DNA from: an uncultured Lachnospiraceae bacterium
Lineage (GTDB): Bacteria > Bacillota > Clostridia > Lachnospirales > Lachnospiraceae
Assembly: GCA_902793335.1 (NCBI GenBank)
Contig: CADBCZ010000027.1
Coordinates: forward strand, 374-38,474
Length of the DNA stretch: 38,101 bases
Direction of reading: 5' to 3'
The notes under the pieces are model-generated. The model did not search any database and was not told the DNA's origin. It saw only the letters and a program-made list of their open reading frames with translations. Below, piece after piece: positions 1 through 38,101 of the stretch (position 1 is its first letter; each line of letters begins with the position of its first letter). A program made the position numbers and the translations under genes.

Positions 1-24
1 AGGAGACAGGAGGTCGACTATTGA
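1..24 (+). other. possible 3' end of an upstream gene
   Basis: The first bases can be read in one frame as RRQEVDY followed by a TGA at 22-24. The other two forward frames also stay open for 40-50 bases before stopping, so the sequence alone does not say which, if any, is coding. No family can be recognised from so few residues. Confidence 0.2.
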
Positions 25-35
25 GATGTACCGCG

Positions 36-180
36 TCCGAAATAGATAAACTTTAAGGGATACATAGAAACTCTTTTTTCGGACAAACAGTCATAGAAAA
101 AAAACTTTTTATCCAAGCGCACGCATTTATAAAAACTAAATCAGACAAACTGCTATGCGTACAAAACCTAAAAGAGTTTC
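36..180 (+). promoter_or_regulatory. structured leader region upstream of birA
   Basis: The stretch before birA has no ORF but several nested inverted repeats: TCCGAAA (36-42) with TTTCGGA (77-83), GAAACTCTTTT (67-77) with AAAAGAGTTTC (170-180), and ACGCAT (121-126) with ATGCGT (155-160). A GACAAAC motif also recurs (82-88, 144-150). These could form a folded 5' leader. No known riboswitch core is recognised, and no clear BirA-type biotin operator is seen. Confidence 0.3.
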
Positions 181-215
181 GCGTACAAACCCAAACTTGA
201 GAAAGAGGAAAATAT

Positions 216-1211
216 ATGGTTAAACAGACTAATACAAAAGAAATAGTATTGAAAATGCTTGAAGAAAAAAAGGATTATGTCTCAGGGCAGGAAATATGCG
301 ATGAGCTTTCACTTTCAAGGACTGCAGTGTGGAAACACATAAAATCTTTGAAAAGCGACGGATATGAAATTGACTCTGTAAATAACCGGGGATATAAGCT
401 TATCAGTTCACCGGAGATTTTAGATAAGGAACACATAAGCGAACATTTAAACAGCAAATGGATTGCAAAGGATATCATCTATCTGTCAAGTACTGACTCT
501 ACAAATATTCAGGCTAAATATTATGGGGAGAATAATCACAAAAATGGAACCGTTGTTGTAACGCAGGAGCAGACAGCAGGTCGTGGAAGACGTGGAAGAA
601 GCTGGGTATCCCCTGCGGGCAATGCTTATTTTTCAATATTGCTATATCCGGATGTAAGGGTTGACAGGGCTTCGATGATTACATTAATTGCAGCAATGGC
701 TGTTGCAAGGGCAGTGAAAGAGACTGCGAGCTTGGATACAATGATAAAGTGGCCTAATGACGTGGTGGCTAATGGGAAAAAGATTTGCGGAATACTAACC
801 GAGAGCAGTACGGATCTTGAATATATTCAGTATGTTGTTGTAGGTATAGGAATCAATTGTAATCAGACGGAGTTTGATGATGAAATCAAAGCCACAGCTA
901 CATCCATATCGCTTGAGACAGGGAAAACTGTTGACAGGTCTAAGCTGCTTGCCAAGGTCTTTGAATACTTTGAGAAGTATTATGAAACATTTATACAGAC
1001 TGAAGATATGTCAAAACTTCACGAGCAGTATAACGAACTTCTTATTAATAAGGGGCGTGAAGTTAAGATTATAGAGAAAGATAACGTGAGAGTGATGAAA
1101 GCTATCGGTATAAATGATTTGGGAGCGCTTATTGTTGAGAACGAAAATGGTAATCGTGAAGAGATAATATCCGGTGAAGTGTCAGTACGTGGTCTGTATG
1201 GATATGTGTAA
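216..1211 (+). CDS. birA: bifunctional biotin-protein ligase / biotin repressor BirA
   Basis: Cytoplasmic enzyme that activates biotin as biotinyl-5'-AMP and transfers it to a lysine of biotin carboxyl carrier proteins. The long form also represses biotin genes. The 331-residue protein has an N-terminal winged helix (about 5-65, recognition helix near LSLSRTAVWKHI). The ligase domain has the biotinyl-AMP loop GRGRRGRSW at 122-130, KWPND at 178-182 and the following GKKICGILTE. A small C-terminal SH3-like domain ends near 325. Length and order match Firmicutes group II BirA. The start follows a GAAAGAGG ribosome site with good spacing. No biotin synthesis gene is adjacent, so its regulatory targets lie elsewhere. 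Confidence 0.95.
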   Translation: MVKQTNTKEIVLKMLEEKKDYVSGQEICDELSLSRTAVWKHIKSLKSDGYEIDSVNNRGYKLISSPEILDKEHISEHLNSKWIAKDIIYLSSTDSTNIQAKYYGENNHKNGTVVVTQEQTAGRGRRGRSWVSPAGNAYFSILLYPDVRVDRASMITLIAAMAVARAVKETASLDTMIKWPNDVVANGKKICGILTESSTDLEYIQYVVVGIGINCNQTEFDDEIKATATSISLETGKTVDRSKLLAKVFEYFEKYYETFIQTEDMSKLHEQYNELLINKGREVKIIEKDNVRVMKAIGINDLGALIVENENGNREEIISGEVSVRGLYGYV

Positions 1212-1413
1212 AAACATCTGAAATACAGTTTTTCAAAGTTTGTGTTATTATAATATAATGTAGATGTTATGATGTATAAAACCATTATAACATACAAAAC
1301 TTAATAATATTAAGGAGAAAAACTTTTATACTTTATATAATTAAGGTAAAGATTAATAAAATTAAGTTAATGACTACATATAGTTAATAATGTTAATTTT
1401 AAACGCCTATAAC
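1212..1413. other. AT-rich intergenic region with repeats between birA and gdhA
   Basis: No credible ORF is present. An imperfect inverted repeat (1236-1255 with 1283-1302) lacks a U-run, so it is only a weak candidate for the birA terminator. The 13-mer ATAAAATTAAGTT occurs at 1356-1368 and again at 1417-1429, where it overlaps the gdhA -35 and spacer. A TTAATAATGTTAAT near-palindrome lies at 1384-1397. A GGAG at 1315-1318 is not followed by a gene. The TTAA-rich repeats may be sites for a regulator of gdhA. Confidence 0.4.
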
Positions 1414-1442
1414 TTGATAAAATTAAGTTTCTTATGTATAAT
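1414..1442 (+). promoter_or_regulatory. gdhA promoter, sigma-70 type
   Basis: TTGATA at 1414-1419 and a perfect TATAAT at 1437-1442 are separated by 17 bases. Transcription would start near 1449, giving a leader of about 95 bases before gdhA. The repeat ATAAAATTAAGTT overlaps the -35 and spacer, where a bound regulator would compete with polymerase. Confidence 0.8.
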
Positions 1443-1468
1443 ACCATAAGGCAAAGGTGTCAGAGACT

Positions 1469-1499
1469 AAAAGCACTTGTCTACATAGGTGCTTTTTTT
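1469..1499 (+). terminator. intrinsic terminator inside the gdhA leader (attenuator candidate)
   Basis: AAAAGCAC (1469-1476) pairs with GTGCTTTT (1489-1496), extended inward by a U-G and a U-A pair, and runs into seven Ts (1493-1499). It lies downstream of the predicted gdhA start site and 45 bases before the gdhA ATG, so it would stop gdhA transcripts early unless read through. AGAC at about 1464-1467 can pair with GTCT at 1479-1482 as a small competing stem. Control by attenuation is an inference. Confidence 0.65.
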
Positions 1500-1529
1500 A
1501 TGCAATGACCCTTTCAATAGATTATTTAA

Positions 1530-2891
<1,362 letters not shown>

Positions 2892-2924
2892 TTTCTACAT
2901 TATTTTGTGATACTATATGCAGGG

Positions 2925-2958
2925 CCTGCCATAGGAAACTATGGCAGGTTCTTTATTT
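2925..2958 (+). terminator. gdhA terminator
   Basis: CCTGCCATAG (2925-2934), a GAAA tetraloop and CTATGGCAGG (2939-2948) form a perfect 10-bp stem followed by a T-rich tail. An ATG within the right arm (2941) opens a longer frame for the next gene but is not its likely start. Confidence 0.9.
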
Positions 2959-2973
2959 CTAAGTAAGGGGATT

Positions 2974-4107
2974 ATGATAATGCAATCGTTTTATGCTGAC
3001 GAGATCATTAGCGTGCTTATTCTTGGTATTTTTGCTTTCGTTATTCCGGGAACATTGACTATATGGAATATATATAATTGCATATCGAAAAAACCTAAAT
3101 GGGAAAAAATCATATCAAGTTTAACTGTATTTGTCGGAGGAATATTTTATTTTGGTTTGTTTACACTTGAATTCGAAGAGGCAGGTGAATGGTATGAGCG
3201 GATTGATGAAATGAAGTATCACAACAGCATTTCGTCTGAATATTGGCTTATCGGTTGTATTGTATTTTTAGGTTTTGTTGGATATTTTGTTTTGCTTAAT
3301 GTAAGAGCTGACAAGCTATCACCACTGCTGTCTGCATTGTCAATCAGTGCATTGATTCTTATGAATATTATTCAGATTGTGTTTGCAATTCAAATCAGCA
3401 AAAATGTAGATGGTGCAGACTGTCTTCTCTATGTTTATCATGCCAATATTATGCTTTTGTCGGCAAGAGTGATTCAAAGACATATGAAGGAAGAGGCAGA
3501 AGTCTTTAAGGACAGGATATCGTCAAATGAAGAGCATAAAAAAACAGGATTTCTCGTCTGTAAAATAAATAGTATATCGCAGTATTCTATTTTTATTTTT
3601 ATCATGTTTTTCTTCTTGATAGCATTAATTGAAGTAATATTTGTGCTTTTGGGACAGGGACTTGACGCTCCTATCAAAGCATTTACTGATACGGCTGACT
3701 GGACATTTTCGAAGCAGATTCCGCCACCTCCGTTGGAGCATGAAGGTCACTATCTTTGTACAGTGGCTGCCGGTGGGCACAAAAGAGTTGTAAAGCCAAT
3801 AAGACTGGGGACAAGAAGAAATTCAACAATAATCGTTAACAGGCAGTTGTCTGTTGCAAATGCATTTGAAGAATTGGTGCAGGAAAGGGCACCCCGATTC
3901 CATAAGAAAATAAGAGGTATATATGATACCTACGGTTATCCTTTGTCAAGAAAGATAACAACACCGCTTAGGGCTGATTTTGTATATATTTTGATGAAAC
4001 CGTTGGAATGGATATTTCTCGTAGTTCTTTACTTATTTGACTTGAGACCGGAGCAGAGAATAGCGAAACAATATATGTATAAAGCACCTGAAGAAATGGT
4101 TGAGTAG
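2974..4107 (+). CDS. multi-pass membrane protein of unknown function (DUF6688-like)
   Basis: About 377 residues. Five or six hydrophobic segments fill the N-terminal 240 residues, followed by a soluble region and a last hydrophobic segment near the C terminus (EWIFLVVLYLFDL). After PPPPLEHEGHYLCTVAAGGH the sequence has a conserved-looking block (HKRVVKPIRLG, then NRQLSVANAFEEL and IRGIYDTYGYPLS). This resembles an uncharacterised Firmicutes family that I recall as DUF6688; the name is from memory. The frame is open from 2941, but that ATG sits in the gdhA terminator stem. ATG 2974 or 2980, after TAAGGGG, is more likely, and 2980 has the better spacing. No function is assigned. Confidence 0.75.
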   Translation: MIMQSFYADEIISVLILGIFAFVIPGTLTIWNIYNCISKKPKWEKIISSLTVFVGGIFYFGLFTLEFEEAGEWYERIDEMKYHNSISSEYWLIGCIVFLGFVGYFVLLNVRADKLSPLLSALSISALILMNIIQIVFAIQISKNVDGADCLLYVYHANIMLLSARVIQRHMKEEAEVFKDRISSNEEHKKTGFLVCKINSISQYSIFIFIMFFFLIALIEVIFVLLGQGLDAPIKAFTDTADWTFSKQIPPPPLEHEGHYLCTVAAGGHKRVVKPIRLGTRRNSTIIVNRQLSVANAFEELVQERAPRFHKKIRGIYDTYGYPLSRKITTPLRADFVYILMKPLEWIFLVVLYLFDLRPEQRIAKQYMYKAPEEMVE

Positions 4108-4164
4108 GTAAATAAATTGATATATTATAGAGCGAAAGAAAAACGTGGTAATCATATCTTTGCG

Positions 4165-4197
4165 AAACTTGTTTGTTCAACTTGGACAAACAAGTTT
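4165..4197. repeat. 12-bp perfect inverted repeat
   Basis: AAACTTGTTTGT (4165-4176) and ACAAACAAGTTT (4186-4197) form a perfect 12-bp stem with a 9-base loop. There is no clear U-run on either side, so it may be an operator or a processing hairpin rather than a terminator. A true terminator follows 33 bases later. Confidence 0.6.
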
Positions 4198-4212
4198 GTT
4201 GTATCAGCAAGA

Positions 4213-4273
4213 GTTCAAAATTATCCCGGAAACAAGGCTATTTACAGTAGTATGTAGCCTTGTTTTTTTGAAC
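4213..4273 (+). terminator. intrinsic terminator with outer clamp
   Basis: AAACAAGGCTA (4230-4240) pairs with TAGCCTTGTTT (4255-4265) and runs into a 7-T tract (4263-4269). An outer pair, GTTCAAAA (4213-4220) with TTTTGAAC (4266-4273), would close around the T tract. It ends the transcript of the gene at 2974-4107 before the next promoter. Confidence 0.8.
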
Positions 4274-4287
4274 TAAATGGTTATAAT
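4260..4287 (+). promoter_or_regulatory. candidate promoter for the zinc-ribbon membrane protein
   Basis: TATAAT at 4282-4287 is preceded after 16 bases by TTGTTT at 4260-4265. The -35 element overlaps the upstream terminator. The gene starts 48 bases downstream. Confidence 0.4.
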
Positions 4288-4334
4288 AAAGTTAATATTT
4301 AAAAGAATTTTACAGGAATATGGAGACAATATAG

Positions 4335-5510
4335 ATGTATTTAAAAGAAGACAGGCTTAAGAAACTAAAAATAAAGAATATAATATTTGCAGTTGTTGCA
4401 ATATTTAATCTTGTAGTCACAGTATATTGGCAGTTCTATTTGGTAATACGTTACCGGGGGGATGCATTTACACTGATGCATTCGGCAAACACTCCATCAT
4501 TTTTCTTTTGGATAATTGTCGGCCCGTTGATGTTGCTCGAAGCAGGAATATCAGCCTTAAATATTGGTGACGCACGTTTTTATTCAAGCTATTTTGAAGG
4601 TGATTTAGATGGATATATAACTGCGCAGGAACTTGCTGAGGTTATGGGAAAGAGGGAGTCTAAGGTTAGAAGACAGCTTAAGTTTTTTTTGCGTCTGTAT
4701 ATGAAAAACTATTCAATCACAGATGATGGTGTGGAACTTGCCTCTAAGACTGTAAAATGTGAGTGTTTAAACTGTGGTACGCCTTTAGAGAAAAGAATAT
4801 ATTTTACCGGAAAATGTGAATACTGTGGCAGCTCGGATCTTCGAGCAAGAATTTTGACGGATAAGAAATTCTACAGTATATCTAATGAGGTTAAAGGACA
4901 GGCAAAAAATTACGATTATTATACCTACAAGAATTTAAAGACACACCTTTATCGCTCGATTATTATAGGATATTCTTCTGTATTTTTTATTGTTATTTTG
5001 TTGTTAAGTATTAAAACATCAATATTAAGATTTGGTGATGATGAATACTACAGGGCTATAATACTGGATGTGAATAAACATATGCAGAGTTATGAGCTTA
5101 TTACCTATGACTTGATTGAAACGATTATCAGAGATTGTTTTTTCATAATCGGACTTATTCCATTGGCCATAGCAGGTATAAAAAGAATAAGCTATGCAAG
5201 AATTTCTGATGTATGTTCTGTGTTTTTTTCAAAATGTAAAGTGCCATTTATTAAAGCAGCGGAGCTACCTGCTTATAACGGGGTAAATGATACAAAGAAG
5301 CTTTCACTTGTCAGAAAATCTATTCGAACAGGATATCTAAAGCATTGTACTATTGAAAAACACAGTGGTGAGTTGGAGATAACTCTTGGTAAAAAGGTTG
5401 TGAAGGATACCTGCCCGTCATGTGCCGCTGCAATAACCGATGCGGTAAGTGCCAACTATGTTTGCAGATATTGTGGTAACAAGATAATGGGTGTTGTGGT
5501 TAAAAAATAA
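4335..5510 (+). CDS. membrane protein with two zinc ribbons, unknown function
   Basis: 391 residues. Two hydrophobic segments lie near 15-37 and 55-75 and two more near 215-235 and 260-280. Between the pairs is a helix-rich segment (ITAQELAEVMGKRESKVRRQ, about 95-115) resembling a small winged-helix or helical pairing domain. It is followed by a four-cysteine ribbon (CLNCGTPLE ... CEYCGSSDL). A second ribbon (CPSCAAAIT ... CRYCGNKIMG) closes the protein. Zinc binding is inferred from the paired CxxC motifs. The start follows GGAG. No terminator of its own is obvious; the large hairpin downstream has its T-run on the other strand. I do not recognise a named family. Confidence 0.75.
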   Translation: MYLKEDRLKKLKIKNIIFAVVAIFNLVVTVYWQFYLVIRYRGDAFTLMHSANTPSFFFWIIVGPLMLLEAGISALNIGDARFYSSYFEGDLDGYITAQELAEVMGKRESKVRRQLKFFLRLYMKNYSITDDGVELASKTVKCECLNCGTPLEKRIYFTGKCEYCGSSDLRARILTDKKFYSISNEVKGQAKNYDYYTYKNLKTHLYRSIIIGYSSVFFIVILLLSIKTSILRFGDDEYYRAIILDVNKHMQSYELITYDLIETIIRDCFFIIGLIPLAIAGIKRISYARISDVCSVFFSKCKVPFIKAAELPAYNGVNDTKKLSLVRKSIRTGYLKHCTIEKHSGELEITLGKKVVKDTCPSCAAAITDAVSANYVCRYCGNKIMGVVVKK

Positions 5511-5570
5511 GAAGATATTAATGAAAATAGCAATTCTTAATAATGAAAAGGACGAGCTAATTATAATGAT

Positions 5571-5636
5571 GAAAAATCTCCCCGCCCGACTACTTAAAAT
5601 CTGTCTGGACAGATGTTTTGTAGTCTGTGCGGGGAG
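5571..5636 (-). terminator. large terminator hairpin of the ECF S-component gene
   Basis: A 59-base hairpin (5578-5636) is built of four helices: CTCCCCGC/GCGGGGAG, GACTAC/GTAGTC, AAAA/TTTT and TCTGTC/GACAGA with a two-base loop. On the minus strand it is followed by ATTTTTC, which makes it a terminator for the minus-strand gene ending at 5684. On the plus strand there is no T-run, but the hairpin could still block polymerase from the convergent gene. Confidence 0.75.
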
Positions 5637-5683
5637 TGTTGTAAAGAGTAACAATAATAGGTGCTTACAAATTTGTTAAAGAA

Positions 5684-6247
5684 TTATTTCTCAAACTGAG
5701 AAACCATGCGATTATATATATTGTTCAGACGATACTTATAGCATAGTAACATTCCGACTACAGCACCGAGTACTGCCTGGGCAATCTCATAAGGTAGCTT
5801 GATCATAGCATATTCAAATGTACTGTATACGTATATCTTTCCTAAAGTATAACCCGTAACCATTATAACTGCACCGACTGATACTGCAATCCATGAGGCG
5901 GCAATTGGATGAGATTTCAATGTTTTATGAGAAATTAAAGAAATTACAATAGCCTGAATACCGTGAGTTACAAGTGATACGAACATCGGCAGCGGATAGA
6001 ATATCATATCACCAAGGAAAGAACCTATTCCGCAGGCGATAAATGCTTCCGCCGGATTAAGCAGAAGTGCTGCTAAGCAGATAGTTATATCACAAAGATA
6101 GAGATGTCCGCCTGGTACAGGGATACCAAAGGACGCTAACACTATATTAAGCGCCATGAACATGGCGGTAATAGAAAGACGCAAGGTGTTTGTCTTAATA
6201 TTGTTTGTTTTAAAGGTGTTTGGTTGAACATAATTTTTTTGTGTCAT
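5684..6247 (-). CDS. ECF transporter substrate-capture (S) component, probable vitamin type
   Basis: 187 residues with a short hydrophilic N terminus and about five or six membrane helices. It shows the S-component pattern GIPVPGGHLYLCDI ... GIGSFLGDMIFYPLPMF. S components bind a vitamin and dock on a shared EcfT/EcfA module, which is not in this window. The sequence fits the HmpT/PdxU-like group better than BioY, because the BioY glycine-rich helix is absent. The gene is divergent from a MocR-type regulator across 94 bases, and regulators of that kind often control vitamin B6 genes. A pyridoxine-type or pyrimidine precursor substrate is therefore the best guess. The start follows a GGAGGA site read on the minus strand. 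Confidence 0.75.
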   Translation of the reverse strand: MTQKNYVQPNTFKTNNIKTNTLRLSITAMFMALNIVLASFGIPVPGGHLYLCDITICLAALLLNPAEAFIACGIGSFLGDMIFYPLPMFVSLVTHGIQAIVISLISHKTLKSHPIAASWIAVSVGAVIMVTGYTLGKIYVYSTFEYAMIKLPYEIAQAVLGAVVGMLLCYKYRLNNIYNRMVSQFEK

Positions 6248-6263
6248 AATAATAATCCTCCAT

Positions 6264-6316
6264 TTACAAATTCTTTCGGTCAGTATATAATAGAACTGGT
6301 TATATTAAAATAACCA
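6264..6316 (+). promoter_or_regulatory. divergent promoter region with MocR-type operator candidate
   Basis: For the plus gene, TTACAA (6264-6269) and TATAAT (6286-6291) are 16 bases apart. A perfect dyad, TGGTTAT (6297-6303) with ATAACCA (6310-6316), has a 6-base centre at the expected start site. It would also lie in the upstream promoter area of the divergent S-component gene. This suits joint control and autoregulation by the MocR-like protein. Confidence 0.55.
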
Positions 6317-6341
6317 AAAACAGAAAAAAGGATATGACCAG

Positions 6342-7460
6342 ATGGAAATATATATTGACAATAATTCTAATGAGCCGGCGTATCTTCAACTTTATAAGAA
6401 GATAGTAAAGGATATAGTGACGGATGTTTATTTTTATGGTAGCAAGCTCCCGTCTAAGAGAACGATAGCTGCAGATTCGGGTGTGAGTGTAATAACGGTC
6501 GAGCATGCATTTAGTCTTTTATGTGAAGAAGGATATGTGGAGAGTAGGCAGCGAAGCGGGTACTATGTTATATATATAAAAGATGATTTTCTAAATGTTG
6601 CAGAAGCGGTGCCGTATATTTTCAAAGAGTCTGACTTGGAAAGCGATGAGAAAGTTGCTGATATTAATCAATCAGCAGCAGATTCTACTATATCTTATTC
6701 ACTGGTATCGAAAACGATGAGGAGAGTTATTGCGGATTATGGTGAAAGAATTCTTGTCAAATCTCCCAATCATGGTTGTAATGAACTTAGAACAGAGATA
6801 TGCGCATATCTGTCCAGAAGCAGGGGGATTCACGTTAAACCTTCGCAGGTTATAATTGGTTCCGGGGCAGAGTATCTGTATGGTCTGCTTGTGCAGCTAC
6901 TGGGGACGGAAAATGTGTATGCGATTGAGAGTCCTTGTTATGAGAAGATAGAAAAGGTGTACAGGATGATGGGAGTTGATCTGGAGAAACTCAAACTTTC
7001 CGATGATGGTATTATGTCAGAAGAGTTAGCGTCATCCAAGGCAAAATATCTGCATGTGACGCCCTTTCACAGCTATCCAAGCGGTATAACTGCCAGTATT
7101 TCCAAAAAACATGAGTATTTAAGGTGGATTGAGAATCGGAACGGAATCCTGATAGAGGACAACTATGATTCTGAACTAACGGTTTCCATGAAACCTGAAG
7201 AGACGTTATTTTCGATGTCTGGTAACGGTAAGGTTATATATATTAACACATTTACAAAGACTATAGCCCCCTCTGTCAGATTAGGATATATGATTTTGCC
7301 TGAGCATATGGAGAAGGAATTCAATGAAAAGCTTGGATTTTACTCGTGTACGGTCCCTGTATTTGATCAGTATGTAGTCGCTGAACTTATTAAAAACGGC
7401 GATTTTGAGAGGCATATAAACAGGGTGAGAAGGCAAAAAAGAAAAAATAAAAGCTGGTAA
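6342..7460 (+). CDS. MocR/PdxR-like GntR-family regulator, C-terminally truncated
   Basis: An N-terminal GntR winged helix (about 8-75, with SKRTIAADSGVSVITVEHAF) is fused to a fold-type I aminotransferase domain used as a PLP sensor. The PLP lysine lies in NTFTKTIAP (Lys306), with EDNYDSEL at 272-279 and HVTPFHSYPSG before it. MocR proteins such as GabR have about 460-480 residues. This one stops at 372, soon after RHINRVRRQ, where the family normally continues for about 100 residues. Only 94 bases follow before the next gene, and they hold no remnant in any frame. The protein may lack the C-terminal lobe and its ligand-binding arginine. Either it is a decayed gene or a regulator responding to PLP alone. 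Its likely target is the divergent S-component gene. Confidence 0.8.
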   Translation: MEIYIDNNSNEPAYLQLYKKIVKDIVTDVYFYGSKLPSKRTIAADSGVSVITVEHAFSLLCEEGYVESRQRSGYYVIYIKDDFLNVAEAVPYIFKESDLESDEKVADINQSAADSTISYSLVSKTMRRVIADYGERILVKSPNHGCNELRTEICAYLSRSRGIHVKPSQVIIGSGAEYLYGLLVQLLGTENVYAIESPCYEKIEKVYRMMGVDLEKLKLSDDGIMSEELASSKAKYLHVTPFHSYPSGITASISKKHEYLRWIENRNGILIEDNYDSELTVSMKPEETLFSMSGNGKVIYINTFTKTIAPSVRLGYMILPEHMEKEFNEKLGFYSCTVPVFDQYVVAELIKNGDFERHINRVRRQKRKNKSW

Positions 7461-7481
7461 AAACATGTTTAAATAATATGT

Positions 7482-7509
7482 TTGATTTTTTTCATAAAGA
7501 TGATATAAT
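7482..7509 (+). promoter_or_regulatory. promoter of the LacI-sensor GGDEF gene
   Basis: TTGATT (7482-7487) and TATAAT (7504-7509) are separated by 16 bases, 46 bases before the start codon. A small palindrome, AAACATGTTT, lies upstream at 7461-7470. Confidence 0.6.
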
Positions 7510-7554
7510 TGTTAATAACTATATATTTTATATATAATGTAAAGGGGTAAAAAT

Positions 7555-9933
7555 ATGTCCAAAGATAAGGTGTTTCATATAGGGGTTATGATCGGAAATG
7601 TTCACACCCAGCATCCAATGGAATTGATATGGGGGATATGCGAAGCAGCAAAAACAGAAAAAGTTAATATTACATTCTTTGTAGGTGCCCAGGGAAATGC
7701 ACTGGACTTTTGGAAAGGTGATGAAAATGATCTTTCTGCCTATAATTATCAATATAACTCCCTCTATGATTATTCCCTCATTGCAGGCTTGGATGCATTG
7801 ATAATATCATACGGAACATTGGGGATTTATCTGGACGGAGATGATAGAGAAGCCTTTGCGGAAAAGTATCGAAGTGTTCCTTTGGTAATTCTTGAAGAGT
7901 ATGACGAGGAATCGCCGGATAGTTTTATTATTAGCGATAATTACAGAAGCATGTACGATATTATGGAACACCTGCTTTCAGATCATGGATATGAGAGAGT
8001 TCTGTATTTGAGTGGTCCTAAGAATAATACAGATTCCAATTTAAGAGAGAATGCCTATCGTGATGCCATGGAAGCCTATGGGAATGAAGTGACTGAAGAT
8101 ATGGTGGAATATGGTGATTATTCTTCAGATGTTGATGAACTTGTAGAATGCCTTTTGGATAATAATCCGGACGCTGAAGCCATAGTTTCTGCTAATGATG
8201 AGATGGCATTCAGTGTTTACAGGGTTTGTCGCAAGAGAGGACTTATGCCAGGACGTGATATTGCGGTGACCGGATATGATGATGTTGAATTTGCCCAGCG
8301 ACTTGATCCACCGCTTACTACTGCTGATCAGGATGGATTGGACATGGGTTATCGCGCACTCAAATGTGCTGTTGCGTTATGTACTGATCCACAACCCATT
8401 AAGCTAAAGCTTCCGGCTAAGCTTTTGAAACGTCAGTCCTGTGGCTGTAAAGAACAGATAAATACAGCTGAATTAGAGCTTGTAGATGTGCTCAAAAGAA
8501 TAGGCAATTCCGGCGACAGGAAAATGATCGCCACGGCAGCTTCGGTGGCGGCGGCAGGCTCATACCAGAGTATAGCTGTTGAGAAAGTAAGAAAGAACGG
8601 AAGAGATTATTATAATTTCTTATTAACAACCTTGCTCAAAATATCTGAGAATAAAATAAGTGAGAGTAAAAACGAAATTTTGGATTCGTCTATTTTAAAG
8701 ATACATGAATTGTTTAGAAATGACGGTATAAGTTCTCTTAATTACTCAGGCTTTTTGAGAACCTTCCATCAGGTGATGCGTTTCTTCATTGAAAAAGAGA
8801 AAGATGTCAAAGCGCTTGCAATAATTGGAGGAATCCTCGACTCGACTGACAGCTACATCACCTCTTATATTATGAGAAGTGATGAAGAAAAACGCATGAT
8901 GCTTATGTATAAGAACTGGGCAGCGCCTTCCACAATCAGATATATGATTGAGAAGGTTGAAGACGAGAATGAATTTAACAGACTTGCATTGGAGAATGTT
9001 ATCTCACAGGGAGCTAAGAGTGCATATCTGTACCTCTTACCGGAACCTATTAAATGCGAGAGAAAAGAACAGTTCAAATGCCCTGATAAGCTTGAGCTTG
9101 TAGCGAAATATTCTAATAATGCTATGAGAGTGTATGACAAGAGTGAACGTCCGATAATTACTAAAGAGGAAGGATTTGCTGCTCGCTTCTCTTCGAGAAC
9201 AAAGCGAAATTATGTAGCGTTTTTGTTATTTGCCAAGGAATATCAGTATGGAATTCTGTTAACTGAGATAGACCCTGCATCTATTGGCCTGATATACGGA
9301 GTTTCGCTTCAGATCAGTACCGCCAAGGCTTATATGCAGATGAGCAGGCGTGAGAATGAGGTAAAGAATCAGTTATATGATACATTGAAAGAATTAAAGA
9401 CCAAGAATCAGGTGCTGAGCTTTGTTTCTTCGACCGACGCATTGACAGGTCTTTATAACAGACGTGGATTCATTGAAAGCGCTGTTTCTGAGGTTAATGC
9501 TCATATAGGTTCGACAGCTGCAATATTGTTCTCTGATCTTGATCATTTGAAACAGATTAACGATGAGTTTGGACACAAGGATGGCGATTTTGCCCTTAAG
9601 AGTGCGGCTGAAATATTGAGAAGTACGATTATCTCATATCGCAGTGAGGGAACCGTGTGTGGACGTATAGGCGGAGACGAGTTTGTATGTTTCATGATCT
9701 GTGATAAGCCTGAGGATGCGAATATAGTGCTTGACAAACTCAAAGAATGTTGTAAGAAATTTAATGACAGGTGTGATAAACCTTATTATGTTGAATTCTC
9801 TACCGGTTGTGTGACTTTTTCCTGTTCAGAAAACTACTCAATTGTTGATTTGATTAGTCAGGCTGATGTATGTCTCTATGAAGAGAAGAAGAAGCGTAGG
9901 AAGAACATAATAAAGGCAGAGAATGATGATTAA
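7555..9933 (+). CDS. diguanylate cyclase with LacI-type periplasmic-binding-like sensor, no HTH
   Basis: 792 residues with no signal peptide or membrane segment, so cytoplasmic. Residues about 7-295 are a LacI/Peripla_BP_3-type sugar-sensor fold (VFHIGVMIG at the start, SANDEMAFSVYR and VTGYDDVEFAQRLDPPLTT later), but the LacI DNA-binding headpiece is absent. A helical region and a possible GAF-like region (about 300-610) lead to a GGDEF domain with ALTGLYNRRGF, FSDLDHLKQINDEFGHKDGD and an intact GGDEF at 706-710. The product would be c-di-GMP from two GTP. The position for the inhibitory RxxD site upstream of GGDEF reads SEGT, so product feedback is probably lost. It has its own promoter, a strong AAAGGGG site and a terminator. 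Confidence 0.9.
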   Translation: MSKDKVFHIGVMIGNVHTQHPMELIWGICEAAKTEKVNITFFVGAQGNALDFWKGDENDLSAYNYQYNSLYDYSLIAGLDALIISYGTLGIYLDGDDREAFAEKYRSVPLVILEEYDEESPDSFIISDNYRSMYDIMEHLLSDHGYERVLYLSGPKNNTDSNLRENAYRDAMEAYGNEVTEDMVEYGDYSSDVDELVECLLDNNPDAEAIVSANDEMAFSVYRVCRKRGLMPGRDIAVTGYDDVEFAQRLDPPLTTADQDGLDMGYRALKCAVALCTDPQPIKLKLPAKLLKRQSCGCKEQINTAELELVDVLKRIGNSGDRKMIATAASVAAAGSYQSIAVEKVRKNGRDYYNFLLTTLLKISENKISESKNEILDSSILKIHELFRNDGISSLNYSGFLRTFHQVMRFFIEKEKDVKALAIIGGILDSTDSYITSYIMRSDEEKRMMLMYKNWAAPSTIRYMIEKVEDENEFNRLALENVISQGAKSAYLYLLPEPIKCERKEQFKCPDKLELVAKYSNNAMRVYDKSERPIITKEEGFAARFSSRTKRNYVAFLLFAKEYQYGILLTEIDPASIGLIYGVSLQISTAKAYMQMSRRENEVKNQLYDTLKELKTKNQVLSFVSSTDALTGLYNRRGFIESAVSEVNAHIGSTAAILFSDLDHLKQINDEFGHKDGDFALKSAAEILRSTIISYRSEGTVCGRIGGDEFVCFMICDKPEDANIVLDKLKECCKKFNDRCDKPYYVEFSTGCVTFSCSENYSIVDLISQADVCLYEEKKKRRKNIIKAENDD

Positions 9934-9966
9934 GGTAATTTTGGCAATCATATTGTAATATAAACT

Positions 9967-9998
9967 AAAAAAGCTTTGTCTATAGACAGAGCTTTTTT
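9967..9998 (+). terminator. terminator of the GGDEF gene
   Basis: AAAAAAGCTTTGTCT pairs with AGACAGAGCTTTTTT around a short loop, with one mismatch, and ends in six Ts. The A-rich left arm may also serve the converging XRE gene on the minus strand. The next 100 bases up to 10107 hold nothing recognisable. Confidence 0.85.
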
Positions 9999-10107
9999 AA
10001 TGCAATTAATATGTGACTAAAGTCATGTTCATTTTATTCCTTAGTTGGAAAGGTTGATTTTTCGAAGAACAAAAAGTTAAATTCTATATCATACCAGGGT
10101 AGTCGAC

Positions 10108-10575
10108 TTAAGAGATAGTCTTTCCGTCCTCTTCAATTCTAAGCAGTGCATTGTATGCCTCTGAGAGGGTGGCAAGGTTTTCTTTTAATACAGTAAAATC
10201 TGCTTTTTCTGATTCATCAATCTTGCTGTCTACCGATATTTCAATCATTCTATCAATGTCGATATTCTTTAATTTGTTGAGGCTGTTAATGATAACAAGC
10301 ATAGTGCTGTCGAGACGTTCTTCCTCTAAGGCGTTTACCTCCGGATAACCGATTTCCTTACCGACCGGACATTCCTTGTGACAGTACCATCTGCAGAGAC
10401 GCTTGCTGTTATAAAAATCCGAAAGAGCAACTATTTCATCGGGCTCCGGTGTCTTTTCATTTCTTTCAAATGCGCCTATCTTATCTCTTGAAATACCGGT
10501 ACCGGTTGCTACTGTCTCCTGACTTTTGTCGTTCTGTTCTCTTATTTTCTTATATACAGATGTTTCCTTTGTCAT
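10108..10575 (-). CDS. XRE-family transcriptional regulator with cysteine cluster
   Basis: 155 residues. An N-terminal XRE helix-turn-helix (about 6-60: QNDKSQETVATGTGISRDKI, then AFERNEKTPEPDEIVALSDFY) is followed by LCRWYCHKECPVGKE, with three cysteines spaced C-x3-C-x3-C. The rest is a helical, probably coiled-coil region that may dimerise. The cysteines could bind metal or act as a redox switch; this is inferred. The frame is open 17 codons further upstream, but ATG 10575 has a GGAGG site 9 bases away and is preferred. The gene is divergent from the flotillin cluster, which it may regulate. Confidence 0.8.
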   Translation of the reverse strand: MTKETSVYKKIREQNDKSQETVATGTGISRDKIGAFERNEKTPEPDEIVALSDFYNSKRLCRWYCHKECPVGKEIGYPEVNALEEERLDSTMLVIINSLNKLKNIDIDRMIEISVDSKIDESEKADFTVLKENLATLSEAYNALLRIEEDGKTIS

Positions 10576-10606
10576 GTCCGTAATCCTCCGATATTCATAA
10601 AAAACT

Positions 10607-10661
10607 ATACACATAATAACACACATTCATATACAAATCTATTATAAATGATTATGTGTAT
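10607..10661. promoter_or_regulatory. inverted repeat upstream of the XRE gene (operator candidate)
   Basis: ATACACATAAT (10607-10617) and ATTATGTGTAT (10651-10661) are perfect 11-base inverted copies 33 bases apart. On the minus strand a TATAAT (plus-strand ATTATA, 10641-10646) lies between them. The arrangement fits paired operators around the regulator's own promoter. Confidence 0.5.
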
Positions 10662-10817
10662 GGTATTTTTCGTCAAAAGAAATCTCTTTTGTGGTAATTT
10701 TCCGCAAAATGTATAGTTGATGTTGCGAATTTAAGGCTGAAAACGGTTATTAAAATCGATATAATAATGCCATAAACAAACACACAGTTATTTTTAACAT
10801 AGAAGGAGGAGATTGTT

Positions 10818-11042
10818 ATGTTAACCTTATTGTTCTTTATTTTATTAATTTCTATCTTTTTCAAGGCATTTGTCATTGCTGTAAAAGCGGCATGGGGCGT
10901 GTCAAAGATTTTTGTAACAATTATAATGCTTCCATTGATGCTTGCCGGAATGGTCTTATCCGGACTCATTTCTTTGGCATTTCCGGTTTTACTGGTAATA
11001 GGAGCAATAGTTCTTATAAAAAGTATAGTAGTTGCGGTATAA
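10818..11042 (+). CDS. small hydrophobic membrane protein in flotillin cluster
   Basis: 74 residues, nearly all hydrophobic. There are two or three membrane segments, separated by a short stretch with two lysines near FKAFVIAVKAAWG. The start follows a very strong AGAAGGAGGAG site. A TATAAT is present at 10760-10765 but its -35 is weak. It precedes two co-directional genes, the second a flotillin, so it may be a partner in a membrane microdomain. I do not recognise a family. Confidence 0.65.
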   Translation: MLTLLFFILLISIFFKAFVIAVKAAWGVSKIFVTIIMLPLMLAGMVLSGLISLAFPVLLVIGAIVLIKSIVVAV

Positions 11043-11073
11043 ATGAAGTGAGATAGAGATGGGAGTTGAGATT

Positions 11074-11475
11074 ATGGATTATGAGAAAGAAAGACGTGAG
11101 GCGATTGATGCGGGAAATCGAGCCTTGATGAGTCTAAGGTCAGCGCAGAGTGATCTTCATAGCGCAAAGAACTGGGGAATAGTTGATCTGCTAGGTGGCG
11201 GATTACTTACAGATCTTATAAAACACTCTAAGATGAACAACGCACAACGCCACATGGAACAGGCAAAATGGGATCTTGAAAAGTTTGGAAAAGAGTTGTC
11301 GGATGTTTCGGGATATGTGAATTTTGATTTTAATACTGCTGATTTTCTTAGTTTTGCGGATTATTTTTTTGATGGACTGCTTGCAGACTGGATGATGCAG
11401 GATAGAATCAACAAAGCGAGAAATCAAGTTGATGAAGCGATAAAGAGAGTTGAATATATTCTGGCAAGGTTATAA
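11074..11475 (+). CDS. helical protein of unknown function next to flotillin
   Basis: About 133 residues, soluble and mostly helical. It has a Gly-rich loop (VDLLGGGLLTDLIKHSKM) and an aromatic, acidic centre (FADYFFDGLLADW) between two amphipathic helical regions. This pattern recurs, as I recall, in uncharacterised Firmicutes proteins. The frame is open from 11059, but ATG 11074 has GGGAG eight bases upstream and is the better start. It lies 31 bases after the small membrane protein and 90 before the flotillin. A role with flotillin is inferred from position only. Confidence 0.7.
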   Translation: MDYEKERREAIDAGNRALMSLRSAQSDLHSAKNWGIVDLLGGGLLTDLIKHSKMNNAQRHMEQAKWDLEKFGKELSDVSGYVNFDFNTADFLSFADYFFDGLLADWMMQDRINKARNQVDEAIKRVEYILARL

Positions 11476-11564
11476 TGAGTATTTATTAATTGGTTAGGAT
11501 ATTGCGATATGACGCGAATGAGTGGTATTATAAAAAATATTTTACATATTAGGAGGAAATGATT

Positions 11565-13127
11565 ATGGTTTGGTTAGAGTTATTAAAGTATTGGTGGATA
11601 GTTTTAATAGTTGTAGTAGTTATTGTTGTACTATTTACAAGTTATGTTAAAGCACCGCCTGATGTTGCTTATGTAATTTCCGGTTTGAGAAAAGAACCTA
11701 AGGTTTTGATAGGACGGGCAGGAATCAAGCTTCCGTTCTTTGAGAGAAAGGATGAACTGCTGGTAAAACAGATATCAATAGATATCAAGACAGATGATTT
11801 TGTACCAACATTGGATTTCATTGGAGTTAATATAGACGCTGTAGCAAAGGTCCGCGTAATGACAGATGACGAAGGTATTCAGCGTGCTATGAAGAACTTC
11901 CTTAATATGAAGGAAGAGAGAATTATACAGGCACTTGTTGATTCACTTCAAGGTAATATGCGTGAGATCATCGGTACAGTTACATTGAAGGATCTGTGCA
12001 ATGACAGAAAAGTTTTTGGTGATCAGGTTCAGGAGAAGGCCCAGAAGGATATGAACAGTCTCGGTATAGAGATCATTTCATGTAACATCCAGCATGTTGT
12101 TGACCAGAATGACCTTATTCCTGCGTTAGGTCAGGATAATATGGCAGCAATTCAGAAGAACGCATCGATTGCTAAAGCTAATGCTGACAGAGATGTGGCA
12201 ATTGCACAGGCTCAGGCTAAGAAGGAATCAAATGATGCCGCAGTTCAATCTGAAACCGAGATAGCGATTAAGCAAAATGAGTTGGCAATTAAGAAGGCGG
12301 AACTTAAGACGATTGAAGATACTAAGCGTGCTCAGGCTGACGCTGCATATAAGATTCAGGAAGAGGAACAGAGAAAGTCTATCGAAGTAACATCTACCAA
12401 TGCAAACATTGCTAAGCAGGAGCGTGAGGTAGAACTTAAGATGCGCGAGGCTGAGGTTCAGGAGCAGACTTTAAATGCAAATATCCGCAAGCAGGCTGAT
12501 GCAGAAAAATACAAACAGCAGCAGATGGCTGATGTTGAACTATACAAGCGTCAGAAGGAAGCGGAGGCTAAGAAATATGAGCAGGCTCAGGAAGCAGAAG
12601 CTCAGAAAATTCAGGCTGATGCAGTCAAGTACTCAATGGAGCAGGAAGCAGCCGCAATCAAGGCTAAGGCGGAGGCTGAGGCAGCGGGAATTAAGGCAAA
12701 AGGTGAAGCTGAAGCTGCAGCTATTAAGGCGAAAGCAGAGGCAGAGGCTGCCGGTATTGACAAGAAGGCAGAAGCTATGCAGAAATATGGTGAGGCAGCT
12801 ATCATTGAGATGCTCTGTCAGATGTATCCTCAGGTTGCTCAGGCAGTTGCTACACCGCTTGCAAATGTTGATAAGATCACAATGTACGGTTCAGGTAATA
12901 CTGCTAAAATGACAGAGGATGTAACAACTTCACTTAAGCAGGTTATGGACGGAATCGGTGACAGCTTAGGAATTAATCCTAGTGTACTTCTTTCAAGTTT
13001 TGCCGGTACAAAGCTTGCCGGTCTTACGGATGGAGGAAAAACGGATGATGAGGCTATAGATACTAAGAAAGATAAAACAGAAGATACGTCAGAAAACTAT
13101 GAAGAGATTATTAAAGAGGATAACTAA
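11565..13127 (+). CDS. floT: flotillin-like SPFH-domain protein (YuaG/FloT type)
   Basis: 520 residues. An N-terminal membrane anchor (about 8-28) is followed by an SPFH domain (APPDVAYVISGLRKEPKVLIGRAG ... about 35-200). A long Ala/Glu/Lys-rich coiled coil (about 200-420) carries three 11-residue repeats, and a C-terminal oligomerisation region with an acidic tail follows. Flotillins scaffold membrane microdomains that gather signalling and secretion proteins. ATG 11559 is too close to AGGAGG (11551-11556), and ATG 11565 is 8 bases away, so it is preferred. The gene ends in its own terminator. No NfeD-type partner, which often neighbours such genes, is seen; two unknown genes take that place. 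Confidence 0.9.
   Translation: MVWLELLKYWWIVLIVVVVIVVLFTSYVKAPPDVAYVISGLRKEPKVLIGRAGIKLPFFERKDELLVKQISIDIKTDDFVPTLDFIGVNIDAVAKVRVMTDDEGIQRAMKNFLNMKEERIIQALVDSLQGNMREIIGTVTLKDLCNDRKVFGDQVQEKAQKDMNSLGIEIISCNIQHVVDQNDLIPALGQDNMAAIQKNASIAKANADRDVAIAQAQAKKESNDAAVQSETEIAIKQNELAIKKAELKTIEDTKRAQADAAYKIQEEEQRKSIEVTSTNANIAKQEREVELKMREAEVQEQTLNANIRKQADAEKYKQQQMADVELYKRQKEAEAKKYEQAQEAEAQKIQADAVKYSMEQEAAAIKAKAEAEAAGIKAKGEAEAAAIKAKAEAEAAGIDKKAEAMQKYGEAAIIEMLCQMYPQVAQAVATPLANVDKITMYGSGNTAKMTEDVTTSLKQVMDGIGDSLGINPSVLLSSFAGTKLAGLTDGGKTDDEAIDTKKDKTEDTSENYEEIIKEDN
12648..12776 (+). repeat. internal 33-bp coding repeats in the flotillin coiled coil
   Basis: Three to four units read as AAIKAKAEAEA, AGIKAKGEAEA, AAIKAKAEAEA and AGIDKKAEA. 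The peptide is kept while third positions differ, so this is an old repeat under protein-level selection rather than a recent DNA duplication. It is typical of flotillin EA-rich domains. Confidence 0.75.
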
Positions 13128-13152
13128 CTCATAGCATCCATTAATGGATCAG

Positions 13153-13180
13153 AAAAGTGTGCTTTCGGGCACACTTTTTT
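13153..13180 (+). terminator. flotillin terminator
   Basis: AAAAGTGTGC (13153-13162) pairs with GCACACTTTT around TTTCGG and ends in six Ts. Confidence 0.9.
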
Positions 13181-13193
13181 GCTTTATAGGAAA

Positions 13194-13243
13194 GTTCTTG
13201 ACTTCTAACTGTATCTAATGTATAGTAACAGTAAATCAAGAAC
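13194..13243 (+). promoter_or_regulatory. promoter and operator candidate of the GntR-ABC operon
   Basis: TTGACT (13198-13203) and TATAGT (13221-13226) are 17 bases apart. The promoter is framed by an inverted repeat, GTTCTTGA (13194-13201) with TCAAGAAC (13236-13243). A second, inner pair, ACTGT/ACAGT (13209-13213 and 13228-13232), also flanks the -10. Both suit autorepression by the dimeric GntR-type regulator encoded next. Confidence 0.7.
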
Positions 13244-13260
13244 GGATTTGGAGTGGTGTG

Positions 13261-13641
13261 ATGAATATATTGATAGATCAGATGTCACAGACACCGATAT
13301 ATGAGCAGATAGAGAACCAGATTAGGCAGAGCATATTGTCGGGTGGCTTAGAAGCCAATTACATGATGCCGTCAATAAGAAAGATGGCAAAAGGGCTGAA
13401 TGTTGGAATTATAACAGTAAAGCGTGCTTATGATGATCTCTGTAATGAGGGGCTGCTTATTAGTCTTCAGGGACGGGGCGTGTTTGTGGCAAGTATAGAT
13501 ACAGATAAAGAAAGAGCGGTAAGAATGGGGCAGTTAAGGGATAAGCTATCCGAACTTAAAGCATTCTGCGACACCTCGGATATAAGTAAGGAGGAACTTG
13601 TATCTGAGATTGAGAAGATATTTATGGGAAATGATGGATAA
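13261..13641 (+). CDS. GntR-family regulator, YtrA subfamily
   Basis: 126 residues. The winged helix (about 8-75: TPIYEQIENQIRQSILSGGL, then PSIRKMAKGLNVGIITVKRAYDDLCNEGLL) is followed by only a short helical tail, as in YtrA-type repressors of ABC exporters. A GTG at 13258 immediately precedes ATG 13261; the ATG has the better spacing to GGAG. First gene of a four-gene operon with an ABC ATPase 17 bases downstream, so it probably represses that exporter until an inducer, often a cell-envelope compound, is present. Confidence 0.88.
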   Translation: MNILIDQMSQTPIYEQIENQIRQSILSGGLEANYMMPSIRKMAKGLNVGIITVKRAYDDLCNEGLLISLQGRGVFVASIDTDKERAVRMGQLRDKLSELKAFCDTSDISKEELVSEIEKIFMGNDG

Positions 13642-13658
13642 AGGGAGAATTTTATAAA

Positions 13659-14534
13659 ATGGATAAAGCACTTACAATAAAGGATTTGAATGTAAAACTT
13701 AACGGTTTTGAATTAAAGAATATTAATCTTGAGATACCAAGAGGTGTAGTGGTAGGGCTTATAGGAAGAAATGGTGCCGGTAAGACAACATTTATCAATA
13801 CTATTACTGACATTTACTTGCCGGAAAGCGGAAGCGTTCTGTATGGAGATACAGACCTTCAAATAGAGCCGGAGAAGGCAAAGAGTAAGTTCGGTGTTGT
13901 ATATGATAATCTTTTCTATCCGGCTAATTACACTGCTAAGAGAATTGCAAAGCTCATAGCACCGTTCTATGAAGATTTTGATATGAATAATTGGGAAAGT
14001 CTTATGGACAGATATGGACTTGAAAAGCATAAACAGGTAGGAATGTATTCAAAGGGTATGCAGATGAAGTTTATGCTTTCGCTTGTGTTTGCAAGAAATC
14101 CGGAGATTCTGATACTTGATGAGCCGACAGCGGGCTTAGATCCTGCTGCTAGAGCAGAACTTATAGATATGTTACAGGAGTTTATGATGAGTGAGGATAA
14201 GACGGTCATTTTCTCCACTCATATAACAAGTGATCTTGATAAGATAGCAGATTATGTGGTTCTTGTATCAGACGGACAGGTTGTGCTTAACGAGGAAAAA
14301 GATGAGCTTATGATGCATTACGGCGTTGTGCAGGTTGAGAAAGACAAGCTGACACCGGAGCTGTCTGGAAGATTAATCGGTCTAAGGGAGAAAGAATTTG
14401 GCTATGTAGGCCTTACAAAGGATATCAGCTTCTTTGAGGGGCGAGATGATTCAAGGGTAAGACGTGCGGTTATTGAGGATCTACTGATATATGAAAATGA
14501 AAATGTCAAGTCAAAAGAAAATACATATATTTAA
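13659..14534 (+). CDS. ABC transporter ATP-binding protein (YtrB-like)
   Basis: 291 residues. Walker A is GRNGAGKT near 36-43 and Walker B plus D-loop is LILDEPTAGLDP near 152-163. The switch histidine is in FSTHIT. The signature motif is YSKGM rather than LSGGQ, a variant common in YtrB-like exporters. A C-terminal extension of about 70 residues follows the nucleotide-binding domain. It supplies ATP hydrolysis for the two downstream membrane proteins. Substrate unknown. Confidence 0.92.
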   Translation: MDKALTIKDLNVKLNGFELKNINLEIPRGVVVGLIGRNGAGKTTFINTITDIYLPESGSVLYGDTDLQIEPEKAKSKFGVVYDNLFYPANYTAKRIAKLIAPFYEDFDMNNWESLMDRYGLEKHKQVGMYSKGMQMKFMLSLVFARNPEILILDEPTAGLDPAARAELIDMLQEFMMSEDKTVIFSTHITSDLDKIADYVVLVSDGQVVLNEEKDELMMHYGVVQVEKDKLTPELSGRLIGLREKEFGYVGLTKDISFFEGRDDSRVRRAVIEDLLIYENENVKSKENTYI

Positions 14535-14560
14535 TATGCGTTTTGTGAGGAGATTGTAGC

Positions 14561-15277
14561 ATGGACGGAAATAATGAAAATATATACGGCATTGATGGAA
14601 ACAGTGCTTTTATGAAAAAGAATACAATGGAAGAAATGCGTAGATGTTTAATATATATGAGCAGGTTATGGGGAGCAGATAAAGGGTTACTTATAGTGGC
14701 ATTTATTATGCTTACAATTTTTAAGCAGAATTCATTCACACTTGTATGGTTTATATATGGAGTTAACGCTATGTCACTCTCAATTTATGGAAATAATTAT
14801 GATGAGATATCCGCTATGGGAGGACATGGCAAACTTACTCTTTCAATGCCAATGTCGAGAAAGACAATATATGATACAAGAATGTATCTGGTCGGTGGCT
14901 TGTATTTGTTGGCTATTGTTTTAGCATTAATTCCTTTACTACAGGTGGGAATGTTGTATAGATACATCCTGTATGTTTTGTTGTTACTTATGGGACATGT
15001 TATGTGTGGTCTGAGTATAAGAAAACCATATTTACAGATTGTATCTGGAGTACCTGCATGCATTGTGTTGTTTATTTCAGTGATGCTTGACTTATTTGAT
15101 GTATCACAAACGATAGTTAGTAAAATAGCAAATATTAGAGGAAATTTGGTAGAGGCGTGCTTATGTATTATCATGCTTATTGTTGATATTATTGTTTGGC
15201 TTAGGGAACGTAGATTGTTTGTAGGAAATAAGGGATATAGGGATTATAAGATAAGAGAGGAGATAAGTAAATGTTAA
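14561..15277 (+). CDS. ABC-2 type permease-like membrane protein
   Basis: 238 residues with about six membrane helices after a 45-residue hydrophilic start. The MSMPMSRKTIYDTRMY segment is typical of ABC-2 permeases that follow YtrA/YtrB genes. The start has a GAGGAG site. The stop overlaps the next gene's ATG by 7 bases, which indicates translational coupling. It is the probable transmembrane partner of the ATPase. Confidence 0.78.
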   Translation: MDGNNENIYGIDGNSAFMKKNTMEEMRRCLIYMSRLWGADKGLLIVAFIMLTIFKQNSFTLVWFIYGVNAMSLSIYGNNYDEISAMGGHGKLTLSMPMSRKTIYDTRMYLVGGLYLLAIVLALIPLLQVGMLYRYILYVLLLLMGHVMCGLSIRKPYLQIVSGVPACIVLFISVMLDLFDVSQTIVSKIANIRGNLVEACLCIIMLIVDIIVWLRERRLFVGNKGYRDYKIREEISKC

Positions 15278-16818
15278 AGAAAAATATGAGTTTTTCGGAA
15301 TTGTCAGGTATGGCGAATCTGTATTATACATCTTATAATAATGTTCCGCTAAAGAAAAGGTTAAAAATTGGAGGCATTTCAGGATTATTTGCATTTATGG
15401 TAATTATTTTACAAAGCCACAATGGATTAAATTTGACTTTACTTGGAATGTTTGCAATGATGGGATTATTTTGGAATGTTGCTTTTTTGCATAAGGGAAT
15501 ATCAAAGATATCCAGAACTCTTCCTGTAAAGGATACATTTGTAGTGAGGAATATTCTCTTTATATATCCATTAATATATATTGTAATTGTTTTGAGCATA
15601 GCATTTTTGCTAATTTTCATAATTGGAATAGGTGATCAAATTGTTACCGGCGATTTTGGAAATGCTATATCTGATTTAGCAATGGAAATATCATTAATAG
15701 ATGTTTGGGGAGGTTTGTTTGAAGTAGCTATTATACTGGGTGTATGGTTTTTGCTCGGATTGCAGGCATTTTACAGAAACCAGACTAGAAGAACTTTTGG
15801 ATATATTGTGATAGTAGTGTTAATAGGAATACTTATTATTGGTATTTCGGTAGTAATGAATGGTAAAAGTAAAGGTGTTTCGGGATATAGATTATATGAA
15901 ATAATATATATTCTACCGACAGCACCAACAGTTGCCGGAGCTGTAACATTTGCTGTTATATCCGGACTATATGCTTGGAAGAAGAGTCTGTATTTGTATC
16001 GTCATGATGTTAATGGACAGAAAAAAAGCAAAGCCGGAAAGAATAATAATAGGGGTTCGGTTGATAGTACATTGACGGATTCTAAGACGTATAAATCAAT
16101 GGCGAAATTTGTTGTTGTTGGATGTATTGTAGTATTAGCCTTGACGAGTTTTATGTTAAGGTTTATTGTTACCGGTATATTTGGCGAAGTGACAGACAGT
16201 GGAGAAGGTGAGATTCATTTCGAAACCGAAAAAATAGAAGAGTATTCGGATTGGAATTCTTATTTTGAAAGAGAGGACAAGCAGGATGTTAATGATATGA
16301 TTTTTGGCAGTTTTTCAGAAAGCTTAATTTTTCCTGAGAATATTGACGAGAAGTACGTTACTGAGTACTATGCGTCTGTTGATGGGGATTACAGTTATAA
16401 GATATATGGAGGGGAAGACGGTGGAGAACCTGAGGATGGACCGAGTATGTCATGTACTTCTGACATTTATTCTACACGATTTATGGTAGTTGACTATCCT
16501 AAAGAGGATTATATTAAGGAGTGCGCTAGAATTAAAAACATAACTTATTCTTTGGATTTGATTGATAGAATACAGACTAATCATATGCTGACGGATACAG
16601 AGAACTTTGATGGAATTGCGTATATTGCAGAATATGATAAATTTGATGGTTGTGAATATGTGATAACAAATGATGATACCTGCAGAATAATATATGTACT
16701 AAAAAACGGAACTGATAATATACCAACAGAGGTGAATTATAAGCCTAAAAAATTTTCGAGAGTTGTTCCAATGGAAAAAAGAAATTACGGCAAAGGGTAT
16801 TCTATATATCAGGAGTAA
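15271..16818 (+). CDS. large membrane protein with C-terminal extracytoplasmic domain (exporter subunit)
   Basis: 515 residues. About seven hydrophobic segments lie up to residue 305, the last being FVVVGCIVVLALTSFMLRF. They are followed by about 200 acidic, hydrophilic residues (from DSGEGEIHFETEKIEEYSD to the end). With a cytoplasmic N terminus and seven spans, this domain would face outside. The segment KGISKISRTLPVKDTFVVRN resembles the ABC-2 permease motif of its upstream neighbour. It may be a second permease with a sensing or substrate-handling domain. I see no close named family for the outer domain. Codon use is more AT-rich than the upstream ATPase gene. Confidence 0.72.
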   Translation: MLKKNMSFSELSGMANLYYTSYNNVPLKKRLKIGGISGLFAFMVIILQSHNGLNLTLLGMFAMMGLFWNVAFLHKGISKISRTLPVKDTFVVRNILFIYPLIYIVIVLSIAFLLIFIIGIGDQIVTGDFGNAISDLAMEISLIDVWGGLFEVAIILGVWFLLGLQAFYRNQTRRTFGYIVIVVLIGILIIGISVVMNGKSKGVSGYRLYEIIYILPTAPTVAGAVTFAVISGLYAWKKSLYLYRHDVNGQKKSKAGKNNNRGSVDSTLTDSKTYKSMAKFVVVGCIVVLALTSFMLRFIVTGIFGEVTDSGEGEIHFETEKIEEYSDWNSYFEREDKQDVNDMIFGSFSESLIFPENIDEKYVTEYYASVDGDYSYKIYGGEDGGEPEDGPSMSCTSDIYSTRFMVVDYPKEDYIKECARIKNITYSLDLIDRIQTNHMLTDTENFDGIAYIAEYDKFDGCEYVITNDDTCRIIYVLKNGTDNIPTEVNYKPKKFSRVVPMEKRNYGKGYSIYQE

Positions 16819-16861
16819 ATGTTAGAATATCCGACTAAATTCAGATTTTTGCCGAAAACAC

Positions 16862-16892
16862 TTGACCTTAAAGTGACTTTAACCCTTATAAT
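16862..16892 (+). promoter_or_regulatory. MerR-type promoter with 19-bp spacer and central palindrome
   Basis: TTGACC (16862-16867) and TATAAT (16887-16892) are 19 bases apart. The spacer holds a perfect palindrome, TTAAAGT-G-ACTTTAA (16868-16882). An over-long spacer centred on a dyad is the hallmark of promoters that MerR-family activators twist open. The reading frame downstream is a decayed merR. Confidence 0.8.
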
Positions 16893-16928
16893 CAGCTAAT
16901 AATAAGGTCGGATGGAAGGAGTCATTTG

Positions 16929-17009
16929 ATGAAGATAAACGAAGTTGAAGAGCTGTTACAGATATCAAACTATTATATAGTATATGCAATGCATATTTTT
17001 TTGACTTGA
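16929..17009 (+). pseudogene. truncated MerR-family regulator remnant
   Basis: After a GGAAGGAG site an ATG opens MKINEVEELLQIS, which matches the first helix of MerR-family regulators. The sequence then leaves the family (NYYIVYAMHIFLT) and stops at 17007-17009, where a MerR protein would continue for over 100 residues. No MerR tail is visible before or after the following two genes. The break at about codon 14 is just before the first long palindrome, so the ORF6N/XRE segment probably displaced the rest. Confidence 0.7.
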
Positions 17010-17032
17010 AGTTCCAAATTGGAACTTCAAGT
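17004..17032. repeat. palindrome copy 1 (non-coding)
   Basis: ACTTGAAGTTCCAA (17004-17017), a central A, and TTGGAACTTCAAGT (17019-17032) form a perfect 14-base-arm palindrome. Read in the frame used by the coding copy it gives LKFQIGTSS. It overlaps the end of the merR remnant. Confidence 0.95.
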
Positions 17033-17054
17033 TGTAAATTTGTTGGGAAGAAGT

Positions 17055-17093
17055 ATGAACAAAAAAGCTTTAAAAATGAGGCTTTTCAGTTAA
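17055..17093 (+). other. 12-codon ORF between the palindromes, possible leader peptide
   Basis: ATG 17055 to TAA 17093 reads MNKKALKMRLFS after a weak GGGAAGAAG site. The coding bases also form a weak hairpin, AAAAGC with GCTTTT. It could be chance; it is recorded because it lies exactly between two long palindromes. Confidence 0.2.
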
Positions 17094-17108
17094 ATTGTGA
17101 AATTATGC

Positions 17109-17149
17109 CAATCAACTTGAAGTTCCAATTTGGAACTTCAAGTTGATTG
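17109..17149. repeat. palindrome copy 2, directly upstream of the ORF6N gene
   Basis: The left arm (17109-17128) starts CAATCAACTTGAAG and ends TTCCAA. After a central T the right arm (17130-17149) is its exact complement. The arms are a perfect 20 bases. The inner 29 bases equal copy 1 except for the central base. In the coding frame it would read LKFQFGTSS. It ends 4 bases before the ribosome site of the next gene and has no T-run, so it is unlikely to be a simple terminator. Confidence 0.95.
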
Positions 17150-17173
17150 AGAGAAGGGAGAGACATTGGCTAT

Positions 17174-18145
17174 ATGGATACAAATGATGAAATAATAGTA
17201 TATAATAAAGATTTGAACATCGATAAACAGATAATATATAATTTAATACATGTTGTTCGTGATAAACAGGTAATGCTCGACTGTGATTTGGCTATGCTGT
17301 ATCGAGCAGAAACAAAAAATTTGAATAAAGCAATGAAACGAAATCAAAAACGTTTTCCCGAAGATTTTTGTTTTCAATTGACTGAAGAAGAGTATACAAA
17401 CTTGAAGTCGCAAATTGCGACTTCAAGTTCTAATAATAACGAAATAGAAAATAATACACATGGTGGTAGAAGAAAACTTCCATATGTTTACACCGAACAG
17501 GGAATAGCTATGCTTTCAGCAGTACTTAGAAGTGATGTAGCAATTCAGGTCAGCATAAGAATCATGAAAACCTTTGTTGATATGAGAAAATATCTTGCAA
17601 AGAATTCGATGATTCTTGAAAAGGTTAACTATATTGAGCAACGACAGATTCAAACAGAAATTCGGCGGGATAATTTTGAAAAGTATACGGATGAAAGATT
17701 TGACAGGATATTTGATTACATAGAAACTCACAAAGAGAATAACCAGAAGATATTTTTTGATGGGCAGATTTTTGATGCATTTAGTCTTATAACACAGTTG
17801 GTAAGGCAGGCTGATAAAGATATCATTTTGATTGATGGATACGTAGATGTAAGGACACTCAATATATTATCAAAAAAGAAAGAGGGAGTAGGTGTTGTAA
17901 TTTATACATTTTTAGGTTCTAAACTTACAGACCAGGATATTACTAATTTTAATGCACAATATCCGATGTTAAATGTTAAGAGAACAAATGTATTTCATGA
18001 CAGGTTTTTGATTATAGACGGAATAACAGGATATCATATAGGTGCTTCTATCAAAGATGCAGGCAAGAAATGTTTTGGAATCAACAGAATAGAAGATGTA
18101 AGAATAATAAATGAACTCATAAGAAAAGCGAAGATTACAAATTAA
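17174..18145 (+). CDS. ORF6N-domain protein with C-terminal HKD/PLD-like domain
   Basis: About 323 residues. An N-terminal ORF6N domain (KilA-N-related, found in phage antirepressors; about 20-135) contains VMLDCDLAMLYRAETKNLNKAMKRN, FPEDFCFQLTEEE and GGRRKLPYVYTEQGIAMLS. A helical linker (about 140-195) leads to a domain with FDAFSLITQLVRQADKDIILIDGYV and FHDRFLIID ... YHIGASIKDAGKKCF. This resembles a phospholipase-D HKD half-site with Arg in place of Lys. TTG 17147 lies inside the palindrome and is an unlikely start; ATG 17174, 13 bases after AAGGGAG, is chosen. An XRE gene follows after 13 bases. A DNA-binding role is inferred; cleavage activity is not shown. Confidence 0.8.
   Translation: MDTNDEIIVYNKDLNIDKQIIYNLIHVVRDKQVMLDCDLAMLYRAETKNLNKAMKRNQKRFPEDFCFQLTEEEYTNLKSQIATSSSNNNEIENNTHGGRRKLPYVYTEQGIAMLSAVLRSDVAIQVSIRIMKTFVDMRKYLAKNSMILEKVNYIEQRQIQTEIRRDNFEKYTDERFDRIFDYIETHKENNQKIFFDGQIFDAFSLITQLVRQADKDIILIDGYVDVRTLNILSKKKEGVGVVIYTFLGSKLTDQDITNFNAQYPMLNVKRTNVFHDRFLIIDGITGYHIGASIKDAGKKCFGINRIEDVRIINELIRKAKITN
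17398..17428. repeat. palindrome copy 3, inside the ORF6N coding sequence
   Basis: AACTTGAAGTCGCAA (17398-17412), a central A, and TTGCGACTTCAAGTT (17414-17428) form perfect 15-base arms. Compared with copies 1 and 2, TC became CG on the left and GA became CG on the right, so pairing is fully kept. It encodes NLKSQIATSS, between the FQLTEEE and GGRRKLPY motifs of the ORF6N domain. Confidence 0.95.
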
Positions 18146-18158
18146 GGGAGGCAATACC

Positions 18159-18542
18159 ATGGATAGAGAAGAAAAACAGGAAAAGTTGAAAAAACTCAGA
18201 AAAGAAACCGGAATGAGCAGGAGAGAATTTTCAAGGGAATTCGATATACCGTATCCGACGATCACAGATTGGGAATTGGGTAATAGAAGGGTGCCGGAAT
18301 ATCTGTTAAGACTTCTTACATACAAGATTAAAATGGATGAACGCTTCGTGAGTAAACAGCAGAAAAACAGTGTTATTACGGTTTCATTTACAATAGAGGA
18401 TATAAAAGAAATACTCAAGGGAAAAGGAATGGATGCAACGGAAGAGGAAGTTAGGAAATTTATTGAAGCTCTTGACTTGCAAGAATTTAGAAAACAATGC
18501 GTTAATGAGGGAAAAAAACTTCTTGAGGGATATACGCTATAA
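18159..18542 (+). CDS. XRE-type helix-turn-helix protein paired with the ORF6N gene
   Basis: 127 residues. The helix-turn-helix lies near 8-55 (LRKETGMSRREFSREFDIPYPTITDWELGNRRVPEYL), and a separate C-terminal helical part begins at VITVSFTIEDIKEIL (about residue 68). It starts 13 bases after the ORF6N stop with a GGGAGG site, so the two genes are co-transcribed. It could be a repressor of the pair, like an antitoxin or prophage repressor, but no toxin is identified. No terminator follows it clearly. Confidence 0.75.
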   Translation: MDREEKQEKLKKLRKETGMSRREFSREFDIPYPTITDWELGNRRVPEYLLRLLTYKIKMDERFVSKQQKNSVITVSFTIEDIKEILKGKGMDATEEEVRKFIEALDLQEFRKQCVNEGKKLLEGYTL

Positions 18543-18592
18543 ATAATAAAAAGCTATATAAATCAAGACTTTCGTGAAAGACCGCACATTTA

Positions 18593-18645
18593 GGAAAACG
18601 CTTTCCTTTATTTTCGTTGACGTTTTCTCTTTTTCGTGGAATAAT
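18593..18645 (+). promoter_or_regulatory. maltodextrin operon promoter with LacI/CcpA-type operator
   Basis: GGAAAACGCTTTCC (18593-18606) is a near-perfect dyad with the central CG typical of LacI-family and cre sites. TTGACG (18617-18622) and AATAAT (18640-18645) follow with a 17-base spacer. The operator is upstream of the -35, so either steric repression or activation is possible. The local LacI-type gene at the operon's end is the obvious binder; CcpA is an alternative. Confidence 0.6.
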
Positions 18646-18711
18646 AGCCATACCGAGGGTACCCAAAGCAAAAGCAAAAAAATTATACATCCGTTAGGGA
18701 GGACTTATATA

Positions 18712-20019
18712 ATGAAAAAGAAATTATTATCAATTGTAATGGCAACAGCCATGGTAGCTTGTATGACTGGTTGCGGAAACAACACAGAGTCAGCTTCAGC
18801 AGAGAAAACAGAGGCAGTTGAGGTTAGCGAGGAAGATGGACAGGCTGAGACTGAAGAAGAAGCACCGGATGAAGGAAATCCTGCAGAGCAGAGTGTTATA
18901 GAAGGTGATGGTGAGATGATCTCATTAAAGATATGGGGCTCACAGACAGATCAGGATCTCTTAAAAGAGCTTTGTGAAGAGTTTGCGAAAGAGCATCCAG
19001 AGAATTCATGGCAGTTCGATTACGGTGTAGTTGGTGAGGCAGATGCTCAGGCACGTTACATCGAGGATCCTGCAGCGGCAGCTGATGTATTCTCATATCC
19101 TGATGATCAGCTTACAACACTTGTTCAGGCAGACGCACTTTATGAAGTTACAAGAAATGTTGATGAAGTTAAGAGTGCTAATGCACCCGGGACAATTGAT
19201 GCAGCAAGTTATAATGGTGTTCTTTACGGATATCCGATGACAGCAGATAACGGATATTATCTTTACTATGATAAGTCAGTGTTATCAGAGGAAGATGTTC
19301 AGACTTTAGATGGAATTCTTGCAGCAGCTAATGCAGCAGGTAAGCAGGTGCATATGGATATTTCCAACGGATGGTATCTTGCATCATTCTTCATTGGAAA
19401 TGGTTGTAACATTTCACTTGATGAGAACGGAAAGCAGATCTGTGATTTTAACAACGAAAAAGGTCTTGCAGCAGCAGAAGCAGTTAGAGCATTCTGTAAT
19501 GATCCTGCATTCGTAACAGGTGATGACAGCGTTCTTGAAGGAGGTATCGGAGATAACATTTGTTGTGGAGTAAGTGGTCCATGGGTTTCAGCGAGTATCA
19601 AAGAGAAGCTCGGCGATAACTTCGGCGCAGCTAAGCTTCCTACATTTACATGTAACGGTGAGCAGGTACAGATGGGTTCATTCCTTGGATGTAAGGTCCT
19701 TGGTGTAAACACACAGACACAGCATCCTGTAGAGGCTATGGAGCTTGCTGAGTATCTTACAAATGAGAAATCACAGGCAAGAAGATTTGAAGTACTTGGA
19801 TATGGCCCTTCAAACATCAACGTTTCTAAGTCAGATGCAGTATCAGCAGACATCGCACTTAAGGCACTTGCAGATCAGAGCCAGTTCGCAGTAAGCCAGC
19901 ATGTAAATGGTGCTTATTGGACACCTGCAGAGGCTTTTGGTGCAGAACTTGAAGGACATTCAACAAACGATCTTCAGGCAATGCTTGATCAGTTAGTAGA
20001 ACAGGCAACAGCAGAATAA
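18712..20019 (+). CDS. malE: maltodextrin/maltose-binding lipoprotein of ABC transporter
   Basis: 435 residues. The signal peptide MKKKLLSIVMATAMVACMTGC ends in a lipobox with the lipidated Cys at 21. An acidic linker (about 25-60) precedes an extracellular solute-binding family 1 domain (ISLKIWGSQTDQDLLKELCEEF, SYPDDQLTTLVQADALYEVT, GYPMTADNGYYLYYDKSVL). It would capture malto-oligosaccharides outside the cell for the two permeases that follow. The frame is open from 18574, but the region before ATG 18712 holds the promoter. The ATG has AGGGAGGA eight bases upstream. The sugar is inferred from the GH13 enzyme in the operon. Confidence 0.9.
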   Translation: MKKKLLSIVMATAMVACMTGCGNNTESASAEKTEAVEVSEEDGQAETEEEAPDEGNPAEQSVIEGDGEMISLKIWGSQTDQDLLKELCEEFAKEHPENSWQFDYGVVGEADAQARYIEDPAAAADVFSYPDDQLTTLVQADALYEVTRNVDEVKSANAPGTIDAASYNGVLYGYPMTADNGYYLYYDKSVLSEEDVQTLDGILAAANAAGKQVHMDISNGWYLASFFIGNGCNISLDENGKQICDFNNEKGLAAAEAVRAFCNDPAFVTGDDSVLEGGIGDNICCGVSGPWVSASIKEKLGDNFGAAKLPTFTCNGEQVQMGSFLGCKVLGVNTQTQHPVEAMELAEYLTNEKSQARRFEVLGYGPSNINVSKSDAVSADIALKALADQSQFAVSQHVNGAYWTPAEAFGAELEGHSTNDLQAMLDQLVEQATAE

Positions 20020-20041
20020 TAATAGATAGCAGGGCGGATAA

Positions 20042-21292
20042 ATGATATTTTTAACTTTTATTTACATAATTGTAGAAGCTCTTTTAGCTACTTTTTTCTT
20101 CAAATTTGGGTTTAAGTATCTGTCACATTTTCATACATTAGGCGAGAATGCTCAGGGAAAACAATGGAATGAAGCATTACAGATTTATGAGCGCACCACG
20201 GGCGATAATTCCATGTTGATTCTTTTATTCAGCGTTTTTGCAATAGCTGCTTGTATTCTGTTTATCTGGATATTAGTCCTGTTGATCAGAAATATCAAAC
20301 AGATACTTAAACTTGAAAAAGAAGGAAAGCATATACCGACTTTTAAAGAGATACTTTTAGAGCTTTTGGATAGCAAATTTCATATAACACTTTTGGCAGC
20401 ACCGATGACAACACTTGTACTGTTTACAGTGTTACCTATAGTGTTTATGATTTTGATTGCTTTTACAAACTTTGATGCGAATCATCAGCCGCCGGGTGAA
20501 TTGTTCACCTGGACCGGCCTTACAAATGTTATTGATATATTCCTGGGCAATTCCACCAAAACGCATACCTTCTTTGGAATACTGGGATGGACATTTGTTT
20601 GGGCAATTCTAGCTACTTTTACTAATTATATATTTGGAATGTTACTTGCAATGATGATCAATCATAAGCTTGTGAAGTGTAAGAAATTATGGAGAACACT
20701 TTTCATGATTTCGGTTGCAATTCCCCAGTTTGTGAGTCTGTTACTTATCTCAAGGGCATTAGAGCCGGCCGGAGCAATTAATCTCGCCCTGATGAAAATT
20801 GGACTCATAAATGCACCGTTGCCATTTTTGACTAATCCAACTTTGGCAAGGGTCTGCGTAGTAGTCATTAACATGTGGATTGGTATCCCATATACAATGA
20901 TGACATTTACAGGTGTACTTCTGAACATTCCGGAAGACTTGTATGAGAGTGCACAGATTGATGGCGCGACAGCTTTTCAGAGATTTACCAACATCACGCT
21001 GCCATACATGATATTTGTAACTGCTCCGGCAACTATTACAACTTTTGTGACAAATATTAATAACTTTAATGTTATTTACCTTCTTACAGGAGGTGGTCCT
21101 TTCGGACTTGATTATTATCAGGCAGGAAAGACAGATCTTCTTGTAACGTGGTTATATAAGCTGACAGTTGATAAACATGATTACGCTTTGGCATCAACAA
21201 TAGGTATTTTCATCTTCATGATAGCGTCTACATTGTCAATTGCAGTTTATAATCGTACAGGTTCAGTTAAGAAGGAGGATATGTTCCAATGA
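20042..21292 (+). CDS. malF: maltodextrin ABC transporter permease MalF-like
   Basis: 416 residues. Two N-terminal membrane segments (about 1-25 and 57-82) precede a MalF-type core of six helices. The EAA loop that docks the ATPase is EDLYESAQIDGATAFQRFTN (about 299-318). The long N-terminal extension is typical of maltose rather than general sugar permeases. The start lies 22 bases after malE with an AGGGCGG site. Its last 4 bases overlap malG. No ATPase gene is in the operon; a shared MsmK/MalK-type ATPase elsewhere is likely. Confidence 0.9.
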   Translation: MIFLTFIYIIVEALLATFFFKFGFKYLSHFHTLGENAQGKQWNEALQIYERTTGDNSMLILLFSVFAIAACILFIWILVLLIRNIKQILKLEKEGKHIPTFKEILLELLDSKFHITLLAAPMTTLVLFTVLPIVFMILIAFTNFDANHQPPGELFTWTGLTNVIDIFLGNSTKTHTFFGILGWTFVWAILATFTNYIFGMLLAMMINHKLVKCKKLWRTLFMISVAIPQFVSLLLISRALEPAGAINLALMKIGLINAPLPFLTNPTLARVCVVVINMWIGIPYTMMTFTGVLLNIPEDLYESAQIDGATAFQRFTNITLPYMIFVTAPATITTFVTNINNFNVIYLLTGGGPFGLDYYQAGKTDLLVTWLYKLTVDKHDYALASTIGIFIFMIASTLSIAVYNRTGSVKKEDMFQ

Positions 21293-22131
21293 GTAATCGC
21301 AATAAAAAAATCAGTATACTTATGCATACTGTGCTTGCAATCCTATCTGTCTTATGGCTTATTCCTGTATTTTGGCTTGTACTTTCATCCTTCAGAAAAG
21401 AGAAGGGAGCTTATACATCGACGTTGTGGCCAAAGGCATTTACATTTGACAACTATGTAAAACTGTTCACTGATACGAGACTTTTCAACTTTCCAAAATG
21501 GTTTTGTAACACTCTGTTTGTAGCAGTATGCAGCTGTATCATTACTACAATACTTACATTAATGGTTGCATATGTTTATTCCAGATTGAGATTCAAATCC
21601 AGAAAAGCCCTTATGAACATATCACTTGTACTTGGAATGTTCCCGGGATTCATGAGTATGATAGCAATTTATCATTTCATGAAATCAATCGGACTTGATC
21701 AGACATTACTTGCTCTTATTCTGGTTTACTCAGGCGGAGCGGCATTAAATTATTATATTGCTAAAGGTTTCTTTGATACCATTCCGATTTCACTAGATGA
21801 AGCGGCAAGGCTTGATGGTGCTAGCAGGCACGTGATTTTTTGGAAGATAATACTTCCGAATTCAAAGCCTATCGTTGTTAACACTGCGATAAATGCATTC
21901 ATAGCACCATGGGTAGATTTTATCTTTGTATCGGTTATCATGAAAGACAACTATGACAAGTACACTGTTGCAAAGGGACTTTTCACAATGGTAGATAAAG
22001 CCAATATATTTGAGTATTATACATCTTTCTGTGCGGCAGCAGTATTGGTTTCTATCCCGATTGTGTTGTTATTTATCAAACTACAGAAATATTATGTTTC
22101 CGGAGTAACAGCCGGTGCATCGAAAGGATGA
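21289..22131 (+). CDS. malG: maltodextrin ABC transporter permease MalG-like
   Basis: 280 residues with six membrane helices. The EAA motif is ISLDEAARLDGASRHVIFWK (about 164-183). The start overlaps the malF stop (ATGA), so translation is coupled. It pairs with MalF to form the membrane channel. The C-terminal FIKLQKYYVSGVTAGASKG is the usual MalG end. Confidence 0.92.
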   Translation: MSNRNKKISILMHTVLAILSVLWLIPVFWLVLSSFRKEKGAYTSTLWPKAFTFDNYVKLFTDTRLFNFPKWFCNTLFVAVCSCIITTILTLMVAYVYSRLRFKSRKALMNISLVLGMFPGFMSMIAIYHFMKSIGLDQTLLALILVYSGGAALNYYIAKGFFDTIPISLDEAARLDGASRHVIFWKIILPNSKPIVVNTAINAFIAPWVDFIFVSVIMKDNYDKYTVAKGLFTMVDKANIFEYYTSFCAAAVLVSIPIVLLFIKLQKYYVSGVTAGASKG

Positions 22132-22135
22132 CATA

Positions 22136-23836
22136 ATGAATTATTCAGCTATTTTTCATCGCCCCATGAGCGAGTACGCTCATGCGGTGGATGATACACA
22201 TTATATATTTCGACTTAAAACAGCTGCTAATGACATCAAAGAATGTACATTTTATTATGGTGATAGAGCAGGAATGTCACCCCAAATCACATTTTATCCT
22301 GTTCCAATGAAAAAGGTAAGAAGCGACAAGTATTATGACTACTTTGAGGTTTTGCTTGAGACTGAAATACTTAGAGTCGCTTATTACTTTGAGTTAAATG
22401 ATGGAAATGAAAAGGCTTATTACCTCGGTGACTGCTTTAGTAAGACTGACGATGTAGAGCGTTATGAGCATTTTCAGTTTCCGTTTAACTTAAAGTCAGA
22501 TAGAATAGATACTCCAAAGTGGGTTAAGGATGCGGTTGTATACAACATTTTCCCTGACAGCTTTGCAAACGGCGTAAGAACTATGAACCCTACTGAAAGT
22601 GTGGTATACTATAACGGTGAAGAATGTCGTTCACGCTTAGGCGGTACTATAAAGGGTATAGAAGAGAATCTGGATTATATTTCAGGTCTTGGTTGTAACT
22701 GTATCTATTTAAATCCGTTTTTTGTGGCAAATTCATATCACAAGTATGATCTTGTGGACTACTTCCATGTAGATCCTACAAGAGGAACAGACGAAGATTT
22801 CAGATCGATGGTTAATCGTGCTCACAGCATGGGAATTAAAGTCATAATCGACGGAGTGTTCAATCATGTGAGCTGGCGTCATGAATTTTTTCAGGATGTA
22901 TTGAAAAATGGTAAGAAATCTCCGTATTTTGATTATTTCTATGATATTCCGGACGAACCGGTTTTTCCAGAACAAGGCAAAATGCCGGATTATGTGTGCT
23001 TTGCTTATGTTGCAGACATGCCGAAAACCAATACGGCTAACCCAAAACTTAAAGATTACTTCTGTGAGGTTGGTGCTTATTGGATAAGAGAATTCGACGT
23101 TGACGGATGGCGCTTAGATGTTGCTAATGAATTGGATGACCAGTTTTTAAGAGCCTTCCGAAATTCTGTTAAAAATGAAAAAGCAGATGCACTTGTCATA
23201 GGTGAGGTTTGGGAAAATGCAAACCATTATGTAAATGGAAATATGATGGATGGCGCAATGAATTATGATATCAGAAGATTTTGCGGACAGTTCTTTGCAT
23301 ATAAGACAATTGATGCTTCAGAATTTGATGCAAGAGTGTCAAATCTCTTGATGAGATATCCAAAGCAGGCAGAATTCGCACAGCTTAATCTTCTCGATAG
23401 CCATGATGTCAGTCGTTTCCTTACAGAGTGCGACAATGACAAGGATAAAATGGAACTGGCAGTTCTTTTCCAGATGACATTTGTAGGAATGCCAAGCGTT
23501 TTCTACGGAGATGAAAAAGGGCTTACAGGTAAAGAAGAAGCAGAATACAGACGACCAATGGAATTTGACAGAAATGATTCCTTGGAAGATGTTTATAAGA
23601 AGTTTATTAAACTTCGTTTAGACCATGGATGTATTAAAAATGGAGAGTTTGATACTCTTATTGCCGAAAATGGTATTTATGGATACAGACGTTTTAATGA
23701 TGATGAGGCAATATCAGTATACATCAATAATGGTGATGATGAGTTTACTGTTGCTGACAACGGTGATGTATTACTTGCAAAGAATTATAACGACGGTAAA
23801 CTTACTGCAAACGGCTACGTTGTATTTAAAGAGTAA
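22136..23836 (+). CDS. GH13 maltodextrin-degrading enzyme (neopullulanase/cyclomaltodextrinase type)
   Basis: 566 residues with no signal peptide, so it acts on imported sugars in the cytoplasm. An N-terminal CBM34-like domain (about 1-120) precedes a GH13 barrel. Conserved regions are DGVFNH (near 239), GWRLDVANE with the nucleophile Asp (near 324), GEVWE with the acid Glu (near 355) and DSHDVSRF (near 421). The order and the CBM34 domain point to subfamily GH13_20. Likely action is hydrolysis of alpha-1,4 bonds in maltodextrins, with possible activity on cyclodextrin or pullulan. ATG 22136 with AAAGGATG upstream is preferred to the ATG at 22115, which lies inside malG. Confidence 0.9.
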   Translation: MNYSAIFHRPMSEYAHAVDDTHYIFRLKTAANDIKECTFYYGDRAGMSPQITFYPVPMKKVRSDKYYDYFEVLLETEILRVAYYFELNDGNEKAYYLGDCFSKTDDVERYEHFQFPFNLKSDRIDTPKWVKDAVVYNIFPDSFANGVRTMNPTESVVYYNGEECRSRLGGTIKGIEENLDYISGLGCNCIYLNPFFVANSYHKYDLVDYFHVDPTRGTDEDFRSMVNRAHSMGIKVIIDGVFNHVSWRHEFFQDVLKNGKKSPYFDYFYDIPDEPVFPEQGKMPDYVCFAYVADMPKTNTANPKLKDYFCEVGAYWIREFDVDGWRLDVANELDDQFLRAFRNSVKNEKADALVIGEVWENANHYVNGNMMDGAMNYDIRRFCGQFFAYKTIDASEFDARVSNLLMRYPKQAEFAQLNLLDSHDVSRFLTECDNDKDKMELAVLFQMTFVGMPSVFYGDEKGLTGKEEAEYRRPMEFDRNDSLEDVYKKFIKLRLDHGCIKNGEFDTLIAENGIYGYRRFNDDEAISVYINNGDDEFTVADNGDVLLAKNYNDGKLTANGYVVFKE

Positions 23837-23850
23837 AAAAGGATTAGTAT

Positions 23851-24849
23851 ATGGCAGCTACAATATTTGATCTTGCAGAAGCGGCAGGAGTATCGATCTC
23901 TACGGTTTCCAAGGCGCTTAACGATAGTTATTCAATATCAGAAAAGACAAAAAAGAGAATACGCGATATTGCAGATGAGATGGGTTATAAACCCAATGCC
24001 AGAGCACGAAGCTTTGCCAGAAAGAAAAACGGTATCATCCTATTTGCGGCAAATCTTTCTAAGGGAGTGGGATTTGAAAATCCCCATCTGTTTGAGATGG
24101 TCACAGGGGTTGACAGATATCTTGAGGAAAAAGGATATTCGTTGATACTTAAGCATGTGACTAAGGACAATGCTCCCGAATTGATCAAAGAATTAATGCT
24201 TAGCGAAGAGGCTGACGGAATTATACTCCATGCAGGAATACTTACAAGACAACTGGCATTTGTTCTGGGAAAAGAAGCATATCCTCATCTTGTTATCGGT
24301 AAACCGGACTTTGTGAATACATTGAGTTGGATTGATGTGAGTCATGAATCAGCCGGACAGATGGCGGCAAATTATCTGCTTGATAAGGGCTATAGGGATG
24401 TAGTTTTCCTTATGGGTGATCCTGTAAATGATCAGATATCGCTTAGAAGACTTGATGGCATTAATCTTGCATTTGAAGAGGAAGAATTAACTATCGAAAC
24501 AATATCCGGGATAACCGGATTTGATGATAGCCGTAGGATCACAGAACAGATTTTGGAAAGGGATAAGATTCCTGAGGTAATTCTTTGTAATAACAACTAT
24601 CTTGCACTTGGATGTATTAACAGTATAAGAGTTAAGAACATGGATATACCTAAGGATATAGCTATCATGACCTTTGACAATTATCCATTTTCCATGCTCG
24701 TTCAGCCTATGTTGACTGCCATTGAGGTTGACATGTTTGAAATGGGAAGTCAGGCGGCAAGATTCATGTTGCAGAAGATCAAAAGACCGAATATGCAGAC
24801 TCAATCCTTCTGCTCAACGCCTATATTAATCGAAAGAGAATCAACGTAA
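23851..24849 (+). CDS. malR: LacI-family transcriptional regulator of the maltodextrin operon
   Basis: 332 residues. The headpiece at 3-56 reads TIFDLAEAAGVSISTVSKALND and ends in the hinge region YKPNARARSFARKKN. A Peripla_BP_3-like effector domain follows (LFAANLSKG ... IMTFDNYPFSMLVQPMLTAI). It starts 14 bases after the GH13 gene, last in the operon, and likely senses a maltodextrin. The dyad GGAAAACGCTTTCC at 18593 is the best candidate operator. The symbol malR is given by context only. Confidence 0.87.
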   Translation: MAATIFDLAEAAGVSISTVSKALNDSYSISEKTKKRIRDIADEMGYKPNARARSFARKKNGIILFAANLSKGVGFENPHLFEMVTGVDRYLEEKGYSLILKHVTKDNAPELIKELMLSEEADGIILHAGILTRQLAFVLGKEAYPHLVIGKPDFVNTLSWIDVSHESAGQMAANYLLDKGYRDVVFLMGDPVNDQISLRRLDGINLAFEEEELTIETISGITGFDDSRRITEQILERDKIPEVILCNNNYLALGCINSIRVKNMDIPKDIAIMTFDNYPFSMLVQPMLTAIEVDMFEMGSQAARFMLQKIKRPNMQTQSFCSTPILIEREST

Positions 24850-24870
24850 ATTAAAAAATGAAAAACATGA

Positions 24871-24911
24871 AAAGAGGTATGTATTTACGAAAGTAAGTAT
24901 ATACCTTTTTT
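24871..24911 (+). terminator. maltodextrin operon terminator
   Basis: AGGTATGTATTTAC (24875-24888), a GAAA tetraloop and GTAAGTATATACCT (24893-24906) form a 14-bp stem with two G-U pairs, followed by six Ts. A TATAAT at 24970-24975 downstream may serve the next gene; its best -35, TTGCAA (24945-24950), is 19 bases away and weak. Confidence 0.9.
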
Positions 24912-25035
24912 AGTTGTACAGAGGTTAAATTAATTTAAGGTTTTTTGCAAAAAAATGGCATAGTTGTGTTATAATATTTATTGTAATAATAACAAGTGTA
25001 GGTTGCAATAATTGTAGTTTATGAGAGGTAAGAAT

Positions 25036-25665
25036 ATGATAAATAAAAATTTGAACAGAAATAATATATTAACCGCTGGGGCTGTACTTTCATTCTTAGT
25101 TGCTTGCGGCCTTACAGGTTGTGGACAGTCAAGTACCGTTGCAAATGGCGGAAAGGCTGACATGAGTATAGAGGAAGCAGTCAAGAATTCAGAGGCTGAT
25201 ACAGAGGATAGCAGTGATGTAAGCTATGGTGAACTTTCAGAGGGAGATACTGCTCCTGACTTTACCGCCGAGCTTGTAGGAGGGGAGACATTTACTCTCT
25301 CAGAGAATAAGGGCAAGGTGGTGCTGATAAATATATGGGCAACATGGTGCGGACCTTGTGTCGGTGAGATGCCTGCATTTGAAAAGCTTAACAATGAGTA
25401 TGGGGATGACCTCAAGATTGTTGCCGTTAACTGTGTCGAAGACAAAGGTACGGTAGATGCTTTTGTTAAAGATAACGGATATACATTTCCTATAGCATAT
25501 GATGAGAACGGAGAGATCAACAACCGCTATCCGACAGATGGAATTCCTTATACATTGGTAGTCGGTAAAGACGGAGTGATTAAGAATATCTACCTTGGTG
25601 CAGAAAGTGAAGATGTACAGTATCAGCTTTACAAAGAAGCTATAGATGCTGCTCTTGGTGAGTAG
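25036..25665 (+). CDS. TlpA/ResA-like thioredoxin lipoprotein
   Basis: About 209 residues. The signal peptide ends in the lipobox LTGC. An acidic linker is followed by a TlpA/AhpC-TSA-like thioredoxin fold with GDTAPDFTAELVGGETFTLS, the active site WATWCGPC, and the cis-Pro segment DGIPYTLVVGKDG. It is anchored outside the membrane and likely reduces or exchanges disulfides. ATG 25036 follows GAGAGG by 7 bases and is preferred to ATG 25021. A small CxxC protein and a NapH-like protein follow, which suggests that electrons reach it through the membrane. Confidence 0.9.
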   Translation: MINKNLNRNNILTAGAVLSFLVACGLTGCGQSSTVANGGKADMSIEEAVKNSEADTEDSSDVSYGELSEGDTAPDFTAELVGGETFTLSENKGKVVLINIWATWCGPCVGEMPAFEKLNNEYGDDLKIVAVNCVEDKGTVDAFVKDNGYTFPIAYDENGEINNRYPTDGIPYTLVVGKDGVIKNIYLGAESEDVQYQLYKEAIDAALGE

Positions 25666-25711
25666 ATGAGCACATGGAATATTGTGGGCGACAAGTTTAT
25701 GAGGAATCTGA

Positions 25712-25852
25712 ATGAATAAAAAAAGAATGATAAGAATAGCATTGATCGCCGTAGGGGTTTTTCTTGTTGTATTCGGAGTAAATAAGGGAGACTATTACGA
25801 TATAATGAATAAGGCGATAAGAATATGCTATGAGTGTATTGGAATAGGATAA
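25712..25852 (+). CDS. CD1871A-like small CxxC membrane protein
   Basis: 46 residues, shorter than most gene finders accept: MNKKRMIRIALIAVGVFLVV begins it, and KAIRICYECIGIG ends it. There is one membrane helix (about 7-22), then a CYEC motif and the conserved-looking ECIGIG terminus. This matches my memory of the CD1871A family of CXXC proteins in Clostridia. A GAGGA site is 6 bases upstream. The next gene starts 4 bases after its stop. The CxxC could relay electrons between the ferredoxin-like protein and the thioredoxin lipoprotein; this is inferred. Confidence 0.8.
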   Translation: MNKKRMIRIALIAVGVFLVVFGVNKGDYYDIMNKAIRICYECIGIG

Positions 25853-25856
25853 TATA

Positions 25857-26702
25857 TTGAAGATTAAAGAGCATAAGCGCAGACTGACTCAGGTGGTGTG
25901 CGCACTGTTATATAATTGTAATTTCATAGGATTTGCAAAGGGAAGTATCTTTCAGGGAAAGGTAAAGGGTACCTGCGTTCCGGGACTTAACTGTTATTCC
26001 TGTCCGGGAGCTGTGGGCTCATGTCCGCTTGGAAGCCTGCAATCTGCTCTGGTTTCGGCAAAGTACAGATTCAATTATTATGTTCTGGGGCTTTTGCTAC
26101 TTTTCGGCGTGATATTAGGACGCGTTGTATGTGGTTTTTTATGCCCGTTTGGTCTTATCCAGGAACTTTTATATAAAATACCGACTAAAAAGGTCAAAAA
26201 GGGAACCTGGAGTCAGGTGTTATCATATCTTAAGTATGTGATTTTGATAGAGTTTGTGATAACCATTCCACTTATGATGAATGTGCCGGGATTTTGCAAG
26301 TATATCTGTCCTGCAGGTACATTAGAGGGAGGAGTATTCCTTGTCGCTACACAGGAGAAATTGAGATTATTGATTGGTTTTCTGTTTTCGTGGAAGATAG
26401 GATTGATGTTTGTAATCTTGATATCTTCAGTGTTTATATTCAGGAGCTTTTGCAGATTCTTATGTCCGCTCGGTGCCATTTATTCTTTGTTTCACAAGGT
26501 GTCGATATGCGGGGTTAAGGTTGATGAAGATAAATGTATAGGCTGTAATATATGCGTCCGCGAATGTAAGATGGACGTAGCCAAAGTCGGAGACAGAGAG
26601 TGTGTCCATTGCGGTGACTGTGTAGGTCATTGCCCAAAGAGTGCAATATCATACAAGATACCGTTGATTATCAAAGATGACAGTAATAAGGAGAATGTGT
26701 AG
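25857..26702 (+). CDS. NapH/CcoG-like membrane 4Fe-4S protein
   Basis: 281 residues. Membrane helices alternate with three CxxxCP motifs (CGFLCPFG, CKYICPAG, CRFLCPLG). An early cysteine-rich stretch, CVPGLNCYSCPGAVGSCPLG, precedes them. Two classic ferredoxin clusters close the protein (CIGCNICVRECKMDV and CVHCGDCVGHCPKS). Members of this family pass electrons across or along the membrane. The start is a TTG at 25857, 6 bases after AGGAT and coupled to the preceding gene; no upstream ATG is available. Together with TlpA and the CxxC peptide it forms a three-gene redox set. Confidence 0.88.
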   Translation: MKIKEHKRRLTQVVCALLYNCNFIGFAKGSIFQGKVKGTCVPGLNCYSCPGAVGSCPLGSLQSALVSAKYRFNYYVLGLLLLFGVILGRVVCGFLCPFGLIQELLYKIPTKKVKKGTWSQVLSYLKYVILIEFVITIPLMMNVPGFCKYICPAGTLEGGVFLVATQEKLRLLIGFLFSWKIGLMFVILISSVFIFRSFCRFLCPLGAIYSLFHKVSICGVKVDEDKCIGCNICVRECKMDVAKVGDRECVHCGDCVGHCPKSAISYKIPLIIKDDSNKENV

Positions 26703-26743
26703 TATTTATAGGTAATTGCGAAAGATAGGGAGAGGGGTTGCCA

Positions 26744-28876
26744 ATGGCGAAGAAGAATACAAAAAAGATTAGAAAAATCAAGAAGAATCATTCGTGGATA
26801 TCAATCATTATACTTATTCTGATACATTCAACAATCGGAATTATACTTGTTGCTTTTGCATCGGCAATGATGACTTTTTTTGTTCAGAACAAAGCAAATT
26901 CTGAGTATGATTCCGTCAGATACCTGGCACTTCTTTATGACAAATCAGTTAAAGAAGGTAAACAGGAAGAAGTGTATTCACAGCTTGCAAAGAGTGGTCA
27001 TGATTATCTTATAAGAGATAATGCTGGTAATATTATTTATAAATATGGTAATGATACAATTGGAAAGAATCGCTATAAGCTAGTATCAGATCTTATTATA
27101 ATAAACGATGATGAGCAAGATATGAATATAGATGTTGATTACAGTAATGATATGTATCTTTATGCGGATAGCGAGAATAATTATTTGGAGTTTGAAGACG
27201 GTAACGTTGAGGCAAACATGAAAACAATACTTAAGCTTCTATATCCGATTCAAAGAAAAGACATGAAAAATGCTGTTTCTGATGCTGAAAGAGAGAAGAT
27301 AATCAGAGACAATTTAAGGGAGAATGACAAAGCTATTAAGGGTATTATGGGAGATGATAGGCGATATACGGTTCATCTTCCTTTCTGGGTGGCTGTAAGT
27401 GTTAATGAAGGAAAAGAAGAATTCATTGCAAAGGCATATATTAATTTTGCTATGCAGGATTTAACATATTTACTTGTATTTATAGTTATAATGTTTGTTT
27501 TGATAGTTATTGTTTTTATCACAATGATAATCAATATAGTTTCAAATATTGTTAATCAGCGAAAGGTTGTTAAACTGTTATTCACGGATATGGTGACTGA
27601 TGGTCACAATAAGACCTGGTTTATATATAGAGGAGAACAGTATTTAAGAAAACATTCAACTGCAAAATACAACTATGCAGTTGTTAATCTTGTATTTGTA
27701 AAGTATAGAAATTATTGCATGTGTCACTCGATTGAACAGGGACAGAAACTCCTTAAAAAAGTATATAACATGATCGGAAAGCAGCTTGACAAGAAGGAAA
27801 TGCTTGCGCATATTGCTGATTCTAACTATGCACTGCTTTTAAAATATGATGACATAGACATGCTGAAAATGAGACTTCAGAGTATGATATTACAATTAGA
27901 GAAGATTGAGCAGGAGCATACCTTCAGTTTTCAGGCAGGTGTGGCGTCGATAGATGTTATGAAGAACGAAAACGGAAAAGTGCTCAGAATGAAAAATGTT
28001 GATTTAGAAGCTGTATTAAACAATGCATGTACGGCAGGGGAATCGTTGGCGACAGGTTATGAATCGGGAGTAGCGCTTTTTGACAACAAATTCGTTGAGG
28101 ATCAGCGATGGGTGGATAAGGTGACTGAGAGACAGCGCTATGCACTTGAGCATGAAGAATTTATAGTATATTATCAGCCAAAGTATGATCCGGGTACAGA
28201 TAAGCTTCGAGGTGCAGAGGCACTTATAAGATGGCAGAATGATGATATGGGCTTTGTTCCACCGGGACGGTTCATACCAATATTTGAGAAGAATGGTTTT
28301 ATTACTGAGATTGACCATTACATGTTAGAGAATGTTGCAAAAGACCAGAAGGCCTGGCTTGATAGGGGTTTTAAATGTGTGCCTGTATCCGTCAATATCT
28401 CAAGGGCTCATTTTATAGAGACTGACCTTGCAGATCAGATAAGAGATATTGTAGACAGAGTCGGAACTCCTCATGAATATATAGAGCTGGAGCTTACTGA
28501 GAGTGCATTCTTTGATGATAAGAAGGCGATTATTAATACCATCAAGAAATTAAAGGAATACGGCTTTGCGGTATCCATGGATGATTTCGGTTCAGGGTAT
28601 TCGTCGCTTAATTCACTCAAGGACATGCCACTTGATGTGTTAAAGCTGGACGCTGAATTCTTCAGAGGCGAGGCTGAAGGAGACAGGGGAGAGATAGTCA
28701 TCAGCGAGGCTATTAAACTTGCAAAGAGTCTTAATATGAGAACGGTTGCGGAAGGTGTAGAGGTCAAGGAGCAGGTTGACTTCCTGGCAAAACAGGGCTG
28801 TGATATGATACAGGGATATTACTACGCAAAACCGATGCCAAAAGAAGACTATGTACAGAGAATGATGAAAGAATAA
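26744..28876 (+). CDS. membrane c-di-GMP phosphodiesterase (degenerate GGDEF + EAL)
   Basis: 710 residues. Two membrane helices (about 20-45 and 232-265) frame an extracytoplasmic sensor of about 190 residues. A GGDEF-type fold follows (about 280-425) in which the signature reads ADSNYALL, so cyclase activity is lost. The EAL domain (about 455-705) has the expected residues in EALIRW (near 492), VSVNISRAHF, ELTESAFFD, SMDDFGSGYSS, VLKLDAEFF, AEGVE and QGYYYAKPM. It should hydrolyse c-di-GMP to pGpG. ATG 26744 after GAGAGGGG is preferred to TTG 26738. Confidence 0.92.
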   Translation: MAKKNTKKIRKIKKNHSWISIIILILIHSTIGIILVAFASAMMTFFVQNKANSEYDSVRYLALLYDKSVKEGKQEEVYSQLAKSGHDYLIRDNAGNIIYKYGNDTIGKNRYKLVSDLIIINDDEQDMNIDVDYSNDMYLYADSENNYLEFEDGNVEANMKTILKLLYPIQRKDMKNAVSDAEREKIIRDNLRENDKAIKGIMGDDRRYTVHLPFWVAVSVNEGKEEFIAKAYINFAMQDLTYLLVFIVIMFVLIVIVFITMIINIVSNIVNQRKVVKLLFTDMVTDGHNKTWFIYRGEQYLRKHSTAKYNYAVVNLVFVKYRNYCMCHSIEQGQKLLKKVYNMIGKQLDKKEMLAHIADSNYALLLKYDDIDMLKMRLQSMILQLEKIEQEHTFSFQAGVASIDVMKNENGKVLRMKNVDLEAVLNNACTAGESLATGYESGVALFDNKFVEDQRWVDKVTERQRYALEHEEFIVYYQPKYDPGTDKLRGAEALIRWQNDDMGFVPPGRFIPIFEKNGFITEIDHYMLENVAKDQKAWLDRGFKCVPVSVNISRAHFIETDLADQIRDIVDRVGTPHEYIELELTESAFFDDKKAIINTIKKLKEYGFAVSMDDFGSGYSSLNSLKDMPLDVLKLDAEFFRGEAEGDRGEIVISEAIKLAKSLNMRTVAEGVEVKEQVDFLAKQGCDMIQGYYYAKPMPKEDYVQRMMKE

Positions 28877-28926
28877 TTGGAAAAACACAAATACAACATA
28901 TTTATGTGATATATTCGGAGGCAGTT

Positions 28927-29826
28927 ATGGAGTTACAACAACTACAGTATTTTATGGTGGCAGCACAGTATGAGCATATAACAAAGGCGGCTAATTCGTT
29001 AAAAATAGCCCAGCCGGCGTTGTCGCAATCAATTAAGAGGCTGGAAAAAGAATTAAATGTCAAGCTGTTTGAACGAAAAAAAGGTGGTATTGTTCTTACC
29101 AATGCAGGGAAAATATTTGCAGAGGAAGTGAAACCTATAATAAAAACCATAGATAATCTTCCAAAGAAATTATCAGATGCGGAGAAGAAACAGAAACTTA
29201 CTATTCACCTCAATGTTTTGGCAGCGTCGATACTGGTAACTAACTGCATTATTTCTTATAAGGCAAAGCATCCGGAGATTAATTTCGAATTTGTACAGAG
29301 CCCTAATGCTGTGGATTATGATCTGTGTATAACCGCATCACTGTCTAAGAGTGGAGTGTACTCCGATCAGATGACATTAGAAGAGAAATTCTTTCTTGCC
29401 GTACCTGCTTCTTCAAAGTATGCAGATTATACGGAGATAGAGCTTTCGGAGGTGTCAGGGGAAGGGTTTATCATGATGGCCGATACAAGACCGATAAGAC
29501 ACATATGTGATCAGTTCTGTATGGAGGCTGGATTTACACCTAATATAATTTTTGAAAGTATGAATTTTGAGTCGGTGCGAAGTCTTATCAGTGCAGGACT
29601 TGGCGTCGGGTTTTGGCCTGAATATTCCTGGGAAAGTGCCGAACCTTCGAAAAATGTGGTGCTTTTGCCGATAAAAGGACAGGATTGTAAGAGAAACATT
29701 GTTATCTCCTATGGTGAGCAGGCAGATACGAATGCGGTAATTAAGGATTTCTATGAATTTTTGATAAGCTTTGCCATGGAGTGTAGAGACCGTCATAACA
29801 GGAGCAGGGAAACCACTGCGATTTGA
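28927..29826 (+). CDS. LysR-family transcriptional regulator
   Basis: 299 residues. The N-terminal winged helix (about 1-60: MELQQLQYFMVAAQYEHITKAA, then LKIAQPALSQSIKRLEKEL) and substrate-binding domain (about 90-290) have the family's usual order and length. ATG 28927 lies 5 bases after CGGAGG. The gene is monocistronic or the first before ecsC. No divergent target gene is present and its inducer is unknown. A TTGATAAAAT sequence in the 49 bases downstream is not a full promoter. Confidence 0.9.
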   Translation: MELQQLQYFMVAAQYEHITKAANSLKIAQPALSQSIKRLEKELNVKLFERKKGGIVLTNAGKIFAEEVKPIIKTIDNLPKKLSDAEKKQKLTIHLNVLAASILVTNCIISYKAKHPEINFEFVQSPNAVDYDLCITASLSKSGVYSDQMTLEEKFFLAVPASSKYADYTEIELSEVSGEGFIMMADTRPIRHICDQFCMEAGFTPNIIFESMNFESVRSLISAGLGVGFWPEYSWESAEPSKNVVLLPIKGQDCKRNIVISYGEQADTNAVIKDFYEFLISFAMECRDRHNRSRETTAI

Positions 29827-29875
29827 TGGTTTGTTTACATAATATTGATAAAATATCACAAAAAGGAAGTCGATT

Positions 29876-30718
29876 ATGAGTTTTTCTTGGGAAAATGAGT
29901 GGAGAGTTCAAAATTTAAAAGAAGAATCATTTTTTACAAAACATATATTGGATAAGACTCCTAAGTGGGTAAGATTTGTCAGACGGAAGATTCCGATTTC
30001 TTTACAGCGGACTTTGGAGTCAGCTTTTGGCAAGGCATTTTATATGGTCTTTGAAAAAGGTACAGGACTTATTGAGAAGACATATAAAAAAGATGAACAG
30101 AGGCATACCTATAAGAGTTCTTCAAAAAAGCTTAAGAATGAGGGATTTACGGCAGCGGGAGTTCGAAGATTCGACAGACAGGCAAAGAATACGATAGTGA
30201 AAAACCTCATTATTTCAATGTTTGAGGGATTAGCGCTTGGTCTTGGAGGAATGGGTATTCCAGACATTCCCATCTTTGTATCGGTTATGTTGAAGAGTAT
30301 ATACGAGATTGCTATTAGTTTCGGTTTTGAATACACCTCTCCGGAGGAGAAGATTTTTATTCTTAAGATAATAGAGACATCTTTAAAAAGCGGAGATGAG
30401 CTGCGAGAAAAGAATAAAGAGCTTAATCAATTGATAGAGATTATGTCGGAGGAGGATTTTAAGAGGGCTGTAAAGGACAAAGATAATACGGACAGTGCAA
30501 TAACAAAGGATGAAGAGGTTCTTCAACTGATGTTAAAAAGGCAGATTGATGTATCGGCTGAGGCGCTTTCAAAAGAGTTGTTATACGGGAAATTTGTTCA
30601 GGGTAAAGCTATAATAGGCATAGTAGGTGGGACGAACGATGTCACTTGCTTAAAAAGAATTACGGATTACGCCGTGCTAAAATATAAAAGAAGATTTTTA
30701 CTTAAATATAAGGAGTAG
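29876..30718 (+). CDS. ecsC: EcsC-family protein
   Basis: 280 residues with the EcsC hallmark LALGLGGMGIPDIPIFVSVMLKSIYEIA (about 120-147), followed by FGFEYTSPEEKIFIL. The glycine-rich stretch may touch the membrane. EcsC is named after the third gene of the Bacillus ecs ABC operon, but no ecsAB genes are here, so the exact role is unknown. The start has an AAGGAAG site. The HD-GYP gene follows after 7 bases, which begins a long co-directional run. Confidence 0.82.
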   Translation: MSFSWENEWRVQNLKEESFFTKHILDKTPKWVRFVRRKIPISLQRTLESAFGKAFYMVFEKGTGLIEKTYKKDEQRHTYKSSSKKLKNEGFTAAGVRRFDRQAKNTIVKNLIISMFEGLALGLGGMGIPDIPIFVSVMLKSIYEIAISFGFEYTSPEEKIFILKIIETSLKSGDELREKNKELNQLIEIMSEEDFKRAVKDKDNTDSAITKDEEVLQLMLKRQIDVSAEALSKELLYGKFVQGKAIIGIVGGTNDVTCLKRITDYAVLKYKRRFLLKYKE

Positions 30719-30725
30719 ATACTGC

Positions 30726-31376
30726 ATGACATCTAATGGGACTATTTTGACTAATGAGGCGGTTAATAATATATTTATCGATCTGCTGGGTGATTTGATC
30801 ATCCAAAGCAATTGTGAGACCAGAGACCATATAACACGAGTTCAAAATTACACTGAAATTTTGGCAAGATGTTATTCAAAACTGTATCCTAGATCGAGGA
30901 TGACAGAACAAAAACAGAGATTGACAACAATGGCGGCACGTATTCATGATGTGGGAAAGATTACAATGCCGGACGCACTCCTGCTTATGAAGGGGCAAAT
31001 GTCGAGCTGTCAATTTAATCTATATGAAAAACACACTATCAAAGGTGGTCAGATTATAAAATCACTATCGACAGGAAGAGACAGGGATTTTGAAAGAATC
31101 TGTTATAATGTATGTGTATATCACCATGAAAAATATGATGGAAGCGGATATCCGTATGGTTACAAGGAAAACAAGATTCCGATAGAAGCCCAGATAGTGG
31201 GATTTGCAGATATATACGATACCTTGCTGCATTCCGGGGTTTCGGAGAATATGAACAAAAACAAGGCGTATTATATGATTGCAAACAGTATATGTGGGGG
31301 CATATCACCAAGGCTTATCAATTGTTTTGAAGAAGTCAGAGAAGAGATAGAAGCAGTGGATATATCAGTATCATAA
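30726..31376 (+). CDS. stand-alone HD-GYP domain c-di-GMP phosphodiesterase
   Basis: 216 residues, essentially one HD-GYP domain without receiver or membrane parts. The metal-binding HD lies in ARIHDVGKITMPD (near 75), followed by HTIKGGQII, then YHHEKYDGSGYPYG with the GYP triplet (near 142) and FADIYDTLL. Enzymes of this class hydrolyse c-di-GMP to GMP or pGpG. It sits between ecsC and the glycosyltransferase fusion with short gaps, so it is probably co-expressed with envelope genes. Confidence 0.88.
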   Translation: MTSNGTILTNEAVNNIFIDLLGDLIIQSNCETRDHITRVQNYTEILARCYSKLYPRSRMTEQKQRLTTMAARIHDVGKITMPDALLLMKGQMSSCQFNLYEKHTIKGGQIIKSLSTGRDRDFERICYNVCVYHHEKYDGSGYPYGYKENKIPIEAQIVGFADIYDTLLHSGVSENMNKNKAYYMIANSICGGISPRLINCFEEVREEIEAVDISVS

Positions 31377-31389
31377 GGAGAGGTTATAA

Positions 31390-33483
31390 ATGAATATTGG
31401 TTTATTTACAGATACATATTATCCGGAGTTAAACGGAGTTGCCAATTCTGTATATCTGTTAAAGAAGGAATTGGAAAAAAGAGGACATAATGTATATGTC
31501 ATAACAACAAAAACACCGGGAGCACCGACCTCGGAAAAGGGAGTGTTTCGTGTTCCGTCAAAAGCGGTATCATTTGTACCTGAAAGAAGACTCGGACTTT
31601 TTTATCATCCTAAGATTGCTCTTCAGATACATAGAATGAAGCTTGACATCATTCATACAAATACAGAGTTTGCGATAGGAATGTTTGGACGTATAATGGC
31701 GCATGAGCTGTTTGTACCTGTTGTTCATACCTACCATACAATTTACGAGGACTATACACATTATCTTAGGCGATATATCTCAAATGAAAAGCGGGCAAAG
31801 CAGTTTGCCAAGATGTACAGTAAATTCAGTGTCAGAGGTGCTGAAGAACTTATTGTTCCAACTGAGAAGGTTGCAGAGCTGATGAGACAGTATAAGGTGA
31901 AACCTGAAATCAACGTTATTCCGACAGGAATCGACCTTTCAAAATTTCAGGCAAATGATACTCAGGCACAGAAAAACAGACTTAAAGCGTCTTTGGGCAT
32001 TCCGGCAGAGAATAAGGTGATCCTTTATCTGGGCAGAGTTTCAGAGGAAAAAAACATAGATGAGATAATGGATTATCTCGATGATTACATGGACAGAAAC
32101 CTTAATGCCACGTTTCTGGTGGTGGGTGACGGTCCTCACAAAAGCACTCTTGAGAAGAAGGCAAGAGGACTTAAGCATAGAAAACAGATGATATTTGCCG
32201 GTTCAAAACCCTGGGATGAGATAAATCACTATTATCAGATAGGTGATGTGTTTGTGTCGGCATCAACCAGTGAAACACAGGGCCTTACATATATCGAGGC
32301 ACTTGCATCGGGACTGCCTGTTGTGGCAAGGAGGGACGCATGCCTTGACGGAGTATTGTTTGATGGCGAAAACGGATATGAATTTGTGGATGAGAAGTCT
32401 TTCTGTGATGGTTTAGACAAAGTGCTTATCAATGAAGCGAATGTTGATTTTACTCAAAATGCCGTAGACAGTGTCTTGAAGTTTTCCACAGAACAGTTCG
32501 CTGCAAAGGTCGAAAACATTTATTATCATGTTACCAAGAATCATAGAAATATGCTTATCCGTATGGCTAACAAGGTCGCAGATAAGATTGGTTATGAGCG
32601 GACGGGAGTCAAGCCTCTTGGCGGAGACATGGCAATGCCGCTGGGCAATTCTGATATGGATGCAAGCCGTATAGCTTTGGGTATGAAGAACTTTGACAGC
32701 CTGACCTATGCGGAGGCGACAAGGCTGATAGATAACGCTTTGGAGTATGGAATAACACTGTTTGACAACTCCCCGGCATACGGAAAAGGACGCGGTGAGG
32801 AACTGTTTGGAAAAGTTATCGCCGATAATAAGGGTATGCGAGAAAGGATGCGTATCCAGACAAAATGTGGAAGCTACAACGGATATTATGACCTTTCCGG
32901 AGCGCATATAATCTCGTCGGTGGAGGACAGTTTACGACGCTTGAAGGTGGACAGCATTGACCTTTTGCTGTTGGGTCGTCCCGATTATCTCATGGAAATA
33001 GATGACGTGTCCGAGACACTGTATCAGCTTCAAAAAAGCGGGAAGGTCAAACAGTTTGGTTTGAGTCATTTTGATGAGGGACAGATAGAATTGATTTCGG
33101 CTGCAAACAGGGATACATTCTTAGTTGACAGATTTTCATGTGGAGTAACTACAGGATCTTCGATAGAGAAATCGCTTAAGCTTGTAGACAGATGCCGTAT
33201 GTATGGCATCACGGTACAGGCGACAGATGCGCTGCCTTGTGGCAACATTTACCCTGATGTCAAATTGATACTTGAAAGACTGGCAAAGGAGTACAATGTT
33301 AGCGAAAGGGCTGTGGCACTTGCGTGGACGCTCAGGCATCCCGCAAATATGCAGGTGATCGCAAATGCAAACAAGTACGATGAAATCGGTGAGCTGTGCG
33401 AAGCTATAAAAATTAATTTGACAAGAAAAGAATGGTATGAGATATTGTTCACAATTGCAAATGAAGAAGATAACAGAGTATAA
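31390..33483 (+). CDS. fusion of GT4 glycosyltransferase and aldo/keto reductase-like domain
   Basis: 697 residues. Residues 1-385 are a family 4 glycosyltransferase of the diacylglycerol-glucosyltransferase type (MNIGLFTDTYYPELNGVANS, HTYHTIYEDYTHYLRRY, PTGIDLSKF, YLGRVSEEKNIDEI and the SETQGLTYIEALASGLPVVA donor site). After a short linker, residues about 425-690 form an aldo/keto reductase barrel. Asp459 and Tyr464 lie in FDNSPAYG and Lys492 in IQTKCG. The expected catalytic His (LHRPD) is Gly529 in LLLLGRPDYLM. One uninterrupted frame and one start (AAGGAG upstream) make a sequencing join unlikely. Probable role is glycolipid synthesis, with the second domain binding a nucleotide or acting as a partner rather than a normal reductase. 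Confidence 0.88.
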   Translation: MNIGLFTDTYYPELNGVANSVYLLKKELEKRGHNVYVITTKTPGAPTSEKGVFRVPSKAVSFVPERRLGLFYHPKIALQIHRMKLDIIHTNTEFAIGMFGRIMAHELFVPVVHTYHTIYEDYTHYLRRYISNEKRAKQFAKMYSKFSVRGAEELIVPTEKVAELMRQYKVKPEINVIPTGIDLSKFQANDTQAQKNRLKASLGIPAENKVILYLGRVSEEKNIDEIMDYLDDYMDRNLNATFLVVGDGPHKSTLEKKARGLKHRKQMIFAGSKPWDEINHYYQIGDVFVSASTSETQGLTYIEALASGLPVVARRDACLDGVLFDGENGYEFVDEKSFCDGLDKVLINEANVDFTQNAVDSVLKFSTEQFAAKVENIYYHVTKNHRNMLIRMANKVADKIGYERTGVKPLGGDMAMPLGNSDMDASRIALGMKNFDSLTYAEATRLIDNALEYGITLFDNSPAYGKGRGEELFGKVIADNKGMRERMRIQTKCGSYNGYYDLSGAHIISSVEDSLRRLKVDSIDLLLLGRPDYLMEIDDVSETLYQLQKSGKVKQFGLSHFDEGQIELISAANRDTFLVDRFSCGVTTGSSIEKSLKLVDRCRMYGITVQATDALPCGNIYPDVKLILERLAKEYNVSERAVALAWTLRHPANMQVIANANKYDEIGELCEAIKINLTRKEWYEILFTIANEEDNRV

Positions 33484-33506
33484 TATTTTAAGGAGTAAGA
33501 AAGATT

Positions 33507-34727
33507 ATGAAATTTAGGAAAAAAGCAGGTTTATTGATGGTTGGAATGCTTGCGGCAGCTGGTCTTACAGGCTGTGGCAGTCAGGTGAAACTAGGGGATT
33601 ATAAGGGCATAGAGGCATCTAAGGTTGTTTGTAAGATAAGCGAGCAGGAGATAAGTGACGCCGTAGAAGAGATGATGTATGATTACATAACCTATGATCC
33701 GGTAACTGACAGAGCCGCGCAGGATGGCGACTACGTTAATATAGATTACGTTATTACCAAGGTTGACGGACAGCCTTACAAGTATGCTTCTGAAGGCGAT
33801 GATGAGGAAGAGGCTTCAGAAGAAGCTACTGATAAAACTGCCGATGAGGAAGAAGCTTCAGAAGATGGCGATGATGAGAGCGGAAGTGAGGATCCGTATT
33901 CAGGATATAGCGAGGATATAGTTATCGGTGAAGAGTACATTTATCCCGAGGTTGAGAAGGCTCTTGTAGGAATGAACACAGGAGACAAGAAAACAGTAAG
34001 TGCAAAGCTTACCGAAGACTATGTGGATGAAGATCTGGTCGGAAAGACAGCAGATATAGAAGTTACGCTTAACGAAATCATGTTGGAAAACAAGCCTGAA
34101 TATAATGATGAATTTGTAAAGACTAATCTTGGATTTGATACTATTGCCAAGTATGAGGAATCATTGAAAAAAGACCTTTTATCTGAAAAGGAAGAGGAAT
34201 ATAAGACTGAGAGTGTATCTGAGATAGTTCAGAAGATTATAGACAATTCTAAGTTTGGTGATTATGAAAAGAAAACATATGAGGCGTGTGAGGAAGAGTA
34301 TAACTCTGGCAATGAGCAGATGGCTGCCATGTATGGAATGGAGCTTGCAGATTACGAGGATATGATGGGTATCACCGCTGATGCGAAAAAGGATGATATC
34401 ATCGCCATGGTTCACGAGCGTCAGGTTGTTGAGGCGATAGCAGACAAGGAAGGAATCAAGGTATCTGATGATGATATCAAAAAATTAGCGGAAGATAATT
34501 ATGCCGAGTATGAGTATGATTCAGCAGACAAATTTATTGAGGACTACGGAAAGGAATATCTTACTTATTACCTGCTTTCAGAGAAGGTGTATGATTTCCT
34601 TTATGAAAATGCGAAGCTGACAGAGGTTTCAGAAGAGGAGTATAACAAGAAAGCTTCAGAGGAATCAGAGGAAGAGACCGATGACGGTGAGGATGTTGAG
34701 GTCAATCTTGATGATGCAGAGGAATAA
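33507..34727 (+). CDS. trigger-factor-like lipoprotein with FKBP-type domain
   Basis: 406 residues. The signal peptide ends in the lipobox LTGC. A trigger-factor-type FKBP domain follows (about 65-195: DGDYVNIDYVITKVDGQPY, then GYSEDIVIGEEYIYPEVEKALVGMNTGDKKTV). It is interrupted by a 40-residue acidic insert (EGDDEEEASEE...). A helical trigger-factor C-terminal domain follows (about 200-380) and then an acidic tail. The ribosome-binding N-terminal domain of real trigger factor is missing. An extracytoplasmic foldase role, like PrsA, is inferred. Related lipoproteins occur in Clostridia. Confidence 0.85.
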   Translation: MKFRKKAGLLMVGMLAAAGLTGCGSQVKLGDYKGIEASKVVCKISEQEISDAVEEMMYDYITYDPVTDRAAQDGDYVNIDYVITKVDGQPYKYASEGDDEEEASEEATDKTADEEEASEDGDDESGSEDPYSGYSEDIVIGEEYIYPEVEKALVGMNTGDKKTVSAKLTEDYVDEDLVGKTADIEVTLNEIMLENKPEYNDEFVKTNLGFDTIAKYEESLKKDLLSEKEEEYKTESVSEIVQKIIDNSKFGDYEKKTYEACEEEYNSGNEQMAAMYGMELADYEDMMGITADAKKDDIIAMVHERQVVEAIADKEGIKVSDDDIKKLAEDNYAEYEYDSADKFIEDYGKEYLTYYLLSEKVYDFLYENAKLTEVSEEEYNKKASEESEEETDDGEDVEVNLDDAEE

Positions 34728-34750
34728 GTTGTAGAACTTAGGAGATACGG

Positions 34751-35386
34751 ATGACAAAGAAACAAAGAGCACTGCAAATTATTGAATTACTGAAAAAAGA
34801 GTATCCCGATGCCGCCTGTTCACTGGATTATGATGATGCATGGAAGCTGCTGGTAAGTGTGAGGCTTGCGGCACAGTGTACGGATGCGAGGGTTAATGTA
34901 GTAGTTGAGGATCTCTATGCAAAGTATCCGACATATAAGGATCTTGCAAACGCTCCGGTTGAGGAGATTGAGCGCATTGTCAAACCTTGCGGTCTCGGAC
35001 ACAGCAAGGCTAAGGACATCTCAGCCTGTATGAAAATGCTTGATGAAGAGTATGACGGTAAGATTCCCGATGATATGGATTCTCTGCTCAAGCTTCCGGG
35101 AGTTGGTAGAAAAAGTGCCAACCTGATTATGGGAGATGTATTCGGTAAGCCTGCTATAGTTACGGATACGCACTGCATCAGGCTGGTGAACCGTTTTGGA
35201 TTGGTTGATGGAATCAAGGAACCTAAGAAGGTGGAGATGGCATTATGGAAGATCATTCCGCCAGAAGAGGGAAATGATTTTTGCCACAGAATCGTTTATC
35301 ACGGAAGGGCTGTGTGCACAGCACGAACAAAACCAAATTGCGACAATTGTTGTCTTAAAGAAGTGTGCAAGCGGGTTGGGGTGTGA
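34751..35386 (+). CDS. nth: endonuclease III (DNA glycosylase/AP lyase)
   Basis: 211 residues. The helix-hairpin-helix is LPGVGRKSANLIMGDVF, with catalytic Lys121 and Asp139 in IVTDTHCIR. Four C-terminal cysteines (189, 197, 200, 206) hold the 4Fe-4S cluster. It removes oxidised pyrimidines and nicks the resulting abasic site. The spacing is C-x7-C-x2-C-x5-C, one residue longer in the first gap than the E. coli pattern. The start is 23 bases after the foldase gene with an AGGAG site. Confidence 0.95.
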   Translation: MTKKQRALQIIELLKKEYPDAACSLDYDDAWKLLVSVRLAAQCTDARVNVVVEDLYAKYPTYKDLANAPVEEIERIVKPCGLGHSKAKDISACMKMLDEEYDGKIPDDMDSLLKLPGVGRKSANLIMGDVFGKPAIVTDTHCIRLVNRFGLVDGIKEPKKVEMALWKIIPPEEGNDFCHRIVYHGRAVCTARTKPNCDNCCLKEVCKRVGV

Positions 35387-35413
35387 AGAGAAAGGATAAT
35401 TGTCCTTGTCCTT

Positions 35414-36082
35414 GTGATGGTATTTTTGGTTATCCCCGGAATTACCGGTGTCATTTTATCTATTTTTATAACAAAATCACAATACGAGCAAAGCAAGATA
35501 CGTGTCCAGCAGGAGCAGTCAAGCCGCGAGCAGGCAAAGATAGATGCGGAAGAAAAGGAAAAGCAGGAGAAAGAGGCAAGGGAAGTTCAAGAAGCAGCTG
35601 AGAAGAAGATGCGTCTTGATTCTTTCAATATTAAGCTTGAAGATATTATGGCAGACAGTTTCTTCTTGGATAACGCTACCAAGTCTATTGAAACTCAATT
35701 GAAGGATAATTCAAATCTATATTACACAAATTGGGTGTATGGTGAGCCTGAATACATCACAAGTTATATTCTGCACGCGAAAAAAGAGGATGAAAGAACT
35801 CAAAACATTGTGCTTAGCATTTACAAAGTAAACTGGGATAAGGTCTTTGATGACCACACGGAGCATTACGTTATGTATGATGGGGCGTGCCTGGAAAATG
35901 TATCATATGATGAGAATGGAAAACTTAAATCAGATTATGTGCCGCACTCAATGACATATCACAGCGAGATAATTGCCAACCAGTTCCTCAGCGGATATTC
36001 GGACTACGACCAGCTCATTCGCCAGGAGATATACGGAAACAGCGATTATGATTACACGGAGTTTAACATGAAAGGCGAGTAA
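35414..36082 (+). CDS. membrane-anchored coiled-coil protein of unknown function
   Basis: About 222 residues. An N-terminal hydrophobic helix (MMVFLVIPGITGVILSIFI) is followed by a Gln/Glu/Lys-rich coiled coil (about 22-67, rich in EQ, EK and EE). An uncharacterised outer domain of about 150 residues contains NWVYGEPEYITSYILH and the tyrosine-rich end YGNSDYDYTEFNM. The start is unsure. GTG 35414 and ATG 35417 lie about 18 bases after the GAGAAAGGA site, while the same frame is open back to the nth stop and reads IIVLVLVMVFL, as if the helix began earlier. A non-ATG start near 35399 is possible. No family recognised. Confidence 0.65.
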   Translation: MMVFLVIPGITGVILSIFITKSQYEQSKIRVQQEQSSREQAKIDAEEKEKQEKEAREVQEAAEKKMRLDSFNIKLEDIMADSFFLDNATKSIETQLKDNSNLYYTNWVYGEPEYITSYILHAKKEDERTQNIVLSIYKVNWDKVFDDHTEHYVMYDGACLENVSYDENGKLKSDYVPHSMTYHSEIIANQFLSGYSDYDQLIRQEIYGNSDYDYTEFNMKGE

Positions 36083-36145
36083 GCAACACGCAAATTATTG
36101 CGTATTAACTACCGAGTTGTTATTTCATAGAAAGGAGATGCACAT

Positions 36146-37123
36146 ATGAATTTTTCGATTTTGGCTCCGGGAAGTATAGCAAGAAAGATGGCAGAAGCAG
36201 TGACCGGTCTTTCGGACGAATACAAAATAGTCTGTCACAGCGTTGCTTCGAGGAATATAGAAAAAGCACAAAGCTTTGCGGACGAGTGGGGCTTTAAAAA
36301 GGCATACGGTTCCTACGAGGAGATGGTAAATGATCCCGAGGTCGAGCTTGTCTATGTTGCATCACCGCATTCGCTCCATTTTGAGCACGCCAAATTGTGC
36401 CTAGAGCATGGCAAGCATGTGCTTGTTGAGAAACCATTTACGGTAAATGCAGCCCAAGCACAGGAGCTTATCGACCTTGCAAAGCAGAAAGGTCTTTTGC
36501 TTGTGGAAGCCATTTGGACACGCTTTATGCCGAGCAGAACGCTGATTTCGGAGATAGTCAACAATCAGACTGTCGGTAAGCCGATTTCTTTGACCGCTAA
36601 CCTTGGGTACTACCTGCAGGACAAAGAAAGACTTCTTGAACCGTCGCTTGCGGGCGGGGCACTTCTTGATGTCGGAGTATATCCGATTAACTTTGCCGTG
36701 ATGGTTTTTGGCATGGACATTTCCAGAGTGGAAAGTTCTGCTGTAATGTCGGATAAGGGAGTGGATGAGAGCAACAGCGTTACGCTGTATTTTAGAGGCG
36801 GCGGAATGGCTGTTTTGCACAGCACCATGATGACACCGACCGACAGGGGCGGAATCATTTATTGTGAGGACGGATATATAGAAGTGCAAAATATCAATAA
36901 CTGCGAGGGCATCAGGATATATAACCGAGAGCACGAGTTGATTGATGAGATAAATGTTCCCGAGCAGATTAACGGCTACGAGTATGAGGTGTTGTCGTGC
37001 AGGCGCGCACTGCTTGCAGGCCAAACTGAGTGCGAGGAAATGCCGCTTGCCGAGACCTACAAGGTTATGAAACTTCTTGATGAGATAAGAGGACAGTGGG
37101 GCATGAAATATCCGATGGAGTGA
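36146..37123 (+). CDS. Gfo/Idh/MocA-family NAD(P)-dependent oxidoreductase
   Basis: 325 residues. The Rossmann start is ILAPGSIARKMAEAV, with APGSIA in place of the usual GxGxxA. The family signature follows (HVLVEKPFTVNAAQA, about 90-105), then LLLVEAIWTRFMPS and GGALLDVGVYPI. The VEAIWTRF segment is typical of the trans-dihydrodiol-dehydrogenase-like branch, which oxidises sugars or diols. The GAAAGGAG site gives a clear start. The ferredoxin-GNAT gene follows after 12 bases. Substrate unknown. Confidence 0.9.
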   Translation: MNFSILAPGSIARKMAEAVTGLSDEYKIVCHSVASRNIEKAQSFADEWGFKKAYGSYEEMVNDPEVELVYVASPHSLHFEHAKLCLEHGKHVLVEKPFTVNAAQAQELIDLAKQKGLLLVEAIWTRFMPSRTLISEIVNNQTVGKPISLTANLGYYLQDKERLLEPSLAGGALLDVGVYPINFAVMVFGMDISRVESSAVMSDKGVDESNSVTLYFRGGGMAVLHSTMMTPTDRGGIIYCEDGYIEVQNINNCEGIRIYNREHELIDEINVPEQINGYEYEVLSCRRALLAGQTECEEMPLAETYKVMKLLDEIRGQWGMKYPME

Positions 37124-37135
37124 GGAGGAACGGCT

Positions 37136-37582
37136 ATGCACAGGTTATACGAAACGGAAGATATAAGCGTGTTTTGGGATTCGGATAAATGCAGGCACGC
37201 TAAGAAATGTGTAACCGGATGCCCGGAAGCATTTGACATACAAAGAAAGCCGTGGATTCAGCTGGATAAAGCGGAGACTGCTAAGGTATGGAAAGCAGTA
37301 TCAAATTGTCCTTCGGGGGCGCTCACTTGTGTATTTAATCATGGCATAATTGTTAAGTTAGAGGACAACAGAAGCGTGGCTTATGATGGCGATAGCATAA
37401 TCGGCGAGTGCGATTTTGAAGTTACTGCGGATGGATGGAACATATATCATACGGAAGTTGATGACCACTATCGCGGCAAGAGTATTGCCAAGCGTCTTGT
37501 GTATGCAGTGGTACAGGCCGCAGAACAAGACAAAGCAAATGTTATAATGACATGCTCGTATGCCGGGAAAGTGATGGAATGA
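37136..37582 (+). CDS. fusion of divergent 4Fe-4S ferredoxin and GNAT-like acetyltransferase
   Basis: 148 residues. The N-terminal Fer4_19-type domain (about 10-67) has cysteines at 19, 25, 29 and 58 (KCRHAKKCVTGCPEAF and SNCPSGAL). A small YjdJ/Acetyltransf_CG-type GNAT domain follows (about 70-148: VTADGWNIYHTEVDDHYRGKSIAKRLV). The N-terminal domain usually carries a single cluster and the second part would bind acetyl-CoA. It ends at CSYAGKVME, slightly earlier than many relatives, which carry on for around ten residues. GAGGAACGG precedes the ATG. Confidence 0.85.
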   Translation: MHRLYETEDISVFWDSDKCRHAKKCVTGCPEAFDIQRKPWIQLDKAETAKVWKAVSNCPSGALTCVFNHGIIVKLEDNRSVAYDGDSIIGECDFEVTADGWNIYHTEVDDHYRGKSIAKRLVYAVVQAAEQDKANVIMTCSYAGKVME

Positions 37583-37604
37583 TTAAAGTTCTGTATACTA
37601 TGAT

Positions 37605-37648
37605 AATTTTATTAAAACATATTTTAATAAAATTAGTTTTAATAAAAT
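37605..37648. repeat. AT-rich palindrome plus a third copy of one arm
   Basis: AATTTTATTAAAA (37605-37617) and TTTTAATAAAATT (37622-37634) are perfect 13-base inverted copies around CATA. TTTTAATAAAAT occurs again at 37637-37648 as a direct repeat. They could be operator sites for the downstream transcript or a weak terminator for the GNAT gene. Confidence 0.7.
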
Positions 37649-37699
37649 CGATTTGAATATATTGAGAAAAGACACATAAACAGGAGTGATATTAGAATG

Positions 37700-37729
37700 A
37701 AAGGTCTCAGGTGAGGCCTTTTATTTTTT
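37700..37729 (+). terminator. hairpin terminator overlapping a 5-codon ORF
   Basis: AAAGGTCTCA (37700-37709) pairs with TGAGGCCTTT (37712-37721) with one G-U pair, followed by TTATTTTTT. An ATG at 37698, with AGGAG at 37682-37686, opens MKGLR and stops at TGA 37713-37715 inside the hairpin. A ribosome there could open the hairpin, so this may be a leader attenuator for what follows; it could also be chance. Confidence 0.6.
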
Positions 37730-37762
37730 GGACTCTCCGTCCAATGACAAAGATATGTGTAT

Positions 37763-37922
37763 GAGTTATCATTATAATGAGTTTGCTAATTCGGAAAGTA
37801 GAATAGCACTAAAAGGAGCGGTTGCAAAGGCAAAAGCAAATGCTTCTCAAGCTATACCGGAGCCAATAATATGGCGAAACTGCTATATAAGAAAGAGAAT
37901 AAAGAGCTTCATCGTGTGGTAG
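37763..37922 (+). other. short ORF of uncertain status before the last gene
   Basis: Reads MSYHYNEFANSESRIALKG and on through a stretch with plausible coding composition (AVAKAKANASQAIPEPI), then becomes unlike a protein after about 37865. There the neighbouring frame starts MAKLLYKKEN. Either two short genes overlap or one gene is split by a frameshift. No clear ribosome site is seen. Confidence 0.3.
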
Positions 37923-38101
37923 AAAGATATGCGGAAGAATTAATATTTAAGGCTGAAATGCCGGAAATAATAGAAACAATAAGTGAAGCTAAAAGTCCGA
38001 AAAAGGATGGGAAAGGCAATATATATGTAGATCTGATAGGAGTACATATACCAATAAAGGAAGCAGCAATGACAGCAGCAAGGAAAGAATTCGTTAAAAT
38101 A
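37871..38101 (+). CDS. partial gene running off the window, unknown function
   Basis: ATG 37871 has GGAG eight bases upstream and opens a frame that reaches the window edge (77 codons seen). It reads MAKLLYKKENKELHRVVERY, later GNIYVDLIGVHIPIKEAAMT. The segment is helical and charged with no signal peptide. The product is not recognised; the frame may be the continuation of the short ORF upstream. Confidence 0.5.
   Translation, partial: MAKLLYKKENKELHRVVERYAEELIFKAEMPEIIETISEAKSPKKDGKGNIYVDLIGVHIPIKEAAMTAARKEFVKI

Follow-up and report, generated by a model that had tools for sequence, protein, structure and literature searches.

The question raised by this locus is why a gene encoding an ORF6N-domain protein carries a perfect palindrome within its coding sequence, with two similar palindromes upstream of it, and whether it is the DNA or the encoded peptide that has been kept. 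The window, by which we mean the whole stretch of 38,101 nucleotides analysed from an uncultured Lachnospiraceae bacterium, contains the gene and the three palindromes as follows.

17174..18145, + strand: ORF6N gene, with a PF10543 domain and a PLD-like C-terminal domain; PADLOC candidate PDC-S05
17004..17032, no strand: upstream palindrome 1, TC/GA type, with 14-nt arms; predicted cognate site of the ORF6N protein
17109..17149, no strand: upstream palindrome 2, TC/GA type, with 20-nt arms, directly before the ORF6N ATG; predicted cognate site
17399..17429, no strand: coding palindrome, CG/CG type, inside the ORF6N gene, encoding residues 77-85 (LKSQIATSS)

The gene runs from an ATG at 17174 to a stop codon at 18145, its frame being already open from a TTG at 17147, and the PF10543 profile match of its product (110.2 bits, cut-off 27.8) makes it a member of the ORF6N domain family. 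The coding palindrome reads AACTTGAAGTCGCAA-A-TTGCGACTTCAAGTT, with perfect 15-nt arms at 17399-17413 and 17415-17429; the initial annotation had recognised this dyad but had placed it one position too low, at 17398..17428. The letters that it gave were right (CG...CG in the coding copy, TC...GA in both upstream copies), as were the in-frame readings LKSQIATSS for the coding copy, LKFQIGTSS for copy 1 and LKFQFGTSS for copy 2. The dyad is kept through paired substitutions, as had been claimed, and the same was seen in comparison with the relative G212: the coding copies of the window and of G212 differ at offset 8 in both arms, and their upstream copies differ at offsets 4 and 5, again in both arms. 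The pattern with up to three mismatches occurred three times in the window and in none of 100 shuffles, and the exact pattern was found at these three places only in the 3.6-Mb genome assembly. Likeness among the three copies is confined to about 31 nt. The upstream palindromes, two in the window and three in G212, are spaced 111-112 bp apart (window 16965-17145 and L275), and the surroundings of several of them are similar in sequence. A promoter scan upstream of the ORF6N gene returned no sigma-70 promoter, and palindrome 1 was scored as terminator-like.

When 84,980 species genomes were scanned with fixed arms in which two bases per side could vary, at least 117 stretches from many phyla were obtained, plus four in viral contigs. 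Among the 123 pattern matches listed, the free bases were complementary in 109; 85 matches lay inside an ORF6N domain, 20 elsewhere on an ORF6N locus and 18 where no ORF6N was found. A dyad of at least 10 of 11 pairs was present in 177 of 190 distinct ORF6N domains (11 pairs in 135, 10 in 42, 9 in 8 and fewer in 5), nearly always at the same domain position, most of these domains having been reached through palindrome-bearing loci or genomes. The sample independent of the palindrome came from a PF10543 search of the organism's own family, in which 41 of 150 genomes were positive at 54 places, 47 of them taken as loci. The 41 distinct own-family domains found by PF10543 alone included 37 with a dyad of at least 10/11 (25 with 11 pairs and 12 with 10; 3 had 9 and 1 had 8), and 43 of 49 domains found by PF10543 in palindrome-bearing genomes had a dyad of 10-11 pairs. 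The PF10543 search of the whole phylum was positive in 4 of 249 genomes, the window's own included. The ORF6N family reaches across bacterial phyla and to one nanoarchaeal contig (L054). A search of complete Escherichia coli genomes with one palindrome of a second reading frame (see below) gave no match.

Several other arrangements were observed in the family. More than one palindrome lies in or near the loop in the ORF6N genes of L037, L054, L059, L094, L109, L131, L176 and L225, in each of which at least one copy fits the code of the protein's own helix (see below), and the ORF6N gene of L077 has four. The 1.0-Mb genome G179 has 15 ORF6N matches (loci L106, L207 and L212), several of them adjacent and with different palindrome types. 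Two Segatella copri plasmids, L243 (4.1 kb) and L244 (3.0 kb), are annotated only with a replication gene and an ORF6N gene, whose coding dyads have 11/11 and 10/11 pairs, respectively. On Legionella and Bacteroides plasmids (L247, L248 and L252), ORF6N genes adjoin tyrosine recombinase/integrase genes.

Rickettsia palindromic elements are palindromic DNA that lies in frame in coding sequence and repeats across unrelated genes of one genome. The ORF6N dyad resembles them in being palindromic DNA kept in frame in coding sequence, and a mobile palindromic element of this kind, or of the REP kind, inserted in ORF6N genes and elsewhere, could account for the single palindromes, several of them intergenic, of those genomes (9 of 39) in which PF10543 had no match. 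However, the copies are mostly tied to one gene family, as the distribution of the 123 matches given above shows, and many dispersed copies in unrelated genes of one genome were not found; there are three in the window's own genome and, for the patterns searched, one or two in each of the 39 others. We regard a mobile element as extremely unlikely. The palindromes in the nine genomes lacking a PF10543 match (L060, L069, L078, L097, L100, L111, L129, L143 and L150) are of the same kind, several of them sit between convergent genes, and L100 has four.

Alignment of 199 domain genes, from which 16 with a dyad below 10/11 were set aside, left 183 genes in which letters and residues could be compared. 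The arms could have varied independently, or the palindrome could have been a by-product of common codons for its peptide; both outcomes, which the initial annotation had named as those that would speak against it, were tested and neither was found. If each peptide was encoded with randomly drawn codons, and the best-paired of nine centres was used, 5.7 of 11 pairs were expected, while 10.6 were seen, and 184 of 190 genes stood at 1% or less of this null; synonymous codons thus do not explain the dyad. The arms covary: at offset 4 they were paired in 157 of 168 genes (57 expected), and no covariation between arms was detected at offset 1, beside the centre. In 12 of the 183 genes the dyad lies in another reading frame and encodes an unrelated peptide (VVTNCDH rather than RSQFVTS), the exact core GGTCRCA..TGYGACC being present in 8 of these 12; it is therefore the DNA that is conserved and not the peptide. 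Of the proposal that the symmetry is selected along with the peptide, the part on the DNA is thus supported and the part on the peptide is not, since in addition to the off-frame genes, residues 77-85 begin in the structure model where a helix ends and continue into a loop modelled with low confidence (mean pLDDT 85 for residues 71-80 and 50 for residues 81-90; below 50 for residues 83-97 in a second model).

We measured coupling between every residue of the domain and offsets 3-14 of the palindrome. The two parts of the protein that stood out are, in the window, the following.

17312..17341, + strand: predicted recognition helix TKNLNKAMKR, codons 47-56, of which residues 48, 49, 52 and 56 covary with offsets 3-7
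17459..17476, + strand: patch HGGRRK, codons 96-101, at the loop end, covarying with the outer offsets 8, 10 and 13

The strongest couplings outside the stretch encoded by the palindrome were those of residues 52, 49, 56 and 48, which form one face of the predicted helix, with offsets 3-7, and those of residues 96-101 with offsets 8-13. At offset 3, R56 went with C in 158/158 genes and N56 with A in 25/25; at offsets 4/5, R49/E52 went with CG in 49/50 and V49/Q52 with CA in 35/35; and at offset 7, K48 went with G in 141/141. For the outer positions, R100 went with G in 121/122 and K100 with A in 36/38 (offset 10), Y101 with G in 61/66 and K101 with A in 57/64 (offset 8), and W96 with C in 41/42 and R96 with T in 18/18 (offset 13). 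The 12 second-frame genes follow the same code (E52 with G in 7/7, Q52 with A in 5/5). The 49/52 code is broken by 15 of the 183 coding sites, which are the sites from which it was made.

Comparison of 87 disjoint pairs of near relatives showed that a change at residues 49/52 goes with a change at offsets 4/5 (p=1.2e-12), a change at residue 56 with one at offset 3 (4 of 4 changes, p=4.5e-7), a change at residue 48 with one at offset 7 (p=1.9e-6) and changes at residues 97/98/100/101 with changes at offsets 8-12 (p=3.1e-7). Crossed controls in the 87 pairs were not significant (p=0.77 and 0.11), and the lowest p value among 300 random residue pairs, taken over 86 sister pairs, was 1.6e-3.

The rule was then applied to 34 ORF6N domains from viral contigs and the phylum search that were unused in making it; 2 of these were dropped, and scoring covered the 32 whose dyad had 9/11 pairs or more. 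It named the right letter more often than the commonest letter did at offset 4 (31 vs 18 of 32), offset 7 (27 vs 16), offset 3 (29 vs 23), offset 8 (19 vs 8) and offset 13 (21 vs 9), with little or no gain at offsets 5 (29 vs 27) and 10 (24 vs 24). Four of the 32 are at least 90% identical to a training domain; without them the figures were 27/28 vs 17 at offset 4 and 20 vs 22 at offset 10. When the gene's own locus was left out of the rule, relatives staying in the training set, 181 of 183 genes had their own coding site in the upper half of a ranking against the sites of other genes (median percentile 0.986). Residues outside the palindrome thus predict its letters, held-out genes included, and the suggestion of a self-recognising element fits. 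Given the covariation and the prediction of held-out sites, the ORF6N protein very probably binds the palindrome as a dimer.

Two other explanations of the symmetry were weighed against these results. The first is that a nucleic-acid structure is selected, an mRNA hairpin or a DNA cruciform for which any paired arms suffice; the arms are indeed nearly always complementary though their letters vary, and copies at one locus differ from one another with most still symmetric. Mismatches on the sense strand in the 50 genes with 9 or 10 pairs were A.C in 16 cases, G.T in 13 and C.T in 12, and the preference for G.U over A.C expected of a structured RNA was therefore not observed (13 vs 16); no Rfam family reached its gathering score over 16800-18650. 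Structure also leaves aside the finding that protein residues predict the letters, and a hairpin as the main account was dropped for the residue-letter code and its success on held-out genes. A selected structure is accordingly a distinctly improbable cause. The second explanation is mutational homogenisation, in which template switching between the arms would keep palindromes perfect with no functional selection. It would fit the symmetry kept even in copies that are non-cognate to the resident protein, to which it may add, but it predicts neither the core in two reading frames, nor the one usual position in the gene, nor letters that follow helix residues. As a whole account it is disfavoured and, in our judgement, very unlikely.

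At this locus the protein carries K48, N49, K52 and R56, with HGGRRK at 96-101. N49/K52 calls for TC; this is what both upstream copies have, the letters of the coding copy being CG. When this locus and G212 were kept out of the training of the rule, the two upstream copies scored +7.1 log2 odds each for the window protein and the coding copy -0.8, so that sites in the promoter region are predicted from their letters to fit the resident protein, while the coding copy is predicted to be non-cognate at offsets 4-5. The protein of G212 has R49/E52, its domain being 85% identical to that of the window outside the helix and loop. Its two outer upstream copies carry CG and scored +4.7 each, the third upstream copy carries CA and scored -0.7, and its coding copy scored -0.7 (left arm) and +0.5 (right arm); in both the window and G212, the in-gene copy thus scores as non-cognate. 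The G212 gene is damaged in its C-terminal half, matching residues 1-219 and 282-322 in separate frames, and may be a decaying copy, which makes it weaker as a comparison.

The CG/CG letters of the window's coding copy are those that go with R49/E52, as in G212. The difference between TC and CG is best read as a specificity switch between R49/E52 and N49/K52 in which the upstream sites would have followed the protein, and the coding copy seems to have stayed behind; the direction of the change is one that we infer. In another relative, L008, the same N49/K52 helix goes with a coding copy of TC type, and gene parts may therefore also have been exchanged. At this locus the in-gene site may do nothing.

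The positions of cognate copies were counted at loci with a single ORF6N gene, with duplicates removed and dyads of at least 9/11. Around the gene start, at -330..-220 from the coding centre, 23/38 copies were cognate when judged by the left arm and 21/38 when judged by the right arm, compared with an expected 10.4 (p=1.9e-5); farther upstream the count was 10/22 (6.2 expected), while copies within 500 bp after the stop codon were not enriched for cognate letters (11/32 vs 9.6, p=0.36). The enrichment near the gene start fits operators at the promoter. A stretch at -320..-220 with at least 16 of 22 arm bases like the gene's own coding copy was present in 26 of 169 genes, compared with 18.2 when the copies of other genes were used; upstream operators are not general in the family. 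In four Flavobacterium loci, which are related, the stop codon of the ORF6N gene is directly followed by an array of palindromes of other types, one to six in number, with the centres below.

L068 4294-4438; L112 3432-3728; L104 2831-2901; L118 2042: Flavobacterium downstream arrays (centres)

The coding palindromes of these four loci all differ, and the arrays are in part unmatched to the resident protein. Such arrays of differing types beside genes with differing coding palindromes, together with upstream copies that read in frame as variants of a coding segment, are what could be expected if silent cassettes rewrote the gene by gene conversion and changed the specificity of the ORF6N domain, as the initial annotation had proposed. 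The data did not support this idea: homology beyond the variable element was not found, only about 31 bp being shared; the specificity residues 48, 49, 52, 56 and 96-101 lie outside the palindrome; and the upstream copies fit the resident protein better than the coding copy does (+7.1 vs -0.8). We therefore give very little credence to silent cassettes.

What the protein may do at its sites depends on its second domain and its neighbour.

17729..18142, + strand: PLD-like domain, codons 186-323, from the structure model and a fold search, with one HxRx4D motif (H275, R277, D282)
18159..18542, + strand: XRE-type HTH gene, which follows the ORF6N gene here and in G212; possible partner

The C-terminal half has a PLD-like fold, with matches to TrmBL2 and NucT in the fold search. 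The HxKx4D motif of PLD nucleases was not found in the window protein, which has HDRFLIID, or HxRx4D, instead. D282, G290 and S292 were invariant in 69 aligned sequences; these had been picked for HDR, so that the invariance of H275 and R277 in them is by choice and is no evidence. A sequence search of solved structures gave no convincing relative (best E 0.025), and neither did the ORF6N domain-only model compared with the PDB (best E 0.37), whose best weak fold matches were SKI-like/Dachshund domains.

The XRE-type gene is common to the window and G212, with 69% identity, and on a Sulfuricurvum plasmid (L250), too, ORF6N is followed by an HTH gene. A comparison over 3 kb showed that the window and G212 share the palindromes, the ORF6N gene and the XRE gene, and that the sequence beyond is not shared. 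In the relative G192, the DNA match begins at window position 18592, 50 bp past the ORF6N-XRE pair, and the gene on the other side differs; this was the nearest case to an empty site of the ORF6N-XRE unit, a clean one not having been found. From these comparisons, the ORF6N gene appears to move as a small unit.

Sites within coding sequence are known in lac O2, gal OI, parS in spo0J and the phage lambda origin in gene O, and some of them sit in the gene of their own binding protein; that of lambda O has an origin-like role. These are single genes, whereas the ORF6N site is kept across phyla, mostly at one position, in two frames and with letters that track the protein. The in-gene site could serve something other than self-regulation, either defence or exclusion or an anchor or origin-like role as in lambda O. 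The window protein matches the profile of the candidate defence system PDC-S05 (E 2.9e-120), as did all five further ORF6N members tested, and its C-terminal domain is akin in fold to nucleases. Genes with the C-terminal HxRx4D motif carry the dyad as often (83 of 89) as short genes lacking this motif do (89 of 97; of the 199 genes, 13 belonged to neither class), so that the domain need not take part in whatever the dyad is used for. On the other side, cutting, replication and exclusion are unsupported by the present data, and single-gene PDC candidates, which were found by guilt-by-embedding, are unvalidated as a class according to the accessible part of PMC12988326, where PDC-S05 is named in the tree methods only. 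A rumen survey counts the phage defence candidate PDC-S05 3275 times (PMC13356809, accessible part). We consider such another use unlikely, though it deserves to be kept in mind. That ORF6N genes are self-addressed, targeting their own gene or the same allele elsewhere, where the PLD-like domain, if present, would act, seems improbable to us; in such a self/non-self allele system, the in-gene site would mark 'self' and flanking arrays of other types would record or absorb other alleles.

The reading that we consider probable, from the agreement between residues and letters, is that the palindrome is a binding site of the ORF6N family, located in the coding sequence of most members examined and bound by a symmetric dimer, most likely for self-regulation. 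Each half-site would be read by one subunit, residues 48/49/52/56 contacting offsets 3-7 and residues 96-101 offsets 8-13; the half-sites have their centres near offset 5 of each arm, some 10 bp from one another, which would place the two helices one turn apart. One and the same protein has to fit both half-sites, which would make the arms change together, and a change in the specificity of the protein would be followed by a change in the site. By binding near the promoter and start codon of its own gene, and in most relatives inside the gene as well, the protein would limit its own expression. A place about 230 bp into the gene is unusual for an operator; one idea is that a gene moving alone would take along any site lying in its coding sequence and so keep its self-regulation.

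The nearest functional parallel that we found, an analogy taken from the accessible part of PMC12255303, is RptR, an autorepressor of a phage defence island. Like ORF6N, it has palindromes at its own promoter and a defence context; RptR is a homodimer, as we infer for ORF6N. Its sites are 6-bp palindromes in the promoter, whereas those of ORF6N are about 27 bp and lie, in most members examined, inside coding sequence. The window protein is a clear member of both PF10543 and PDC-S05, the entries of which give names only. Among the papers found by literature searches on ORF6N and KilA-N, no title or abstract mentioned a site of this kind nor, for ORF6N, a recognition rule, a coverage that leaves subscription papers and preprints largely outside and is no proof of novelty.

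For the PDC-S05/ORF6N family, the result is a readable DNA recognition rule obtained from sequence alone. Since protein and target lie within about 200 bp of each other in most genes examined, many naturally matched pairs are open to direct reading. How DNA-binding specificity evolves thus becomes testable at scale, and the members of PDC-S05 receive a predicted binding site.
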